A stretch of 64,000 nt of DNA from Clostridia bacterium (lineage in GTDB: Bacteria > Bacillota > Peptococcia > DRI-13 > UBA5745). How positions within the stretch are numbered: the first letter of the stretch is position 1; each line of letters begins with the position of its first letter. Location: the NCBI GenBank assembly GCA_018436095.1, contig JAHDMJ010000012.1, forward strand, positions 1 to 64,000, in the 5' to 3' direction. Positions 1 to 64,000 of the stretch are shown piece after piece. The notes beneath the pieces are model-generated. The model searched no databases and had not been told where the DNA came from. It was given only the letters and a program-made list of their open reading frames with translations. Position numbers and translations under genes: made by a program.

Positions 1-222
1 AGGGGTGTCTACAAACCTGCATTTTTGCTCAACTAGCACCCTTACTGGATCCAAACCTGCATTTTTGCACAGAAAACGTCCGCACCACCAGAGGACAAAG
101 CCTGCAGACCGGACAAAAGCGAATTCCGGATCTAGCTTGGCATGACAAATCTGATCATTAGCGGCTTTTCTCAATGTATCTGTATGGTTTAATTTTGCGG
201 GAATTTAGGATTAAAAGATAAA
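1..222. repeat. Intergenic A-type motif copies at the window edge
   Basis: No gene is visible here. Two copies of a dispersed motif lie at 11-36 and 52-72, both reading ACAAACCTGCATTTTTGC on the plus strand, which is the reverse complement of the GCAAAATTGCAGGTTTGT unit found at 22.2, 40.7 and 59.6 kb. The spacing of about 41 bp matches the other loci. The partner arm of a palindrome, if present, would lie upstream of the window. The rest of the stretch shows no clear structure. Confidence 0.6.
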
Positions 223-254
223 CTAAAAGGAGGGCGTTAGCCCTCCTTTTAGGT
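223..254 (-). terminator. Intrinsic terminator after yaiI
   Basis: A GC-rich hairpin, AAAGGAGGGC-gtta-GCCCTCCTTT, stands just beyond the stop of the yaiI-like gene. On the minus strand it is followed by a short T-rich run. It probably ends the yjbR-yaiI transcript. Confidence 0.7.
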
Positions 255-257
255 GAT

Positions 258-692
258 TTAATTAAGCATTGCCGTCAGCGCGGCTTTAAACCTTTCATCC
301 TGTTCCGGAGTGCGCTTTTTTGGCCCTTTTAGCCGTCCGCCGCCGCTGCGGATCTTCCTGGCCGTATGACGGGCCAGCAAAAGGCTGTCGATGTTATCCG
401 CCGTATACTCTACGCCATCCTGATTCAAGGCCCGGGCTGCCCGGGCCAGGCACATGGCGGCAAGGCCGTAATCCTGCGTCACCACAATATCACCGGTCCG
501 GACAAGATTGGCCAGGGCAAAATCCACACTGTCGGCGCGTTGAGAGAAAACCAGGGTTTGGGCGCCAGCCTTATTGAAATGGTGAGCGGTATCGCAAAGA
601 ATCAGGCATTCGAGATGAAAAGATTGGGCCACTGCCACCGCTTCATCCACTACAGGGCAGCCGTCGGCGTCAATCAGCAGGCGGCGGGTCAT
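258..692 (-). CDS. yaiI: YaiI/YqxD family protein (UPF0178, DUF188)
   Basis: A 144-residue protein that matches the YaiI/YqxD family over its whole usual length. The N-terminal IDADGCPV signature, the internal DIVVTQDYGLA segment and the C-terminal GGRLKGPKKRTPEQDERF segment are all visible. The fold resembles PIN-like nucleases with conserved acidic residues, but no activity is established for the family. It starts inside the end of the upstream YjbR-like gene (4 nt overlap), so the two are probably translated together. Identification is secure; function is unknown. Confidence 0.88.
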   Translation of the reverse strand: MTRRLLIDADGCPVVDEAVAVAQSFHLECLILCDTAHHFNKAGAQTLVFSQRADSVDFALANLVRTGDIVVTQDYGLAAMCLARAARALNQDGVEYTADNIDSLLLARHTARKIRSGGGRLKGPKKRTPEQDERFKAALTAMLN

Positions 693-1078
693 TGGGCCTT
701 CTCCAGAATTTCCTTTTGCAGCTTTTTTGTCAGCTTCTCAAAGACAAGCTGATAAGAAGCGTCGCACATTTGCTTCAGTTCATCCTCCGGTAAGCTTCCC
801 TCAAGATTTACTGCATTCCAGCTGCGTTTGTCGGTATAGAAACCGGGCAGCACCTCGGGATACTCCTGGCGCAGAAATTCCGCCATTAAAGGATCACATT
901 TAAGATTGATCAGGTCTTTGCCGGCATAAGCGGGGGCGTATTTCTCCGAAGGATGCATGAGAGCGGCAAAAAGCTTGCCGCCCACCTGATAGCGCCACCA
1001 CTGCCATTCCTCTTTGAAATCCTTGCCTGCGCCGGGCTTTGCCAATAAATATTCATCCAGCCATTCATAACGGTTCAT
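689..1078 (-). CDS. MmcQ/YjbR family protein
   Basis: A 129-residue protein of the YjbR/MmcQ family, recognised from the pattern of conserved aromatic and basic residues: an N-terminal KPGAGKDF, a central INLKCDP, and GFYTDKRSWNAVNL, where the lysine-arginine and WNAV positions are typical. Family members adopt a CyaY-like fold and are often annotated as DNA-binding, with little direct evidence. Its stop overlaps the start of the yaiI-like gene, indicating a two-gene operon that ends at the terminator near 240. Confidence 0.8.
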   Translation of the reverse strand: MNRYEWLDEYLLAKPGAGKDFKEEWQWWRYQVGGKLFAALMHPSEKYAPAYAGKDLINLKCDPLMAEFLRQEYPEVLPGFYTDKRSWNAVNLEGSLPEDELKQMCDASYQLVFEKLTKKLQKEILEKAQ

Positions 1079-1150
1079 GTATGAAGCCCTCCTGTTAATT
1101 TCCTTGCCGGCCCTTTGTGCTTTTTTATTAAGCTTTTATTACGGCCTCTG

Positions 1151-1180
1151 TTGATATTTATGCTAAAGTTAGTATATAAT
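1151..1180 (+). promoter_or_regulatory. Sigma-70-type promoter for the MscS gene
   Basis: TTGATA (1151-1156) and TATAAT (1175-1180) are 18 bp apart, in an AT-rich stretch about 115 bp upstream of the channel start codon. Read from sequence only. Confidence 0.55.
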
Positions 1181-1295
1181 AAACGGTAATGATTTGGTAT
1201 ATCTATTACTTTAGAATCTAAACTTTAAAGGTGAAGAGCTTTGGCAGAAGCCCTTTGCCTTTATTTGTATTTTTAAACAGGAGGGGGAGAAATAA

Positions 1296-2561
1296 ATGCC
1301 TGAATGGATTGAAGAGCTACTGTCAGAGGGCGGTCTAAGCGAGACAATTGCCTCATATATCGCCAACGCGGCCATTATTGTTGTAATCATGGCGGTCAGT
1401 TTCCTAGCTTATTTTATTGCTAAAAAGCTGCTGCTGAAGCTTTTAAAAATGGTTATAGCAAAAAGCAGAACAAAATGGGATGATACATTCTTTCAACATA
1501 GGGTTTTTGAGCATATGATTCTTGTGGTTCCCGCCCTTGTAGTTTATGCTGCGGCTCCATTGTCTCTATCTGCCCAGGTTTGGCTGCAGCGTATGTCTGT
1601 ATGCCTGATCGTCTATGCTTTAGTGCTGGCCTTTGATAAATTTTTGGACGCCGTTAATGATATTTACAGAAGGTATGAGTCCTCCAAAACAAAGCCCATC
1701 AGAGGCTATTTGCAGGTTTTAAAAATTGCAGCTTATATTATCAGTATTATTATTATTATCAGCACCTTGACGAACCGTTCGCCGCTGCTTTTGCTGGGAG
1801 GGATCGGCGCAGCTACAGCCGTTCTTTTATTGGTTTTTCAAAATACCATTCTGGGCTTTGTAGCAAGTATCCAGTTGACGGGAAACGATATGGTACGGAT
1901 AGGCGATTGGATTGAAATGTCAAAACATAATGCCGACGGCGCTGTAACGGAGATTACACTCCACACCGTAAAAGTGCAAAACTGGGATAATACCGTTTCA
2001 ACTATTCCCACCTATGCCTTGGTTTCCGAGTCCTTCAAAAACTGGAGGAGCATGCAGGAGACAGGCGGCAGAAGAATCAAACGGGCGGTAAATATTGATA
2101 TGGCCAGCATCAAATTTTGTGATGAGCAGATGCTGGAGCGGTATAAAAAGATAGAACTCATTCGGGAGTATTTGGAGCGTACAACAAAGGAAATTTGCCA
2201 GTACAACCATACACATAATACACATGGCATCCACGGCAGCGCAAGCATGGTTAACGGAAGGAAGCCGACCAACATTGGCATATTCCGTACTTATATCGAT
2301 ATTTATCTGCAAAATCATCCCCGGGTGCACCGGGATATGTTCCGGCTCGTACGCAACCTTGATCCCAGTGAGCATGGGCTGCCCGTAGAGATTTATGTAT
2401 TTGCCAATACCACGAAATGGGCTGAGTATGAAGCAATCCAAGCCGATATTTTTGATCATGTTCTGGCCGTTATTCCGGAATTTGATCTGCGGATTTTTCA
2501 AAGCCCCTCGGGTTACGACTTGGCCCATATGCATAAGACTAAGGAGGAGCAATCTGCCTAA
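1296..2561 (+). CDS. MscS-family mechanosensitive channel, YbdG-like
   Basis: A 421-residue membrane protein with about five hydrophobic segments in the first 180 residues, followed by the MscS pore and beta domain: GGIGAATAVLLLVFQNTILGF resembles the pore helix TM3, and the GDWIEMSKHNADGAVTEITL segment the start of the beta domain. The long cytoplasmic C-terminus, with NWRSMQETGGRRIKRA and HPRVHRDMFRLVRNLDPSEHGLPVEIY, is typical of YbdG/MscM-type miniconductance channels rather than small MscS. It should open under membrane tension to release solutes during osmotic downshock. AGGAGGGGG precedes the ATG. It is transcribed alone and converges on the GNAT gene. Confidence 0.88.
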   Translation: MPEWIEELLSEGGLSETIASYIANAAIIVVIMAVSFLAYFIAKKLLLKLLKMVIAKSRTKWDDTFFQHRVFEHMILVVPALVVYAAAPLSLSAQVWLQRMSVCLIVYALVLAFDKFLDAVNDIYRRYESSKTKPIRGYLQVLKIAAYIISIIIIISTLTNRSPLLLLGGIGAATAVLLLVFQNTILGFVASIQLTGNDMVRIGDWIEMSKHNADGAVTEITLHTVKVQNWDNTVSTIPTYALVSESFKNWRSMQETGGRRIKRAVNIDMASIKFCDEQMLERYKKIELIREYLERTTKEICQYNHTHNTHGIHGSASMVNGRKPTNIGIFRTYIDIYLQNHPRVHRDMFRLVRNLDPSEHGLPVEIYVFANTTKWAEYEAIQADIFDHVLAVIPEFDLRIFQSPSGYDLAHMHKTKEEQSA

Positions 2562-2589
2562 AGAGGGAGGTTCATTTCCGATTCGGTTC

Positions 2590-3144
2590 CTATTTAGTTT
2601 TTGTAGGGCAGGCCAACATATAATAATCGTTATTATTAAATTGAAAAGTACCCACGGTATTCATGTTCACCTTCTGTGTGTGGGCTTTGTAAGAGCGGGG
2701 ATTTATCTGATTGATGAATGTAACCATAATCGGATAGCGGCCGGCCATACTGTCCAGAGAGGCATTAAAAACCTTTTCAAACACACCGCTGCCGCGGTAG
2801 GATTTATCCACGCAAATTGGCCCGTATTGGTAGGAATTATCCACGGTCAGCCCTTGCCCCTCAAGGAAATGCTCGGGAAGCTTTTGGATCATATGAGCAA
2901 ATAAGGGCCATTCCGACCAGAATTGCCAGGAGGCTGCCATGGCATAGCTGATAATGCGTCCGCCATCTTTTGCGATCGTTATGCCGCATTCTTTTTCCAC
3001 AAGGGCCTGAAGCTGCTCCGGTGTAAAATTCGTCGTCACAAAACCATCAGCCTTATCGTCGGGATTAATAGAGCTTATATGGTACCTCTTATGCAAATCC
3101 ATTACGCCCTCAAGATCGGTCATTTTTGCCGTTGCTATTTCCAT
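2590..3144 (-). CDS. GNAT-like acetyltransferase
   Basis: A protein of about 184 residues with a GNAT-like layout: N-terminal MEIATAKMTDLEGVMDLHKRY, a central beta strand YGPICVDKSYRGSGVFEKV that resembles the acetyl-CoA-binding motif A (V-x-x-x-x-RGxG), and a C-terminal strand ending NNNDYYMLA. The substrate cannot be told. I place the start at 3144, where AAAGGGG lies 8 nt upstream; an in-frame ATG at 3165 has no good ribosome site. It is monocistronic and convergent with the channel gene. Confidence 0.65.
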   Translation of the reverse strand: MEIATAKMTDLEGVMDLHKRYHISSINPDDKADGFVTTNFTPEQLQALVEKECGITIAKDGGRIISYAMAASWQFWSEWPLFAHMIQKLPEHFLEGQGLTVDNSYQYGPICVDKSYRGSGVFEKVFNASLDSMAGRYPIMVTFINQINPRSYKAHTQKVNMNTVGTFQFNNNDYYMLACPTKTK

Positions 3145-3315
3145 TTTGCTGCCCCTTTCCAACATTTGATATGTATAGATGCCAATAGACGCTATCTTTT
3201 TAATTGTTCCATAATAGGGAATGGAGTTATAATTAATACAACCCCATTGTTAAAGTTAACGTTATCATGGCCATACAGAACAGTCAATAGCAGGAAACAA
3301 GTTGTCATAGAGATA

Positions 3316-3352
3316 AAAACAACACCGGGTAAAAGCTGCCCGGTGTTGTTTT
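3316..3352 (-). terminator. Terminator after nrdD
   Basis: AAAACAACACCGGG and CCCGGTGTTGTTTT form a 14 bp stem with a 9 nt loop, directly downstream of the nrdD stop. A/T runs flank both sides, so it could act in both directions. Confidence 0.85.
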
Positions 3353-3367
3353 ATAAAGGGATATTGC

Positions 3368-5728
3368 CTATCGTTTTTGAACTTGCTCTTCATAAGACTG
3401 GGCAAAACGCCGGATATCGGAAGCGTTTACATATAACGTGTATCCCGCCTTCCCCTCCTGAACAACCAGCGTAGGGGTGCTTTTTATGCCATATTGCTCA
3501 ACTAATTTCAGGTTTTCCTCTGCCGGCACAGTCTCATAGACTACATTGGCCTGGTCCAGGAAGGCCTTGGCAATCTGGCAGTTGGGGCAGGTTTGGCTGG
3601 TGAATAGCATTGGTATGCTATCTGCCTGCCAGTCCGGGCTTTGGGGCGAAGCAGGGGCTTTTTCTATTTGATACAGCTTACGGTCTTTAAACTCCTGAGT
3701 TTTTCCTTCATTCCAATTTTTCACCGGGCGGTAATAGCCGGTAATACGGCTGTACACCTCGGTGGCTTCTCCGCATTGGTCGCAAACGTACTTTTCGCCG
3801 TTGATGTAGCCGTGGTTTTTGCAGACGGAATAGGTAGGAGAGAGGGTGTAATAGGGCAGCGTATACTTCTCGGCAATCTTCCGGACCAGTGTGGCCGCCG
3901 CTTTCCAGCCCGGCAGCTTTTCGCCTAAAAAAGCATGGAATACTGTGCCGGAGGTATACAAGCTCTGGAGACCGTCCTGAATATCCAAGGCTTCAAAGAT
4001 ATCATCCGTAAAGCCCACCGGCAGATGGGAGGAGTTGGTGTAATAAGGCGTTTCCCCGTCTTTGGCAGCCGTAATAATATCCGGATAGCGCTTTATATCA
4101 TGCTTGGCAAGGCGGTAAGTGGTGCTTTCCGCCGGAGTTGCCTCCAGATTGTAAAGATCGCCGTATTCCTCCTGATAATCGGCAAGGCGCTCCCTCATAT
4201 GGTTGAGTACCTCTTTGGCAAAAGCGTTGGCCGCCGGCTGGGAGATATCCTTTCTCAGCCATCTGGCGTTTAATAAAGCCTCGTTCATGCCAATAAGTCC
4301 AATGGTGGAAAAATGATTGTCAAAGGTGCCTAAATAGCGTTTTGTATAAGGGTACAGCCCTTCTTCCAGCAGCTTGGATACTACGTTTCTCTTGATTTTG
4401 AGGCTTCTGGCCGCAACATCCATCATCTTATCCAGACGGGCATAGAAATCCGCCTTATTCCGGGCCAGATAAGCAATGCGGGGGAGATTAATGGTCACTA
4501 CACCGATCGAACCGGTACTTTCGCCGCTGCCAAAAAAGCCGCCGGATTTTTTGCGCAGTTCCCGCAAGTCCAAACGCAAACGGCAGCACATGCTGCGTAC
4601 ATCGCTGGGCTCCATTTCGCTGTTGATATAGTTGGAAAAATAGGGGGTGCCGTATTTGGCGGTCATCTCAAATAAGAGCCGGTTGTTTTCCGTGTCGCTC
4701 CAATCAAAATCCCTGGTGATGGAATAGGTAGGGATGGGATATTGGAAGCCCCGGCCGTTGGCGTCGCCCTCGATCATGATTTCGATGAAGGCCTTGTTAA
4801 CCATATCCATCTCTTTTTTGCAGTCTTTATATTTAAAATCCATCTCCCTGCCGCCCACAATGGCCGGCAGCTCCGCCAGGTCATTGGGCACTACCCAATC
4901 CAAGGTGATATTGGAGAAGGGAGCCTGGGTGCCCCAGCGGGAGGGAGTATTGACGCCGTAGATAAAGCTTTCAATGCATTTTTTGACGGCGTCATAAGAC
5001 AGGTTGTCCACTTTGACAAAAGGCGCAAGGTAGGTGTCAAAGGAGGAGAAAGCCTGGGCTCCCGCCCATTCATTTTGCATAATGCCGAGGAAATTCACCA
5101 TCTGGTTGCACAGGGTGGCCAGATGGCTGGCGGGGGCGGAAGTGATTTTGCCGGGGATGCCGCCTAAGCCTTCCTGAATGAGTTGCTTTAGGCTCCAGCC
5201 GGCGCAGTAGCCGGTAAGCATGGATAAATCATGAAGGTGAAGGTCCGCATCGCGGTGGGCCTGGGCGATTTCGGAGTCGTAAATTTCGCTAAGCCAGTAA
5301 TTGGCGGTAATGGCGCCGGAATTGCTTAAAATCAACCCGCCTACAGAATAGGTAACCGTGGAGTTTTCTTTTACCCGCCAGTCGGTTATATTGAGGTAGC
5401 TGTTTACCGTATCCTTAAAATCCAAAATGGTGGACTTCATATTGCGCATTTTCTCATGCTGCTTGCGGTATAAAATAAAGGCCTTCGCCACATCGGCATA
5501 GCCGCTTTTGATCAGTACGGTTTCCACGCTGTCCTGAATATCTTCTACGGAAATTTTGCCGGCGGCGATTTTTGATTCAAAGTCGGCCGTTACCTTCAAG
5601 GCCAGAAAATCAATGGTTTGCGGATGGTATTGCTTGTTTTGAGCCTCAAAAGCCTTTGTAATTGCTTTGCTTATCTTTGATAAATCGAATTCGGTGACAT
5701 GACCGTCTCTTTTCATTACCTGATACAT
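3368..5728 (-). CDS. nrdD: Anaerobic ribonucleoside-triphosphate reductase with C-terminal glutaredoxin-like domain
   Basis: A class III ribonucleotide reductase, which makes deoxynucleotides without oxygen using a glycyl radical. Of 786 residues, about 1-95 are an ATP-cone (MYQVMKRDGHVTEFDLSKIS), followed by the catalytic barrel. The zinc site (CKNHGYINGEKYVCDQCG) and the radical loop SRITGYYRPVKNWNEGK come near residue 650-690. The last ~80 residues are an added thioredoxin/glutaredoxin-like domain with a CPNC active site and the STPTLVV cis-proline loop. It may supply electrons in cis, where other class III enzymes use formate or separate thioredoxin. The start at 5728 has GGGGAGA 7 nt upstream; upstream in-frame codons lie in the promoter region. 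Two NrdR boxes precede it. Confidence 0.95.
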   Translation of the reverse strand: MYQVMKRDGHVTEFDLSKISKAITKAFEAQNKQYHPQTIDFLALKVTADFESKIAAGKISVEDIQDSVETVLIKSGYADVAKAFILYRKQHEKMRNMKSTILDFKDTVNSYLNITDWRVKENSTVTYSVGGLILSNSGAITANYWLSEIYDSEIAQAHRDADLHLHDLSMLTGYCAGWSLKQLIQEGLGGIPGKITSAPASHLATLCNQMVNFLGIMQNEWAGAQAFSSFDTYLAPFVKVDNLSYDAVKKCIESFIYGVNTPSRWGTQAPFSNITLDWVVPNDLAELPAIVGGREMDFKYKDCKKEMDMVNKAFIEIMIEGDANGRGFQYPIPTYSITRDFDWSDTENNRLLFEMTAKYGTPYFSNYINSEMEPSDVRSMCCRLRLDLRELRKKSGGFFGSGESTGSIGVVTINLPRIAYLARNKADFYARLDKMMDVAARSLKIKRNVVSKLLEEGLYPYTKRYLGTFDNHFSTIGLIGMNEALLNARWLRKDISQPAANAFAKEVLNHMRERLADYQEEYGDLYNLEATPAESTTYRLAKHDIKRYPDIITAAKDGETPYYTNSSHLPVGFTDDIFEALDIQDGLQSLYTSGTVFHAFLGEKLPGWKAAATLVRKIAEKYTLPYYTLSPTYSVCKNHGYINGEKYVCDQCGEATEVYSRITGYYRPVKNWNEGKTQEFKDRKLYQIEKAPASPQSPDWQADSIPMLFTSQTCPNCQIAKAFLDQANVVYETVPAEENLKLVEQYGIKSTPTLVVQEGKAGYTLYVNASDIRRFAQSYEEQVQKR

Positions 5729-5801
5729 GCGAACATCTCCCCATACCTCATTTTTAAGTAAGCTTATTATAGCTTGAAAATTATGGAGAGTCAACGCATA
5801 A

Positions 5802-5849
5802 ACACCATATATTGTGATATTTTTAAAAGTGTTACACTATATATAGATT
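5802..5849 (-). promoter_or_regulatory. Pair of NrdR boxes upstream of nrdD
   Basis: Two 16 bp sites, ACACCATATATTGTGA (5802-5817) and ACACTATATATAGATT (5834-5849), match the NrdR consensus ACACWATATATWGTGT. They are 32 bp apart, about three helical turns, which is the usual NrdR spacing. They lie between the nrdG stop and nrdD, so nrdD should have its own repressible promoter. The nrdR gene itself is not in the window. Confidence 0.85.
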
Positions 5850-5852
5850 TGT

Positions 5853-6560
5853 CTAAATTCCCCGCAGCTCTGAAGAGGGGAGGATTGGACGAACCAGTTC
5901 AAGAAATAAATGCATTTCTTCTTTCGTATAACTGCTTAGGCCAGGCGTCAAAACGTCAGCGGAATCTACGTAGCTTTGCAAATAGTAATGTTCAGCTCCC
6001 TTGAGCCACCGGGCAATGGCAACTAAGTCTTCTCCGGTGTGAAATTCCCGGACCACAGTGGTTCTAAACTCATAGGGCAGGGTATTGGAAAGCAAAATAG
6101 AAATACTTTCATTAACGGGGCTGACGTCAAAGCCGCTTACTCCGATGGTCCGGCCATACTTATCAGGCGTATTTTTTACATCCATTGCCACATAATCTAC
6201 CGATTTGCTATGGATAAGCTGGCGCAGCCTTTCGGGATAGCTGCCGTTGGTATCCAGTTTAACGGCAAAGCCAAGAGCTTTTATCTCCTGAATAAATGCT
6301 TCCAGCCCTCTTTGCAGAAGCGGTTCGCCGCCGGTGATGCATACGCCGTCTAAGAGGCCCCGGCGTTTTTTCAAAAAGGCCAGTATTTCCTCCGGAGGGA
6401 TGGTTTGCCCCGGTTGAATCTCCCCTTGCATCTCTCCTTGTATCATGGAGGCATTATGGCAGAATGGGCATCTATAATTGCAGCCCATTGTAAAAACCGT
6501 ACAGCAGGTTCTGTCGGGATAATCCAGTAAGGATAGCTTTTGAAACCCTCCAATAAGCAT
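5853..6560 (-). CDS. nrdG: Anaerobic ribonucleotide reductase activating protein, radical SAM
   Basis: A 235-residue radical-SAM enzyme that abstracts hydrogen from the NrdD glycine to create its radical. The cluster motif CNYRCPFC (CxxxCxxC) sits near residue 27-34, preceded by LSLLDYPDRTCCTVFTMG, and the SAM-binding GGEP motif occurs in VCITGGEPLLQRG. Length and opening fit the NrdG-like activase of Clostridia and archaea (about 230 residues) rather than the 155-residue E. coli form. It precedes nrdD on the same strand by 124 bp, which contain the NrdR boxes. It ends with TAG. Confidence 0.92.
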   Translation of the reverse strand: MLIGGFQKLSLLDYPDRTCCTVFTMGCNYRCPFCHNASMIQGEMQGEIQPGQTIPPEEILAFLKKRRGLLDGVCITGGEPLLQRGLEAFIQEIKALGFAVKLDTNGSYPERLRQLIHSKSVDYVAMDVKNTPDKYGRTIGVSGFDVSPVNESISILLSNTLPYEFRTTVVREFHTGEDLVAIARWLKGAEHYYLQSYVDSADVLTPGLSSYTKEEMHLFLELVRPILPSSELRGI

Positions 6561-6640
6561 GGTGATGGCACGTCCTTAAATAATAAAGTAAGTTTGCCGG
6601 TGGCCATGGTCATGGCTTTTCGGCTTTTTATGCAATTTCC

Positions 6641-6670
6641 TTGACAAAGCAAAGTCATTGCCATTAAGAT
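6641..6670 (+). promoter_or_regulatory. Promoter for the CDP-alcohol phosphatidyltransferase gene
   Basis: TTGACA (6641-6646) and TAAGAT (6665-6670) are separated by 18 bp. They lie about 60 bp before the probable start and are divergent from nrdG. Confidence 0.55.
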
Positions 6671-6729
6671 TAGTTCGTTTTTAGGCCTTATAATGCGGCA
6701 TTAATTACCGCGGGGGAGGGGGTGAGACT

Positions 6730-7260
6730 ATCAGGAAAGTTCCGAATTACATCACCATGGCCAGGATATTTGCCTCAGTCAGCCTGCTGGTGATAAAACC
6801 GTTCTCACCCCTGTTTTTTTTCTTCTATCTGATTTGCGGCATCAGTGATGTTTTAGACGGATATATGGCGAGAAAAATGGCCGCCTGCAGCAAATTCGGA
6901 CAGATATTCGACAGCGTTGCGGATTTGCTGTTTATTAGTGTTGTCTTGGCAGTCTTTATACCGATCATCAATCTTCCCCTGAGCATTATCCGCTGGATCC
7001 TTGCTATTGCCGCAGTGCGTTTGGCGTCGGTCATTATTGGCCTGGCAAAATACCGCCAGCTTGCTTTTTTGCATACCTATGCCAATAAAGCCACCGGTAT
7101 AATCTTGTTCTGTTTTCCTTTTCTGTTCTATGCTTTCGGAGCAGGGATAACGGCAGCCGTCATTTGCTGCGCAGCAAGCATTTCGGCAGTTGAGGAGCTG
7201 CTGATTAATCTGACCTCAAAAAACCTGGACAGGGATAGAGGCTCAATTTTTAGAACTTAA
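6730..7260 (+). CDS. CDP-alcohol phosphatidyltransferase family protein, probable non-AUG start
   Basis: A membrane enzyme of the family that joins a CDP-linked lipid to an alcohol (PgsA/PssA-like). The catalytic signature D-G-x-x-A-R-x(8)-G-x(3)-D-x(3)-D is complete in DGYMARKMAACSKFGQ and IFDSVAD, and about five hydrophobic segments are seen. The first ATG (6757) has no ribosome site and would cut off the family-typical opening. In frame upstream the codons read IRKVPNYIT before MARIF, preceded by GGAGGGGGTGA and then ATC at 6730. I therefore place the start at an ATC; an unseen sequencing error or lost ATG is the alternative. The head group is unknown. Confidence 0.75.
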   Translation: MRKVPNYITMARIFASVSLLVIKPFSPLFFFFYLICGISDVLDGYMARKMAACSKFGQIFDSVADLLFISVVLAVFIPIINLPLSIIRWILAIAAVRLASVIIGLAKYRQLAFLHTYANKATGIILFCFPFLFYAFGAGITAAVICCAASISAVEELLINLTSKNLDRDRGSIFRT

Positions 7261-7278
7261 TCTAAGTCAATATATTTT

Positions 7279-7500
7279 CTACTGATGGCCGCAAAAGGGG
7301 CATTTCGGATAATCCATTTCGTAGTTTTGCCCGCAAGCCGGACACTTAATTTTTGCAATAGTGTCTTGCTCCTGCTCATCTTGATCATACTTCGTCCCCT
7401 TTGTCTCTAAAATGGCGTCTTTTACGGCAGCCTTGACAACCAGATATAAAATAAAGTAAGAAATAGCGGCCCCAATAATTAATAATACCAGTTCCATCAT
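7279..7500 (-). CDS. Small membrane protein with C-terminal zinc ribbon
   Basis: A protein of about 73 residues. Residues ~3-25 form one transmembrane helix (LVLLIIGAAISYFILYLVV), followed by a charged linker and a C-terminal zinc ribbon, CPACGQNY...YPKCPFCGHQ, with two CxxC knuckles. GAGGTG lies a few bases before two adjacent ATG codons (7500 and 7497), so the exact start is uncertain by one residue. It is 7 bp downstream of the PNPOx-like gene and probably co-transcribed. Function unknown; the single-span plus zinc-ribbon layout is common in small Firmicute proteins. Confidence 0.7.
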   Translation of the reverse strand: MMELVLLIIGAAISYFILYLVVKAAVKDAILETKGTKYDQDEQEQDTIAKIKCPACGQNYEMDYPKCPFCGHQ

Positions 7501-7507
7501 CTTCACC

Positions 7508-7981
7508 TCAATCGTAATATTTTCCCGTCATTTCAAGGATTTGCACCTCAATGACCGCCGTCCCCTTAACCATGTTTTCCGGCAAGGGAGCGGCGGCCAG
7601 ATGGGGTGTGTATTTTTTGACGATTTCCGAGAGAATAGCTCTTTTTTGCTCAACGTCTTCCAATAAAGCGGCTTTGCCGGAGAGGATGACGCTTTGGTAT
7701 TTCGTGTTGGTGTCGCAGGGCTTGCCCTCGGGATCAAGGAGCAGGCCCTCCATTTCATAAACGGCCATGCTCACCCGGGAATCGGCTTTAATATTGTCCA
7801 GTTTTTGGCCTTTCGGCAGGCCGTGGATATAAACGGCGCCGTTATGGTAGAGGTAGTGTACGGGGATAACGTAAGGGGAGCCGTCGCTGTTCAGCGTGGA
7901 AAGGCTGCCGGCGGCGCTGTGGATTAGCAGTTGATCTATCGCATACTTTGTCAGCAGATGAGTCTTCATTCGGTGTTGCAT
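7508..7981 (-). CDS. Pyridoxamine 5'-phosphate oxidase-like flavoprotein (NimA-like)
   Basis: A 157-residue split-barrel FMN-binding protein. The opening GSLSTLNSDGSPYVIPVHYLYHNGAVYIHG, the GQKLDNIKADSRVSMAVYE stretch and SVILSGKAALLED match the PNPOx-like group that includes 5-nitroimidazole reductase NimA and related antioxidant flavoproteins. The start at 7981 has AGGAGG 9 nt upstream. It leads a likely two-gene transcript with the zinc-ribbon gene. Its substrate cannot be told; nitroimidazole resistance should not be assumed from family membership. Confidence 0.75.
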   Translation of the reverse strand: MQHRMKTHLLTKYAIDQLLIHSAAGSLSTLNSDGSPYVIPVHYLYHNGAVYIHGLPKGQKLDNIKADSRVSMAVYEMEGLLLDPEGKPCDTNTKYQSVILSGKAALLEDVEQKRAILSEIVKKYTPHLAAAPLPENMVKGTAVIEVQILEMTGKYYD

Positions 7982-8042
7982 GGGTAATCGCCTCCTGTAA
8001 TGTTTTTAAAGTTTTTTATAAAATTAATGGCTGCCCGGCTTA

Positions 8043-8424
8043 TCAAAAAATACCGGGTATCCGGTGGGCTAAAGCTAAGCCTAAAGCGTAAGAAGCGGTA
8101 TTGGCGGCAAAGGCATAGGTCCAGGGCTTCCAGCCGGCAATTTTCTCTTGGCTGTGCTTCGGCAGATACTGTTATAGAGAAGCCCTTCCGCAATAAATAC
8201 GGCAATTTCCAGGGGAACGTAATAAATGGTAAACATCATATGACCGGAATGGTAATTGATCATGTTCAGGGCCAGATTAAGCCCGATTTGCGTCACTGCG
8301 TTAACGAAAATAATAAAGCGGAACAGCCTCTTCTCCCGAAAACCAAAGATCAGGGCGATTGCCAGCTCGATAGCAATAGTCAGCAGAATGCTTCCTTATA
8401 TGAAACAATACAGTAGTGCGCCAT
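8043..8424 (-). pseudogene. Frameshifted remnant of a small integral membrane protein
   Basis: Three pieces in successive minus-strand frames join into one plausible ~130-residue membrane protein. They are MAHYCIVSYKEA from the ATG at 8424; a long central part, LLTIAIELAIALIFGFREK onward through INYHSGHMMFTIYYVPLE; and, after a second shift near 8110, AWTYAFAANTASYALGLAL to AHRIPGIF and a TGA at 8043. Each piece is hydrophobic and continues the previous one, so two indels best explain the pattern. I do not recognise the family. Confidence 0.55.
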
Positions 8425-8517
8425 TTTATTCAACCCCGTTATATGCTAAAATCGAGGATAGCGGCAATTCATTACAGAACAAATTGCCAAAATAATCGTA
8501 ATCCGGGGGAACATAGG

Positions 8518-9726
8518 ATGAAGCTGCTCCATATTGCCGATCTCCATATCGGTAAGCGCATCAACGAATTCAATATGCTTGAAGATCAGAAATACATCCT
8601 GGAGCAGATATTGGGGATAACGGTTGAGGAAAAGCCTGAGGGAATCCTGATTGCCGGTGATGTCTATGATAAAAGCCAGCCTACTGTTGAAGCCGTAGAG
8701 CTCCTTGATTGGTTTTTAACGGCCTTGACGGCTCTGGGGCAACCGGTTTTCATGATCAGCGGCAATCACGACTCTCCCCGGCGTTTAAGCTTTGGCAGCC
8801 GGCTCTTGGCGAAAAACGGGCTTCACATTGCCGGCGTTTTTGACGGAGTGCTGCAAAAAGTGGAGCTGCAGGATGAGTATGGCGCCGTCAATATTTATCT
8901 GCTGCCCTTTTTGAAGCCCGCTATGGTGAGGCCGTTTTTTGAAAAATCAAGGGATTTACCCGAGGATTTACCCGGGGACTTACCCGGGGACTTGCCTGAG
9001 GCGCCGCCAATAAATTCTTACGACGAGGCCCTGCGGGCAGTTGTCGCCACCGCAGCCATTGATGAGGGGGAGCGCAATATTTTGCTGGCCCATCAGTTTG
9101 TGGTAAACGGCAGCCAGCAGCCTCAGCAATCCGACTCGGAGACCCTGTCGGTGGGGGGCCTGGACCATGTGGATGCATCGGCCTTTGACCCTTTCGATTA
9201 CGTTGCCCTGGGCCATCTGCACCGGCCCCAGTCCATTGGGCGGCCTGGTATACGCTATGCCGGCTCACCGCTGAAATACTCTTTTTCCGAAGCACGGCAC
9301 CAAAAATCAGTCACGATTCTGGAGCTGGGGCCCAAAGGCCAGCTTACCGTCAACCAGCGGCCCCTTGTTCCTCTCCGTGACCTGCGGGAGATTAAAGGGC
9401 CCATTGCTGAGCTGCTGCGTATCGGCCGGGAAGAGGGAGCGGCTGCGGCGGATTATATTCATATCACTTTGACGGATGAGGCGGAGATTTATGACGCCAT
9501 CGGCCGGTTGCGTGAGGTTTATACTAATTTGATGATACTGGATTTTGAAAATAGCCGCCGGGGACAAGCTGCTTTCTTAGCCGGCGGTTCTGCCGCCGAA
9601 AGGTTGGCCCAAAGCCCCATGGATTTGTTTGCTGCTTTTTATTGTCTGCAAAACAATAATCAGTTGACCGCGGAACAAGTCCAAGTGATGGAGCGGATTT
9701 TTGAAGAGGCGGGAGGCGAAGCATGA
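8518..9726 (+). CDS. sbcD: Exonuclease SbcD (Mre11-like subunit)
   Basis: A 402-residue nuclease subunit of the SbcCD complex, which cleaves DNA hairpins and protein-blocked ends. The metallophosphoesterase motifs are complete: HIADLHIGK, GDVYDKSQP, GNHDSPRR, and FDYVALGHLHRPQ near residue 228. I start at 8518, after GGGGGAACATAGG; an upstream in-frame codon lacks a site. Residues ~146-161 are four copies of a 12 bp repeat (8953-9000) encoding DLP(E/G), inserted in a loop between nuclease motifs. The stop overlaps the sbcC start (ATGA), implying coupled translation. Confidence 0.92.
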   Translation: MKLLHIADLHIGKRINEFNMLEDQKYILEQILGITVEEKPEGILIAGDVYDKSQPTVEAVELLDWFLTALTALGQPVFMISGNHDSPRRLSFGSRLLAKNGLHIAGVFDGVLQKVELQDEYGAVNIYLLPFLKPAMVRPFFEKSRDLPEDLPGDLPGDLPEAPPINSYDEALRAVVATAAIDEGERNILLAHQFVVNGSQQPQQSDSETLSVGGLDHVDASAFDPFDYVALGHLHRPQSIGRPGIRYAGSPLKYSFSEARHQKSVTILELGPKGQLTVNQRPLVPLRDLREIKGPIAELLRIGREEGAAAADYIHITLTDEAEIYDAIGRLREVYTNLMILDFENSRRGQAAFLAGGSAAERLAQSPMDLFAAFYCLQNNNQLTAEQVQVMERIFEEAGGEA

Positions 9727-12700
9727 AACCGGTAAAAATAGTAGTCAGCGCTTTCTGCCCCTATGCCGGCAGGACGGAGCTGGATCTGGCTTCTTTTGGG
9801 GGCAGGGGCTTGTTTCTGATCACCGGCGATACCGGCGCAGGCAAAACCACCATCTTTGATGCTATTGCCTTTGCCTTATTCGGCGAGGCCAGCGGCAGCA
9901 CCAGGACTGCCGATACCCTGCGCAGTGATTTTGCGGAGGCCAACGCAAAAACCTATGTTGAGCTGATCTTTCTGCATAAAAACAAGACCTATTTCATCCT
10001 GCGCAATCCCCGCTATGAACGGCCCAAAAAAAGCGGCGGCGGCGTAACCACGGAAAATGCCGATGCTACACTACAAATGCCTGATGGCAGCGTTATTACC
10101 GGCTACCGGGAGGTTACGGCCAAAGTCATCGAGCTTTTAGGCATCAATTACCGCCAGTTTAAGCAAATCGCCATGATTGCCCAGGGAGAATTTCTCCAGC
10201 TTTTGCTGGCGGACAGCAAGGAGCGGGGGGAGATTTTCCGGCGGGTATTCAATACCGATCTCTACCAGACTGTGCAGCGGTTATTGAAGGAGCGGGAGCG
10301 GGACGGGAAAAGGCGCTGTGAGGGCCTTGAACAGAGCATCCTCCAATATATATCCGGTATTGCTTGCCCTGAAGGTGAGCAGGGAGGGGAACTGGCTGCC
10401 AAGATAAGGGGAGCCGGTATCCATAATGCCGGGGATATTTTGAAGGATTTGCAGGAATTAATCGCAGAGGACGCCAAGCTGCGGCAAAGTCTAAAACAGC
10501 AAGGCAATGAGCTGGACAGCAAGCTGGCCGGGCAGATTGCCCGGATTGCCCAGGCTCAATATATCAATCATGCCTTTGCCGGCCTGGCTGTGGCGGAATA
10601 GAAACAGAAGCTGCTGGCCCAGGGGCAGGAAGAACACAATAAACAAAAGAGGATGCTGCAGGATGCAGAAACGGCGCTATATACGATTTTACCTCTGGAG
10701 ACCGCCTGTTTGCGGGAGCAGGCAGAGGAGGAGAAGCTGGCCCGGAGCATCACGGTCCTGGATAGGGAAATTAGGGCGCAGATTAAAGATATGGAAGGAG
10801 TAAAAGCCGCCTGGGAAGCTGAGCAGGCAAGGGAGCCTCAGCGGGAAAAGCTGGCCGCCGCTATTGAACGGCTGACCAATTTGCTGCCTCAGTATGACGC
10901 GGCTCAGGCTCTCGAAAGTGAGCTGGCCCTGCTGGCCAAGCAGCAAGAAGAGGCCGCGGCGGCTTTGGGCAAATTACGCCGGCAAAAGGCTGAGTTTGCG
11001 GAGCAAAAGAGCCTTCTTAATAAAGAATTGGAGGGCTTTGCAGATACGGAGGTAGCGGCGGCTGCCTGTGAGCAGGAAGGTCGGCAGTTACAGGCTGACC
11101 AAGCAGGGCTTCTCGACCTTCAAGCCGCCTTATTCCGGCTCCGCCAATGGCAGGAGGAAGGGGCTGTACTGCAGCAGCAGTTTATTGACGCACAAGAGAA
11201 GTTCCGGTTGGATAATGAGATTTATCTCGAGAAGGAAGGGGCTTTTTTCCGGGGACAGGCAGGTATATTGGCGGCAGCCTTGGAAGAAGGGCAGCCTTGC
11301 CCTGTCTGCGGCTCTACGGTTCACCCGGCCAAGGCCCGGCCCGACGTCCAGGCTCCCAGCGAGGCGCAACTGAGGCAATTAAAAGAAAAAGCCGATTCGG
11401 CCCGGCAAAGGATGGAAGAGGCCAGCCGGCAGGCGGCGGCAAAGCTGGCGGAAATCAAGGTGGCCCAGGAGCAGTTTGACCGTGCCATGACGGCCTGTTT
11501 CCCTGATATTGAGCAGAATGGGCTTCAGGGCCTTGAGCCGAATGCCGGGGGGCAGAACATTGCCGCTTTAATTGAATCGGCGTTGGCAGCATGGGCGAAA
11601 AAGCAGGAGGCCCAAAGCCGCCGCCAACTCCGGCTAAAAGAGCAGCTTGCCCGCAAAAAGCAGAGCAAAGCGGCGCTGGTCCTTTTAGAAAGCTCCCAGC
11701 AGGAGGCGGAGGAAGAGATGGGCCGGCAAGAGCAGCAATACAGCGGTATTGTTGCAGCTATTGCCGCCAAGATGGGAGAACTGAAAGCGCTGAAAGCTTC
11801 TCTGGAGTACGAGAACCGCCGGCAAGCATTGATATCTATAGAAGCCTGGACAGAGCAGCTAAATTCATTGAAAAAAGCTTTCCGGCAGGCGGAAGAAGCA
11901 TATCAGGGGCTTAAAAGCAAACTGGAAAGCAATCAGACTTTGCTCAGTGATCAAAGAGCGAGGTTAACGAATACGACCCAGAGCAAAGATCAAGCCTTGG
12001 CAGCTTATACGGCAAAGCTCTCTCAAGAGGGTTTTGCCGGTGAAGCGGGACTTGCCGATGAAGAGGCTTACCATAGGGCATTAAAATCAGAAACAGAAAT
12101 CAGAGAGTTAAAAGACCGCATCGGCCAATACCGGCAGGAGGTTCACGCCGTAGAGCAGGAGCTGCAAAGGCTAAGGGCAGAAACGGCAAATAAGCAGCTT
12201 CAGGATACGGAAGAGCTTGAAGCGTTCAGACAAAGCCTGGAACAGGAAAAAAGCCAGGCGGAAGAAGCCGGGGGCATAGTGGCGGTACGGTTGGGAACCA
12301 ATGAGCCCATTGCCCTGGCCCTCGGTAAAGCAATCCGGGAAGCGGCTCTCTATCAACAGGAATATCTGCTGCTTAGCAATCTTTCAAAGACGGCCAGCGG
12401 CGAGTTGCCGGGCAAACAAAAGCTGGCCTTTGAACAGTACGTACAGGCCGCCTATTTTAATCAAATTCTTATTGAAGCCAACAAACGGTTAAAGATCATG
12501 ACCAATGGCCGCTTTGAATTGCTGCGCCGGCAAGAGGGAGCGGATTTGCGTTCCCAGGCCGGACTGGAAATTGATGTGCTGGATCATTATACCGGCCGGG
12601 TCCGTCCCGTTAAATCCCTGTCCGGCGGCGAAGCCTTTAAGGCCTCCCTGGCCCTGGCTTTAGGGCTGTCCGATGTGATCCAAAGCTATGCCGGCGGTGT

Positions 12701-12929
12701 GGAGATTGATACGCTATTCATTGACGAAGGATTTGGCGCCTTAGACGGCGAATCCCTGGAGCAGGCGATCCAGACCCTGGCGGGGCTGGCGGCAGGCAAC
12801 CGCCTGGTAGGTATTATCTCTCACGTCAGTGAATTGAAGGAGCGGATTGACCGGCAGATTGTGGTCCGCAAAACCATAAAGGGCAGCCAGATATCTGCTT
12901 ATGGAGAGGGCGTTCCTATTGCGATTTAA
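9723..12929 (+). pseudogene. sbcC: SbcC ATPase/coiled-coil subunit, interrupted by one in-frame TAG
   Basis: The reading frame would encode ~1,068 residues, the normal length for SbcC. It carries an N-terminal Walker A (GDTGAGKTTIFDAIAFAL), long coiled coils, a central zinc hook CPVCG near 11299-11313, and C-terminal signature and Walker B regions (KSLSGGEAFKASLALALGL, DTLFIDEGFGALD). A single TAG at 10599-10601 stops it after 292 residues; the same frame continues intact on both sides with no indel. A CAG-to-TAG transition in the first coiled coil is the simplest explanation. An internal restart gives only the C-terminal half. Whether it is a true nonsense mutation, suppressed, or an assembly error cannot be told here. 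Confidence 0.85.
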
Positions 12930-13150
12930 GGCGAGGTTTATTGCCGAGGGCACTGAAAAAGCCGCCTTAGTCTCAGCCGGGTGTACAAATTTTGAAGTAT
13001 TATGTGGTTCGCTCTGTTAAAATAGGCGTTTTAATCTGCCTAAGACACTAAATATAGACAAAAGATGGTGCTCGGTGGAGTAAAACTTGAAATTCTGAAC
13101 ACAGCAGGAGAACAGACCAACTAATCCTATGCAGCAGACATGGCAGGAGT
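12930..13150. repeat. Spacer after sbcC with half of a terminal repeat
   Basis: GAGGGCACTGAAAAAGCCG at 12946-12964 is nearly identical to the ends of the 320 bp palindromic element at 59208-59527 (GAGGGCACTGAAAAAGTCG). Only one end is present, so it looks like a remnant or a solo end. The rest shows no clear gene or terminator. Confidence 0.5.
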
Positions 13151-13303
13151 ATGGTGTATTGGGCAAAAATTCTGGCTGGAGTCAGTTTTGGTGCCGGCAT
13201 TGCCCTGATCATTTCAATCTTTGCATTTGTACTGGCCTTTAGGTTATATGGTGCCGAGGGGTTCAATGCGGCCCTTCAGTTAATGTACTCCGGTTGTTCA
13301 TAA
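13151..13303 (+). CDS. Possible 50-residue single-span membrane protein
   Basis: A short reading frame that opens MVYWAKILAGVSF and continues with a strongly hydrophobic segment (GAGIALIISIFAFVLAFRLYG), ending GCS. AGGAG lies immediately before the ATG, closer than ideal. It ends 3 bp from the convergent TIR gene. I do not recognise it. The hydrophobic helix argues for a real or recently real protein, but a chance frame is possible. Confidence 0.3.
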   Translation: MVYWAKILAGVSFGAGIALIISIFAFVLAFRLYGAEGFNAALQLMYSGCS

Positions 13304-13306
13304 ATC

Positions 13307-14197
13307 TTATATATTATCGCCCTTGTACCAGCGCAGATCCTTCATTATTTGCCTGGCAAAATCCCCATATTTATTGGGGCTAAGGTGCTTGGCAATCGAA
13401 TGATAGGCTTTTCCCGGGGGTGTGCCGAAATTCTTTTTAAAATCCTCCATATTCCGCCAGACGAACTCCTCGCACTCATTAATGGTATTGCCTACATAAA
13501 TGGAAAAATCAGCGGATTTTAATTCATTCGTATTGATCTCCGAGCCGAAATGAGCCATATATGCGCAGGTCTTGCCATTCAGTTTAATGGAGACAGAGAG
13601 GGATTTGCCCCGGTCAACGAAGGCGGAAAGCGTTATTGAAAAAGGATTCTTACTGGAGCCTACCCAGCTTGACCAGTTGTATTCGATGGCTCGATCCACC
13701 AAAATCGTCACTAATTTTTCGAATTCTTTTTCTCTGAATTTCTTCCAATCTGGATTACCGCTGCCCACAAATCTTCTCCAATTATCTTCCGTGAGAATAT
13801 AAGCTCTCTTAATTCCCAGAACATTTGCCAATTCCGCAAATCCAGCTTGGTAATCCTCCCGGAAATCCGCATATTTGCGGTCGGCAAGAAGCAAGGGGAT
13901 ATGGCAGTTGCGGTACAAAATGGGCAGAACCGTTACTTTTTTTCTTTGCATCTGCTTTACCCAAGCGGCGCTGAGCTCAACTTTAACCCATTCCGATTGC
14001 AGGGCTTCCGGCGAAAGAATTATTCCTAAAAATTCATTTTCCCGAATGCCTTCTTCGATCTTCCAGGTGATCGAATCGCCTACATTAATGGCCCATTTAT
14101 CAAACCAAACATTAATGCCGATTTTTTTCAAATCTTGTGCCAGTTTTTCGACAAAAGGTTTGTCGGTGCTGGTATGGCTCAAAAAAATACTGGGCAT
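13307..14197 (-). CDS. TIR-domain protein with uncharacterised C-terminal region
   Basis: A 296-residue protein. Residues ~1-130 are a TIR domain: SIFLSHTSTDKPFVEKLAQ (box 1), NVWFDKWAINVGDSI (box 2 region, with the WFD-W pattern) and FLGIILSPEALQSEWVKVEL, whose SEW-x3-E holds the probable catalytic glutamate of NAD-cleaving TIRs. The remaining ~165 residues match no domain I know. The start at 14197 follows GAGGTG by 8 nt. It stands alone between sbcCD and an ABC exporter. Standalone bacterial TIRs can act in antiphage NAD depletion or signalling; which, if any, applies here is unknown. Confidence 0.8.
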   Translation of the reverse strand: MPSIFLSHTSTDKPFVEKLAQDLKKIGINVWFDKWAINVGDSITWKIEEGIRENEFLGIILSPEALQSEWVKVELSAAWVKQMQRKKVTVLPILYRNCHIPLLLADRKYADFREDYQAGFAELANVLGIKRAYILTEDNWRRFVGSGNPDWKKFREKEFEKLVTILVDRAIEYNWSSWVGSSKNPFSITLSAFVDRGKSLSVSIKLNGKTCAYMAHFGSEINTNELKSADFSIYVGNTINECEEFVWRNMEDFKKNFGTPPGKAYHSIAKHLSPNKYGDFARQIMKDLRWYKGDNI

Positions 14198-14362
14198 CAA
14201 TTTCACCTCTTTCCCATGCCTTGCTATCGTCCAATCTTATTTCTATAAATACAGTGTACCATGCAACGGGAATGGGGTAAAAGCAAAACTGCAAAAATCC
14301 AGGGATTATTCCTATAATGGGAATCAAAAAAGGGCTGCCCCGGTGGGACAACCCTCTTTTCA

Positions 14363-16252
14363 TTATTCAAGCTCAAAAGCGCCGGTATAAAGCTGATAGT
14401 ACTTGCCCTTTTCTTCGATGAGGCGCTGATGGCTGCCCCGTTCAATGATCCGGCCCTGCTCAAGAACCATGATCACATCGGAATTCTGAACGGTAGAGAG
14501 GCGGTGGGCGATGACAAACACCGTCCGCCCTTTCATAAGGGCGTCCATGCCCCGCTGGACGATGGCCTCGGTACGGGTGTCGATGGAAGAAGTGGCTTCA
14601 TCCAAAATCATCACCGGCGGATCGGCTACTGCCGCCCGGGCGATGGCAATCAACTGCCGCTGGCCCTGGGAGAGGTTGCCGCCATTGCCGGTAAGCACCG
14701 TTTGATAGCCTTCCGGCAGCCTGGTAATGAAATCATGGGCGCCGGTAAGCCGGGCCGCCGCTATGCATTCCTCATCGCTGGCCGCCAGCCTGCCGTAGCG
14801 GATATTGTCCATGACGGTGCCGCTAAACAGATTCGTATCCTGGAGCACTATGCCCACAGCCCGGCGCAGATCGGATTTTCTGATTTTGTTGATGTTGATG
14901 CCGTCGTAGCGTATCTTGCCGTCGGCAATATCGTAAAAGCGGTTCAACAGGTTGGTAATGGTAGTCTTGCCCGCACCGGTAGCGCCCACAAAAGCCACTT
15001 TTTGCCCCGGCTCTGCAAACAGTGTAATGTTGTGGAGCACCGGCTTGTCTTTCTCATAGCCGAAATCCACCTCTTGCAGCCGCACATCGCCGGCCAGCCG
15101 GGTATAACGTACTGTACCGTCCTCCAGAGGCTGCTTCCAGGCCCAAAGCCCTGTGCGCTCCTGGCATTCCGTCAGCAGGCCGTCTTCTTCCCGGACGTTG
15201 ACCAGAGTGATAAATCCCTGATCCTCCTCGGCAGCCTCATCAAGAACCGTAAAGATACGGTTGGCTCCGGCCAGGCCCATGATTACCGCGTTCACCTGCT
15301 GGGATACCTGGTTGATATTTCCTGAAAATTGACGGGTTATGTTGAGAAAAGGCACTATCACGCTGATGCTGAAGGCCAGGCCGGAAATGCTCAGATTGTT
15401 GACCTTGGTCAGGAGGAAGATGCCGCCGGCCATGGCCACCGTGACATAGATCAGGTTGCCGATGTTGACGACCACGGGGGGCAGGATATTGGCAAAAGTG
15501 TTAGCCTGCTCCGCATCCCGGAAGAGCTGGTCATTGATGGCGTCAAAGCCCGCCTTAGCCTCATCCTCATGGCAAAACACCTTTACCACCTTTTGACCGT
15601 TCATCATCTCCTGAATATAGCCCTCGGTTTTGCCCAGGGAGACTTGCTGGCGCATAAAATACTTGGCGGAACTGCCGCCCAGCTTCTTGACCACAACCAG
15701 CATCAGGGCCATGCCGCTGAGCACCACCAGGGTCATCCAGAGGCTAAAGTAGAGCATAATGCTCAAAAGGGTCAGCACCGTTACCGCTGCGGACAAAAGC
15801 TGAGGCATGCTTTGAGATATTAGCTGTCTCAGGGTATCGATATCGTTGGTGTAATGGCTCATGATGTCGCCGTGGGGATGACTGTCAAAATAACGGATGG
15901 GCAGGCCCTGCATTTTGTGAAACAGCCGTTGCCGCATCTTCTTGAGGGAGCCTTGAGTAATTACGGCCATGGCCTGGGTATAAGCGAGAGAAGAGGCCAG
16001 AGAAAGGACATAAAGCCCCGCAAGTACGGCCACTAACCGGAAAATCTGCGGCCCCACCTGAGCCCAATTGCCTCCCTGGTTTTGCTCCAGTACGGCGATA
16101 ACCTTCTGCATGAAAACAGAGGGAATAGAGGAGACGGCCGCGGTAAACAAGATGCAGAAAAGCACCAGGGGCAATGCCAGCGGGTAAAACTCAAACAGCA
16201 TTTTTAAAAGCCGTTTTAACGTATCTTTTTTAAATATAGGGCCTTGCTTCAC
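14363..16252 (-). CDS. ABC exporter half-transporter, catalytically intact subunit
   Basis: A 629-residue type IV ABC exporter with six transmembrane helices (residues ~20-330) and a C-terminal ATPase. The nucleotide motifs are canonical: Walker A GATGAGKTT, signature LSQGQRQ, Walker B MILDEATSSID with the catalytic glutamate, and IAHRLSTVQ. About 45 extra residues (QGFITLVNVREEDGLL onward) lie between membrane domain and ATPase, as in LmrD/BmrD/TM288-type partners. It overlaps the other half-transporter by 4 nt, so the two form a heterodimer. Likely substrates are drugs or lipids. Regulated with the upstream MarR gene. Confidence 0.9.
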   Translation of the reverse strand: MKQGPIFKKDTLKRLLKMLFEFYPLALPLVLFCILFTAAVSSIPSVFMQKVIAVLEQNQGGNWAQVGPQIFRLVAVLAGLYVLSLASSLAYTQAMAVITQGSLKKMRQRLFHKMQGLPIRYFDSHPHGDIMSHYTNDIDTLRQLISQSMPQLLSAAVTVLTLLSIMLYFSLWMTLVVLSGMALMLVVVKKLGGSSAKYFMRQQVSLGKTEGYIQEMMNGQKVVKVFCHEDEAKAGFDAINDQLFRDAEQANTFANILPPVVVNIGNLIYVTVAMAGGIFLLTKVNNLSISGLAFSISVIVPFLNITRQFSGNINQVSQQVNAVIMGLAGANRIFTVLDEAAEEDQGFITLVNVREEDGLLTECQERTGLWAWKQPLEDGTVRYTRLAGDVRLQEVDFGYEKDKPVLHNITLFAEPGQKVAFVGATGAGKTTITNLLNRFYDIADGKIRYDGININKIRKSDLRRAVGIVLQDTNLFSGTVMDNIRYGRLAASDEECIAAARLTGAHDFITRLPEGYQTVLTGNGGNLSQGQRQLIAIARAAVADPPVMILDEATSSIDTRTEAIVQRGMDALMKGRTVFVIAHRLSTVQNSDVIMVLEQGRIIERGSHQRLIEEKGKYYQLYTGAFELE

Positions 16253-17988
16253 TGTTTGCCACCTGCCTTGTTTTGAGAATCGTAGACTTCCCGGTAAATT
16301 TCGCTGGTTGCCAAAAGCTCCTCATGGGTGCCCACTGCCACAATTCTACCCTTGTCCATCAGCACAATCCGGTCGGCATCCTGTACTGAGGCGATGCGCT
16401 GGGCAATAATCAGCTTGGTAGTTTCGGGAATAAACTCCCGAAAAGCCTGGCGGATCCTGGCGTCGGTCTGGGTATCCACGGCGCTGGTGGAATCGTCCAG
16501 AATGAGGATTTTCGGCTTCTTTAAAAGAGCCCGGGCGATGCAAAGCCGCTGCTTTTGGCCGCCGGAGACGTTGGTGCCGCCCTGCTCGATATAGGTATCG
16601 TAGCCCAGAGGAAACCGGGAAATGAAATCGTCGGCCTGGGCCAGCCGGCAAGCCTCCTGCAGTTCTTCGTCGCTGGCCTGGGGATTGCCCCAGCGCAGGT
16701 TTTCTTTAATGGTGCCGGAAAACAGAAGATTATTCTGCAGCACCACGGCAACCTGGTTGCGCAGGGCTTCAATATCATAGGCCCGCACATCCAGTCCTCC
16801 TACCTGTACTGATCCTTCCGTAACGTCGTAGAGACGGGGGATCAATTGAACCAGCGAGGTTTTTGAGGCTCCCGTGCCGCCTAAAATACCGATAGTTTCC
16901 CCGGAATTGATATGCAAATTGATGTTTTGCAGCACCATCAGCTCTGCTTTATCGGAATAACGAAAGCCCACATCCACAAAATCAATGGAGCCGTCTTTCA
17001 CCTCAGTCACGGGGTTTGCAGGATTAGTCAGCGTGCTTTTCTCCTGCAGCACCTCGGCAATGCGCCGGGTGGACTCATCGGCGATGGTAATCATCACGAA
17101 AACCATGGAGAGCATCATCAGGCTCATCAGTATCTGAAAACTGTATACCATCAGGGAGGAAAGCTGGCCCACATTGAAATTCAGACCCTGGGTAGTGATG
17201 ATCACATAGGAGCCGAAGGTCAGGATGAACACCATATTGACATACAGGCAAAACTGCATCATAGGCGCGTTGAAGGCCAGAATCTTTTCTGCCCTGGTGA
17301 ATTCCTGGCGCACCTCTTCGGCGGCCTTTTCAAACTTCTGCTTTTCATAATCCTCCCGCACGAAGGATTTCACTACGCGTATGCCCTGGATATTCTCCTG
17401 GATGGAGCCGTTTAGGGCATCGTACCTGCGGAAGACCCTTTTGAAGATGGGAAAAGCCTTGCGGATAATCAGGTAGAGACCCAGAGCCAGGAAAGGCACC
17501 ACCGCCACAAAAATGAAGGCCAGCCGGCCGCCCATGATAAAGGCCATGACAATAGCGAAAATCAGCATCAGAGGGCTTCTGATGGCTGTGCGGATAATCA
17601 TCATGTAGGCCATTTGCACGTTGTTCACATCAGTGGTCAGCCTGGTTACCAGGGAGGAGGAGGAGAAACGGTCGATATTGCCGAAGGAGAAGGACTGGAT
17701 GCTGTAAAACATATCCTTGCGAAGATTGCGGGAAAAACCGCTGGCCGCCGTGGCACAGGCTATGCCTGCCATCCTGCCGAAAGCCAGGGAAAAGGCCGCC
17801 ATTACCAACAGAAGCAGCCCGTACCGCAAAATGACGCCAATGCCGCAGCCTGCCCTGATTTGATTGACCAGGTAAGCAGTAATAAAGGGAATGATACACT
17901 CGATCACAACCTCCATGGACACGTAAGCCGGCGCCAAAATCGAAGGCCTTTTAAACTCCCTTAAACTTTTTAATAGGATTTTCCACAT
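16249..17988 (-). CDS. ABC exporter half-transporter, degenerate-site subunit
   Basis: A 579-residue partner with six transmembrane helices then an ATPase. Several catalytic residues are altered: Walker A is GGTGASKT (Gly to Ser before the lysine), Walker B ends ILDDSTSAVD (Asp in place of the catalytic Glu), and the switch histidine is Gln (IIAQRIASVQ). The signature VSGGQKQ is intact and would complete the partner's active site. This asymmetric pattern is characteristic of LmrC/BmrC/TM287-type heterodimers. It lies 67 bp after the MarR gene and is translationally coupled to the intact subunit. Confidence 0.9.
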   Translation of the reverse strand: MWKILLKSLREFKRPSILAPAYVSMEVVIECIIPFITAYLVNQIRAGCGIGVILRYGLLLLVMAAFSLAFGRMAGIACATAASGFSRNLRKDMFYSIQSFSFGNIDRFSSSSLVTRLTTDVNNVQMAYMMIIRTAIRSPLMLIFAIVMAFIMGGRLAFIFVAVVPFLALGLYLIIRKAFPIFKRVFRRYDALNGSIQENIQGIRVVKSFVREDYEKQKFEKAAEEVRQEFTRAEKILAFNAPMMQFCLYVNMVFILTFGSYVIITTQGLNFNVGQLSSLMVYSFQILMSLMMLSMVFVMITIADESTRRIAEVLQEKSTLTNPANPVTEVKDGSIDFVDVGFRYSDKAELMVLQNINLHINSGETIGILGGTGASKTSLVQLIPRLYDVTEGSVQVGGLDVRAYDIEALRNQVAVVLQNNLLFSGTIKENLRWGNPQASDEELQEACRLAQADDFISRFPLGYDTYIEQGGTNVSGGQKQRLCIARALLKKPKILILDDSTSAVDTQTDARIRQAFREFIPETTKLIIAQRIASVQDADRIVLMDKGRIVAVGTHEELLATSEIYREVYDSQNKAGGKQ

Positions 17989-18055
17989 TACGTTAACTCT
18001 GCTCCTCTTTTAACGGCGGGGTTTTGGTTCCTCGCCAAACGTATTTTTTATGATC

Positions 18056-18538
18056 TTAATAATTTCCTCTGCGGCTTGATAATTCCCCGCAGACATCAGT
18101 AGCCCCCGCCGCAAAAAGGGGGTCGGCTTTGAGAGAATCCAAATGGGCTGCCAGCTTGGCTAAAATTTGGCCAAGGGACCCCTTTTCCTCCTGGTTTAAG
18201 CATTCAAACATTCGCTCAAGGGTGCGGAGATAATGCTCTTTCACCTGGAGAGCCATGGCTTTGCCCTCGGGGGTAAGCTCCAGCTTCACCTGCCGCTTAT
18301 CATCCCGGCTCTTTTTTCGCGCCACCAAGGCCGCATCTTCCATCTTTTGGAGAATTTCACTTAAAGAGCCGGAGCTTATGTCCAGTATGTCCTGAAGTTC
18401 CTTCTGGGTGAGATCGGGCCACCTCAAAAGCGTCACCAGAATTCGCCGCTGCCCGGCTTTGCCGCCGGTTTGGTAATAAAGAAAATGTGAGCATGCTCTC
18501 AAATGAGTAGCCAGGGTATGCTCTTGCTGCATTTCCAT
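18056..18538 (-). CDS. MarR-family transcriptional regulator
   Basis: A 160-residue winged-helix regulator: LTQKELQDILDISSGSLSEILQKMEDAALV is the recognition helix region and RKKSRDDKRQVKLELTPEGKAMA the wing. It is the first gene of the transcript that includes both ABC half-transporters. It very likely represses this exporter in response to a ligand, by analogy with other MarR-exporter operons. Candidate operators lie just upstream. GAGGTG precedes the ATG. Confidence 0.88.
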   Translation of the reverse strand: MEMQQEHTLATHLRACSHFLYYQTGGKAGQRRILVTLLRWPDLTQKELQDILDISSGSLSEILQKMEDAALVARKKSRDDKRQVKLELTPEGKAMALQVKEHYLRTLERMFECLNQEEKGSLGQILAKLAAHLDSLKADPLFAAGATDVCGELSSRRGNY

Positions 18539-18558
18539 ATCCTACACCTCTTTTTTAC

Positions 18559-18599
18559 TTTGCACCAAGAAGCTGGGTGCAAAGATACTCGGTACCGAG
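18559..18599. promoter_or_regulatory. Candidate MarR operator: two adjacent palindromes
   Basis: TTTGCACC (18559-18566) and GGTGCAAA (18576-18583) form an 8 bp inverted repeat. Five bases on, CTCGGTACCGAG (18588-18599) is a perfect 12 bp palindrome. They sit 20-60 bp upstream of the MarR start, where a repressor would cover the promoter. Confidence 0.5.
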
Positions 18600-18655
18600 G
18601 AATTAATAGCGAGATATATTTTAACCCTAAAATCGACTTTCTGCAACAGGTATTT

Positions 18656-19543
18656 TTATGCATCTGCACTAACTGCCTCTTGCAGTTCCTTTAAGAATTT
18701 TTCTGCCGCCTTAGAAAATACCTGATATTTTTTCCACACAACATACAAATGGGCTTCCAATTGTGGCTCCAGGGGCTTAAAGCATAAGCCGCTGGAGCTT
18801 GTTGTATTTACCAGTTTGTCCAAGCACAGGGCATAGCCAATCCCTTCCTCCACCATGAGAGCGGCATTGTAAATGAGATTATAGGTGGCCACAATATTCA
18901 ACTTTTCAAAACCCTCCCGGAACCAGCCTGATAATTCATTGCCGGCAAGAGCCTGTCTGGAGCAAAGCAGCGGTATGCCCCGCAGGTTTTGCGGACGGAT
19001 GTTAGGCAATGCAGCCAGGGGACTGTCCTTTTTCATCAGCAAGCCCCAGGTGTCTGTGGTGGTCAGTCGCAGATAGTCATACTTCTGAATATTTGCCGAC
19101 CCGATAAGAATGCCGAAATCCAAAAGCCCTTTATCTAAGCGTTCTGTGACATCTTCGGCATTTCCGCTATACAGATGATATTGAATATGGGGATACCTTG
19201 TTTGCAGCTTTTTTGCTAACTTGGCAATCAGCCGCATGCTATCTGTTTCGCCGCTGCCGATATAAATATCTCCGTGAATGGATTCATCGGTATTGCTGAT
19301 TTCCGATTGGGCTTTATCCATCAGATCCAAGATTTCCTGAGCCCGCTTCCGCAGCAGCATTCCCTCTTCCGTGAGGGTGATTCTCCGATTGCCGCGAATC
19401 AGCAGTTGTTTGCCCAACTCTTCTTCTAATTCCATCAGTTGTTTTGAGAGAGTAGGCTGAGTGACATTCAGCACTTTTGCCGCACCTGTAATGCTTTCTT
19501 CCCTTGCCACTGCCAAAAAATAGCGTAAAACCCGAAATTCCAT
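18656..19543 (-). CDS. LysR-family transcriptional regulator
   Basis: A 295-residue LysR regulator with the usual N-terminal helix-turn-helix (FLAVAREESITGAAKVLNVTQPTLSKQLMELEEELGKQLL) and a periplasmic-binding-like effector domain that starts near residue 90 (GDIYIGSGETDSMRLIAKL). Target genes are often divergent; here the next gene on the other strand is the acetyltransferase 774 bp away, with the flavodoxin-like reductase behind it. That pairing is suggestive, since LysR plus flavin reductase is a common arrangement, but not shown. The effector is unknown. Confidence 0.9.
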   Translation of the reverse strand: MEFRVLRYFLAVAREESITGAAKVLNVTQPTLSKQLMELEEELGKQLLIRGNRRITLTEEGMLLRKRAQEILDLMDKAQSEISNTDESIHGDIYIGSGETDSMRLIAKLAKKLQTRYPHIQYHLYSGNAEDVTERLDKGLLDFGILIGSANIQKYDYLRLTTTDTWGLLMKKDSPLAALPNIRPQNLRGIPLLCSRQALAGNELSGWFREGFEKLNIVATYNLIYNAALMVEEGIGYALCLDKLVNTTSSSGLCFKPLEPQLEAHLYVVWKKYQVFSKAAEKFLKELQEAVSADA

Positions 19544-19734
19544 CGTTCACGCCTCCTTTTTTCGATTTGCAGGTTTTGTGTAAACTCCTGCTGCCCTGTT
19601 TTTTGTCTGTTGCTCTTCAACGGCTGTTCCCTGGCTGCCGGCATCAGTGGCCGCTGCTTCCCTAGGTATGGCCAGGGGCAGCGATGCTGGGGCAGCGGGT
19701 AGTGCCGGCAGTGCTCCGGCAGTACCAATGTCAC

Positions 19735-19867
19735 GATTCGGGTGTCAAAAGGTGTGAATCATCAACAGCAGCTATACTACATATGAAGCTTTATCCCAAT
19801 TCAGAGCAGCATATATAGTGTGCTCATTCGCCATAATTCATAAAACATGACTTTTGACACCTAAATC
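19735..19867. mobile_element. MITE-like 133 bp element with terminal inverted repeats
   Basis: The ends GATTCGGGTGTCAAAAG (19735-19751) and CTTTTGACACCTAAATC (19851-19867) are inverted repeats, 15 of 17 matching. A direct repeat ATGTCA flanks it (19728-19733 and 19868-19873), as a target duplication would, with one extra base on the left. No transposase is encoded. The 774 bp gap between LysR and acetyltransferase genes also holds a G-rich tract and B-type motifs. Confidence 0.45.
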
Positions 19868-19926
19868 ATGTCATATAGATAAGAAAAAAGTGGCGAATCC
19901 ATGGGGCCATGAATTCGGCCTGGATT

Positions 19927-19950
19927 GGGGTTAGGTTGGGTTGGGTTGGG
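19927..19950 (+). other. G-quadruplex-like GGGTT repeats
   Basis: The tract reads GGGGTTAGGTTGGGTTGGG and then TTGGG: four G3-4 runs separated by short T-rich loops, resembling telomeric repeats. It can in principle fold as a G-quadruplex on the plus strand. Confidence 0.6.
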
Positions 19951-19970
19951 TTGTGCCCGGCTGCTCCCAA

Positions 19971-20117
19971 AAACGAGGTTGTGTGGTGAGCTTGAACGCT
20001 TCAAGCCTGTTTTACGGCGCTAACTGTTCAAAAATCGAAGTTGTGCGGGTTATTTTCTGCAAATCATTAAAAACTCCCCTATATTCCACCACACAATCTT
20101 GCACAAGTTCGATTTTT
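19971..20117. repeat. B-type dispersed motif copies
   Basis: Three imperfect copies of the ~23 bp motif TGTTCAAAAATCGAGGTTGTGTG: near 19971-19990 and 20023-20050 in direct orientation, and around 20088-20117 inverted. The inverted arm would pair with the direct ones. The same motif is better preserved at 59.2-59.5 kb. Confidence 0.55.
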
Positions 20118-20257
20118 GAAGAGAAAGTCCCGGATAGATGGCAGTTTTCCCAGGTTTCCCGGTTACGCAGGCCAGTATGCCCAGTACAGCTCAGTATGCT
20201 CAGTATAGCCTTTTCAAATATTCCTGTAAACTATGGGAAGGTATTGTTTATAAGTAT

Positions 20258-20286
20258 TTGATATTGATATTGCGCCGCTATATAAT
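20258..20286 (+). promoter_or_regulatory. Promoter for the acetyltransferase-flavodoxin-lipoprotein genes
   Basis: TTGATA (20258-20263) and TATAAT (20281-20286) are separated by 17 bp, 31 bp before the ATG at 20317. Confidence 0.65.
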
Positions 20287-20316
20287 TAGAGAAACGATTG
20301 AAGGAGCACAACAAGA

Positions 20317-20907
20317 ATGAATATAGATGAATTTTTAGACCAGCTCAATCGTGGTCTGGCCGTTACCGGCGGCTCGGAAGCCCATCTCTTTATGCATGAG
20401 GTAAGCCAGGAAGCCCTGCGGATTACGGCAGAGATTAATAATACTTATCGTACTCCGGCGGAGGTGCGCAGCCTCATGTCCCTGCTGATTGGCAAACCTC
20501 TGGACCAATCCTTTGCCATGTTCCCGCCGTTTTACAGCGATTGCGGTAAAAACATTACCATAGGTAAAAATGTGTTTATCAACGGAGGTTGTAAATTTCA
20601 AGACCAAGGCGGCATCATCATCGGAGACGGGGCTTTGATCGGCCATAATGTAGTTCTGGCTACCCTCAACCATGACCCCCTGCCGGAAAGACGAAGTACC
20701 CTGCACCCTGCACCCATCGTGATTGGCAAGAATGTATGGATCGGCTCTAATGCTACCATTCTTCCCGGCGTAACCATTGGAGACGGGGCCATTGTTGCCG
20801 CCGGAGCGGTGGTAACAATGGATGTTGCGGCAAACACCATTGTGGGCGGTGTGCCGGCTAAATTTATTAAAAAAATCCATAGTTCTCAGGAGGAAAATAA
20901 TGAGTAA
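20317..20907 (+). CDS. Hexapeptide-repeat sugar O-acetyltransferase (Maa/LacA-like)
   Basis: A 196-residue left-handed beta-helix acyltransferase. The hexapeptide turns are clear ([64 protein letters not shown]), as is the catalytic-histidine segment LATLNHD. The N-terminal helical part resembles the maltose/galactoside acetyltransferase lead. It would transfer acetyl from acetyl-CoA to a sugar hydroxyl. It overlaps the next gene by 8 nt (ATGAGTAA), so translation is coupled. Confidence 0.88.
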
Positions 20908-21439
20908 AAAAGTTTTGATTATCTCCACCAGCCTCCGCAAGGGCGGCAATTCCGAGACCTTGGCAATAGAGTTTGCAAAAGGTGCAAAAGAGGCAGGGCA
21001 CAGCGTAGAAATGGTTTGCCTCCATGATAAAACCATTGGCTTCTGCACCGGCTGTCTGGTCTGCCAAGAAACGCAACGTTGTGTCATTCATGACGATGCT
21101 GATGTCATCGCCCGGAAAATGCTGACTGCTGAGGTGATCGCCTTTGCCACGCCCATTTATTTTTATGAGATGAGCGGGCAGATGAAAGCTATGCTGGACC
21201 GTTCCAATCCGTTATTTCCTGCCGACTATGCTTTCCGTGACATTTATCTGCTGGCAAGCGCAGCGGAGGAAGAAGAAAGGGCCATGGACGGCGCCATCAA
21301 GGGCCTGCAGGGCTGGATTGATTGCTTTGACAAAACAAGCCTGAAGAGTGTTGTACGGAGCATTGGTGTGACAGATGTTGGCGACATCGAAGGAAATCCG
21401 GCCCTGGGTCAGGCCTATGAGTTAGGAAAAACGCTTTAA
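20900..21439 (+). CDS. NAD(P)H-dependent FMN reductase / flavodoxin-like protein
   Basis: A 179-residue flavodoxin-fold protein. [19 protein letters not shown] is the FMN-phosphate loop (S-x-R-x-x-x-N-S). [19 protein letters not shown] carries a CxxC-x(5)-C cluster typical of iron-sulfur-flavoprotein-like reductases, and [22 protein letters not shown] is the second flavin-binding loop. It probably reduces quinone-like or other small acceptors. AGGAGG precedes the ATG at 20900. Translationally coupled to the acetyltransferase gene. Confidence 0.85.
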
Positions 21440-21452
21440 TACCGGAAGGGGG

Positions 21453-22106
21453 TTGAAGAACAAAAATGAAAAAATAATATCGATATTACTTTCTGTCATA
21501 TGGGTGGTTGCTTTGGCCGGCTGTTCAGGCAGTTCCACACCAAATACCCCGCCGCCGGAGCCTGCCGCCAGTACCGCTAAACCTTCCGAGCCGGCCACAG
21601 CACCGGCCACTGAGCCAGCCACCGACCCAGCCACCGAATCGGCCACCGAATCGGCCACCGAATCGGCCACCGAATCGGCCACCGAATCGGCCACCGGCCT
21701 GGCTGCAACGGAACCTCGGGAAGGCAATTCTACGCCTCAGCAAGGTGATTCTATGCCAAGGGTAAATATTAAAATCGGGAGTGATAATTTTACGGCGGTT
21801 CTGCATGATAATGAGTCGGCACGGGCCATTATCCGGGAAATGCCTTTTACCTTAAAAATGGATGATTTTTCATCCCAGGAAAAGGTCGCCGACCTGACTT
21901 TTGATTTGCCCTCCGCCGGGACGGAAATACCTGCCACGATCAATGCCGGAGATATCTATCTTTGGTCAGGCAACAGCCTGGTGCTGTTTTACACCTCATT
22001 TTCAAACTCTTACCGCTACGTTCCCGTTGGATACATTACTGACGTCGCCGGACTGACGGATGCTCTCGGCAGCGGCAGCGTTGAGGTCACCTTCAGCATA
22101 GAGTGA
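21453..22106 (+). CDS. Lipoprotein with SATE tandem repeats
   Basis: A secreted lipoprotein of about 217 residues: signal peptide IISILLSVIWVVALAGC with lipobox LAGC, then a Pro/Thr/Ala/Glu linker containing five perfect 12 bp repeats (GCCACCGAATCG, 21630-21689) encoding ESAT, then a compact domain of ~120 residues that ends in a beta-rich segment (AGDIYLWSGNSLVLFYTSF, LGSGSVEVTFSIE). This domain resembles cyclophilin-like DUF4430/DUF4440-type folds only loosely. The start is uncertain: TTG at 21453 abuts GGAAGGGGG, while a better placed ATG at 21466 is out of frame by one A in a run of six. Function unknown. Confidence 0.75.
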   Translation: MKNKNEKIISILLSVIWVVALAGCSGSSTPNTPPPEPAASTAKPSEPATAPATEPATDPATESATESATESATESATESATGLAATEPREGNSTPQQGDSMPRVNIKIGSDNFTAVLHDNESARAIIREMPFTLKMDDFSSQEKVADLTFDLPSAGTEIPATINAGDIYLWSGNSLVLFYTSFSNSYRYVPVGYITDVAGLTDALGSGSVEVTFSIE

Positions 22107-22185
22107 GTCAGAATACAGGGTACTGCCGCATAGCGGTTTGAAGGCCAGCACAGCAACGGTGCGGCAGTGGTCCCATGGATCCCTT

Positions 22186-22494
22186 GCTCAAAACTGCAAG
22201 TTTGTCGCTGGCCGGCTTGGAAAATGAGCAAAATTGCAGGTTTGTCATCGTTCGCATAGGCTAACTGTGCAAAATTGCAGGTTTAAAGTGTCCGAACAAC
22301 GCTTTTAAGATAAGAGTAGCTGATTTTTTTCCTATATCTAGTGTTGTGGGAGGAAAGCAAACCATATTCTGTTGGGACAACACACTTTAATCTTAAAATT
22401 ATGCTCAAAAATGGCCGGAACGGCGGTTACAAACTTGCAATTTTGCACAGTTAGCCTCGGCAAATGGCGACAAACTTGCAATTTTGAGCAAACT
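22186..22494. repeat. A-type palindromic element, copy 1
   Basis: Three direct copies of the motif GCAAAATTGCAGGTTTGT (22186-22205, 22225-22245, 22266-22285) lead into a ~115 bp core, then two inverted copies follow (22429-22454, 22470-22494). The core starts and ends with TTAAAGTG / CACTTTAA and matches, in reverse orientation, the core at about 59645-59750 at roughly 85% identity. The remainder of the 22107-22623 gap shows no gene. Confidence 0.75.
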
Positions 22495-22623
22495 GCCCCT
22501 AAGCGCCGGTAATGCACCATGAAGCCGGATAAATCGAACAAGCTTAGCAGACCGCAACCGGCTCGATGCCGCCCCGTGCTGCTTCATATTGCTTCATGTT
22601 AATGCCGCTGTCCGGACCCACCG

Positions 22624-22671
22624 AAAAAAGACCGGGGATTGTCTCGTTTGAGGACAGTCCCTGGTCTTTTG
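22624..22671 (-). terminator. Terminator of the chemoreceptor transcript
   Basis: AGACCGGGGATTGTC and GACAGTCCCTGGTCT pair at 13 of 15 positions around an 8 nt loop, followed on the minus strand by TTTTTT. It lies 130 bp past the annotated stop, but immediately after the stop of the in-frame tail discussed with the chemoreceptor. Confidence 0.8.
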
Positions 22672-22715
22672 TCAAATCAGCGGTTTCCAAAAAAAATTCT
22701 TTTCCGACGGCACCT

Positions 22716-22787
22716 GCGCGGGCGACTGCACGGGCGACTGCACGGGCGACTGCGAGAACGACTGCACGGGCGACTGCGCGGGCGGTC
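22716..22787. repeat. Six 12 bp tandem repeats after the chemoreceptor stop
   Basis: Units follow GCACGGGCGACT with small variations. Read on the minus strand in the chemoreceptor frame, they encode (Q-S-P-V) repeats. Confidence 0.8.
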
Positions 22788-22800
22788 TCTGCTGCGGCAT

Positions 22801-24801
22801 TTAGTGCAAGGATGCTCGGACGGATTTACCCTTTTCTTGCGTGGCCGTATCCAGCTTGAATTTCTCAACCTCGCCCTGCAATGTGGCGGCTTGTGCCGAC
22901 ATTTCTTCGCTGGCGGCGGAGTTTTCTTCGGCAGTGGCGGCATTGGTCTGAATTACGGCGGAGACTTGGGAGAGGCCTTGCCTGATTTGGGCAATTGCTC
23001 CGGCCTGTTCGGCTGAGGATTGGTTGATCTTTTTGAGGCTTGCGTTTACCTTAGCGTTGATTGCTCCAACATCCTGAAGAATCTGTGCTGTTTGAGCGGT
23101 CATTTCCGTACCCTTTGCCACGTTGGACACAGAGGCCTGGATGAGCTCTCCCGTCTGTTTGGCGGCTTCAGCAGACTTGGCCGCAAGGTTGCGGACTTCA
23201 TCAGCCACGACGGCAAAGCCTTTGCCGGCAGCTCCGGCCCGGGCCGATTCAATGGAGGCGTTCAATGCTAAAATATTGGTTTGGAAGGCGATGTCTTCAA
23301 TGGTTTTTGTGATGTTGGCAATCCGGCCGGAAGAGGAGGCTATCTCTGTCATTGCTCCGGTGAGCTGCTCCATCTGTTCGATTCCCGTATTGAAGCTGTC
23401 CTCGGCCTGGTTGAAATAGCCTACTGCTGTGTCCACAGTTTCCGAATTTTCCGCCGCTTGTGCCGAGATGCTCTCCACGGAGCCATTCAATTTCTCAATG
23501 GAGGCCGCCTGCTCTGAGGAACCCGCTGCCAGTTCCTGAGCTCCGCTTGCCACCAGAGCAGCGCCGGAGCTGACCTGATTGGCTGCCGAATTGATCACCA
23601 GCAATGTCTGATTAAGAGAGGAGGAGATCTTGTATAGAGAAGATTTGATGGGAGCAAAGTCGCCCATATATTCCACGGCGCTTTTGGCCGTGAAATCATT
23701 TTCCGACATGGAGGAAAGGACGTAGGAAATATCCGAAATATAAGCCTTGAGCTGTGATACCATCTGAGCCATGGCGCCGGTCAGCATGGCGATTTCGTCC
23801 TTTTTGCCGGCGGCGGCGCTGATATCCACATCCAGGTGCCCCCGGGCCAGCTTGTGGGATACCTCCGTCAGCATAGCCATGGGTTTTTTAATATTCCTAT
23901 TTACGAAACCCATCAGAAGAAAAGCGCAGATTGCAATAATCGCCAGGGAGGTTAAACTCAAGTGCAGAATGGTAGCCCTTGTTGCTTTTGTCAAATCTTC
24001 TTTTGACAGCCCTACGAAAATTGAGCCGACAATTTTGCCCTCAGCGTCCAATAGCGGGTCGTATTTGGTAATATAGGCTTGGCCGGAAATATTGGCGTCG
24101 CCGGCATAAGGCTGTCCCTCTTCCAAAACGGTCTTTGCGATGGTTTCGTCAAGCTGGGTTCCAATCATCCGCTGGCCGTTTTCCATAATTGTGCTGGAAA
24201 TTGCTTCAGTTCCCGAGAATATGCTCAGTTCGGTATGGTGCAGGGCCTTCAGATCATCGATAACAGCCGGATTTTCAAAGGTGTAGCCGGTGACGACGGT
24301 TCCGATGATTTGACCGTTTTCATTGCGGATGGGCGCACCTGTGCGGCAGGAGAGCTTGACTAAAGCCCCGGGCTCCAATGTGGTCAGAATATTCCCCTTA
24401 AGAGCCTGCTGGACGTTGGATTGCTTCAGGATGTTGTCGCCAAATTTGGCCGGTTCATGCTGGCGGATTATGATATTGCCCTCCGTATCCGTAATACTGA
24501 TGGTATCCGCTTTTAAATATTGATTCAGGTCGTCGAGAGCATTTTTTATCTGGTTGAAGTTCTTATTAGACATGGCGTTTATCAAAGGATAGCTTTGAGA
24601 AATGGCAACCGCATTTTGCTGGGAACGCTCAAGCATCTGCTGAACATGTTCTTTTAAATCATCGGAAGCTGAATTGACCCGCTCATAGCCTACGCTATTG
24701 TTATAAGAGGCATTTTCGACTATGCTTACTGCTGCGGTGATCAGCACTGAAGCAATAATGATGGCAATGGCAAAGGCAGGTATTTTTATGCTTAGTTTCA
24801 T
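22801..24801 (-). CDS. Methyl-accepting chemotaxis protein
   Basis: A 666-residue transmembrane chemoreceptor. TM1 (FAIAIIIASVLITAAVSIV) leads to a periplasmic/extracellular Cache-type sensor (residues ~35-275, with DLNQYLKADTISITDTEGNIIIRQHEPAKFG), then TM2 (LTSLAIIAICAFLLMGFV), a HAMP domain (IKKPMAMLTEVSHKLARGHLDVDIS) and the signalling hairpin NILALNASIESARAGAAGKGFAVVADEVRNLA. No chemotaxis genes are adjacent. After the TAA at 22801 the same frame stays open for 42 codons: Q-S-P-V repeats ending EKNFFWKPLI and a TGA at 22672, just before the terminator. The present stop may thus truncate a longer tail. Confidence 0.93.
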   Translation of the reverse strand: MKLSIKIPAFAIAIIIASVLITAAVSIVENASYNNSVGYERVNSASDDLKEHVQQMLERSQQNAVAISQSYPLINAMSNKNFNQIKNALDDLNQYLKADTISITDTEGNIIIRQHEPAKFGDNILKQSNVQQALKGNILTTLEPGALVKLSCRTGAPIRNENGQIIGTVVTGYTFENPAVIDDLKALHHTELSIFSGTEAISSTIMENGQRMIGTQLDETIAKTVLEEGQPYAGDANISGQAYITKYDPLLDAEGKIVGSIFVGLSKEDLTKATRATILHLSLTSLAIIAICAFLLMGFVNRNIKKPMAMLTEVSHKLARGHLDVDISAAAGKKDEIAMLTGAMAQMVSQLKAYISDISYVLSSMSENDFTAKSAVEYMGDFAPIKSSLYKISSSLNQTLLVINSAANQVSSGAALVASGAQELAAGSSEQAASIEKLNGSVESISAQAAENSETVDTAVGYFNQAEDSFNTGIEQMEQLTGAMTEIASSSGRIANITKTIEDIAFQTNILALNASIESARAGAAGKGFAVVADEVRNLAAKSAEAAKQTGELIQASVSNVAKGTEMTAQTAQILQDVGAINAKVNASLKKINQSSAEQAGAIAQIRQGLSQVSAVIQTNAATAEENSAASEEMSAQAATLQGEVEKFKLDTATQEKGKSVRASLH

Positions 24802-24891
24802 TGTGAATTCCTCTCCCTCAGTTCCAAATTATCAAACCAGTTTTTCATTTTCAGCCCTCCAAGTATTCATATATGAAACATAAAAAATCCA

Positions 24892-24923
24892 CCGTATGCA
24901 ATCATACAGCGGATTGTTTTTTT
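24892..24923 (-). terminator. Terminator after the MalT-like regulator
   Basis: An imperfect stem (AATCC-CCGTATG against CATAC-GC-GGATT) is flanked by A6 on one side and T7 on the other. It may serve the regulator on the minus strand and insulate the chemoreceptor promoter. Confidence 0.6.
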
Positions 24924-24970
24924 GCGTATACTTAATTATTAAGTATTTTAGGGTTTTCTGTATAATTTAA

Positions 24971-27490
24971 TTAAAAATCTTTGTAGATCAGGTCGTTTTT
25001 TGAGTGAATTTCCAGCTTGCCATATATGTTTCTAAGGATCGTATTGACGGTTTTTTCCGATATATACAACTTTGCCGCCATCTCCTTTGCGCTCATTCTG
25101 TCTCTGGCAAGCAGGGCTACTTCCCTCTCCCGGGGCGTCAGAGAGGATTTTTGCTGGAGCAGAGCCTTTTTGATCACGCTGCTGCCCTTTGCCTGACGTC
25201 TATAGAGTGCAAGTAAAGCGGCAAACCCGGTGGAATTGCTTTGCCCGGCAGGCAGTGTTTCTTCGCTAAAACTGCGGGGATTTAAAGAGGAAAGCAGACC
25301 TTCTATAGATTCGTGTTCGGTGAAGGGCAGATAAATCTGATCCGGCAGAGCAATGTCCAGGGCTTCTTTTAGATACCGGCCGGCTTCCAAATGATTGCCG
25401 TTGCTATGCTTTGCAACCGCAATGAAGATGAGATAGTACATCTGCGGCATCATATATTTGATTTTGGCGTCCGGATTCCGAAGGGCATCTAAGGCAAGCT
25501 GGCTGACGGCATACAACTCATTGTAACGCCTGTCGATGAGCAGCAGCTTGAAATACAGGATCTCCGCAAAGGGAAGGGCCGGGACATACAGTGATTTTTG
25601 GATGCTCTCTATGTCATAAAGCCATGGTGCAACATAATCCTTGATTCCCAGCAGGAGGCTGATAATCGACAGACACATATCCGCCATACGGCCTGTGGTA
25701 AGCTCCGAATGATCTGCTGCATAACTCTGGATTTTTTTCAGGACGGCGGAGAAATTTTCCGCATCGCCCCGCAGGATAAAAATTCTGGCCAGGCAGAGCT
25801 CGGCATAAATAGAGATACTGGCCTGCCGGTAAGTACGGGCTTCATAAATGGCTTTATGGCAACAAATTTCCGCCTCGTTATCATCTCCCCGCAGCAGCAT
25901 GGCTTCTGCCCGAATAAGGTGGCTGAGGCCGGCGCCCTGTCCCCGGCTGAATTTACGGTAGAAGGGTTTCAGCTCATCGGCGGTATCCAGCATTTCGTCC
26001 AGCTTACCGGATTCCCGCCAAAACATGCCAAAAGCCGTAGGAAATACAGAAAACCAGGGCATGCTGTTTTCGACGGTATCCGGGGAGTCCCCTAAAACCT
26101 CACTGGCCGCCGCGTATCCTTCCCGCATTTTAGCCAAGTCATTGAATTTGCCGAGGGATTCCAGCAAGATGAGTTCAGCGGTTAATCTTTTCCTTTCAGC
26201 CTGGGGCAAATCTCCTTTTTCCCGGATCAGCAGGCCCAGCAGCGTGCACAGCTTTTCGTATAATCCGTATTGTCCGTTGAGCAGCGCATAATGGGCAAAG
26301 ACAAGGGTGGCGGCCGGGTATTGGCATAGCACCTCTTCGGGGCATTCCCGGACAATAGCCACGAAAAGCTCTTCCTCACAGTTTTCTTTTTGTGTGTCTA
26401 AATATTGGCAGGTAAAGGGCAAGGAGAAGATCGCTTCAAAATTTCTGATCTGATAGAAATATTTTGCAGCCAGGCAGTACTGTTCTGCAGCGGCGCAGGC
26501 TCTGCCGGCTTTATAAAATATTTGGTTTTGGTATTCTTTTGGCTGATGGCAATAAAACCGGTTGCGCAGATAATCCAGTAAGATACCGTGTATGATAAAA
26601 AGGCGTTTGTCCGGCAGAAACCGGATGAAATCGCTGTTTTTCAGTTCGGCTTCAATACCGCCGGGTAAAATTTGATCATCCAGCATTGCGGCTGCCTGAT
26701 GGGCCGTAAAGCTGTCAAAGACCGACACCATTAGCAGGAAGTCTTTTTCTTCAGGCAGCAGCCGGCTCCAAACAGCCCTTTCCACCAATTGTTCAATGCC
26801 TGTCGAAAAGACAAAGGAGCCGGTTTCTTTATAGTTGATCATCTGCAGGCGGACCGCAGATATCCAGCCTTCCGTACACCGGAAGATGCTATCCAGCGCG
26901 TTTGCGGTGAGCCGCAGGCCCTCCATGCGAAACAGGCTGGAGATGCCCGCCTTGTCAAAGAAGAGGGAGGAGGCGTCAACCTTATGAATGTTGTTGTTAT
27001 GTACGGAGAGGGGCTGCCGGTAATTCAATTGCTGCGTAATAAATATGATGTGCAGGTCCGGGTTTTCGTGCATGGAAAAAACGCTGATCAGTTCACGGTG
27101 CATGTCGAAGTTGATCAACTGGTAGTTGTCGATGATTAAAAAGGTTTTTCCCCGGCACTTCAGGCTTTTCAGATAGCCGGCTACATAGGAAAGCGTTTCT
27201 TTTGTGGGCGCTTTCAGATTTTTCATGCCGTCGGAAATTGCGGCGTTTATTGTGGCAAAGAGTCCGCAGATTCCGTTCCAGGCCACAGGGGCGGCTTCTC
27301 CCAGGCAAGTATACCATTGGCAGACTGCCTGGGGATACTCGCTTCGCAGATATTCCCTGATGGCCGTGGTTTTTCCGAAGCCGCTGGGCGCCTCGACAAC
27401 GGTTAGAGGATATTGTGATATTTGGCTAAGGGCAGCCTTGAGTTTAGCCGAAAAATAATATTTTTGCCGTCTGTTTGTCGTTTGGCGCAT
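24971..27490 (-). CDS. LuxR-family ATP-binding regulator, MalT-type (LAL)
   Basis: An 839-residue regulator of the large ATP-binding LuxR type. It has an N-terminal STAND ATPase with P-loop APSGFGKTTAIREYL and Walker B FLIIDNYQLI, a middle of helical TPR-like repeats (residues ~330-700), and a C-terminal LuxR helix-turn-helix (LTPREREVALLARDRMSAKEMAAKLYISEKTVNTILRNIYGKL). Such proteins sense a small ligand through the TPR region. It follows the DUF1576-like membrane protein gene by 109 bp on the same strand and precedes the chemoreceptor; control of either is plausible, not shown. Confidence 0.88.
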   Translation of the reverse strand: MRQTTNRRQKYYFSAKLKAALSQISQYPLTVVEAPSGFGKTTAIREYLRSEYPQAVCQWYTCLGEAAPVAWNGICGLFATINAAISDGMKNLKAPTKETLSYVAGYLKSLKCRGKTFLIIDNYQLINFDMHRELISVFSMHENPDLHIIFITQQLNYRQPLSVHNNNIHKVDASSLFFDKAGISSLFRMEGLRLTANALDSIFRCTEGWISAVRLQMINYKETGSFVFSTGIEQLVERAVWSRLLPEEKDFLLMVSVFDSFTAHQAAAMLDDQILPGGIEAELKNSDFIRFLPDKRLFIIHGILLDYLRNRFYCHQPKEYQNQIFYKAGRACAAAEQYCLAAKYFYQIRNFEAIFSLPFTCQYLDTQKENCEEELFVAIVRECPEEVLCQYPAATLVFAHYALLNGQYGLYEKLCTLLGLLIREKGDLPQAERKRLTAELILLESLGKFNDLAKMREGYAAASEVLGDSPDTVENSMPWFSVFPTAFGMFWRESGKLDEMLDTADELKPFYRKFSRGQGAGLSHLIRAEAMLLRGDDNEAEICCHKAIYEARTYRQASISIYAELCLARIFILRGDAENFSAVLKKIQSYAADHSELTTGRMADMCLSIISLLLGIKDYVAPWLYDIESIQKSLYVPALPFAEILYFKLLLIDRRYNELYAVSQLALDALRNPDAKIKYMMPQMYYLIFIAVAKHSNGNHLEAGRYLKEALDIALPDQIYLPFTEHESIEGLLSSLNPRSFSEETLPAGQSNSTGFAALLALYRRQAKGSSVIKKALLQQKSSLTPREREVALLARDRMSAKEMAAKLYISEKTVNTILRNIYGKLEIHSKNDLIYKDF

Positions 27491-27599
27491 TGTGCTTCCT
27501 CTAATCTGGCAGGCCTGTCGATTATTGGCCTATTTTACCATAAGATATGAGGCGACACAACGAGCAAAGGCACGCGCAACGGCATAAACCCACAACCAA

Positions 27600-28895
27600 T
27601 TACTCTTCGGCTTTTTTACCAAAGATAGCAAGATTATGTTTATTTAACAGCTCTTTAAAAAACACAATAATCGGTACGATTGTAATTGCGCTAAAGCCGC
27701 CTGCAAAACCGTTGTTGTAAAGGTTAAGGCCGCCGTTAAGCTGCCCGACGAATATGGCGATGGATACATGGGCAAAGCCCACAAAGATCCCGGAGGCCAT
27801 GCCGAATTTGGCGGCGATGGGAGCAAGGCCTGTGGAAAACAGTATGGCAAATGAATTGGCCGGCGATGTTGGCTCCAGATAATTCAGATGGCTGGCAATG
27901 ATGCTGCCGATCAAAATGGTTATGGTGCTTCTGGGGTTTTTGCCGGACAAGGCAAAGCCTGCTACGGTAAATATGCCCCCAAGCATCGGGCCGTTTATGG
28001 GGATGTTCATAAACAGCAGTACAGTAGTTACAATTATGATCATCGTACCCATGTTGATGTAGCTGGTATATCCGTATTGGATTAAGTAGTCGTGCTTATC
28101 AGGATCTGTTTCATTAAGAAGCTGCTTATATTTTCTAAAGGCGTTTTTTGGCTTGTCTTTTATTATGCCGAAAAGAATCAGGGCCAGAGCCAGTATATAT
28201 ACATAAGTACCAAGCAAGGGGGTATGTGACATATCCCAGATGCTTTCCGGAATAATTTCGATGCCCACGCTGCGGAGGAGCCCGACACAAAATGTGGCAA
28301 TGAAGCCGCCGGCAGTACCACAATTGTAAAGGCAAAAGCCCTTATTGACCCGCTTTACTTCATCAGTCACCACGGGAAAGATAAATCCGATCAGCAGGCC
28401 GACAATAATTGCTGCTATAATCCTGAACAGGCTGAAATCATCCTGGAGAAAGGCGATTTCAGTGACCAAAGGGGCAATGGTCCCGCTGAGCATAGCCGGT
28501 ACGAATAAATCCTTGAACTTGATGTTTTTGACCTTCCCATACAGTAAAACGCCGAGGAGTATGGGCAGCGTATTGGCCAGGTTTTTGCCGAACAGCGAAA
28601 AACCGATGGTCGTCCATAGTGATGCAACGATTACGCCCTTTGGATCTTGCCTGTGCAGAATAAGCAAAGTCAGGAAAAACAGGCCGGAAACCCCGGCATT
28701 AAGCAGTGCCGCGCCCAAGCCCCCAAGGCCGATATAGTCCGTCACAAGAACGCTTCTGGATGTGTGGATCTTGTAGTATCCGGCAAGTATTTGAGCCGGG
28801 GAGTCGAAAATAAAAGCCATAACTACAAAGGAAAGACAAACAATTGCTGTCATCCAGTAAACTGTCGGTATTGCATATCTGTCTTTTTTTCTCAT
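27600..28895 (-). CDS. DUF1576-like polytopic membrane protein
   Basis: A 431-residue protein with about 12 hydrophobic segments and two similar-looking halves: GLGGLGAALLNAGVSGLFFL with FSLFGKNLANTLPILLGVLLYG near the N-terminus, and GPMLGGIFTVAGFALSGKNPRST with NLYNNGFAGGFSAITIVPI in the second half. This fits my recollection of the DUF1576 family, which is of unknown function and transporter-like. The duplicated G-x-N-x-G-x-SG/AGG motifs suggest an internal pseudo-repeat. It sits upstream of, and on the same strand as, the MalT-like regulator. Confidence 0.65.
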   Translation of the reverse strand: MRKKDRYAIPTVYWMTAIVCLSFVVMAFIFDSPAQILAGYYKIHTSRSVLVTDYIGLGGLGAALLNAGVSGLFFLTLLILHRQDPKGVIVASLWTTIGFSLFGKNLANTLPILLGVLLYGKVKNIKFKDLFVPAMLSGTIAPLVTEIAFLQDDFSLFRIIAAIIVGLLIGFIFPVVTDEVKRVNKGFCLYNCGTAGGFIATFCVGLLRSVGIEIIPESIWDMSHTPLLGTYVYILALALILFGIIKDKPKNAFRKYKQLLNETDPDKHDYLIQYGYTSYINMGTMIIIVTTVLLFMNIPINGPMLGGIFTVAGFALSGKNPRSTITILIGSIIASHLNYLEPTSPANSFAILFSTGLAPIAAKFGMASGIFVGFAHVSIAIFVGQLNGGLNLYNNGFAGGFSAITIVPIIVFFKELLNKHNLAIFGKKAEE

Positions 28896-28999
28896 TGCAT
28901 CAATCCTTTACGCGATTTTAAAATAGTAATAATTGCTATGAAATTGTTATGGAGTAAGAATAATGAATATTTTACACTATGATCCACATGTTTAGCAAG

Positions 29000-29043
29000 A
29001 AAAAAAGAGCACCTCAGACTGTTTAAGTCTTCGGCGCTCTTTT
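29000..29043 (-). terminator. Terminator after the BceB-like permease
   Basis: AAAGAGC(ACC) and (GGC)GCTCTTT pair, with inner AGACT/AGTCT pairing, next to the permease stop. The minus strand ends in a T run. Confidence 0.75.
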
Positions 29044-29045
29044 AA

Positions 29046-31043
29046 TTAGCTCACCAGCTTATAGTAAACCCTGGCAGTCAGGATGTAGACCAGACCATAA
29101 ATCAGGGCAAACAGGGCGATGGTGCCCAGGGTACAATAGGCGAAGAGGGCGGTATTGGATAGATTTAAAAGAAGCAAAAGCTTTGTGATCATCTTAAAGG
29201 CAAAGGCGATATGAATTACCGCCATGGCCAGGGGCAAGAAGAACACAATGAGAATCTGGCTGTGGATGGCCTGTTTGATTTCCCGGCGGCTCAGTCCCAC
29301 CTTTTGCATGATCTCAAAACGTTCTTTGTCCTCATAGCCTTCGGAAAGCTGTTTGTAATAGATGATCAGGACCGTGGCAATGAGGAAGACCAGGCCCAAA
29401 AACAGGCCCAGGAACAAAAAGCCGCCGTAGAGGGCGTAGGTCTCTTGCCGGTTGGACTCCCGGCTTTCTATTCTTGCGTAATCATAGCTGCCGGAGTTGT
29501 GCTCAGCTCCTTGATTAAGCGCCTTAGCGATGGCGTCGTCCACGGCCTGGCGGCAGGCCAGCTTCTGCTCCGGGCTTCCCTCTATGTCAAAGGCCAGATG
29601 CCAAACGGGAGAATCTCTCCTTTCGCTTATATCGTCCAAAATTTCCGCAAAAGCCTGGTCGGTTACGACGAACAAGCAGAAATCTCTTGTGGCCAGGCTT
29701 ACCTGCCGGGTGGCGGAGAAGTCCTGAAGCCGGCGGACGATTTTATATTCCTTGTTAAGAAAGCTGAAGCTCTCTCCCAGAGGCTGCATGTTTACAAGAC
29801 CCAGGGCTTCGCCGGCTGTCAAACTGGCGGATTGACCGCTAAGGCCCTCATACTCCGATGCGGAGAGAAAGACCGTATAGATAAAGTCGCTTTCATTGGG
29901 GTTAAGGATGGTGAAGGCATCACCCTGCCGGGTACAGTACAGGCCCAAAGAGAGGTAGTCCTGAATATTTTCCATTTCCAGGCCGCTGCCGGCCACCGCC
30001 TGGCCGGCGGCCTCAGTCAAAACCTGCCGGGCGTTTCCGGTGGGGTTTCCTACACTCAGGGTAATCTCTCTGGGAAAGCGGGTCGAGAGGGAGTCCTCGG
30101 CGCCGAGATAGAGGCAGATGGTGCCGGATACCATAACCAGCACCATGGTTACGAGAATGCAAATGTTGGCCAGCCCCACAGCGTTTTGCTTCATGCGGTA
30201 AATCATGCCGGAAACAGGGATGAAGTGGCGGGTTTTATAGTAATAGCCGGCACGGCCTTTTAAGCCCTTGAGGATGGCGATGCTGCTGGCGGTAAACAAG
30301 AGATAGGTGCCGATAATCACCAGCAGTACGGCCACGAAAAACAGGGCCATGGCTTGGACAGGGTCCTCCGTAGTTAAGGCCAGCCAGTAGCCGCCGGCCA
30401 GAGAGAGAAGGCCCAGAATGGCTGGCAGCCATTTTGTTTTCGGTTCCCGCTCTCCCACATTGCCGCCCTGCAGCAGCTCAATGGGTTTGGAAAGCTGGAT
30501 GCGCAGGAAGTTTGACAGGAGAATCAGCAGAAAAATTCCCGAAAATAGAGCGCTGCTATAGATGAGACCTTGGGTGGAAAGCTCAAAACCAAAGGGAACT
30601 CCGAAGCTCACCAGCCGGCAGAGCAGCAGAAGCATGAGCTTGGAAAACAGGATGCCCAGGGCCAGCCCTAAAAGAAGGCTGATCAGGAAGGAGAAAAGGG
30701 TTTCAAAAAAGAGAAATCTGATAATATGGCTCTTGCCCATACCAAGGATATTGTATAGTCCCAGCTCCTTTTGGCGGCGCTTCATGAGAAAGCTGTTGGT
30801 GTAAAACAGAAAGACTGTGGAAAACAGGGCGATAACCACACAGCCTAAGCCTAGCAGAGACTGCAAAATCGAGCCGCCGTACATCACATTCATACCCTGG
30901 TTAAAAGTCAGAAAGCAGAGGATATAAAATAGCGCCGTCGTGGTAATGCAAGTAAGCAGAAAGGGAAAATAAAACTGCTTATTGCGCCGAATATTCTGAG
31001 CCGCCAGCCGGGGATAAAAGGCAGTTTTACGCATGGCGCTCAC
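29046..31043 (-). CDS. BceB-type ABC transporter permease (FtsX fold)
   Basis: A 665-residue permease with ten predicted membrane helices: one, then groups of three, two and three, plus a large extracellular region between helices VII and VIII (residues ~330-520) that in BceB proteins binds or senses peptide antibiotics. The opening RLAAQNIRRNKQFYFPFLLTCI and NSFLMKRRQKELGLYNILGMGKSHI are typical. It overlaps the ATPase gene by 17 nt. Together with the ATPase and adjacent two-component genes it forms a full BceRS-BceAB-like resistance module. Confidence 0.9.
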   Translation of the reverse strand: MSAMRKTAFYPRLAAQNIRRNKQFYFPFLLTCITTTALFYILCFLTFNQGMNVMYGGSILQSLLGLGCVVIALFSTVFLFYTNSFLMKRRQKELGLYNILGMGKSHIIRFLFFETLFSFLISLLLGLALGILFSKLMLLLLCRLVSFGVPFGFELSTQGLIYSSALFSGIFLLILLSNFLRIQLSKPIELLQGGNVGEREPKTKWLPAILGLLSLAGGYWLALTTEDPVQAMALFFVAVLLVIIGTYLLFTASSIAILKGLKGRAGYYYKTRHFIPVSGMIYRMKQNAVGLANICILVTMVLVMVSGTICLYLGAEDSLSTRFPREITLSVGNPTGNARQVLTEAAGQAVAGSGLEMENIQDYLSLGLYCTRQGDAFTILNPNESDFIYTVFLSASEYEGLSGQSASLTAGEALGLVNMQPLGESFSFLNKEYKIVRRLQDFSATRQVSLATRDFCLFVVTDQAFAEILDDISERRDSPVWHLAFDIEGSPEQKLACRQAVDDAIAKALNQGAEHNSGSYDYARIESRESNRQETYALYGGFLFLGLFLGLVFLIATVLIIYYKQLSEGYEDKERFEIMQKVGLSRREIKQAIHSQILIVFFLPLAMAVIHIAFAFKMITKLLLLLNLSNTALFAYCTLGTIALFALIYGLVYILTARVYYKLVS

Positions 31044-31797
31044 CGCCTGTGGCCATGGCTGTAAGGGTGTCGGAAATCAAGCCGAACATTTCCTCGTTGC
31101 TGCGCCGGCCCCGGTAGAGCTGATGAAAAATCTCACCGTCCCGCAGAAAGAGAACCCGGCCCGCATTGCTGGCGGCTTTGACGCTATGGGTGACCATAAG
31201 AACCGTCTGGCCGGCGGCGTTAATCTCCCGAAACAGGGCCAGGAGCCCGTCGGCTGAGTGGGAGTCGAGAGCGCCTGTAGGCTCATCGGCCAGAATCAGG
31301 CGGGGGCTGGTAATGAGGGCCCGGGCCACAGCACAGCGCTGCTTCTGCCCGCCGGAGACTTCATAGGGGAATTTCTCCAGAATATCGGTAAGTCCCAGCT
31401 TTTGAGCGATGGGCCCAAGGCGCCCCAGCATTTCCTTATATTCCATACCCGAAAGCACCAGGGGCAGCAGGATATTGTCTTTTAGAGAAAAGGTATCCAG
31501 AAGGTTAAAATCCTGGAACACAAAACCCAGCTTGTCCCGGCGGAAGGCAGCCAGCCGGCCCTCGGGAATTTGAAAAGTGCTTTGTCCGTCCAGCAGGACC
31601 TCACCCCCCGTAGGCTTATCAAGGCTGGCAAGAATGTTGAGCAGGGTGGTTTTGCCCGAACCGCTTTCACCCATGATGGCAATATATTCGCCGGCTTCGG
31701 CGCTGAAATTTACGTTGGCCAGGGCTTGTACCTGCACGTTGCCAAAACGGGTGGCATAGATTTTTTTTAAGTTTTTTACTTCAAGCAATAATGTCAT
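31027..31797 (-). CDS. BceA-type ABC transporter ATPase
   Basis: A 256-residue ATPase of the MacB/LolD/BceA class with complete motifs: Walker A GESGSGKTT, Q-loop VFQDFNLLD, signature VSGGQKQR, Walker B LILADEPTGALDS and the switch histidine in MVTHSVKAAS. It powers the overlapping permease gene. It starts 130 bp after the kinase gene; the gap holds a hairpin of the complementary GCCGAAACTT/AAACGTTTCGGC type that may separate expression, so the transporter may have its own promoter bound by the response regulator, as is usual for bce operons. Confidence 0.93.
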   Translation of the reverse strand: MTLLLEVKNLKKIYATRFGNVQVQALANVNFSAEAGEYIAIMGESGSGKTTLLNILASLDKPTGGEVLLDGQSTFQIPEGRLAAFRRDKLGFVFQDFNLLDTFSLKDNILLPLVLSGMEYKEMLGRLGPIAQKLGLTDILEKFPYEVSGGQKQRCAVARALITSPRLILADEPTGALDSHSADGLLALFREINAAGQTVLMVTHSVKAASNAGRVLFLRDGEIFHQLYRGRRSNEEMFGLISDTLTAMATGGERHA

Positions 31798-31927
31798 AGG
31801 AAACCTCCGCTAAATGTCTTAAGGTCATTCTAGCGAGAAGCCGAAACTTCTGCCATTTTATTGGCTTACGTTTCGGCTTTTATTCTTACATTTTTGTAAG
31901 AAAGATTATTTGGCTTTATACCGGAGA

Positions 31928-32956
31928 CTATTCATATGTGGTAATTTCCCGTTGAAGGCCGATTTTCACACGGGTTCCCCGGCCCACCTCAGATTCGATG
32001 GTAAAGCTGTGGCCCAACTTTGTGAGAATACTTTTGCAAAGAAAAAGGCCGATACCTGTAGAATTTTTATCCGTCCGGCCGCCGGCTCCGGTATAACCTT
32101 TTTCACAGACCCGGGGCAAGTCTTCGGTCCGGATGCCGATGCCTGTGTCTTCGATGAACAGGCAGGAATCCTCTGCATAAATGCTGATTCTTCCGCTGGG
32201 AGTATACTTGAGGGAATTGGAAAATACTTGTTCGATGGCAAAGGAAAGCCACTTTTGGTCTGTCAATACGTTTAACCCTGTCTCCCGGAAGGAAAACTCC
32301 AAATCCTTGAGGACGAAAAGCCGGGCATATTTGCGCAGGCAGCCCTTGATCATCTCATCCAGGCTGCAGGTTTGCAAAAGAATATCGCTGGATTCGCTGC
32401 GCAGACGAATATATTGTAACACCATCTCCACGTACTGCTCGGTTTTGAACAGCTCCGCCAGCAGGAGGTTGTTGTTCTGGCCGCCGCCTTCCGAAAGCAG
32501 CAGCCGCATTGCCGCCAAAGGCGTTTTGATCTGATGGGCCCAGAGGGTGTAATAGTCTTCCATATCCCGCCTCTGATTATCCGCCTGGCTGCGGTCATGG
32601 AGGCCCCGGGCATAAAGCTGCTGCAGGATGGTTTGGTAATCGGCCTCCACCTGGTCACAGGGCTGGGGCAGACCGTCAATCCCGAGGCTCAGCCGTTCCA
32701 GCACCTCCATAAGCTGGCGGTGGCGGCGGACATAGCGCCAAAAACCGATGCCGAAGGCAAAAAGTCCCAGACAGGAGCACAAGAGGGCAGCATAGAAAAC
32801 CGCCTCAGTTTCCAAATGATAGAGGGAAAAGACCAGGGCGAAGACCAGTGCAAAGAGGGCCAACAAAAGCATTGCTTTGCCCTGGCGCTTCAGATAGGAA
32901 AGCAGCATAGCAATTCCCATGTCAATCCCCATATCATTCTTTATATCAGTCTTCAT
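31928..32956 (-). CDS. BceS-type intramembrane-sensing histidine kinase
   Basis: A 342-residue kinase with two close membrane helices (LLLALFALVFALVFSLYHL and AVFYAALLCSCLGLFAFGI) and almost no extracellular loop, as in BceS sensors that are informed by their transporter. The H-box is WAHQIKTPLAAMRLLL; the ATP domain has NSLKYTPSG, FIEDTGIGI and GIGLFLCKSI. The N-terminus MKTDIKNDMGIDMGIAM is encoded by a 12 bp repeat array that runs from the end of the regulator gene, so the ancestral start may be the later Met at about residue 17. Confidence 0.9.
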   Translation of the reverse strand: MKTDIKNDMGIDMGIAMLLSYLKRQGKAMLLLALFALVFALVFSLYHLETEAVFYAALLCSCLGLFAFGIGFWRYVRRHRQLMEVLERLSLGIDGLPQPCDQVEADYQTILQQLYARGLHDRSQADNQRRDMEDYYTLWAHQIKTPLAAMRLLLSEGGGQNNNLLLAELFKTEQYVEMVLQYIRLRSESSDILLQTCSLDEMIKGCLRKYARLFVLKDLEFSFRETGLNVLTDQKWLSFAIEQVFSNSLKYTPSGRISIYAEDSCLFIEDTGIGIRTEDLPRVCEKGYTGAGGRTDKNSTGIGLFLCKSILTKLGHSFTIESEVGRGTRVKIGLQREITTYE

Positions 32957-32979
32957 ATCAGTCTCCCTATCAATCCCCC
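32920..32979. repeat. Five 12 bp repeats across the regulator-kinase junction
   Basis: Degenerate units of the type TATCAGTCTTCA run from the last codons of the response regulator into the first codons of the kinase. On the kinase strand they encode D-M-G-I / D-I-K-N. Confidence 0.7.
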
Positions 32980-33644
32980 AGGGTATAGCCCAAACCCTTT
33001 TTCGTAAGAATAAAATCCCTCAGTCCCGTGTCCTCCAGTTTGCGGCGCAGACGGTTAACATTCACGGAAAGGGTATTCTCATCCACAAAGCTGTCACCCT
33101 CCCAGAGATGTGTCATCATCTCACCGCGGCTGACAATACGGCCCTTATTTTCAAACAGCAACTGCAGAATTTTAAATTCGTTTTTTGTTAGCTCTGTTTT
33201 TTGCCCATCAAAGGTCAGACTGGCGTCGGCGACATTGAGCACCGCTCCGCTGCTTTCCAAAAGCTTTACAGGTATCACAAAATCATAGGCCCGCCTGAGC
33301 AGGGCCTGTACCTTTGCAGTGAGCACGGCAAGATCAAAGGGCTTGGCAATGAAATCATCGCCGCCCATGTTCATGGCCATGACAATATTCAGATTGTCCG
33401 AGGCTGAGGAGATAAAGATAATTGGGGCCTTGGAGAGCCTGCGAATCTCCCCGCACCAGTGGTAGCCGTTGAAAAAGGGCAGGGATATGTCCAAGAGAAC
33501 CAAATGGGGATCAAAGTCCGCAAAATCACCCAGGACGTTTTCGAAGTTTTCCACACAGCGGGCCTCACAGCCCCAGGCGCTGATGTGGCGGCAAATGGCC
33601 TGGGCAATTATCCTGTCGTCTTCCACAATTAAAATTCTGTGCAA
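32970..33644 (-). CDS. OmpR-family response regulator (BceR-like)
   Basis: A 224-residue regulator. The receiver domain has the acidic pair in LIVEDDRIIAQ, the phospho-acceptor Asp in LVLLDISLPFFNGY and the lysine in FIAKPFD. The C-terminal winged helix follows (ELTKNEFKILQLLFENKGRIVSRGEMMTHLW, VNRLRRKLED). It leads the two-component pair and is 13 bp from the kinase start. It should activate the adjacent transporter genes in response to peptide antibiotics. Confidence 0.92.
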   Translation of the reverse strand: MHRILIVEDDRIIAQAICRHISAWGCEARCVENFENVLGDFADFDPHLVLLDISLPFFNGYHWCGEIRRLSKAPIIFISSASDNLNIVMAMNMGGDDFIAKPFDLAVLTAKVQALLRRAYDFVIPVKLLESSGAVLNVADASLTFDGQKTELTKNEFKILQLLFENKGRIVSRGEMMTHLWEGDSFVDENTLSVNVNRLRRKLEDTGLRDFILTKKGLGYTLGD

Positions 33645-34083
33645 GGAGGGGCTCCTTTCTACAATATTGCGCCGCTTCTTGCGGCGTCTGGCCTCTTGCG
33701 GCCTCTTGCGGCAATAATGTCATTTAGATAAGCAAAAGGTCAAAAAACGGAAAGGGGGCGGCGGGCACCGATGGGCACCAACCCCCTGACGACGGCGGAC
33801 AGAGATTTTGCATACCCATAGGCAGCCGTACAAAAATTGCGTTTGTATGTGATTTTCGGTTTCTGCCTGTACAATTTTTCCGTTTGTACGTGATTTGCAG
33901 GCCTGGCTCAAGGTCAATTTAGCCAAATTCAGGGCGATCCTGTGCAATTTTTGCGGTTCTGCGGTAATATCCTCTTCGCATTTCACATACAACCGCAATT
34001 TTTGCTTACCCGGCTCCGCCGATTTTCATACAACCGCAATTTTTGTACAATCAGCCCGCACCCCATGGGAGGGCGCAACGCCG
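33645..34083. repeat. Gene-free region with C-type motif array
   Basis: Five copies of a third motif variant, close to TGTACAAAAATTGCGGTTGTATGTG: direct at about 33828-33852, 33868-33893 and 33938-33962, inverted at 33984-34008 and 34025-34052. Near the regulator start, 33667-33712 carries short repeats of CCTCTTGCGG. No coding potential is seen. Confidence 0.6.
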
Positions 34084-34530
34084 TCAGCGCTGTTCCTGTT
34101 GCTGCTCTTGTTCCTGCTCCCGTTGCTCTTGCTGTTCCTCAATTTTTAGATGCTTTCTGGAAATTATTGAAATATAAATTGCCAAAGCCAGAGCAGATAA
34201 GAGTAAAAGCAATATCAACCCTTTTCGGGCCGGCAGCAGCTTGGCCACGCAAAAGCTCAGCAAGAATAAAATAAGGGGAGCCCATGGAGCAAGAGGGGCA
34301 AATTTTCCGAAAAGCTTTCGATAAACCCGCTTCATTCTTGCGGAACGCCGAATATCTTTTTGATAAGCGGACTCTATAAATGAAACGGAAAGCCCCTCTA
34401 TAATAAGATAGGCCAGGCAGGCCAACAGCACAAGATCGTGGAAACCATCAAAACGATAGACGATATAGGCAAAATAACCGCCGCCTAAGAGTATTGTTAT
34501 AATGAGGGTTTTCCAGCTATAGACTTTCAT
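34084..34530 (-). CDS. Small membrane protein with Gln/Glu-rich tail
   Basis: A 148-residue protein with about four hydrophobic helices (TLIITILLGGGYFAYIV, LVLLACLAYLIIEGLSV, LAPWAPLILFLLSFCVA, GLILLLLLSALALAIYI) and a cytoplasmic-type tail of almost only Gln, Glu and Arg after KIEEQQEQ. The tail is built of short slipped repeats. It follows the lipoprotein gene by 13 bp and probably shares its transcript. I do not recognise the family. Confidence 0.65.
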   Translation of the reverse strand: MKVYSWKTLIITILLGGGYFAYIVYRFDGFHDLVLLACLAYLIIEGLSVSFIESAYQKDIRRSARMKRVYRKLFGKFAPLAPWAPLILFLLSFCVAKLLPARKGLILLLLLSALALAIYISIISRKHLKIEEQQEQREQEQEQQQEQR

Positions 34531-34543
34531 AATGCTATCCTTT

Positions 34544-35179
34544 TTAATCGATAATCTGCAACTTTTCCTGTACTAACACGGGAGCGGCAGCGAAGCTTTC
34601 CCTCAGGGGCAAGGCAACATCTACATTATATGTACCATTAAAGCAGACAAAAGACCATTCTCCGTCCAGGCCTCGTTTGTTAAAAACGTATTCCAGATAC
34701 CAATCCTGCAATTTGGGCTCAGGGCCGGCATACTCTTTGCGAATCGTCAGCGTGCTGTGATAGGCCGTGGCCTCGCCCTTATCATCGGAGGCTTGGCGCT
34801 TTTCTTCTTCGGTGGCAGAAACGATAGTAACACCCTCGTGGTAAATTGTTGGCGGGATATATTCGTTGCCCAGAGAGATGGTTTGAACCTCTGAATCTTC
34901 CCATTCCGAGGCGTCTGCCATTGCCAAGGTCAACATATTTTCGCCTTGATAATCCAGAGTCTCGTTAAAGAGGTTGATCAATTTCCCGGCGTTGCCGCGT
35001 GAAATGGAATCTTCTTGGGACAACCAGGCGGTTAACCATTCCACTTCGTCAATTATAGCTGCGGCTTCCTCAATATTATATTCTCTGATAGTAGTTGACA
35101 CCGCCTCATCAGCACAGCCGGCCAAAAAAACACCCAACAGGGCTGCTGTTAGTGTCATTAGCAAAAGCGTTCTCTTCAT
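34544..35179 (-). CDS. Lipoprotein of unknown function
   Basis: About 211 residues with a clear lipoprotein signal (MKRTLLLMTLTAALLGVFLAGC). The mature part alternates charged helices with beta segments (ENMLTLAMADASEW, YHSTLTIRKEYAGPEPKLQDWYLEYVF) and has no motif that I recognise. I start at the ATG at 35179, which overlaps the TGA of the GNAT gene and has GGAGGG 5 nt upstream. It forms a three-gene unit with the GNAT and the small membrane protein. Confidence 0.75.
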   Translation of the reverse strand: MKRTLLLMTLTAALLGVFLAGCADEAVSTTIREYNIEEAAAIIDEVEWLTAWLSQEDSISRGNAGKLINLFNETLDYQGENMLTLAMADASEWEDSEVQTISLGNEYIPPTIYHEGVTIVSATEEEKRQASDDKGEATAYHSTLTIRKEYAGPEPKLQDWYLEYVFNKRGLDGEWSFVCFNGTYNVDVALPLRESFAAAPVLVQEKLQIID

Positions 35180-35676
35180 TTGCACCCTCCGCGGTAGATA
35201 TATCGGATTTCACGTAGTTTTTTGCCGCTAATGTCGTCATCTAAATAGGCATTGCCGGCGGCAAAGCCAAAACGTTCATAAAAAAGCCGGGCTTTGGCGT
35301 TTGCTTCCAATACCCACAAAAACATATCTGTGTATCCCAGTTGTATCAAGCCGTCAACTGCCGCTTGAAACAATAATTTTCCGTGGCCTTTGCCGAAGTA
35401 CTCCGGCAAAAGATAAATGGAGATAATTTCACCATAGCCGCTCATATCCGCAAATCTTGAGGCGCAATAAGAAGAAGTCCCGATTATTTTATTGCCGTCA
35501 AGCATGATTAATGTATTCCAGGCGGGGTTCTTGAGGGCTTGCACCCAATGGCCTTCCGGAATGCCGTCAAGGTATGCCTGGGGAATTATATCTTTATATG
35601 CACTTTTCCAGCTTGCCTCATAAACATGGCTGATGGCAAGGAGGTCATCCTGTTGGTTAATCAATCGGATTTCCAT
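35176..35676 (-). CDS. GNAT-family N-acetyltransferase
   Basis: A 166-residue acetyltransferase with a typical layout: EIRLINQQDDLLAISHVYEASW at the N-terminus, motif A in IISIYLLPEYFGKGHGKLLFQAAV (the Q/R-x-x-G-x-G/A loop as GKGHGK), and a C-terminal FLWVLEANAKARLFYERFGF, the conserved N-x-x-A-x-x-F-Y-x-x-x-GF block. Acceptor unknown. AAAGGAAT precedes the ATG. First gene of the unit with the downstream lipoprotein (ATGA overlap). Confidence 0.85.
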   Translation of the reverse strand: MEIRLINQQDDLLAISHVYEASWKSAYKDIIPQAYLDGIPEGHWVQALKNPAWNTLIMLDGNKIIGTSSYCASRFADMSGYGEIISIYLLPEYFGKGHGKLLFQAAVDGLIQLGYTDMFLWVLEANAKARLFYERFGFAAGNAYLDDDISGKKLREIRYIYRGGCK

Positions 35677-35809
35677 ATAGGGATTCCTTTCAAGAACGCG
35701 TTATTTATATCCATAATATCACATTTGACTCTATAGAAAAAGGCATGTTTAAGTGCTCCGGTAAGCATAGTCCCGATTATTTGGACAGAGTATTTCCGGC
35801 AAATTGAAT

Positions 35810-35944
35810 ATGGTTGAGGACTCCTTCGTACTATCCAATGAAAGAACGGTCACCATCAAAGGAAAGATTATCTACATCCCAATTTACTATATTATGTTTT
35901 TTCAAAACAAAGGGGCTGCAGACGCCAATAAATTGACATTTTAA
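35810..35944 (+). CDS. Short orphan reading frame, possibly a gene remnant
   Basis: Forty-four codons, MVEDSFVLSNERTVTIKGKI onward, with an IIYIPIYYIMFF hydrophobic stretch. The frame is open further upstream to a TAG near 35768, and no ribosome site is visible. It reads like the C-terminal end of a protein rather than chance, but there is no support beyond composition. The rest of the 35677-36020 gap holds only the tRNA terminator. Confidence 0.2.
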   Translation: MVEDSFVLSNERTVTIKGKIIYIPIYYIMFFQNKGAADANKLTF

Positions 35945-35956
35945 GAAATGAACATA

Positions 35957-36009
35957 AAAAAGGCGCGAAATACTGGACAGTCCAATAAAACTGTTCAATA
36001 CTTCGCACC
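35957..36009 (-). terminator. Terminator of tRNA-Ser
   Basis: A long stem (GGTGCGAAGTATTG against CAGTATTTCGCGCC with inner ACAG/CTGT) is followed on the minus strand by T6, just after the tRNA 3' end. Confidence 0.85.
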
Positions 36010-36020
36010 TGCTTCCAAAG

Positions 36021-36109
36021 CGGAGGAGAAGGGATTTGAACCCTTGCGCCGGCGAAACCGACCTACCGGATTTCGAATCCGGACCCTTCAGCCACTTGGG
36101 TACTCCCCC
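36021..36109 (-). tRNA. tRNA-Ser (anticodon CGA)
   Basis: An 89 nt type II tRNA. The acceptor arm pairs GGGGGAG with CTCCTCC (one G-U), the anticodon stem is CCGGA/TCCGG around loop TTCGAAA with anticodon CGA (codon UCG), and a long variable arm and the T loop GGTTCGAATCC follow. The discriminator base is G. The 3' CCA is not encoded (the next bases are CTTT), so it must be added after transcription. Confidence 0.95.
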
Positions 36110-36230
36110 ATATGGTATTTGTGACCCGCCCATGCCGTAAGAATGGACAGTGTTTATCATACCTACTGATGCTGTCCCTGTCAAGAGGCAGCCTGCAATC
36201 GGCCTGATCTGGCCTGTAAGCCGGCCGGCT

Positions 36231-37088
36231 TCAAACAAACAAAAGCAAGCTTACGGCCATCACCATCATGCCGGCCACCAGGCCATAAATGGAAAGATGG
36301 TGTTCGCCGTATTCCCGGGCTGCCGGCAGCAGCTCATCCAGGGAGATAAACACCATGATGCCGGCCACTCCTGCAAACAACAGGCCATAGACCATATCGT
36401 TCATGAAAGGCAGCAGAATCAAATAGCCGATAATAGCGCCAATGGGCTCCGACAGGCCTGAAGCAAAGGAATAAAGGAAAGCTTTTTTCTTGTCGTTTGT
36501 CGCATAATAGATGGGCACGGATACGGCGATACCTTCCGGAATATTGTGAATAGCGATGGCCACAACAATGGGAATGGCTAAAGAAGGCTCCTGTAAGGCG
36601 GAGACAAAGGTAGCCAAGCCCTCGGGAAAGTTGTGGATGGCAATGGCCAGGGCAGTAAAAAGGCCTGTGCGCATCAGCTTGTTTTTTTCGTCTGTCGGCC
36701 GGGCGGAATCTTGAGTTTGAGGAATCTGGCACTCCTGAGCCAGCTTGCAGGCTCGGGCCAGATCTTCCGTATTTTGTATCTCATGGGGATTATCTTTTTC
36801 GGGGATCAGCTTATCGATGATCCCGATCAGCAGCATGCCGGCGAAAAAGGCAACCACCGTGGCTATCGCTCCCTGTTTGTGGCCCAAGGCGGCTGAAAGA
36901 GAATCCTGGGCTTTAACAAAAATTTCGATCATCGATACGTAGATCATAACGCCGGCGGAAAAACCTAAACTAACGGATAAGAATTTTTCGTTGGTTTTCT
37001 TTGTAAAAAGAGAAATAGCGCTGCCTATGCCGGTGGAAAGGCCTGCAAAGGCGGTCATAGCTAAAGCTACCCAGACGTTGCCATTCAA
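36231..37088 (-). CDS. zupT: ZIP-family divalent metal transporter
   Basis: A 285-residue ZIP transporter of the ZupT type with about eight membrane helices. The two metal-binding helices carry HNFPEGLATF and HNIPEGIAVSVP. A variable, charged cytoplasmic loop (about residues 98-140) lies between helices III and IV. It imports zinc, iron or related divalent metals; specificity is not readable. The start is TTG with GGAGG 8 nt upstream. It is preceded on the same strand by the M55 peptidase gene with a 38 bp gap. Confidence 0.9.
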   Translation of the reverse strand: MNGNVWVALAMTAFAGLSTGIGSAISLFTKKTNEKFLSVSLGFSAGVMIYVSMIEIFVKAQDSLSAALGHKQGAIATVVAFFAGMLLIGIIDKLIPEKDNPHEIQNTEDLARACKLAQECQIPQTQDSARPTDEKNKLMRTGLFTALAIAIHNFPEGLATFVSALQEPSLAIPIVVAIAIHNIPEGIAVSVPIYYATNDKKKAFLYSFASGLSEPIGAIIGYLILLPFMNDMVYGLLFAGVAGIMVFISLDELLPAAREYGEHHLSIYGLVAGMMVMAVSLLLFV

Positions 37089-37126
37089 TTTATTGCCTCC
37101 AATCTTAAATATTATATGTAGAAATG

Positions 37127-37930
37127 TTATACGCAGAAATGCATGAAGCGCAGGACCTCCCTGTAATCTTCAGTACTGAAATCCACGGTTCTGCTATCCA
37201 GCCGCTTAACGCCGGGATAGACGGCGGCAAAGGCAGCTTTGGAATGGGTTGTGTAGCGGACGGTTACTGTAAAGTCCTTGGGCATGGCAACCAGGCAGCG
37301 GCGCCAATCGCCGGCCAGAGCCTGCTTCATACCCTCCCGGATAGCCGATACTGCCAGCTCCGGGTGGCCGCTGGTGGTGGAATTGTCTTTGCCGTCCAGC
37401 ACCGGCACTGCCGTAATATTGGGAATCATTGTTTTAGCCTGACGGCAGACGGCGGCATCACCGCTGATGAAAACTACGGGAACACCCAGGAAGCCGGCAG
37501 TATAGCTGTTGACGGTGAATTCGCTGGCCCTTTCGCCATTGATGGTCAAGGTGTCAACTGTAGTAGAAAAGGAGTGGGCCAGGGGGCTGCCCTGGCAGCC
37601 GGCAGCAGCATGGTAGCCGGTAAAAGCCGCGGCGTCGGCGCCATGTTGCAGCCCCTCCATCATCGACCAGCCGTCGCTGCCCCAGCCCCGGATCAGCTCC
37701 GCTCCTTTGGGCAGCAGCTTAGGAATAATGTTGCGGGCCGTGTCGTGGGCGTCCTTAATCAAAACTTCCGTAAAGCCGGCGCTAAAGGCCCCTTCACAGG
37801 CCGCCGCCACTTCCTTGGTCATTTGCTCCTGAAAATAGGCGCTCCAATAGACGTTTTTCTCTTGGTATGTTTCTTCCCAAGCGGTGATACCGCAGGTGCC
37901 TTCAATATCACTGGAGATAAATAGTTTCAT
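37127..37930 (-). CDS. dppA: M55-family D-aminopeptidase (DppA-like)
   Basis: A 267-residue zinc peptidase of family M55. The diagnostic opening is ISSDIEGTCGI, with metal ligands in the SDxEG motif; others are in TGYHAAA and LIKDAHDTARNI. DppA of Bacillus removes N-terminal D-amino acids from peptides and is self-compartmentalising. Length fits. AAGGAGG precedes the ATG. No dipeptide ABC transporter is adjacent, unlike in the dpp operon of Bacillus. Confidence 0.88.
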   Translation of the reverse strand: MKLFISSDIEGTCGITAWEETYQEKNVYWSAYFQEQMTKEVAAACEGAFSAGFTEVLIKDAHDTARNIIPKLLPKGAELIRGWGSDGWSMMEGLQHGADAAAFTGYHAAAGCQGSPLAHSFSTTVDTLTINGERASEFTVNSYTAGFLGVPVVFISGDAAVCRQAKTMIPNITAVPVLDGKDNSTTSGHPELAVSAIREGMKQALAGDWRRCLVAMPKDFTVTVRYTTHSKAAFAAVYPGVKRLDSRTVDFSTEDYREVLRFMHFCV

Positions 37931-38034
37931 GAATGCAGAGCCTCCTTTTATCGGTTAAATCTTATGAATTGATGTGGCAAGCTTGTTGATCAATAAGCTT
38001 GCCGGCATATAAGTTCAGTGCGAATGCAACAGAT

Positions 38035-38526
38035 TTACTGCACCCGGTCTTTGCGTTTGGCGGCAAAAAAATCCTGGAGCAATGCCAAAGACTCTTCCAT
38101 CATTAAGCCGCTGCGGATGGCCACATCATGGTCAAAGCCGGGGAACTGGGCTAAATTCAGCAGGGAGCCGCAAGCCCCCAGCCTGGGATCATCCAGGCCG
38201 TAAACTACCTGAAAGAGTTTGGCCTGAACGATGGCGGCAGTGCACATAGGGCAAGGCTCCAGGGTCACATACATCTCAGCGCCGGTCAGCCGCCAGCTTC
38301 CGATAGCCTGGCCGGCCTGCCGCAGAGCCATGATCTCAGCATGGCCGCTGGGGTCATGGCAGGCTTCCCGCTGATTGTGGCCCCGGCCGATGATCTTGCC
38401 TTCTTTCACAATAACGGCTCCTACCGGCACATCACCTTGCTCCAGAGCCAGCCGGGCTTCCGCCAAGGCCTCCAGCATCCACAGCCTTTGGGATTCGGTG
38501 AAGGAGGTGGGTTTTTCCTTTGTCAT
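38035..38526 (-). CDS. tadA: tRNA-specific adenosine deaminase TadA
   Basis: A 163-residue deaminase that converts A34 to inosine in tRNA-Arg(ACG). The zinc and proton-shuttle motifs HAEIMALRQA and PCPMCTAAI are complete, and VPVGAVIVKEGKIIGRGHNQRE and the C-terminal DPRLGACGSLLNL are TadA-specific. It follows the EcsC-like gene by 48 bp. A 26 bp inverted repeat GGCAAGCTT/AAGCTTGCC (37977-38003) separates it from dppA but lacks a T run. Confidence 0.92.
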   Translation of the reverse strand: MTKEKPTSFTESQRLWMLEALAEARLALEQGDVPVGAVIVKEGKIIGRGHNQREACHDPSGHAEIMALRQAGQAIGSWRLTGAEMYVTLEPCPMCTAAIVQAKLFQVVYGLDDPRLGACGSLLNLAQFPGFDHDVAIRSGLMMEESLALLQDFFAAKRKDRVQ

Positions 38527-38574
38527 GTGGTATAATCGCTCCGATAATATAAATTTCTCAAAAGCAGAGATGTT

Positions 38575-39447
38575 TTAGAGCCCCTGCTCCTTTGCCAGGA
38601 GGATTTCCTGAATGAGAAAACGCTTTTCCAGCTTCAGTTTGGCAAAACCTAAGATTTTGCGGTAAGTGGCAAAATTGGTGATACCCCCTACGGCGCCAAT
38701 AATGAAAGTCCCTTGAATGAATTTTGCCGCCAGCATTTCGTCTGCCAGCAAGGCAGAGGTGTCTTTAATCTGCTGATCCAGCTTGCCGGCGGTAATTTCC
38801 TCGGCAAAGCTTGCCGGCAGGTCCGAGGCCGGGGCGGTGGCCAGGACGGTGGGCTGATCCTGTTGATTCAGGCGGCTGCCCAGGATGTCAATTTCCTGGC
38901 TGTAGATTTTGTAGGCTTCGCCCTTGGACAGGGCTCCGGCAATCAGCAGCAGCAGATAGTATTTCTCCGGCAAGGTGTCATAATTGTAGCCGTAGCTGAG
39001 ACTGGCACGGTAGATGCCCCGCAGGATCATCGACGTAAAAAGGGGAATATCCGGCAACCCCCAGCCGGCAAGGCCCAAGGCGGAGCCTTCAAGGGCCGCC
39101 AGGCCTGCGGCCAGGTTTTGACCGGCGCCGCCGTGGCGCCTTAAGGCCCGGAAGTTGGCTCCCGATGGCTTGTGCCGCAAGCTGTAACGCAGGAATTTGT
39201 GGCGGTGCAGCAGTTTTTTTCTTTGATAGGTTTTTTCAATGAGGACTGTGCCTTTTTCAAAAATCAGACGGAAGGATTTTTCAAAAGCCGTGTAAATCCC
39301 TTGCCGCAGTTTGGCGGGAACTTTTTCCTCAACCTTAGCCAATGCCTGATTAATGCCGGTGGTTTTCGGAGGACGGCCCCGGCTGTCCAATAATTTGTGT
39401 TCTTTTTGCACCAGCTTTTTTAGCTTTTTTTCTAATAGGGAAGTCAA
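38575..39447 (-). CDS. EcsC-family protein
   Basis: A 290-residue protein similar to EcsC, with GLPDIPLFTSMILRGIYRASLSYGYNYDTLPEKYYLLLLIAGAL as the family core, and a glycine-rich hydrophobic segment AAGLAALEGSALGLAGWGLP before it. The first 100 residues are strongly basic. It starts with TTG at 39447, supported by AAAGGAGG at 8 nt. EcsC proteins are associated with membranes and poorly understood. Its start codon is only 36 bp from that of the divergent DUF362 gene. Confidence 0.75.
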   Translation of the reverse strand: MTSLLEKKLKKLVQKEHKLLDSRGRPPKTTGINQALAKVEEKVPAKLRQGIYTAFEKSFRLIFEKGTVLIEKTYQRKKLLHRHKFLRYSLRHKPSGANFRALRRHGGAGQNLAAGLAALEGSALGLAGWGLPDIPLFTSMILRGIYRASLSYGYNYDTLPEKYYLLLLIAGALSKGEAYKIYSQEIDILGSRLNQQDQPTVLATAPASDLPASFAEEITAGKLDQQIKDTSALLADEMLAAKFIQGTFIIGAVGGITNFATYRKILGFAKLKLEKRFLIQEILLAKEQGL

Positions 39448-39483
39448 AGAAATTACCTCCTTTAGAGGACAGGAGTGAAGGAT

Positions 39484-40620
39484 ATGTCAGAATCCGCCGT
39501 GGTCGCCTTAGTAAAATGTGAGAGCTATGATGAAAAGGAAGTTTATACTGCAGTAAAGCAGGCAGTTTCTCTGCTGGGGGGATGGGCAGCCTTCGTCAGT
39601 CCGGCAGAAAAGCTGCTGCTGAAGCCCAACTTACTCAAGCGGGCGGAACCGGCCGCTGCCGTCACCACCCATCCGGCAGTGCTGAAGGCGGTGGCTCTGC
39701 TGCTGCGGGAAGAAGGCTGCGAAAAAATCAGCTACGGCGATTCGCCGGGGGCCCAATCTATGGAGACGGTAGCCCGGGGAGCGGGTTTGGCTCAGGCAGC
39801 GGAAGAAATGGGGCTTGAGGCTGCGGATTTTAGCCAGACCAGGGTCATGGAGCAGGAAGGAGTCAGCTTCGCTATTTGCCAGGGCGTCTGGGAAGCCGAT
39901 GCTATTATTAATCTGCCGAAAATGAAAACCCATGCCCTGGAAAGGATCACCGGCGCCGTAAAGAATCTTTATGGCTGCATCGGCGGCTTTCAAAAAGCCA
40001 TCGGCCATACCCAGTATCCCGATGCGGTGAGCTTTGCCGGTATGCTGGCCAAGCTGGCGGCGGCGGTAAAGCCCCGGCTTCATATCATGGACGGCGTAGT
40101 GGCCATGGAAGGCAACGGCCCCGGCTCCGGCGACCCGGTGCCCATGAAGGTGATTTTGGCCTCTGCAGATCCCTACGCTTTGGATCAGGTGTTTTGCCGT
40201 CTGATCGATCTGGACCCCGCCTTGGTGCCCACCAATGCTTACGCTGCCGGCGGCCAGGCGGTCATTCGTACCGTTGACGGCGATATTACTGCCGCCGAAG
40301 CCTTTCACAAATACGGACGGTCCGGTTTCCGGGTTGACCGCAGCGACAGCCTGCAATTTAATGTAGGGCCTGTGGACTGGATACTAAAAAACTTAAGACA
40401 GCGGCCGGTGATTTTGAAAGAACGGTGCAAAAGCTGCCGGATTTGTGTGGAAAGCTGTCCTTTAAAAGATAAGGCACTAAAAATGCAAGGCAAATATCCG
40501 GTCTACGACTATGGGGTGTGTATTCGCTGCTATTGCTGCCAGGAAATGTGTCCCCACAAAGCCATCGGCCTGCATCAGCCCTGGCTGGGCCGGGTGTTGG
40601 CCGGCAAGTGGAGCCGTTAA
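39484..40620 (+). CDS. DUF362 protein with two 4Fe-4S clusters
   Basis: A 378-residue protein: an N-terminal DUF362 domain (LLLKPNLLKRAEPAAAVTTHPAV, KMKTHALERITGAVKNLYGCIGG) and a C-terminal bacterial ferredoxin domain with two CxxCxxCxxxCP motifs, CKSCRICVESCP and CIRCYCCQEMCP. DUF362-ferredoxin proteins are common in anaerobes; their reaction is unknown and electron transfer is presumed. ATG at 39484 has AGGAGTG upstream; a GTG three codons earlier lies within that site. A hairpin, GAAAAATTTC-gaggata-GAAATTTTTC, follows at 40661-40687. Confidence 0.88.
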   Translation: MSESAVVALVKCESYDEKEVYTAVKQAVSLLGGWAAFVSPAEKLLLKPNLLKRAEPAAAVTTHPAVLKAVALLLREEGCEKISYGDSPGAQSMETVARGAGLAQAAEEMGLEAADFSQTRVMEQEGVSFAICQGVWEADAIINLPKMKTHALERITGAVKNLYGCIGGFQKAIGHTQYPDAVSFAGMLAKLAAAVKPRLHIMDGVVAMEGNGPGSGDPVPMKVILASADPYALDQVFCRLIDLDPALVPTNAYAAGGQAVIRTVDGDITAAEAFHKYGRSGFRVDRSDSLQFNVGPVDWILKNLRQRPVILKERCKSCRICVESCPLKDKALKMQGKYPVYDYGVCIRCYCCQEMCPHKAIGLHQPWLGRVLAGKWSR

Positions 40621-41063
40621 GAGTATTATAACTTATATAGCTCATTATAACGCCTCAATAGAAAAATTTCGAGGATAGAAATTTTTCACTATCAGCATAG
40701 TTAGTGAAGCGGCCCTTTTGAGCAAAATTGCAGGTTTGTAAAGTGGGAGCGGCCTTTTTGAGCAAAAATGCAAGTTTGTAAAGGGCATTGCCCCCTAAAA
40801 CAGGGGGGGCATCCAGCTTGTCACACTATATACAGTCGAAAGGCGGATTTGGGTACCGCTAGACTTGAAATATTGAGCATTTTGCCAAGCAAATAAGGAA
40901 CAAAGCTGCAAAATTGAGCAGTTAGCCTAAGCGAAGGACGACAAAGCTGCAATTTTGCACAGTTAGCCGAACCACACCCCAATCATACCCCAACCACCCC
41001 AGCTTGAGACTGTATCCCGTTACCCAACGCTATATCAGCCCGGTTGTGCCCGGGTGCAATTAA
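40621..41063. repeat. Gene-free region with A-type motifs
   Basis: Two direct motif copies (40719-40739, 40759-40779) face two inverted ones (40900-40928, 40941-40968), again at ~40 bp spacing. The inner region differs from the cores at 22.3 and 59.7 kb. No gene is visible between the DUF362 stop and the terminator near 41080. Confidence 0.65.
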
Positions 41064-41101
41064 ACCCTTGCAGGCGGCTAGTCCTGCAAGGGTATTTTTT
41101 T
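41064..41101 (+). terminator. Strong intrinsic terminator
   Basis: ACCCTTGCAGG and CCTGCAAGGGT form a perfect 11 bp stem with a loop of 8, then ATTTTTTT. It may end a long DUF362 transcript or an unseen small RNA. Confidence 0.85.
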
Positions 41102-41302
41102 AAAAGTCAGCGTTAAATTTCCTATTATTTATAAAAGATAGAAATTGTTTTTAGAAATAGAGAGGGGATTAGAATTTTACGGCTTATCCAAGAGATATGC
41201 CGTTGCTTTTTTCAATCCCGGCTTTTTTTAAAAAAGGGATAGCAACTTAATAAAAGCAGGCCCTCTAAATTTTTTGAAATATTTTATCTTAAGCTAAAGC
41301 TT

Positions 41303-41318
41303 TGGCATCAAGCTTGCA
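41303..41318 (+). promoter_or_regulatory. Sigma-54-type (-24/-12) promoter
   Basis: TGGCATCAAGCTTGCA matches the TGGCACGN4TTGCW consensus at all but the sixth and seventh positions, with GG and GC exactly 10 bp apart. It lies 66 bp before the transporter start. No sigma-54 activator gene is in the window. Confidence 0.6.
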
Positions 41319-41383
41319 CTGCATAGGACGGCAGGCCTAAAAACAGCGGCGGCAGGGCTAAGAAAACGTAGGGGGTATGTAAG

Positions 41384-42775
41384 ATGTTAAAAGTTATCAT
41401 TCCTATTATTGTCCTTCTCTGTATCCTGTTGATTAAAAAAATACCCTATATTGGAGGCAATCTTAGTATTGCCCTTATTATCGCCGGTATTTTGGCGCTG
41501 GTTATGGGGGGGATCTACAATCCCCTGACTTGGCTTATGGCCTGGATTGACGGTGTTGACCGGCTGATGTGGGTGATTTTGCTGGGAGCCTGCGGTTGTA
41601 TTTATGCCGATATGCAGGGAGAGTTGGGGGCTATGGAGACCATCGTCAATTCCTTGCGGGCTAAGTTTGGCCACAGCCCCAAGGGGTTGGTCATCACCGT
41701 ATTCATGGCTTTGATGATCGCCGGTTCCCTGCTGGGAGATTCCATGGCTGCTTCTACCGTTGTAGGCCTGCTTACAGTAGGGGCTTTGGCGGAATTAGGG
41801 CTGCCCGGCGAACGGGTAGCGGCGGTTTTGATCATTGGCGCCAGCCTAGGCTCCCCCATGCCGCCCATTGCCCAGTCCCTGTTTTTGTCAGCGGCCTTAT
41901 TAGGCTTGGAAACTCCGGATCCCGTCACGGCTATTTCCTATTTTACTATCGGCATAACCGCTATTATCGCTTTATTGGTTATGTTAAAAATGTTCATTAA
42001 AAAAGATATGACCATGAACGAGGATTTGATACCCAAAGAAAAAGCGAGCCAGATTTTGAAGGCCCGCTGGTATACACTGATTCCTTTGACTATTTTGGCG
42101 ATTGTTGTCTTTGCCCGCTCTTTGCCGGCGCCTTATAAAATGGACATCATACCTCTGATCCTCAACAAAATTACCGTAGGCGACCAGGGATTCCTGCAAT
42201 GGCTGGGTACCATTAAAATTCTCAAAGGCTTCTCCAACGTAATCGTGCTGGCCATGATCACCTGCATCATCATCAGCACCATCTTTTTTAAGGAAGTCCG
42301 CAATAATTTGCCGAAAATTTTTAAAGGCGGTTTAAAAAAGGTGCGGCCCAATGCCCAGGTGCAATTCAGCGCCGGCTTGTTTTTAGGCGGTTTTTATGCC
42401 GCCGGCCAGATTGAGGCAATTAAAGCTTTCGTACAGGGGCTGAACACGAATCTCTTGAAATTCGGCGGCGCCGGCGCTATCACCTTAATCGGTATGGTAA
42501 CCGGCTCTCAGTCCACGGCCCAAAATGTTATTGTATCCTTCTGGGGACCGGCCCTGGTGGAGACGGGCCTTACCCCCGTCAATGCCGCTATGGCAGCCTC
42601 CCATTTTGCCATTGCCGGTCAGGCTTTGCCTCCCGTGGACCTGATGGCCCTGGCTGTTTGCGGTATTGTCGGCGGTATGCTGGGCGTCAAAATCGATCCC
42701 ATCAAAACCATGATGTATTCCATTCCTTTTTGTATTGTTTTGATGGTCATCGGCACAATTTTTATGTATATCTAA
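41384..42775 (+). CDS. Polytopic transporter of the ion-transporter superfamily
   Basis: A 463-residue protein with about 12 hydrophobic segments. Two similar re-entrant-type motifs, GSLLGDSMAASTVVGLLTVGAL and GSPMPPIAQSLFLSAALLG in the first half, and GMVTGSQSTAQNVIVSFWGPAL in the second, resemble the scaffolds of TRAP large permeases, GntP and NhaC-like carriers. I cannot choose the substrate. It is transcribed alone behind a sigma-54-like promoter and is convergent with cbiC, 3 bp away. Proximity to the cobalamin genes does not by itself imply cobalt transport. Confidence 0.7.
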   Translation: MLKVIIPIIVLLCILLIKKIPYIGGNLSIALIIAGILALVMGGIYNPLTWLMAWIDGVDRLMWVILLGACGCIYADMQGELGAMETIVNSLRAKFGHSPKGLVITVFMALMIAGSLLGDSMAASTVVGLLTVGALAELGLPGERVAAVLIIGASLGSPMPPIAQSLFLSAALLGLETPDPVTAISYFTIGITAIIALLVMLKMFIKKDMTMNEDLIPKEKASQILKARWYTLIPLTILAIVVFARSLPAPYKMDIIPLILNKITVGDQGFLQWLGTIKILKGFSNVIVLAMITCIIISTIFFKEVRNNLPKIFKGGLKKVRPNAQVQFSAGLFLGGFYAAGQIEAIKAFVQGLNTNLLKFGGAGAITLIGMVTGSQSTAQNVIVSFWGPALVETGLTPVNAAMAASHFAIAGQALPPVDLMALAVCGIVGGMLGVKIDPIKTMMYSIPFCIVLMVIGTIFMYI

Positions 42776-42777
42776 TT

Positions 42778-43434
42778 TCAGGCCATATAGATCAAGGCGT
42801 TGCATATGGCGGCGGCAACATTGCTGCCGCCTTTTCTGCCTTTGTTGACGATGAAAGGAACGCCGGCTTCCATGATCAGTTCTTTGGCCTGAACCACATT
42901 GACGAAGCCCACAGGAACGCCGATAATCAGTGCCGGTTTAAGCTTGCCGGCAGCAATAAGGCGGTAGAGCTCCACTAAGGCGGTGGGGGCGTTGCCCACG
43001 GCAAAAATCAGCGGCTTTTGCAGGGACTCAGCCAGCCCCATGGCTTTTTCTACGGCGGCAGCAGCCCTGGTGATGCCCTTTTCCTTGGCAGCCAAAGCTA
43101 CGTCTTCATCGGCCATAAAGCAGTGGACCTGGCCCCCTAAGGCAGCCAGCCGCTCTTTGCTGACGCCGGACTTGGCCATATTGGTATCGGTGACTATATG
43201 GGCCCCGGCCCGCAAAGCCTTTAGTGCGATTTCTTTTGCGTTGCCGGAAAAGCATAAAGTATCCACATAGCTAAAATCAGCGGTGGTATGAATCACCCGC
43301 TTGATAATGGGCGCAAGTTCCGGGTCCAGGGGCTGGGCCAGCTCCGATTCGATGATCTCGAAGCTGCGCTTTTCAATTTCCTGGGGCAACACGTTTTCCA
43401 GTTGAAGCAGCCGGCTGTTGATCTCCTTATTCAT
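42778..43434 (-). CDS. cbiC: Cobalt-precorrin-8 methylmutase
   Basis: A 218-residue enzyme that moves the C11 methyl group to C12, giving cobyrinate. IIKRVIHTTADFSYVDTL contains the catalytic histidine, and GAHIVTDTNMAKSGVSK and PTALVELYRLI...PALIIGVPVGFVNVVQAKE are conserved. Last gene of the minus-strand cobalamin cluster; ATGA overlap with cbiP. Confidence 0.95.
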   Translation of the reverse strand: MNKEINSRLLQLENVLPQEIEKRSFEIIESELAQPLDPELAPIIKRVIHTTADFSYVDTLCFSGNAKEIALKALRAGAHIVTDTNMAKSGVSKERLAALGGQVHCFMADEDVALAAKEKGITRAAAAVEKAMGLAESLQKPLIFAVGNAPTALVELYRLIAAGKLKPALIIGVPVGFVNVVQAKELIMEAGVPFIVNKGRKGGSNVAAAICNALIYMA

Positions 43435-45041
43435 CCTTTGATTCCCTCCTCCAAAATCCGGTAGATAAGAGCCATATCCATATTGCGGCGGACGCCCTCA
43501 GCTAAAAGGTCATACTGCTGTTTTTTATATTGGGCCATGTTGAAGGCCGCAGCCTGGGGCAGCGGAATGTCTTTATGGCTGCACAGGGCCGTCAGCAGTC
43601 CCTGGCGGCAGGATTCGCTGTCGAAAAAGCCGTGGAGATAGCTGCCGTAAACGTTGGCCTGCTGGCAGCCGTCGGGCTGGCCGTTTTCCAGCATCAGCAA
43701 AGGCTGGCCCTGGGCGGAGACGGAGACGGAGGCGCTGGCACTGGCACTGGCACCGTTGCCGCTGGCGCTGGCGCCGTTGCCGCTGGCGCCGTTGCCGCTG
43801 GCGCCGGCCAGGTAGAAGCTGCGTCCCATATGGATTTCGTAGCCTTCCGCCTCAGCGCCGCTCAAAGCAGCTAAAGCTCCTTGCACCTTTTCCAAACGGC
43901 CTTTCATGCGGGTACGATGTTTTTCGGCGGCGAATTCCGTGGCTATGGGTAATAAGCCCATACCCTCCATGGTACCGCCGCCTTCCACCCCTTCGCTGTC
44001 GGTGATCTGCCGGCCCAGCATTTGATAGCCGCCGCAAATACCGAAAACAATAGCGCCGCCGGCAGCCAGCTTTTTAATGGCGGCTTCCAAGCCCTCTTGA
44101 CGCAGCCATTTCAGATCCTGCATGGTATTTTTCGTGCCCGGCAAAATCACCATATCCGGCCGGCCCAGCTCGGTAAGGCGGCTGACGTAGCGAACTCCCA
44201 GACCGGTAGTGGCTTCCAAAGCCATGAAGTCGGTGAAATTGGAAAGATGGGGTAAGCGGATAACGGCAATGTCGATAAAGCTGACATTGGCTGCCCCAGG
44301 CCGGTTGTTGCCCAAACGGCTGGACAGGCTGTCCTCATCTTCGATATCTACATTGAGATAAGGGAGGACCCCGGCCACGGGCTTGCCGGTTTTTTCCCGC
44401 AGGATCTGCAGACCCGGTTCCAAAATCTGCGGATCACCCCGGAATTTATTGATCACCGTAGCCTTGATCATGGCTTGCTCATCCTGCTCCAGCAGGCTGA
44501 TGGTGCCCAAAAGCTGGGCAAAGACGCCGCCCCGGTCGATATCCCCTACTAAAAGCACCGGGGCCTTGGCCATTTTGGCCATACCCATATTAACGATATC
44601 GTTTTCCCGCAGATTGATCTCTGCCGGGCTGCCGGCCCCTTCGATAACAATAATATCGTTTTCGGCGGCCAAAGAATCATAGGCGGCCATCACCTGAGGA
44701 ATTAGCTGCGTTTTGTAAGCATAATATTCGGCGGCCTTCATGTTGCCCAGCACTTCGCCGTTTACGATTACCTGGGAGCCCATATCGCTTACGGGCTTCA
44801 GCAAAATAGGATTCATGCGTACGCTGGGTTCTATGCCGCAGGCTTCCGCCTGAACCACCTGGGCCCGGCCCATTTCCAGACCTTCGTTGGTAATAAAGGA
44901 ATTGAGGGCCATATTTTGGGCTTTGAAAGGCGCCACTTTGTAGCCGTCCTGGCTGAAAACCCGGCATAGGCCGGCCACCAGCAGGCTTTTTCCCGCATTG
45001 GACATGGTGCCCTGCACCATAATGACCTTGGCTTTACTCAT
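43431..45041 (-). CDS. cbiP: Cobyric acid synthase, with Gly-Asn-Ala-Ser insert
   Basis: A 536-residue amidotransferase that forms the b, d, e and g amides of the ring. The ATP site is VQGTMSNAGKS near the N-terminus, and the glutamine-amidotransferase nucleophile is in FGICGGYQMLG. Family length is about 490-510. The excess is a low-complexity insert (about GASGNGASGNGASASGNGAS followed by ASASASVSVS) encoded at 43710-43809 by slipped 15 bp (GCTGGCGCCGTTGCC) and 6 bp units, within the amidotransferase domain after RSFYLA. Overlaps cobD by 8 nt. Confidence 0.95.
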   Translation of the reverse strand: MSKAKVIMVQGTMSNAGKSLLVAGLCRVFSQDGYKVAPFKAQNMALNSFITNEGLEMGRAQVVQAEACGIEPSVRMNPILLKPVSDMGSQVIVNGEVLGNMKAAEYYAYKTQLIPQVMAAYDSLAAENDIIVIEGAGSPAEINLRENDIVNMGMAKMAKAPVLLVGDIDRGGVFAQLLGTISLLEQDEQAMIKATVINKFRGDPQILEPGLQILREKTGKPVAGVLPYLNVDIEDEDSLSSRLGNNRPGAANVSFIDIAVIRLPHLSNFTDFMALEATTGLGVRYVSRLTELGRPDMVILPGTKNTMQDLKWLRQEGLEAAIKKLAAGGAIVFGICGGYQMLGRQITDSEGVEGGGTMEGMGLLPIATEFAAEKHRTRMKGRLEKVQGALAALSGAEAEGYEIHMGRSFYLAGASGNGASGNGASASGNGASASASASVSVSAQGQPLLMLENGQPDGCQQANVYGSYLHGFFDSESCRQGLLTALCSHKDIPLPQAAAFNMAQYKKQQYDLLAEGVRRNMDMALIYRILEEGIKG

Positions 45042-46074
45042 CGGCTAATGCCTCCTTTAATGCTGCCGTCAGCCGCTGGTTTTCCTGCCGGGTTTTGATG
45101 CCGGTGCGAAAATAGCCGGCCTCAAGGCCCGGAAAATTGTGGCAGCGCCGGATCAAAATGCCTCGTTTGAGCATTCGTTCATAAAGCTGGGGCAGGCTGC
45201 GAAAAAGCAGGAAATTGGCGTCGCTGGGAAAGACCTGAATATTGAGGGCCTGCAACTCTCCTACAAGGTATTGGCGTTCTTCTTCCGTCAGCAGGCGGCT
45301 GGCTGCCACCCAGCCCCGGCAGGTGAGGGCGGCGGAACCGGCGGCCTGAGCCGGGCCGGAAACGCTCCAGCTCTGGCCGAAGCCTTCAATCTGCCGCAGA
45401 ACCTGGCGGTTGGCGGAAAGCATATAGCCCAGCCGCAGGCCGGCCATAGCGTAAATTTTCGTAAAGGCTTTGAGGATCACCAGGTAAGGATTGGAGGGCA
45501 GCAAGGATTTTATAGACTTGCCCCGGGTAAAATCCAAAAAGCACTCATCCAGAACAAATAAAATCTGATTTTCCCGGCATTTTTCGGCGATGTTTTTTAA
45601 AAGCTCAAAGTCAATGAGCCGTCCCGTGGGGTTGTTGGGGTTGCACAAAAAGACTATGTCCAGCTCCGGAGTCAGTTCCTGCAAAATCCGGGGAGTTAGC
45701 TGAAAGCCTTCATTTTCCTCAAGCCGGTGGTAAACCACCTTGCCTCCTGATTGAATTACGGCTTTTTCATATTCCGAAAACGTAGGGGCGCAGACCAGGG
45801 CTTTTTGGGGCTTTAAAGCCAGGCAAAGCCGGACGATAAGGTCGGCGGCGCCATTGCCGCAGAGAATATAGTCCCTGTCGATATCCTCATATTCGGCCAA
45901 GTCCTGGCAGAGCTTCCGGCAGTAAGGGTCCGGATAATGGGCAAACTCATCCACCCGGGCCCGCAGGGCTTCCTTTACCGGTTCCGGCATGCCCAGGGGA
46001 TTTAGGTTGGCGGAATAGTCCAGTTCGATTTTTTGATGGGAAAAAATATCGCCGCCATGCTCGTAACGCAACAT
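45034..46074 (-). CDS. cobD: Threonine-phosphate decarboxylase (aminotransferase fold)
   Basis: A 346-residue PLP enzyme. It resembles histidinol-phosphate aminotransferase but opens HGGDIFSHQKIELDYSANLNPLG, the CobD signature. The PLP lysine is in KAFTKIYAMAGLRLGYM, and the cofactor is also held by CNPNNPTGRL and FVLDECFLDF. It makes (R)-1-aminopropan-2-ol phosphate for the lower arm. Coupled to cbiP; 77 bp after cbiB. Confidence 0.9.
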   Translation of the reverse strand: MLRYEHGGDIFSHQKIELDYSANLNPLGMPEPVKEALRARVDEFAHYPDPYCRKLCQDLAEYEDIDRDYILCGNGAADLIVRLCLALKPQKALVCAPTFSEYEKAVIQSGGKVVYHRLEENEGFQLTPRILQELTPELDIVFLCNPNNPTGRLIDFELLKNIAEKCRENQILFVLDECFLDFTRGKSIKSLLPSNPYLVILKAFTKIYAMAGLRLGYMLSANRQVLRQIEGFGQSWSVSGPAQAAGSAALTCRGWVAASRLLTEEERQYLVGELQALNIQVFPSDANFLLFRSLPQLYERMLKRGILIRRCHNFPGLEAGYFRTGIKTRQENQRLTAALKEALADE

Positions 46075-46151
46075 AAACGCTCACATCCATGATCATAGTT
46101 TTAATAGGGAAGATGCAGAATCTAAGGCAAGACTTGGGATTCCGCAGAGAT

Positions 46152-47162
46152 TCAAAAAAGAATGAAGCCGGCCCTGACCAACAGGGCCAGGCCCAGCATC
46201 AGCCAGGCCGTACCGTATAGCAAACGGTTGGCCCGGACAATATCTGCCGGCTCAATGGCCCGCAGGTTGTCGCCGATGGTGGGTTTTTCGTAAAGCTGGC
46301 CAAAATAGTAAGCATTACCTGCCAATTGCAGCCCTAAAGCCCCGGCGCAGGCAGCCTCCGTATGGGCGGAGTTGGGGCTGGCGTGATTTTTGCGGTCCCG
46401 CAGGAAAATGCGCCAGGCGTTTTTGCCGTCAAAACCAAGAAGAAAAGCGCTTAAAATCATGAGAAAACCGGCCAGGCGGGCAGGAATAAAATTGGCGAAA
46501 TCGTCAAGCTTGGCGGCAATGCGGCCAAAGTAGAGGTAGCGCTGGTTTTTGTAGCCCAGCATGGAATCCATGGTATTGATAGCTTTATATACGCAGCCCA
46601 AAGGGGCTCCCCCCAGCATGATGTAAAACAAAGGCGCCAGGCTGCCGTCGGCGGTGTTTTCCGCCACAGTCTCCACAGCCGCCCGGGCTACGCCGGCTTC
46701 GTCCAGGGAAGCCGTATCCCGGCCCACGATCATGGAGACGGCGTGTCTTGCCCCGGTCAAATCCTTTGCCGCCAAAGCGTCATAAACCTTCATGCTTTCT
46801 TGTTTCAGGCTGCGGGTTGCCAGCAGCTGCCAGCAAATCAGGCTTTCCAAAAGAAGGCCGGCCCAGGGCCGGAGGCGGTAGAGGCCGCCCAGAAGCAGAG
46901 CCGGCAAACCGCCGCAGATCAGCACCACCAGAAGGACCAGTATACCGCCGCCCCAAAGCTCCCCCCGGGATGAGCGGGGCAAAGCCCGGCGCAGCAGCCT
47001 TTCCAGATACCCGATCAGGCCGCCGATTCCCCGAATCAGATGAGGCAGGGAGCGGGGGTCCCCCAAAAGCATGTCCAGAATAAAACCAAAGAGCAGGGCG
47101 GCTGTGGGCAGGAGCAGGAAAATCATTAGGGGATTGGTGCCATAAGGCGTCAAATCAGGCAT
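46152..47162 (-). CDS. cbiB: Adenosylcobinamide-phosphate synthase
   Basis: A 336-residue integral membrane protein that attaches aminopropanol (phosphate) to cobyric acid. FILDMLLGDPRSLPHLIRGIG, AVETVAENTADGSLAPLFY, NTMDSMLGYKNQRY and SPNSAHTEAACAGALGLQL are the conserved family blocks. About five hydrophobic helices are present. GAGGGA lies before the ATG; 12 bp after cbiA. Confidence 0.93.
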   Translation of the reverse strand: MPDLTPYGTNPLMIFLLLPTAALLFGFILDMLLGDPRSLPHLIRGIGGLIGYLERLLRRALPRSSRGELWGGGILVLLVVLICGGLPALLLGGLYRLRPWAGLLLESLICWQLLATRSLKQESMKVYDALAAKDLTGARHAVSMIVGRDTASLDEAGVARAAVETVAENTADGSLAPLFYIMLGGAPLGCVYKAINTMDSMLGYKNQRYLYFGRIAAKLDDFANFIPARLAGFLMILSAFLLGFDGKNAWRIFLRDRKNHASPNSAHTEAACAGALGLQLAGNAYYFGQLYEKPTIGDNLRAIEPADIVRANRLLYGTAWLMLGLALLVRAGFILF

Positions 47163-47174
47163 GATTGGATCCCT

Positions 47175-48593
47175 CTATCGGCCTGCGGCGTAATGGCCGG
47201 CGGCCTCGACAAAGCGCTTGGCTATACCAGGATTGGCATAGAAATAGAGATGGGGAAAACCGGCGTAGAAGGTTTCCGTAGCATGGACGCAGGGCCAGGC
47301 TTTGGCGCTGCCGGCCTTGGCCGCCTGAAAGCCGGCGCCGGGATTGTCGCTGTCCCAATAATGGAACTCGTGGGCCCTGACACTTTCCCCGGCCGCCAAA
47401 AGCAGGTTGTCGGCAGCGGCGGTAAGTGTGATATAGCCGAAGCGCTGCAAGGAGCCGGTTTTAAAAGCGCTGCCGGCAATGACCGCCGCCATGGGCTGGC
47501 CGTCCAATTGCTCATGCAGGTACATGAAGCCGCCGCATTCGGCAATGGTAGGCAAACCGGATTGAATCTGCCGGCGCAGGTGGCTCAGCAACTCTGTATT
47601 GGCGGATAAAGCCTGGCTATGAAGCTCCGGGTAGCCGCCGCAAAGATAAAGTCCGCTGCTGCCGGCGGGCAAGGCTTTATCCCGCAAAGGGCTGAAATAG
47701 GCAATGTCGCAGCCCATAGCCTGCAAAAGCTCGATGTTTTCGGCATAAATGAAGCAAAAGGCCTCATCACTGGCCACGGCAATCCGGGGGCGGGCCTGTG
47801 CATCCGGCTTGGGGCTATTTAAGCTGCTTGGGCTGCTCGGACTGCTTTGTCTGCTCGGACTGCTTTGTCGGCTCAACCCGGCTGATTCTTCATTGCTGCG
47901 GACGTCCGGAGCAGTCGCTGCCAGCCGGAGAATACCGTCAATATCCAAAGTCTCGGCGGCCAGAGCCGCCAGTTTATCCAGTTTAGCCCGGATATCGGGA
48001 ATCTCAGCGGCAGTGATCAGACCAAGATGGCGGCTTTCAATGGCTAATTCCGGCCGGTGGGGCAGATAGCCCAGGGGAATCAGGTCAAAGGAAGCAATAC
48101 TTTCGCTGAGGGCTTTATACATAGGGCCGGATATGCCGTTAAAAATAACGCCTTTGATCCGGGAGTTGGCAAAGTATTCGGTAAAGCCTTTCAGGAGGGC
48201 GCAGACGGAATTGCCCATGCCTTTAGCATTAACCACCAGAATGACCGGGGTCTCCGTAATAGAGGCCACCTCAAAAGTACTGGCCCGGTGGGTCAAGCCA
48301 ATACCGTCGTAATAGCCCATAACACCTTCAATAATGCTGATATCCCCGCCGGCGCCGGCAGTTAGCAGCTGCCGCAGCAGGTTTTCTTCGCAAAAAAAGG
48401 GATCCAGGTTATGGGAGGTAATACCGATGGCCTCCCGGTGAAACATGGGATCAATATAGTCGGGGCCGCATTTGAAGGCGCCCACGCTTAGCTGCCTGGC
48501 TTTCAACGCCGCCAGCAGAGCACAGGTTACCGTTGTTTTGCCGCAGCCGCTATGGGTGCCGGCCACCAATACCCGGGGAACTGTTTTAAGCAT
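47175..48593 (-). CDS. cbiA: Cobyrinate a,c-diamide synthase, with Ser-rich linker repeat
   Basis: About 472 residues. The ATP-binding half opens VLVAGTHSGCGKTT, the amidotransferase half has YLCGGYPELH and the nucleophile in AECGGFMYLHEQ. It amidates the a and c side chains. Between the halves, SRQSSPSRQSSPSSPSSLNS is encoded by 18 bp units (47833-47868 plus flanks), in a region that is short in most homologues. Start at 48593 has AGGAG upstream and overlaps the cbiET stop by 8 nt. Ends TAG. Confidence 0.95.
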   Translation of the reverse strand: MLKTVPRVLVAGTHSGCGKTTVTCALLAALKARQLSVGAFKCGPDYIDPMFHREAIGITSHNLDPFFCEENLLRQLLTAGAGGDISIIEGVMGYYDGIGLTHRASTFEVASITETPVILVVNAKGMGNSVCALLKGFTEYFANSRIKGVIFNGISGPMYKALSESIASFDLIPLGYLPHRPELAIESRHLGLITAAEIPDIRAKLDKLAALAAETLDIDGILRLAATAPDVRSNEESAGLSRQSSPSRQSSPSSPSSLNSPKPDAQARPRIAVASDEAFCFIYAENIELLQAMGCDIAYFSPLRDKALPAGSSGLYLCGGYPELHSQALSANTELLSHLRRQIQSGLPTIAECGGFMYLHEQLDGQPMAAVIAGSAFKTGSLQRFGYITLTAAADNLLLAAGESVRAHEFHYWDSDNPGAGFQAAKAGSAKAWPCVHATETFYAGFPHLYFYANPGIAKRFVEAAGHYAAGR

Positions 48594-49881
48594 GGCTGTC
48601 ACTCCTTTTGCCGCCGGCACTGATGATAAAAATGGGGTTTTGGGCCATCATCATATGCAGCTCCGCTACTTTATTGGCTTTTGCTACGCTGACCTGGATC
48701 ACCTCTATGGCCGGCAAGCCTAAAGCCGTGAGAAACTCCAGGGAGGAGGCCAGGTTTTCCAGGGCAATAGCATTGATGACAATCCGCACCCGGGGATTTC
48801 TGGCGGTCACGTATTCCAGAATTTCTTTCATGTGGCCGCCGGAGCCGCCGATAAAAACCACATCGGCGGCAGGCAGCTTTTCCAAGGCTTCCAATGTAGC
48901 CAAAGCTGCGGGAGCCTGGCCTAAAACCGGCGTTACATTGCCTACGTGAAAACGGCGGCAGTTTTCTTCAATTAAAGCGATGGCTTCACCCTTTTGCTCT
49001 ATGGCAAATATCTGGCCGCCATAAGCGGCTAAAGCCATTTCTACGGTCACCGAGCCGGTACCGGCGCCGATATCATAGCAAATATCGCCGGGAGAGACAG
49101 CCAGCTTAGCCAGGGTTACCGCCCGGACTTCGGCCTTAGTCATAGGGATATCTCCCCGGAAAAACTCTTCGTCGGCAATACCCGTTCTGACCCGGCTGTC
49201 AAAATCCTCGTTGATAATCAACAAGACAGCCAAAGAGGCCCTCGAACTCTCCGCTAAAGCTGCCGCCGTGGTTTTCGTGATTTGCTCATTTTCGTAGTCC
49301 AGGTTTTCGCCAATATAAACGGGGAGAGAGCCGTAGCCTGCCTTGACCAGGGTTTGCCCGATTTCCGGCAGGTTATTGCCGGTGAGGCAAAAGGTTTTGC
49401 GGTGGCGGCGAACCTGGCCGGCAATATCGCCGGCGGCGCCGTGGAGGCTAAGCAAAGCCGCATCCTGCCAGGACATTTTCAGCTTGGCAAAAAAACTGGC
49501 CAGGGAAGAAAGGCCGGGAATGAAATGAACCTCCATCCGGTGGCCCGGCTGCTGCCCGGCTCTTTCCCGGTTGCTTATTTCCCGGCTGCTTATTTCCCGG
49601 CTGTTTGCTTCCTGCAAAGCCTCGTTAATGCCGGCGGCGGCGCTGAAAAACCCTACATCTCCGGATACGGGCACCGCAAAGCGGCTGTGGCTGCTTTCTT
49701 TGATAACCTGGGCCACTTTATCCGGCTGATAAACGGGATATACGGTTTTGCCCAAATAGGCGAAAGGCTCTACCATACGGGCAGCGCCGATCAATACTTC
49801 CGCCTCTTGAAGGTGGGCTAAAGCCCGGCCGCTGACCTGGGCCGGATTAGGGCCGGTGCCGATAATAAATACCTGTTTCAT
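48586..49881 (-). CDS. cbiET: Fused cobalt-precorrin C5- and C15-methyltransferase/decarboxylase
   Basis: A 431-residue fusion like CobL. Residues ~1-215 are the CbiE tetrapyrrole methylase (IIGTGPNPAQVSGRALAHL, LPVYIGENLDYENEQI); ~230-420 are CbiT, a Rossmann methyltransferase that also decarboxylates the acetate at C12 (CYDIGAGTGSVTVEMAL). In the CbiE part, a loop holds NSREISSREISNRERAG, encoded by three 15 bp repeats (49566-49610). ATGA overlap with cbiJ. Confidence 0.94.
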   Translation of the reverse strand: MKQVFIIGTGPNPAQVSGRALAHLQEAEVLIGAARMVEPFAYLGKTVYPVYQPDKVAQVIKESSHSRFAVPVSGDVGFFSAAAGINEALQEANSREISSREISNRERAGQQPGHRMEVHFIPGLSSLASFFAKLKMSWQDAALLSLHGAAGDIAGQVRRHRKTFCLTGNNLPEIGQTLVKAGYGSLPVYIGENLDYENEQITKTTAAALAESSRASLAVLLIINEDFDSRVRTGIADEEFFRGDIPMTKAEVRAVTLAKLAVSPGDICYDIGAGTGSVTVEMALAAYGGQIFAIEQKGEAIALIEENCRRFHVGNVTPVLGQAPAALATLEALEKLPAADVVFIGGSGGHMKEILEYVTARNPRVRIVINAIALENLASSLEFLTALGLPAIEVIQVSVAKANKVAELHMMMAQNPIFIISAGGKRSDSHA

Positions 49882-50687
49882 CCTGTTTCCTCGATCCTGG
49901 CCATAACTTCAGATAAGCTGCAGCCTTCTTCTTCGCCGGGGCGGGACCATAAAAGTATCTCCATACCTAAGGCCTGGGCAGCCGCCACTTTTTCCTGAAA
50001 GCCGCCGCTGGGCCCGGATTCCTTCGTCACCAAAATAGCGGCCTGGGTTTCCCGGAACATGGCCCGGTTGAGCTCCTCGGAAAAGGGGCCCTGCATGCAG
50101 ATAAGGTGCTTAGCGGGATAGCCAAGGCGCAGACAACCTTCTAAGCTATCCAGAGCAGGCAGGATGCGAAGGTAGAGGCGCCGGTCAAAATTTTCAACAC
50201 CGGTAAGGGCGGCGGCTTCTTTTGCTCCTAAAGCGATAAAAGCTTTCTCCTCCCTTTGATTGAGATGAGCAATAATTTCTTCCAGGGCGCCGTAGCAGCG
50301 GCAGCCTGCCAGGGCCGTATCGGCTTTTTGCCGCAGGACCCTGACATAGGCGGCGTAAGCATTGGAAGCATTGGAAACGGAAGCCCCGGAAGTATCGTTT
50401 TCTTCAGCTTGAGCCTCGCGGCAAGCCTCCCGGATATTGCAGCTCACTTCTGTAGCGTAGGGGTGGGTGGCGTCAATGACCAACCGGGGCCTTTCCCGGC
50501 GGATCAACTGAACCATAGCGGCTTTGTCCAGCCTCTGGGCCAGAATCTGCAGGTTGGCGCCGGGGGTAATCTGCTCCTCGCCATAGGCTGAGGCTACGCA
50601 AACCGTAGCTTCAATACCTTTTTGCCGCAAAAAATCACAAAGCTGCCGGCCCTCGGTAGTGCCGCCAAAAAGCAAAATGCTAGTCAT
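49878..50687 (-). CDS. cbiJ: Cobalt-precorrin-6A reductase
   Basis: A 269-residue reductase of the CobK/CbiJ family: LLFGGTTEGRQLCDFLRQKGI at the nucleotide-binding start and LVIDATHPYATEVSCNIREAC are diagnostic, with LVTKESGPSGGFQEKVAAA at the end. It reduces the C18-C19 bond with NAD(P)H. A short insert (EENDTSGASVSNASN), with a 9 bp slip repeat GCATTGGAA, interrupts the region after CREAQA. Overlaps cbiH by 8 nt. Confidence 0.93.
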   Translation of the reverse strand: MTSILLFGGTTEGRQLCDFLRQKGIEATVCVASAYGEEQITPGANLQILAQRLDKAAMVQLIRRERPRLVIDATHPYATEVSCNIREACREAQAEENDTSGASVSNASNAYAAYVRVLRQKADTALAGCRCYGALEEIIAHLNQREEKAFIALGAKEAAALTGVENFDRRLYLRILPALDSLEGCLRLGYPAKHLICMQGPFSEELNRAMFRETQAAILVTKESGPSGGFQEKVAAAQALGMEILLWSRPGEEEGCSLSEVMARIEETG

Positions 50688-51423
50688 GAAAATATCCCCT
50701 GGGCGTCACCATTTTGCCGCCAATTTCCCTGGTGCGGGAGTTGCCGATAAAAACGGTAGTAAACATATCTACCTTTGTATTGCGAAGCTGGGCCAGGCTG
50801 GTGACGAAAGCCTCCTCGCCGGGACGGCCGATATTTTTTACGTAACCGCAAACCGTATCCGGCGCTTTTTGCTGCAGCAGAATATCGCAGGCTTTTTGCA
50901 GATAATCGTGACGTTTTATGCTGCCGGGATTATAAATGCAAAGAACAAAATCTCCGGTGGCGGCGGCAGCCAGACGTTTTTCGATAAGCTCCCAGGGCGT
51001 CAGCAGATCGCTTAAACTGATGGTAACAAAGTCGTGGGACAGGGGGGCCCCCAATAAAGCGCCGCCGCTGGCGGCAGCAGTGATACCGGGAATCACAATG
51101 ATTTCCACAGCCTTCTCGCCGGGGGCTGCCGTCTCAGACAACTCATAGATCAGGCTGGCCATGCCGTAGATGCCGCTGTCGCCGCTGCATACCACGGCTA
51201 CGGTGAAACCGGCGGCGGCCTGGGCCAAGGCTTCTTTGCAGCGCTCCACCTCGCCCATCATCGGTGTATCCATATAAGTTTTCGATGGATAGAGGGGCTT
51301 TACCAGATCCACATAGCCGGAATAGCCCACGATTACCTCTGCCGCCTCCAAAGCCTGACGACAGGCGTAAGTCATGTTTTCGGGATTTCCCGGCCCGAAA
51401 CCGGTAACAAAAAGCTTGCCCAT
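50680..51423 (-). CDS. cbiH: Cobalt-factor III C17-methyltransferase
   Basis: A 247-residue tetrapyrrole methylase that contracts the ring by methylating C17. VTGFGPGNPENMTYACRQALEAAEVIVGYSGYVDLV is the specific opening, VVCSGDSGIYGMASLIYEL the SAM-binding region, and VIPGITAAASGGALLGAPLSHDFVTISLSDL the conserved core. 9 bp after cbiG. Confidence 0.95.
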   Translation of the reverse strand: MGKLFVTGFGPGNPENMTYACRQALEAAEVIVGYSGYVDLVKPLYPSKTYMDTPMMGEVERCKEALAQAAAGFTVAVVCSGDSGIYGMASLIYELSETAAPGEKAVEIIVIPGITAAASGGALLGAPLSHDFVTISLSDLLTPWELIEKRLAAAATGDFVLCIYNPGSIKRHDYLQKACDILLQQKAPDTVCGYVKNIGRPGEEAFVTSLAQLRNTKVDMFTTVFIGNSRTREIGGKMVTPRGYFHD

Positions 51424-51432
51424 AAAACCCTC

Positions 51433-52746
51433 CTAAGGAAATATTACGGTGAAATCTTGTTCATAAACAGCTACGGTAACGCCGTTCAAAGATGTTTTAG
51501 GAATCAGCAGCCTGCCTGTAGCATTGCCTTCCAAGCTATCCCGGCCTTCCGCAAAACGCCTGGCCCCCAAAAGGGCGCTGCGTTCGCAGACGTTATCGAC
51601 GCCGGTGACCTCTTTGACGTAAGCCGAAGGCGTGAAATCCCCGGGAGCTTGGGCCAGTTGATCCGCAGAAAAAAAGACCAGGGGCAGCTCCATTGCCGCC
51701 GCAAAATCCAGCAGCCCTTTCTCATCGCTTTTTAAATCGATGGAACTGATCAGCCGCAGACGCCGGGGGGAAAGATTATGCTGTTGTAAAACGGTAAATA
51801 CCGCCTCCCTGATTTGGGCTTCTGAGACGCCCCGGCGGCAGCCGCAGCCCAGAACCAGGTTTTTGGGCTGCAGGTGTAAAGTGAAAGGAAAAAGGGGGCT
51901 TTCCGGAGAATCCACTGAAGCCGCGGTTTCCGGGGGGCCCGGGATATACGGTGTATCCGGGGTATCGAAGGACTCGGGATTTTCCGGGGCAGCCTCAGCC
52001 TCAGCCTCGACGGCGGAAGCAATACGGATACCGGCCTCCGGCCTGGCTGGGCTGCCGGAGCAGCTTTGGTTGCCAGAGCCGCTTTGGTTGCCGGAAGAAG
52101 AGGAAAAATCCTCTAGACCGGCAGGCAGCGGGCCTTTAACCGGGTATTGGCTGATGAAACCCACCGGCCGGCCGGCCAGCAGGCTGCCGGAAATCTCTTT
52201 GATGGCCTGAGGATTGACAATATGCAGTCCGGCCTTTATTGCCCAGCTATCAACGGCAAAGACCTGATTAATATCGGTGGCGGTGGTGATCACCGGCTGG
52301 GCGCCGATGAGACCGGCTATTGCCAGGGTGAGCTCGTTGGCGCCGCCGATATGGCCCGACAGAAGGGAGATGACAAAGCGGCCTTTTTCGTCCAAAACCA
52401 GCACGGCAGGATCCCGGGTCTTATCTTTGACATAAGGTGCAATGCTCCTGACGGCGATGCCGCAGGCGCCGATAAAAATCAAGGCCTGGCTTTGGGGCCA
52501 TAGCTCCTTTACCAGCTCTTTCAGGCTGGTAAAGCTAATAAGGCTGTGGGCAGGCGTCAGACCGGCAGAAGGTGTAAAGGCGCCGATGCTTTGATCCCCG
52601 GCGGTCCCTGTCTTCTCTTGAGTTGCGTAGCCGGTAATATTGCAGCCTGAACCGCCGGGCGGATTTTCCCTTAAGCCGGCTATCAGCTTTTGAGCCAATT
52701 GCCGGCCCTGGCCGGTAAAGGCGATGACAGCCATGGTCTCTTTCAT
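51433..52746 (-). CDS. cbiG: Cobalt-precorrin 5A hydrolase with a long linker insert
   Basis: About 437 residues. CbiG opens the lactone ring of cobalt-precorrin-5A, releasing acetaldehyde. The N-terminal part (IFIGACGIAVRSIAPYVKDK, LLSGHIGGANELT) and C-terminal part (LVLGCGCRRGVSEAQIREAV, YVKEVTGVDNVCERSALL) are intact. Between them lie ~85 extra residues rich in Ser, Gly, Glu and Pro, encoded by 51890-52112, including two 18 bp repeats (52055-52090, GNQSGS). ATG at 52746 has AGGAAGG upstream; a longer frame would overlap cbiF. Confidence 0.93.
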   Translation of the reverse strand: MKETMAVIAFTGQGRQLAQKLIAGLRENPPGGSGCNITGYATQEKTGTAGDQSIGAFTPSAGLTPAHSLISFTSLKELVKELWPQSQALIFIGACGIAVRSIAPYVKDKTRDPAVLVLDEKGRFVISLLSGHIGGANELTLAIAGLIGAQPVITTATDINQVFAVDSWAIKAGLHIVNPQAIKEISGSLLAGRPVGFISQYPVKGPLPAGLEDFSSSSGNQSGSGNQSCSGSPARPEAGIRIASAVEAEAEAAPENPESFDTPDTPYIPGPPETAASVDSPESPLFPFTLHLQPKNLVLGCGCRRGVSEAQIREAVFTVLQQHNLSPRRLRLISSIDLKSDEKGLLDFAAAMELPLVFFSADQLAQAPGDFTPSAYVKEVTGVDNVCERSALLGARRFAEGRDSLEGNATGRLLIPKTSLNGVTVAVYEQDFTVIFP

Positions 52747-52768
52747 AGAAGCCTTCCTATTCGTTGCT

Positions 52769-53524
52769 TTACTCTTTGGCTTGCCGGAAACCGGTAGTGA
52801 AATCGGCGGCATAAAGCCGGGAAAGCTCATAATCGTCGCCTAAAAACTCGCCCACCAGAATCAAAGCCGTATTGGTAATGCCGTGAGCTGAGGCCATTGC
52901 CGCCAAAGTGCCCACAGTACCCCGCAGCACCAGCTCCTCGGGCCAGGTGGCCTTGTAGACGATGGCTGCCGGCGTATCCTGACGGTAGCCTCCTTGAATC
53001 AGCTCCCGGCTCAGCTCTTCCAGCAGGGAAGTGCTCAAAAAGATAACCATAGTAGCCCCGTGGGCGGCAAAGGAAGCGATGCTTTCCTTGGCGGGCACAG
53101 GGGTCCGGCCGGCCATGCGGGTGATGATTACGCTTTGGGAAATGCCCGGCAGAGTGTATTCGGCCTGGAGGGCTGCCGCAGCGCCACAGAAGCTGGACAC
53201 GCCGGGACAGCTTTCATAAGAGATGCCTAAGGCCCTCAGCCTGTCCATCTGCTCCCGGATAGCGCCGTAGAGGCAGGGGTCGCCGGTATGAAGCCGGACA
53301 ATGGTTTTGCCTTGGCCATGGGCCTCGGTGATGGCTGCGATGACTTCATCCAAAGTCATTTCGGCGCTGTTGTATACCCGGCAATCCTCTTTGGCGTAGT
53401 CCAGCAAAGCGGGATTAACCAAGGAACCGGCATAGATGATGACATCCGCCTGTTCCAGAAGGTTTTTGCCCCGTAAGGTAATCAAGTCCGGCGCTCCCGG
53501 CCCGGCTCCCACAAAATATAGCAT
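52769..53524 (-). CDS. cbiF: Cobalt-precorrin-4 C11-methyltransferase
   Basis: A 251-residue tetrapyrrole methylase. FVGAGPGAPDLITLRGKNLLEQADVIIYAGSLVNPALL is diagnostic of CbiF/CobM; VRLHTGDPCLYGAIREQMDRL is the SAM site and VPAKESIASFAAHGATMVIFLS conserved. It is separated from cbiD by 225 bp carrying two cloverleaf structures. Confidence 0.95.
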   Translation of the reverse strand: MLYFVGAGPGAPDLITLRGKNLLEQADVIIYAGSLVNPALLDYAKEDCRVYNSAEMTLDEVIAAITEAHGQGKTIVRLHTGDPCLYGAIREQMDRLRALGISYESCPGVSSFCGAAAALQAEYTLPGISQSVIITRMAGRTPVPAKESIASFAAHGATMVIFLSTSLLEELSRELIQGGYRQDTPAAIVYKATWPEELVLRGTVGTLAAMASAHGITNTALILVGEFLGDDYELSRLYAADFTTGFRQAKE

Positions 53525-53580
53525 AATTCAGCCTCCAGTATTATTGTAGATATGATTGATTCTATGACGATCTTTGTCAG

Positions 53581-53745
53581 ATATATACTAATCCGCAATT
53601 AAAACTTTCGTTTTAATTTGCCGCAAAAGTGCGGCAGTGGGCAAAGCCCACGCAGATCAGTATATATGCCATTCTGCCTGCGCCCCTTGCGCAGCGGCAA
53701 TCAAAGATTGCCGGATTAAAATAGGGAATATTTTAATCGCAGAAT
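53581..53745. other. Two adjacent four-way-junction (cloverleaf) inverted-repeat elements
   Basis: Element I (53581-53667): a closing stem ATATATACTaATC / GATcAGTATATAT, 12 of 13 paired, encloses three hairpins, at 53595-53621 (AATTAAAAC-tttc-GTTTTAATT, with one bulge), 53620-53635 (GCCGCA-aaag-TGCGGC) and 53637-53651 (GTGGGC-aaa-GCCCAC). Element II (53671-53745): closing stem ATTCTGC / GCAGAAT (53671-53677, 53739-53745) encloses three hairpins with no unpaired base at the junction: 53678-53694 (CTGCGC-ccctt-GCGCAG), 53695-53713 (CGGCAATC-aaa-GATTGCCG) and 53714-53738 (GATTAAAATA-gggaa-TATTTTAATC). The order of arms (AT-rich, CGG-type, GC-rich) is reversed in II, so they are inverted relatives. 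It lies between cbiF and cbiD. Confidence 0.85.
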
Positions 53746-53749
53746 AGTA

Positions 53750-54964
53750 TTACTGCCAGTTTTCCAATAGTTGGGCCACGTTGCCGCTTTCAAATACCGG
53801 GCGGAAGGAACCGGCGCCGGTAAAGCAGATAAAGCCGATTTCTGCATCGGCAGGTATTTGGCGGCTTAAATAAAAGGCGATACGCTCTTTAAGGTCCAAG
53901 GCCACCGCCGCCATCAGCCCCGCTTCTTCAAGCAAGGTCAAGGCCGCTTCCGTAGTGGCGCAATCGGCTATCTGCCGCAAAAGAGGCAAATCGCCGCCGG
54001 CCTTTAAAGCGCAGGTGACCAAGGTTTCCAGCCGCCCGTCGCCGTAACGGGAATGGGTATTCATCAGGCCGATGGCCAATTTGACCAGCTTGCCGATGTG
54101 GCCCGCCAGCAAGATGCGGCGAAAACCGCATTCCACGGCGGCGGCTATGCTGTCGCCGATGAAATTGCTGCACTTGATAATGGTGCTGGTAAAAACGGCC
54201 TCCGGGCCCTCAGGGCCATTCAGGCGGTCCAGCAGAAAGGATTCGCCGTAATTGCCGGGGGTGAGAATAACGCTGCTGCGGCCGGCAGCAGCCAATACCC
54301 GCAGCTCTACCCGGATGGTATCGATGAGGGCGCTGTCGCTCATGGGCTCCACAATACCGCTGGTGCCTAATATGGAGAGGCCGCCGCTAATGCCCAGCCG
54401 GGGATTGAAAGTGCGGGCAGCCAAAGCTTCACCTGCGGGGATGGAGATAACTGCCGACAGGCCGCCGCTGTAACCGGCAGCTTCGCAGACTTCCCGAAGG
54501 GCTTGGGCGATCATTTGGCGGGGAGTGCTGTTGATGGCTGCCATGCCCACAGGCTGGTCCAAGCCCGGTTTCGTCACCCGGCCCACGCCAACGCCGCCGT
54601 CGATGAGGATTGCACCTGAGGGCTCGGGGGTTACCGTAGCGTAAACCAGGATGCCGTTGGTAATATCGGGGTCGTCACCGCTGTCTTTTTTTACGGCGCA
54701 GGTGGCGGCGCCCAGACCGTCTTCCCCTGCTTGCCGGCGGGCCTCCGCCACATCAATGGCGATTTCCGGTCCCTTGGGGGTTTTGATGGTGACTTGCTCC
54801 GGCTTTTGGCCGGTCAAAAGCAGCCAGGCCGCTGCCTTGGCGGCGGCGGCGGCGCAGGTGCCGGTAGTATAGCCGCAGCGCAAATATCTTTGATTGGCGC
54901 TATACCATTTTTTTGTGGTATTTACCATGGCTTGGCCTGTCATATTATCCGTAATATCTCTCAT
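53750..54964 (-). CDS. cbiD: Cobalt-precorrin-5B C1-methyltransferase
   Basis: A 404-residue enzyme of the anaerobic pathway. The opening RCGYTTGTCAAAAAKAAAWLL is diagnostic, with GRVTKPGLDQPVGMAAIN, LGISGGLSILGTSGIVEPMS and LAGHIGKLVKLAIGLMNTHS following. Family length is about 360-380; the N-terminus is slightly long and its Shine-Dalgarno weak. First gene of the minus-strand cluster; no cobalamin riboswitch is seen upstream in the 166 bp to the divergent hydrolase gene. Confidence 0.95.
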   Translation of the reverse strand: MRDITDNMTGQAMVNTTKKWYSANQRYLRCGYTTGTCAAAAAKAAAWLLLTGQKPEQVTIKTPKGPEIAIDVAEARRQAGEDGLGAATCAVKKDSGDDPDITNGILVYATVTPEPSGAILIDGGVGVGRVTKPGLDQPVGMAAINSTPRQMIAQALREVCEAAGYSGGLSAVISIPAGEALAARTFNPRLGISGGLSILGTSGIVEPMSDSALIDTIRVELRVLAAAGRSSVILTPGNYGESFLLDRLNGPEGPEAVFTSTIIKCSNFIGDSIAAAVECGFRRILLAGHIGKLVKLAIGLMNTHSRYGDGRLETLVTCALKAGGDLPLLRQIADCATTEAALTLLEEAGLMAAVALDLKERIAFYLSRQIPADAEIGFICFTGAGSFRPVFESGNVAQLLENWQ

Positions 54965-55130
54965 TTTCTATACCTATTCTTAAGGCTTAAGGACTAGCTA
55001 TGATGATATACCGACGGTTTTCATCTGTCAAGAAAAGCCGCAACCCAATCTTGTAATGAACAAGAGAACGTGCTATAGTAAAAAAATGGAAAAGGATGAT
55101 TTTTCTAAACATTAAAATTTGGAGGATGCT

Positions 55131-55892
55131 ATGTTATACGATACTGTCAAGGAAGCTGTGGGCAAGCTCCCCGGAAAGATCGGCGTCTATTATAAGAAGC
55201 TGAACTCCGGGGAGAGTTTTTGTGTAAATGGAGACGAAGCCTTTATTGCCGCCAGCGTGATCAAGCTGCCCATATTGGTGGAGGCTTTCCGGCAGGCAGG
55301 CCGGAGCCGTATTTCCTTTGATCAAAAGATCGTGCTGCGGCAAGAGCATAAGCTGCCTGGCTGCGGCGTGCTGCGGCATCTGCAGGAGGGGCTGGAGATT
55401 ACATTGCTGGACGCCTGCCGGCTGATGATCATATTCAGCGACAATACCGCCACCAATCTTCTGATCAAACTGCTGGGCATGGAAAATATTAATGACATGA
55501 CCCGAAGCCTTGGCCTGCAGCGCACCCGCCTCAACCGGCTGCTTTTCGACGAGGCCGCCGAGAAGCAGGGCAAGCAAAACTATTTTACACCCCGGGAGAT
55601 GGGAGTGCTGCTTGAGGGGTTGTATGAGGGCCGTATTGTATCGCCGGAGGCCAGCGCCGCCATGCTGGATATTTTAAGCCGCCAGCAAATGAACCATAAA
55701 CTGCCCTATCTTATTCCCGGTGATGTGACCATCGCCCACAAAACGGGAGAGGATCGGGGCACTACCCACGATGTAGGGTTGTTTCTTACGGAAGAACCTT
55801 TCATTCTGTGCTTTGCCGCTAACGACACCGATGTAAAAAAGACGGAGGCCGTTATGCGTGAGGTGGCCCTGGCCTGTTATGAAGGAAATTAA
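55131..55892 (+). CDS. Class A beta-lactamase-like serine hydrolase
   Basis: A 253-residue protein of the penicillin-binding/beta-lactamase fold. It has S-x-x-K (SVIK, residues 42-45), SDN (103-105) and KTG (in IAHKTGEDRG). The class A ExxLN deacylation motif is not obvious: LQRTRLNRLLFDEAAE occupies that place. There is no signal peptide. It may therefore be an intracellular or esterase-like relative rather than an antibiotic-resistance enzyme. ATG at 55131 follows GGAGGATG; an upstream TTG is inside that site. Precedes a binding-protein gene by 18 bp. Confidence 0.8.
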   Translation: MLYDTVKEAVGKLPGKIGVYYKKLNSGESFCVNGDEAFIAASVIKLPILVEAFRQAGRSRISFDQKIVLRQEHKLPGCGVLRHLQEGLEITLLDACRLMIIFSDNTATNLLIKLLGMENINDMTRSLGLQRTRLNRLLFDEAAEKQGKQNYFTPREMGVLLEGLYEGRIVSPEASAAMLDILSRQQMNHKLPYLIPGDVTIAHKTGEDRGTTHDVGLFLTEEPFILCFAANDTDVKKTEAVMREVALACYEGN

Positions 55893-55910
55893 ATAAAGGA
55901 GGATGTTTAC

Positions 55911-57077
55911 ATGAAAAAATCATTGTCCATGCTTCTTATTACCTTCTTCGTTCTCTCGTTGACCGCCTGCGGTACGGCGGCTGCCGGTCCGGCCCAGCCG
56001 GCAGAAACAATTAAAATCGGCCATCAGGCAGCCCTTAGCGGTCCCTCCGCCTTGTGGGGCCAGTCCGAGAAAAATGCGCTGCTGATGGAGGTTGAAAGAG
56101 TCAATGCTGCCGGCGGCGTATTAGGCAAACAGATTGAGTACATCGTTTATGACAACAAGGATGATCAGGCTGATGCCGTCAATGTGGTGAAGCGCCTTAT
56201 ATCGGAGGGCGTAGTCGCTATTATCGGCCCCGGCGCCAGCGGGCCGGCCATTGCTGCCGCCCCCATTGTTGAAGACGCCAAAATACCGATGATCGGTACC
56301 ACCCCCACCAATGTCAAGGTAACTCTGGATGATGAAGGAGCCGCCAGGAAATACACCTTCCGGGCCTGCTTTATCGATTCCTACCAGGGGGAGGTTGCGG
56401 CCACCTTCGCTTTGGATATCCTCAAAGTGAAAACTGCCGCCATCTTGTCAGACATTGGCTCGGACTCTTCCCAGGGCCTGACGGAGTTCTTCAAGGAGAA
56501 ATTCACGGAGCTGGGCGGCCAGATCATAGCGGAGGAGGCCTTCCGTTCGGAAGAGCTGGATTACCGGGCTCAACTGGGCAAAATTCGTGACGTCCACCCG
56601 GATATGCTGTTTATTCCTACCAGTCAGAAGGAGGCCGGACTGGCCATGAAGCAGGCCCGGGAGATGGGCATGACCTGCATATTCATGGGCGGCGACGCCT
56701 GGGCCAGCCAGGAACTCATCGATTTAGGGGGCGCAGCCACCGAGGGCGGCTACTATGTCAACCTTGTCAGCCTGGAGGACCCCATCATCGAAACCTGGCT
56801 GAATGAGTATAGAGAAAGATACAAGGGTGATCCCACTATGCCCAACCCTGTAATGGCAGTGGATGCCTTCAGACTGATCATCAACGCCATCGAAAGCACC
56901 GAGAGTACGGATCCCGTTGTATTGGCGGAATATATGAGCAATGCCAAAGACGTGCCGGTATTGACCGGTTTGCTTAGCATCGATCCCGCTACCCACAATC
57001 CGCTGAATAAGCCTGCCGTCATCGAGACGATCAAGGAGGGGGAATTTGCCTTCGTACAGGGCGTTGCGGCGAAATAA
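55911..57077 (+). CDS. Branched-chain amino acid-type ABC substrate-binding lipoprotein
   Basis: A 388-residue LivJ-like binding lipoprotein with signal peptide and lipobox LTACG (residues ~17-21). ETIKIGHQAALSGPSALWGQSEKN and VVAIIGPGASGPAIAAAPIVEDAKIPMIGTTPTN are the ligand-binding first lobe; DMLFIPTSQKEAGLAMKQAREMG lies in the second. No permease or ATPase genes are adjacent, so it would need partners elsewhere or serve as a receptor. It lies with the beta-lactamase-like gene. AAAGGAGG precedes the ATG. Confidence 0.9.
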   Translation: MKKSLSMLLITFFVLSLTACGTAAAGPAQPAETIKIGHQAALSGPSALWGQSEKNALLMEVERVNAAGGVLGKQIEYIVYDNKDDQADAVNVVKRLISEGVVAIIGPGASGPAIAAAPIVEDAKIPMIGTTPTNVKVTLDDEGAARKYTFRACFIDSYQGEVAATFALDILKVKTAAILSDIGSDSSQGLTEFFKEKFTELGGQIIAEEAFRSEELDYRAQLGKIRDVHPDMLFIPTSQKEAGLAMKQAREMGMTCIFMGGDAWASQELIDLGGAATEGGYYVNLVSLEDPIIETWLNEYRERYKGDPTMPNPVMAVDAFRLIINAIESTESTDPVVLAEYMSNAKDVPVLTGLLSIDPATHNPLNKPAVIETIKEGEFAFVQGVAAK

Positions 57078-57107
57078 ATGGCCGGAATAAATGTTAGGAA
57101 TGCCTGA

Positions 57108-57136
57108 TTGACTTGTCAAAAAGCCCGTGGTATAGT
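57108..57136 (+). promoter_or_regulatory. Promoter of the riboswitch-cbiKL transcript
   Basis: TTGACT (57108-57113) and TATAGT (57131-57136) with 17 bp spacing, just upstream of the riboswitch. Confidence 0.7.
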
Positions 57137-57174
57137 TATGTTGCTTTTTGTTGAAACTAAATATATATTCTCAT

Positions 57175-57350
57175 CAAGTTCCGCATTGGGGCCGTTCCCG
57201 TCAAGAAGACCCCGCCGGATTAAAAGGGAAGTCAGGTGCAAAGCCTGCGCGGTCCCGCCGCCGTAAGAGAAGAATCATATCCAGGAAGCCACTGGGAAAC
57301 CGGGAAGGCGGATATGGTGAAGACGCTCAAGCCGGAAGACCTGCTGTTGA
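57175..57350 (+). promoter_or_regulatory. Cobalamin riboswitch
   Basis: The conserved core is readable in order: AAAAGGGAAGTCAGGTGCAA, AGCCTGCGCGGTCCCGCC then GCCGTAA, then GCCACTGGGAAACCGGGAAGG, and finally the B12 box AAGCCGGAAGACCTGC (57329-57344). It should shut off the downstream cbiK-cbiL genes when adenosylcobalamin is plentiful. About 130 nt separates it from a terminator, in which an anti-terminator may form. Confidence 0.93.
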
Positions 57351-57479
57351 GAAAAAGCAAAGAAATTCTGCGAGAGACGGAATCTGCTTAAGCCGGCGCC
57401 TTCTGTTGGCAGCCGGCAGCTTTTGACCGGCAGCCTGGTGAGAACTGACTTTCCCGGCCAAGGGTCCTTAGTGATAAAC

Positions 57480-57508
57480 AGCCGCTCTTTTAAGAGCGGT
57501 TTTTTTAT
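57480..57508 (+). terminator. Riboswitch-controlled terminator before cbiK
   Basis: CCGCTCTTTTAAGAGCGG is a perfect hairpin followed by T7, placed between the riboswitch and the cbiK start: the expected expression platform. Confidence 0.88.
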
Positions 57509-57548
57509 TAGCACGCAACTTTAGGGCAATAATGAACGGAGGATACAG

Positions 57549-58331
57549 ATGACAGCGAAAAAGGCCATCCTGGCAGTAAGCTTCGGCACCAGCCATCACC
57601 AAACGAGAAAGGACACCATTGAAGCCATCGAAAAGGCCATTGCCGCCGCTTGCCCGGACCGCCTGAGCCGGCGGGCTTTCACCAGCGGCCTGATCATTCG
57701 GAAGCTGCAAGGCGAAGGAGTCAGCATCGACGACGTAGCTGCCGCTATGGACAAGCTGGTTGCCGAGGGTGTGACGGATTTGATTGTCCAGCCCACCCAT
57801 GTGATGGACGGTTTTGAATACGAAAAGATGAGAGACCAGGTGGAGCCTTATCGTGACCGCTTTGAGCAAATCAAATTGGGAGCTCCTCTTTTGGATAGTG
57901 ACGAAGATTATGCTCAGGTAGTGGAGGCTTTGGCGGCGGAGACGAAGGATCATGAAGCGGAGGATGTGGCCATTGTCTGGATGGGCCATGGTACAGAGCA
58001 TCCGGCCAACAGCGCCTATGGCAAGCTGGAGCGGTGTTTCCGGCAGGCCGGTTATCAGCGGCATTTTATCGGTACGGTAGAAGCGGAGCCGGACTTGGAA
58101 GAGGTTGTGGCGGCGGTAAAAGCTTGCCAGGGTATAAAGAAGGTTGTGCTGCTGCCTTTGATGATCGTGGCCGGTGATCATGCCGTCAACGATATGGCCG
58201 GGAATGAAGAGGATTCCTGGAAGACCGCTTTTGAAGAGGCCGGTTATGAGGTGGAATGCGTATTGAAAGGCATGGGACAATATCCTGCTATCCGGCAGAT
58301 TTTTGTCCGTCATACCCAAGAGGCCCAATAG
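57549..58331 (+). CDS. cbiK: Sirohydrochlorin cobaltochelatase
   Basis: A 260-residue chelatase that inserts cobalt into sirohydrochlorin, the first committed step of the anaerobic route. ILAVSFGTSHHQTRKDTIEAIE opens it, IVQPTHVMDGFEYEKM and VWMGHGTEHPANSAYGKLE carry the metal-handling histidines, and LLPLMIVAGDHAVNDMAG is conserved. No signal peptide, so cytoplasmic, unlike periplasmic CbiK homologues of some deltaproteobacteria. GGAGG precedes the ATG; ends TAG. Confidence 0.95.
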   Translation: MTAKKAILAVSFGTSHHQTRKDTIEAIEKAIAAACPDRLSRRAFTSGLIIRKLQGEGVSIDDVAAAMDKLVAEGVTDLIVQPTHVMDGFEYEKMRDQVEPYRDRFEQIKLGAPLLDSDEDYAQVVEALAAETKDHEAEDVAIVWMGHGTEHPANSAYGKLERCFRQAGYQRHFIGTVEAEPDLEEVVAAVKACQGIKKVVLLPLMIVAGDHAVNDMAGNEEDSWKTAFEEAGYEVECVLKGMGQYPAIRQIFVRHTQEAQ

Positions 58332-58468
58332 GGTGCGAGAGAGGGCCACATGGAGTTCCAACCAGGGTGCGAGAGAGGGCTCCTTGGAGGCCCAAGTAGG
58401 TTGAGGGAGAGAGCCTTGCGGAGGGCCCCGGTAGGTGCAATGAAGGAGCCTCCTCAGAGGCCAAATAA
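58331..58468. repeat. Four ~35 bp hairpin repeats between cbiK and cbiL
   Basis: Units at 58331-58364, 58365-58398, 58399-58433 and 58434-58468 each run roughly GGTGCGAGAGAGGGC, a CCTTGGAGG-like fold-back, and CCAAGTA. Each can form a small hairpin such as GGGCTCCTTGGAGGCCC. They fill the whole gap. Confidence 0.7.
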
Positions 58469-58485
58469 TATTGGAGGAGCAGAGA

Positions 58486-59196
58486 ATGGCAGGTATATTA
58501 TATGGAGTAGGGGTAGGGCCGGGGGAACCTGAGCTGATGACGCTAAAAGCGGTGAATACCATTCGGCAATGCCCGGTAATTGCCGTACCCCAGACGAAAA
58601 GCGGCGGCACTTTAGCCCTGGATATTGCTGCCCAGGCAGTGGATATGGCGGGGAAAACCATCGTGGAGCTGCCCTTTCTGATGACGAAGGATCCGCAAAA
58701 GCTTCAGGAAAACCACAAGGCCAACACCGATGTAATCGCCGGTTATTTGCGGCAGGGCCAGGATGTAGCCATGCTCAATCTGGGAGATGTATCGATTTAT
58801 TCCACCTATAGCTACATCGCCCAGAAAATAGAGGAACGGGGCTTTCAAACCAGGATGGTGGCGGGAGTGCCCAGTTTTTGCGCGGCGGCGGCGGTGGTCA
58901 ACAGAAGCCTGACCCAAAAGGAATTGCCGGTTCATATTATACCGGCCGGTTATGAGGGCTGGGAGGAAAGCCTGGATTTACCGGGCAGCAAAATCCTGAT
59001 GAAGCCGGGCCGGAGCTTGCCTGAGGTTTGCCGGGTTTTGGCTGACCGGGGTTTAGGGGAAAAAGCCTCCCTGGTGCAAAACTGCGGTTTGCCCCTGCAG
59101 CGGGTTTTCCCCAACCTGGCCGCTCTGGAAAAAGAAGAAACCGACGCTTTAGACGGCGCCGGCGCAGGGTACTTTTCTTTGATTATCATCAATTAG
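58486..59196 (+). CDS. cbiL: Cobalt-factor II C20-methyltransferase
   Basis: A 236-residue tetrapyrrole methylase, the second step after cobalt insertion. LYGVGVGPGEPELMTLKAVNTIRQCPVIAVPQT is typical of CbiL/CobI, with MLNLGDVSIYSTYSYIAQKI and VAGVPSFCAAAAVVNRSL following. ATG at 58486 has GGAGGAG 6 nt upstream. Co-transcribed with cbiK under the riboswitch. Ends TAG. Confidence 0.94.
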   Translation: MAGILYGVGVGPGEPELMTLKAVNTIRQCPVIAVPQTKSGGTLALDIAAQAVDMAGKTIVELPFLMTKDPQKLQENHKANTDVIAGYLRQGQDVAMLNLGDVSIYSTYSYIAQKIEERGFQTRMVAGVPSFCAAAAVVNRSLTQKELPVHIIPAGYEGWEESLDLPGSKILMKPGRSLPEVCRVLADRGLGEKASLVQNCGLPLQRVFPNLAALEKEETDALDGAGAGYFSLIIIN

Positions 59197-59207
59197 CCGA
59201 TGTTTCA

Positions 59208-59527
59208 GAGGGCACTGAAAAAGTCGCAGTCCTTATGGTGACTAAAATCGGATTCACTGTTGCCAACTGTTCAAAAATCGAGGTTGTGTGATGGCAAGCA
59301 GGGGATTTTACTTGTTTTTCGTTTTCAGATGCACAAAAATCGAGGTTGTGTGACGGATTATAGGACAGTTTTTTATAATCTAAGCCAATTTAAAGGAAAT
59401 AGTGCAACACAACTTCGATTTTTGTGCAGTTAGCCCCTGCTTTTGCCTGGATTTGATGTCCGCTGCGACACAACTTCGATTTTTGTGCACCTCGCCGGAT
59501 TTGCTACCGACTTTTTCAGTTGCCCTC
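59208..59527. mobile_element. 320 bp palindromic element with B-type motifs
   Basis: Terminal inverted repeats GAGGGCACTGAAAAAGTCG (59208-59226) and CGACTTTTTCAGTTGCCCTC (59508-59527) enclose two direct B-type motifs (59266-59290, 59329-59353) and two inverted ones (59404-59426, 59467-59490). The whole is nearly symmetrical about 59367. No transposase is encoded. Confidence 0.7.
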
Positions 59528-59539
59528 GATGTGCCGCTC

Positions 59540-59860
59540 CCTTTTTGTGCAAAAATGCAAGTTTGTCGCTGTTTGCCAAGGCTAACTGAGCAAAATTGCA
59601 AGTTTGTATCCGCTGTCCCGGCAGCTTTTGAGCAAGGTTTCAAGTTTAAAGTGGATTGTCCCAATAGAATATGGTTTGCTTCCTTGCCGCAACACTAGAT
59701 ATGGGGAAAAATCAGCCACTCTTATCTTAAAGGCGTTGGCCGGACACTTTAAACCTGCAATTTTGCACAGTTGGCTCTGTAAGTGCTAACAAACCTGCAA
59801 TTTTGCTCAGTTAGCTTCTGTGAACGCTAACAAACCTGCAATTTTGCTCAAATGGCCGGC
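59540..59860. repeat. A-type palindromic element, copy 2
   Basis: Direct motifs at about 59548-59568, 59586-59608 and 59628-59648, a ~100 bp core (59649-59750), then three inverted copies (59750-59772, 59789-59816, 59830-59855) at ~41 bp spacing. The core matches the one at 22.28-22.40 kb in reverse complement. No gene lies in 59197-59951. Confidence 0.78.
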
Positions 59861-59886
59861 GCCCTCTTACATACGAACGCAAAAAT

Positions 59887-59925
59887 AAAACAGGAGCCAG
59901 GGCTTACCGCCTTGACTCCTGCCGT
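59887..59925 (-). terminator. Terminator after hemL
   Basis: CAGGAG and CTCCTG close an imperfect stem, with a T-rich run on the minus strand after it, 27 bp beyond the hemL stop. Confidence 0.65.
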
Positions 59926-59951
59926 CATTTTACCCTGCTCGCCATGTCAAA

Positions 59952-61238
59952 TCAATTCTTGCCGCCGCTGTTGAAAAATGCAGCGGCGGTATTTATTATG
60001 TGCTCCATGTCTTGAGGGCTGTGGGCCTGGCTGACAAACATGGCTTCAAACTGAGCCGGAGCCAAATAAACGCCGTTGTCCAGCATGTGATGAAAGAACT
60101 TGGCATAAAGGCCGGTATCACTGGTTTTGGCGCCGGCAAAGCCGGTCACCGCTTCTTCGGTAAAAAAGAGGCAGACTAAGGAGCCGATCTGATTGACGGT
60201 GTATTTGCTGCCGGCGGCCTGCCGCAGACCGGCGGCCAATTCGGCGCCCATCTTATTGATGTTTGTGTAGATAGAAGGATTATCCGCCAGCTGCCTCAGG
60301 CAGGCCAGCCCTGCGGCCATAGCTACGGGATTGCCGGATAAGGTGCCGGCCTGGTAGACCTTACCTAAGGGCGCTACCTTGCTCATGATATCCCGGCGGC
60401 CACCGTAAGCGCCTACCGGCATACCGGCGCCGATGATTTTGCCGTAGGTCACCAGATCGGCTTCTACGCCGAAAAAGCCTTGAGCACCGTCGGCAGCCAG
60501 CCGGAAGCCGGTGATTACTTCATCAAAGATCAGCAAAGCCTCTTCCCGGTGGCAAAGCTCCCGCAGATCTGCCAAAAAGCCGGCCTGGGGAGGCACGACA
60601 CCCATATTGGCCGCCACCGGTTCAATGATAACGGCTGCAATTTCCTGAGGATTAGCAGCAAATAAGTCTTTGACGGAAGCCAGGTCGTTGTATTCCGCCA
60701 GCAGGGTATCCTTGGCCGCCCCTTGAGTGACGCCGCCGCTATCGGGATTGCCGAATGACAAAGCCCCAGAGCCGGCCTTCACCAGCATACTGTCGGAATG
60801 ACCATGGTAACAACCGTTGAATTTGATGATTTTCTCCCGGCCCGTATAGCCCCGGGCCGCCCGCAAAGCGCTCATCACCGCTTCCGTGCCGCTGTTGACC
60901 ATGCGCACCATTTCCACGGGCTTTACCATAGAGCAAATCAATTCTGCCATCTCAACTTCTGCGGCGGTGGCGGCGCCAAAGCTGAGACCTTTGGCGGCTG
61001 CCTGGATTACGGCCTCCCGGATAACGGGATGGTTATGGCCCAGAAGCATGGGCCCCCAAGAGCCGATACAGTCGATGTATTCGTTGCCGTCCACGTCCCA
61101 GATGCGGGCAGCCTCAGCCCGCTGAATGAAACGGGGGGTGCCGCCTACGGCGCCGAAGGCCCGGACGGGGCTGTTGACGCCGCCGGGCAGAACTTTTTGG
61201 GCCCGTTGAAACAGACCTTGGCTTATTTGATCATTCAT
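59952..61238 (-). CDS. hemL: Glutamate-1-semialdehyde 2,1-aminomutase
   Basis: A 428-residue PLP enzyme that makes 5-aminolevulinate in the C5 route. VLPGGVNSPVRAFGAVGG, MVNSGTEAVMSALRAARG, LLIFDEVITGFR and the PLP lysine in VTYGKIIGAGMPVGAYGG are complete. I place the start at 61238, which gives the usual length; a longer frame would overlap hemB. Last of the hemC-cobA/hemD-hemB-hemL series. Confidence 0.95.
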   Translation of the reverse strand: MNDQISQGLFQRAQKVLPGGVNSPVRAFGAVGGTPRFIQRAEAARIWDVDGNEYIDCIGSWGPMLLGHNHPVIREAVIQAAAKGLSFGAATAAEVEMAELICSMVKPVEMVRMVNSGTEAVMSALRAARGYTGREKIIKFNGCYHGHSDSMLVKAGSGALSFGNPDSGGVTQGAAKDTLLAEYNDLASVKDLFAANPQEIAAVIIEPVAANMGVVPPQAGFLADLRELCHREEALLIFDEVITGFRLAADGAQGFFGVEADLVTYGKIIGAGMPVGAYGGRRDIMSKVAPLGKVYQAGTLSGNPVAMAAGLACLRQLADNPSIYTNINKMGAELAAGLRQAAGSKYTVNQIGSLVCLFFTEEAVTGFAGAKTSDTGLYAKFFHHMLDNGVYLAPAQFEAMFVSQAHSPQDMEHIINTAAAFFNSGGKN

Positions 61239-61239
61239 C

Positions 61240-62235
61240 TTATCCAATGTCTCCTTTCCGGATGGCTTTGGCGATTTCTTCGGCATAATAGGTCAGCAAT
61301 ATACCGGCGCCGGCCCGGTAAACGGCCAGGGCGCTTTCGCACATAACGCCGTATTCATCGATGAGGCCGGCTGCCGCCGCTGCCTTGGTCATAGCGTATT
61401 CGCCGCTGACGCTATAAGCGGCCACCGGCAGGTTGGTATTGTCCCTGACGGCGCTGATTACATCAAGGTAGGCCAGGGCCGGCTTGACCATCAGAATATC
61501 GGCTCCTTCCGCCTCATCGGAGAAAGCTTCTTTCAGCCCTTCCCGGCGGTTGTGAGGGTCCATCTGATAGGTTTTGCGGTCGCCGAAGCTGGGGGCGGAG
61601 CCGGCAGCTTCCCGGAAAGGGCCGTAAAAGGCTGAGGCGTATTTGACTGCATAAGCCATCAGAGGCATGTTGGTAAAGCCTGCCCCATCCAAAGCTTGCC
61701 GCAGGGCGAAAACCCGGCCGTCCATCATATCCGAGGGGGCTACCATATCGGCACCGCAACAGGCGTGAGATACTGCCGTCCGGGCTAAGAGCTCCAAAGT
61801 AGGATCATTGTCTACCACGGTATTTTCGGGATTCTCACCTTTTAAGACGCCGCAATGGCCGTGGTCCGTATACTCGCAAAGGCAAATATCTGTAATCAGG
61901 TAGGCCTTATCGCGAAAATCCTTCTTGATGGACCGCAGGCCTTGCTGCACGATACCTTCTTCGGCGTAGGCCTGGCTGCCCACAGGGTCTTTAAGTTTGG
62001 GAATGCCGAAAAGTAAAAACCGGGAAACACCGGCATCCAAAGCTTTTTGAATACCTTCGCCCACCCGGTCCGGGCTGTAATGATACTGGCCCTGCAAAGA
62101 AGAGATTTCGCTTTTAATTCCTTGGCCTTCTTTAAGAAAAATGGGCAGCACAAGAGACTCCGGGCTTATTCTGGTTTCCCGGATCATTTGGCGCAAGGCC
62201 AGGCTTGAGCGGAGGCGGCGGTTGCGTATCAGCAT
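61240..62235 (-). CDS. hemB: Porphobilinogen synthase
   Basis: A 331-residue enzyme that joins two 5-aminolevulinates. Both Schiff-base lysines are visible (MAYAVKYASAFYGPFREAAGS and DILMVKPALAYLD), as are the zinc-site cysteines in CLCEYTDHGHCG, so this is the zinc-dependent type. Stop is next to the hemL start. The 113 bp upstream gap to cobA-hemD carries 24 bp repeats. Confidence 0.96.
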   Translation of the reverse strand: MLIRNRRLRSSLALRQMIRETRISPESLVLPIFLKEGQGIKSEISSLQGQYHYSPDRVGEGIQKALDAGVSRFLLFGIPKLKDPVGSQAYAEEGIVQQGLRSIKKDFRDKAYLITDICLCEYTDHGHCGVLKGENPENTVVDNDPTLELLARTAVSHACCGADMVAPSDMMDGRVFALRQALDGAGFTNMPLMAYAVKYASAFYGPFREAAGSAPSFGDRKTYQMDPHNRREGLKEAFSDEAEGADILMVKPALAYLDVISAVRDNTNLPVAAYSVSGEYAMTKAAAAAGLIDEYGVMCESALAVYRAGAGILLTYYAEEIAKAIRKGDIG

Positions 62236-62302
62236 GATGTACCTTCCTTTATGTTGTCTGTTACGTTGTCTGCCTTAGCAGATGCATTGATGCGGAGAAT
62301 TT

Positions 62303-62365
62303 GGGCATTGGCACAGGAATTGCCTTGGGCATTGGCATAGGAATTGCCTTAGGCATTGGCTGACG
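62303..62365. repeat. 24 bp tandem repeats across the cobA-hemD stop
   Basis: Units GGGCATTGGCACAGGAATTG (24 bp in full) at 62303-62326 and 62327-62350, then a partial unit from 62351 inside the gene end. On the gene strand they encode A-N-A-Q-G-N-S-(Y/C). The present TAA stands where the next unit has CAA. Confidence 0.85.
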
Positions 62366-63851
62366 AATAAATGGATACCAGCGTATCGGCCATCGAAGAA
62401 ATGGTAGCTTCCGGCGGCAGGGTTACCTTCATGCCCAATTGCCGGGCTTTTTCCGCCGTAGTGGGGCCGATGCAGAGAGCCGGCAGGCCGGTGAAGTCCG
62501 CTGCAGGAGCCCCTGCTTCCGCTGCACAGCGGGCCAAGCCCTCCACGCAACTGGCGGCGGTAAAGGTGATCCAATCATAGCTTTTCAAATCAGCGGGTAA
62601 GTCCTGATGATTATAGAAGGTCTCATAGATAGCCAGGGAATCGTAAGGAATGCCGCCTTCGTCAAGGGCTTTGCCCAAGCCGGGGGAGGCTTCCTTTGCC
62701 TGGAGCAGCAGCAGCCGGTCCGAAGGGGTAAGGAGATTGTTTGCCAGCATTTCCCGGGCCAGGGTTTCTCCTTGGAAAAGCGAGGGAACAAAGTCGGGAT
62801 ACAGGCCGTATTTTAGGAAGGCCTCTCCCGTTTGACTGCCTACTGCCGCCAGTTTTTTGCCGGCTAAAAAGCGGCAATCCTGGCCGGCTGCCAAAAGCTG
62901 TTGAAAATAAGCGTCCACACCGTTGGCGCTGGTAAAGACCAGTGTGGTATAAGGCGTTAAATCCGGCAAAGCGAAGTCCAGAACTTTTGTTTCCATTAAA
63001 GGCAGCAGCCTGACTTCGGCTCCTAAGCGGGATAGTGCGGCGGCCAGACGGCGGCCGGTTTTTTGGTGCTGTACCGCCAGAATACGGCGGCCTTTTAAAG
63101 GCAGCCGGTCAAACCAATCGAACTGAGTGGCCAGGGAGCAGACCCGGCCTACGATAAAGAGGGCGGGAGAAACGATGGCTTGGGCGGCGGCCAGATCTTC
63201 GATATTGGACAGAGAGCCCAAAACCTTCCGCTGATAAGGCCGGGTGCCGTTTTCGATGAGAGCGCAGTCCATAGACGGACTCATGCCGGCGGCCAACAGC
63301 CCTTTGATCAATTGGTCAAGGGAAGAAAGGGACATTAAAAAGATCAATGTGCCCTCCAGGCCTACCAGACTGTCGTAATCCAGATCCAGCTTGCCGTCTT
63401 TTTTGCGGTGGCCGGTGATGATGTGCAAAGAGGAGGCGTAATCCCGGTGGGTTACCGGAATACCGGCATAAGCGGCGGCGGCAATAGCGGAGGTAATGCC
63501 CGGCACCACTTCAAAGGTGATGCCGGCCTGGATCAGTTCTTCTAATTCCTCGCCGCCCCGGCCGAAAACGAAGCTGTCGCCGCCCTTAAGGCGAACCACG
63601 TCACGGCCTTTCCGGGCTTCCTCTACTAAAATACGGTTAATTTCTTCCTGAGGCACCGGATGGTAGCCGGCTTCTTTGCCTACGTTGATTTTCAGGGCGG
63701 TTTCCGGCAGCAGGGCAATAATTGCCTCGCCGATCAGCCGGTCATAAACCACTGCTTCGGCTCCTTCGATTAATTCCTTGGCTTTGACCGTCAAAAGATC
63801 CGGATTGCCGGGGCCGGCTCCCACCAAATATACTTTACCGGTTTTTCCCAT
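62349..63851 (-). CDS. cobA-hemD: Fused uroporphyrinogen-III C-methyltransferase / uroporphyrinogen-III synthase
   Basis: A 500-residue fusion. Residues ~1-245 are SUMT/CobA (VYLVGAGPGNPDLLTVKAKELI, VVRLKGGDSFVFGRGGEEL, VVPGITSAIAAAAYAGIPVTHRD); ~255-495 are HemD (LVFTSANGVDAYFQQLLAAG, LLLQAKEASPGLGKALDEGGI, ITFTAASCVEGLARC). It closes hydroxymethylbilane to uroporphyrinogen III and methylates it to precorrin-2, the branch point to cobalamin. The fusion is common in anaerobic Firmicutes. It ends ...SSANA-TAA, inside a repeat array whose frame remains open for ~40 further codons to the hemB start. Confidence 0.95.
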   Translation of the reverse strand: MGKTGKVYLVGAGPGNPDLLTVKAKELIEGAEAVVYDRLIGEAIIALLPETALKINVGKEAGYHPVPQEEINRILVEEARKGRDVVRLKGGDSFVFGRGGEELEELIQAGITFEVVPGITSAIAAAAYAGIPVTHRDYASSLHIITGHRKKDGKLDLDYDSLVGLEGTLIFLMSLSSLDQLIKGLLAAGMSPSMDCALIENGTRPYQRKVLGSLSNIEDLAAAQAIVSPALFIVGRVCSLATQFDWFDRLPLKGRRILAVQHQKTGRRLAAALSRLGAEVRLLPLMETKVLDFALPDLTPYTTLVFTSANGVDAYFQQLLAAGQDCRFLAGKKLAAVGSQTGEAFLKYGLYPDFVPSLFQGETLAREMLANNLLTPSDRLLLLQAKEASPGLGKALDEGGIPYDSLAIYETFYNHQDLPADLKSYDWITFTAASCVEGLARCAAEAGAPAADFTGLPALCIGPTTAEKARQLGMKVTLPPEATISSMADTLVSIYSSANA

Positions 63852-64000
63852 AGGAAGCTCCTTTCATCGATAGGGCCAGTTCATGACCCAGCCTGGCTGC
63901 CTCTTCCCGGGGGCCTTGGGAACTGTCAATCTGCCAGCGATCAGTGGCTTCATCCCAATAAAGGCCCCGCAAAGTCATCTGATGGCCGGAGATTGTGGCA
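63835..64000 (-). CDS. hemC: Hydroxymethylbilane synthase, C-terminal end (partial)
   Basis: The last ~54 residues of a gene that continues beyond the window. GLYWDEATDRWQIDSSQGPREEAARLGHELALSM fits the HemC C-terminal domain, in which a strand with the product G-L-(V/Y) is followed by G-x-x-E-x-A-x-x-LG-x-x-LA. Its TAA at 63835 overlaps the cobA-hemD start by 17 nt, and synteny (hemC next to cobA-hemD) supports the call. Confidence 0.72.
   Translation of the reverse strand, partial: ATISGHQMTLRGLYWDEATDRWQIDSSQGPREEAARLGHELALSMKGASYGKNR

Follow-up and report, generated by a model that had tools for sequence, protein, structure and literature searches.

Bacterial non-autonomous miniature transposable elements (MITEs), such as Correia/NEMIS, RUP, ERIC and others, are shorter than 200 bp, devoid of genes and intergenic, carry terminal inverted repeats, duplicate their target and adopt a stable fold (PMC10969869, PMC2229807). 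Those in print are long stem-loops with at most two arms and a linker, the latter being the case of the Caulobacter CIR repeats, which are built of two separately folding long stem-loops and contain a GANTC motif (PMC2229807). The YPAL/RU-2 element of Yersinia (168 bp; PMC2229807) has internal inverted repeats and is found in empty and filled sites, with duplications of 3-26 bp, near an upstream gene with which it is probably co-transcribed. In the REP/REPIN systems, which are accompanied by RAYT, a palindromic unit, a short hairpin preceded on its 5' side by a GTAG or CGTC tag, occurs as singlets and inverted doublets (PMC3116915, PMC8266576), while the IS1031 subgroup of the IS5 family shows a preference for, and a 3-bp duplication of, the sequence TNA (PMC12016507).

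The element described here lies in the cobalamin cluster of a Clostridia bacterium (the host genome, G000), within a window of 64,000 nucleotides, which is the whole stretch of DNA that was analysed, and is, with a probability of about 0.87, a copy of a MITE. Copies with unrelated flanks fix the unit, to which no strand is assigned, as the 166 bp at positions 53585-53750; the original prediction, which placed it at 53581-53745, thus identified a real element but not its boundaries. Either strand of this sequence, as RNA or DNA, folds into two adjoining four-way junctions, in each of which a closing stem leads to three directly abutting hairpins, as had been proposed. The z scores with respect to dinucleotide shuffles, none of which matched the native fold, range from -8 to -10, being -8.1 for RNA of the + strand (-81.2 kcal/mol), -10.3 for RNA of the - strand and -9.9 for DNA.

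Cloverleaf I (53585-53663, + strand), defined by folding and by a covariance model match of 85 bits, has its closing stem at 53585-53596/53652-53663 and its arms at 53597-53618, 53619-53636 and 53637-53651. A 2-bp spacer, AT (53664-53665, no strand), separates it from cloverleaf II (53666-53750, - strand; 65 bits on that strand), whose closing stem is at 53666-53677/53739-53750 and whose arms are at 53678-53694, 53695-53713 and 53714-53738. When II is read on the - strand, its arms follow the order seen in I, namely an A/T-rich arm followed by two G+C-rich ones, and it is recognised with an E-value of about 1e-15 by the covariance model derived from I-type sequences, which bears out the earlier view of the two as inverted relatives with mirrored arms. 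Their description as perfect holds for the arms, which are fully paired in the window, but not for the closing stems, with two mismatches in I and one mismatch plus one G-T in II. Neither the window element nor its family has a match above threshold in Rfam. Elsewhere in the window, a cobalamin riboswitch (Rfam RF00174, 98 bits) is found at 57159-57361 on the + strand, upstream of a second cobalamin gene set.

According to the original prediction, the lack of a second copy in the genome or its relatives would have made the structure a local accident; second copies are present both in the genome and in a congener. Of the alternatives it named, a mobile extragenic element is the one that the dispersed, near-identical copies with exact ends, the target duplication and the empty sites support. 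The host genome contains, on other contigs, full twins 98% and 92% identical to the window copy, as well as two single cloverleaves, one complete and one with a large part of an arm missing, and a degraded copy. About 30 more copies, among them no fewer than 14 twins and numerous single cloverleaves, are present in the genome of a congener (G004; Clostridia bacterium isolate SM1-B15.1, contigs of JAHDPO01), both genomes being draft assemblies of many contigs. A covariance-model search of 46 genomes of the class limits the family to these two, and BLAST against 60 relatives returned, outside them, nothing except one short palindromic match. A strict 33-base pattern has the congener as its sole match among 84,980 species representatives, a collection that may omit the host genome itself; phage and plasmid collections gave no match to the element, and none of the five pattern matches in viral contigs has a cloverleaf.

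The copies fall into twins (~166-170 bp), singles (~80-85 bp) and minimal forms (46-49 bp), to which singles with recombinant outer ends and copies with lengthened arms (about 110 bp) should be added, and the 12-bp outer ends are the sole part that is constant across twin, single, lengthened-arm and one-arm copies. Two identical 49-bp mini-copies, perfect palindromes consisting of the ends and one arm, lie 8.4 kb apart in different flanks (L089:925-973 and L089:9323-9371), which suggests that one arm is enough for movement. A seemingly gene-carrying version, in which a TetR gene stands between I and II (G004:C44:167446-168378), was rejected as such, since the two halves are delimited by outer ends independently of each other and the arrangement represents two separate insertions. 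The host genome also contains another miniature repeat, unrelated to this family, which is ~165 bp long and bounded by the inverted ends CTAGTGCTTTGTGTCCACTAAAAG (L172, G000:C4 about 137829-137987). It is inserted a few bases from the position of a cloverleaf copy of the congener and has partial matches at L108 and L117.

The sequence shared by copies at unrelated sites runs exactly from ATACT to AGTAT. Exact ATACTNWTCTGC ends number 88 in the congener and 18 in the host genome, as opposed to two in each for the reversed control motif, and on these counts rests the assignment of the left terminal inverted repeat (ATACTAATCCGC, family consensus ATACTAATCTGC; 53585-53596, + strand) and of the right one (ATACTATTCTGC; 53739-53750, - strand). 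In 33 of 45 boundary pairs the left and right flanking bases agree, a number that none of 1000 shuffles reached (mean 17.6). Position -2 is T in 33 of 37 copies and position +2 is A in 31 of 37, most copies thus standing in the context T-N-element-N-A; the sets of 45 and 37 bounded copies include a few with an inner end taken as the boundary (e.g. L018 and L068). In the window copy, comparison of boundaries and flanks among copies identifies the duplicated base N as the T at 53584 on the left and the T at 53751 on the right (neither assigned to a strand), the latter followed by A53752; position 53583 is A in place of the consensus T of the family.

That insertion duplicates the target is shown by empty orthologous sites with a single TNA in the host genome, observed for L069, L093, L095 and L097 and, with one substitution that replaces the A of TNA by G, for L019; at L069 the right-hand target copy of the occupied site has decayed. 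A duplication of TA is ruled out, the empty sites consisting of a single TNA without an extra TA. The duplication can be read either as 3 bp, TNA, around TACT...AGTA or as 1 bp, N, around ATACT...AGTAT, and seven copies with equal N in a non-TNA context, which keep the terminal A/T, make us lean to the 1-bp reading. Among eukaryotic elements, PIF/Harbinger has a comparable preference for, and duplication of, a three-base target, TWA.

The linked transposase that the original prediction envisaged did not come to light with matching ends in either draft genome: among RAYT, IS5-like and rve-type transposases there is no candidate of this kind, the ends of the IS3-like (rve) matches being left out of the comparison. 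The DDE families of IS5-like type (PF01609, PF13586 and PF13359) are absent from the congener, where the element expanded most; in the host genome PF13586 and PF13359 have no match and PF01609 corresponds to an IS1182-like gene only. This IS1182-like transposase (L178, G000:C4:168970-169314) is split over several frames and is probably a pseudogene. Reading inward for ~3.5 kb from isolated ends in both genomes led to decayed remnants or chance matches and to no autonomous element. Both genomes being drafts of many contigs, a multicopy insertion sequence could be missing from the assemblies. Mobilisation would depend on a trans-acting transposase, most probably a DDE enzyme, that recognises the ATACTNWTCTGC ends and inserts the element at TNA.

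How the arms vary was studied with separate alignments of types I and II and a covariance model, MAFFT having misaligned the two types. In the resulting alignment, which is fitted to the model and therefore leans towards structure, 909 of 948 arm cells are Watson-Crick, and 11 of the 23 arm pairs exist in at least two Watson-Crick versions differing on both sides. Within type I or II alone covariation is weak, the double changes mostly separating I from II. Loops are found in both orientations in the A arm of II (TATTCCCTA/TAGGGAATA, TATGGAATA/TATTCCATA and TATGGAGTA/TACTCCATA) and in the third arm of I (CTTTG/CAAAG). Such inversions between copies are expected of template switching or cruciform processing and not of selection on RNA, so that, together with the Watson-Crick variation on both sides, they point to upkeep of the stems at the DNA level; the DNA-level interpretation already favoured in the original prediction gains from these loops and from the paucity of G-U pairs. 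The internal arms may be regarded as cargo, with replication slippage and template switching at hairpins accounting for their gain, loss or in-place flipping, and the same processes would keep the stems perfectly paired.

The palindromes, perfect on both strands, and the loop flips also lend themselves to an explanation in which a recombinase or HUH-type enzyme uses the cloverleaves as single-strand or cruciform substrates, mobility depending on the folded DNA and not on linear repeats, as in REP/REPIN or integron attC. The singlet and inverted-doublet forms recall REP singlets and REPINs, and in the rpsB-tsf spacer the cloverleaves of the two species differ in type and lie in opposite orientation at the identical base (L052:1501-1580 and L094:1041-1125), a difference that reflects either in-place inversion or two insertions. 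We nevertheless consider this explanation unlikely, because target duplication and TNA preference are unexpected for IS200/RAYT-type enzymes, the minimal one-arm copies retain the ends, and Y1 transposase/RAYT (PF01797) is absent from the host genome, the congener having one IS200-type TnpA with no cloverleaf nearby. Equally doubtful is a new class of mobile palindromes, in which an enzyme would recognise the folded four-way junctions and insert at TNA with a one-base duplication, arm flipping being a by-product. A role as substrate of a replication initiator, also suggested originally, finds no support.

As for a MITE, insertions are intergenic at dozens of sites, and they cluster at the 3' ends of genes. 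In nine of 37 the position coincides exactly with a stop codon, the junction itself forming the TAA or TGA of the adjacent gene. In the window, the TAA of cbiD (53750-53752, - strand; open reading frame 53750-54964, CbiD by Pfam) overlaps the terminal base of the element, the insertion keeping this stop codon intact; next downstream in the cobalamin cluster is a cbiF-like tetrapyrrole methylase gene (52769-53524, - strand; PF00590, E 1.6e-54). Having inserted behind a gene, the element probably forms part of the mRNA, in this case between cbiD and cbiF, as a highly folded spacer; if it affects mRNA stability, this would follow from where it lies and would not be the reason for its existence. 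That it serves the cobalamin operon of the host as a regulatory or mRNA-processing RNA is very improbable: its position within the operon between cbiD and cbiF and the strong fold of the transcribed strand would suit such a function, but other copies are at unrelated genes, copies face either way with respect to the gene (17 versus 8), Rfam has no match, and at the same site the congener is without cloverleaf I and part of II, which also deprives the conserved cbiD-cbiF role once proposed of support. Ordinary intrinsic terminators or chance palindromes, to which the location at gene 3' ends might lead one to think, are refuted by dispersed, bounded copies up to 98% identical across unrelated loci, by the empty sites, and by the absence of a terminator-like site inside the element, with a match at chance level only outside it. 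One copy (L020:1501-1670) sits inside the loop of an apparent intrinsic terminator (AAGCACAACTTACCGGCTT / CAGGGCCGGAGTTGTGCTTTT).

Since the congener has the element at the same cbiD-cbiF site, without cloverleaf I and with an eroded II, the window insertion is older than the split of the two species, and a second host copy (L050) has a remnant at the matching place in the congener. At least five insertions of the congener are absent from the host genome. Shared old copies and insertions found only in the congener thus indicate that the family is ancestral and later expanded in one species.

Among known systems, the element agrees with bacterial MITEs in all the general features listed at the outset, but consists of two complete inverted cloverleaves and not of one long stem-loop, and its target is TNA and not TA; among freely accessible papers, no cloverleaf-shaped bacterial MITE and no twin cloverleaves are described. 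Two separately folding halves with a linker are shared with the CIR repeats, the halves being here four-way junctions. Size, empty and filled sites and a location behind a probably co-transcribed gene recall YPAL/RU-2, compared by published features only, from which 12-bp ends and a fixed TNA target distinguish it. The TNA preference is that of the IS1031 subgroup, whose 3-bp duplication would be compatible with the sites, although a 1-bp N duplication beside a conserved A/T gives the same sequence; however, ISLrh ends begin with GAACCTG, as opposed to (A)TACTNWTCTGC here, and neither draft genome yielded an IS5-like transposase. Singlets and inverted doublets of a palindromic unit are reminiscent of REP/REPIN, but the ends are ATACT...AGTAT, with no short hairpin tagged by GTAG or CGTC on its 5' side, the own genome has no RAYT gene, and the target is duplicated. 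The element has the defining features of MITEs and lacks those of REP/REPIN. It extends the systems described so far by a family of miniature mobile elements with a core of two inverted cloverleaves, whose twin, single and one-arm versions, along with the empty sites, form a natural series bearing on which parts are needed for movement, on how perfect palindromes are kept up, as the loop inversions illustrate, and on why insertions settle at stop codons.
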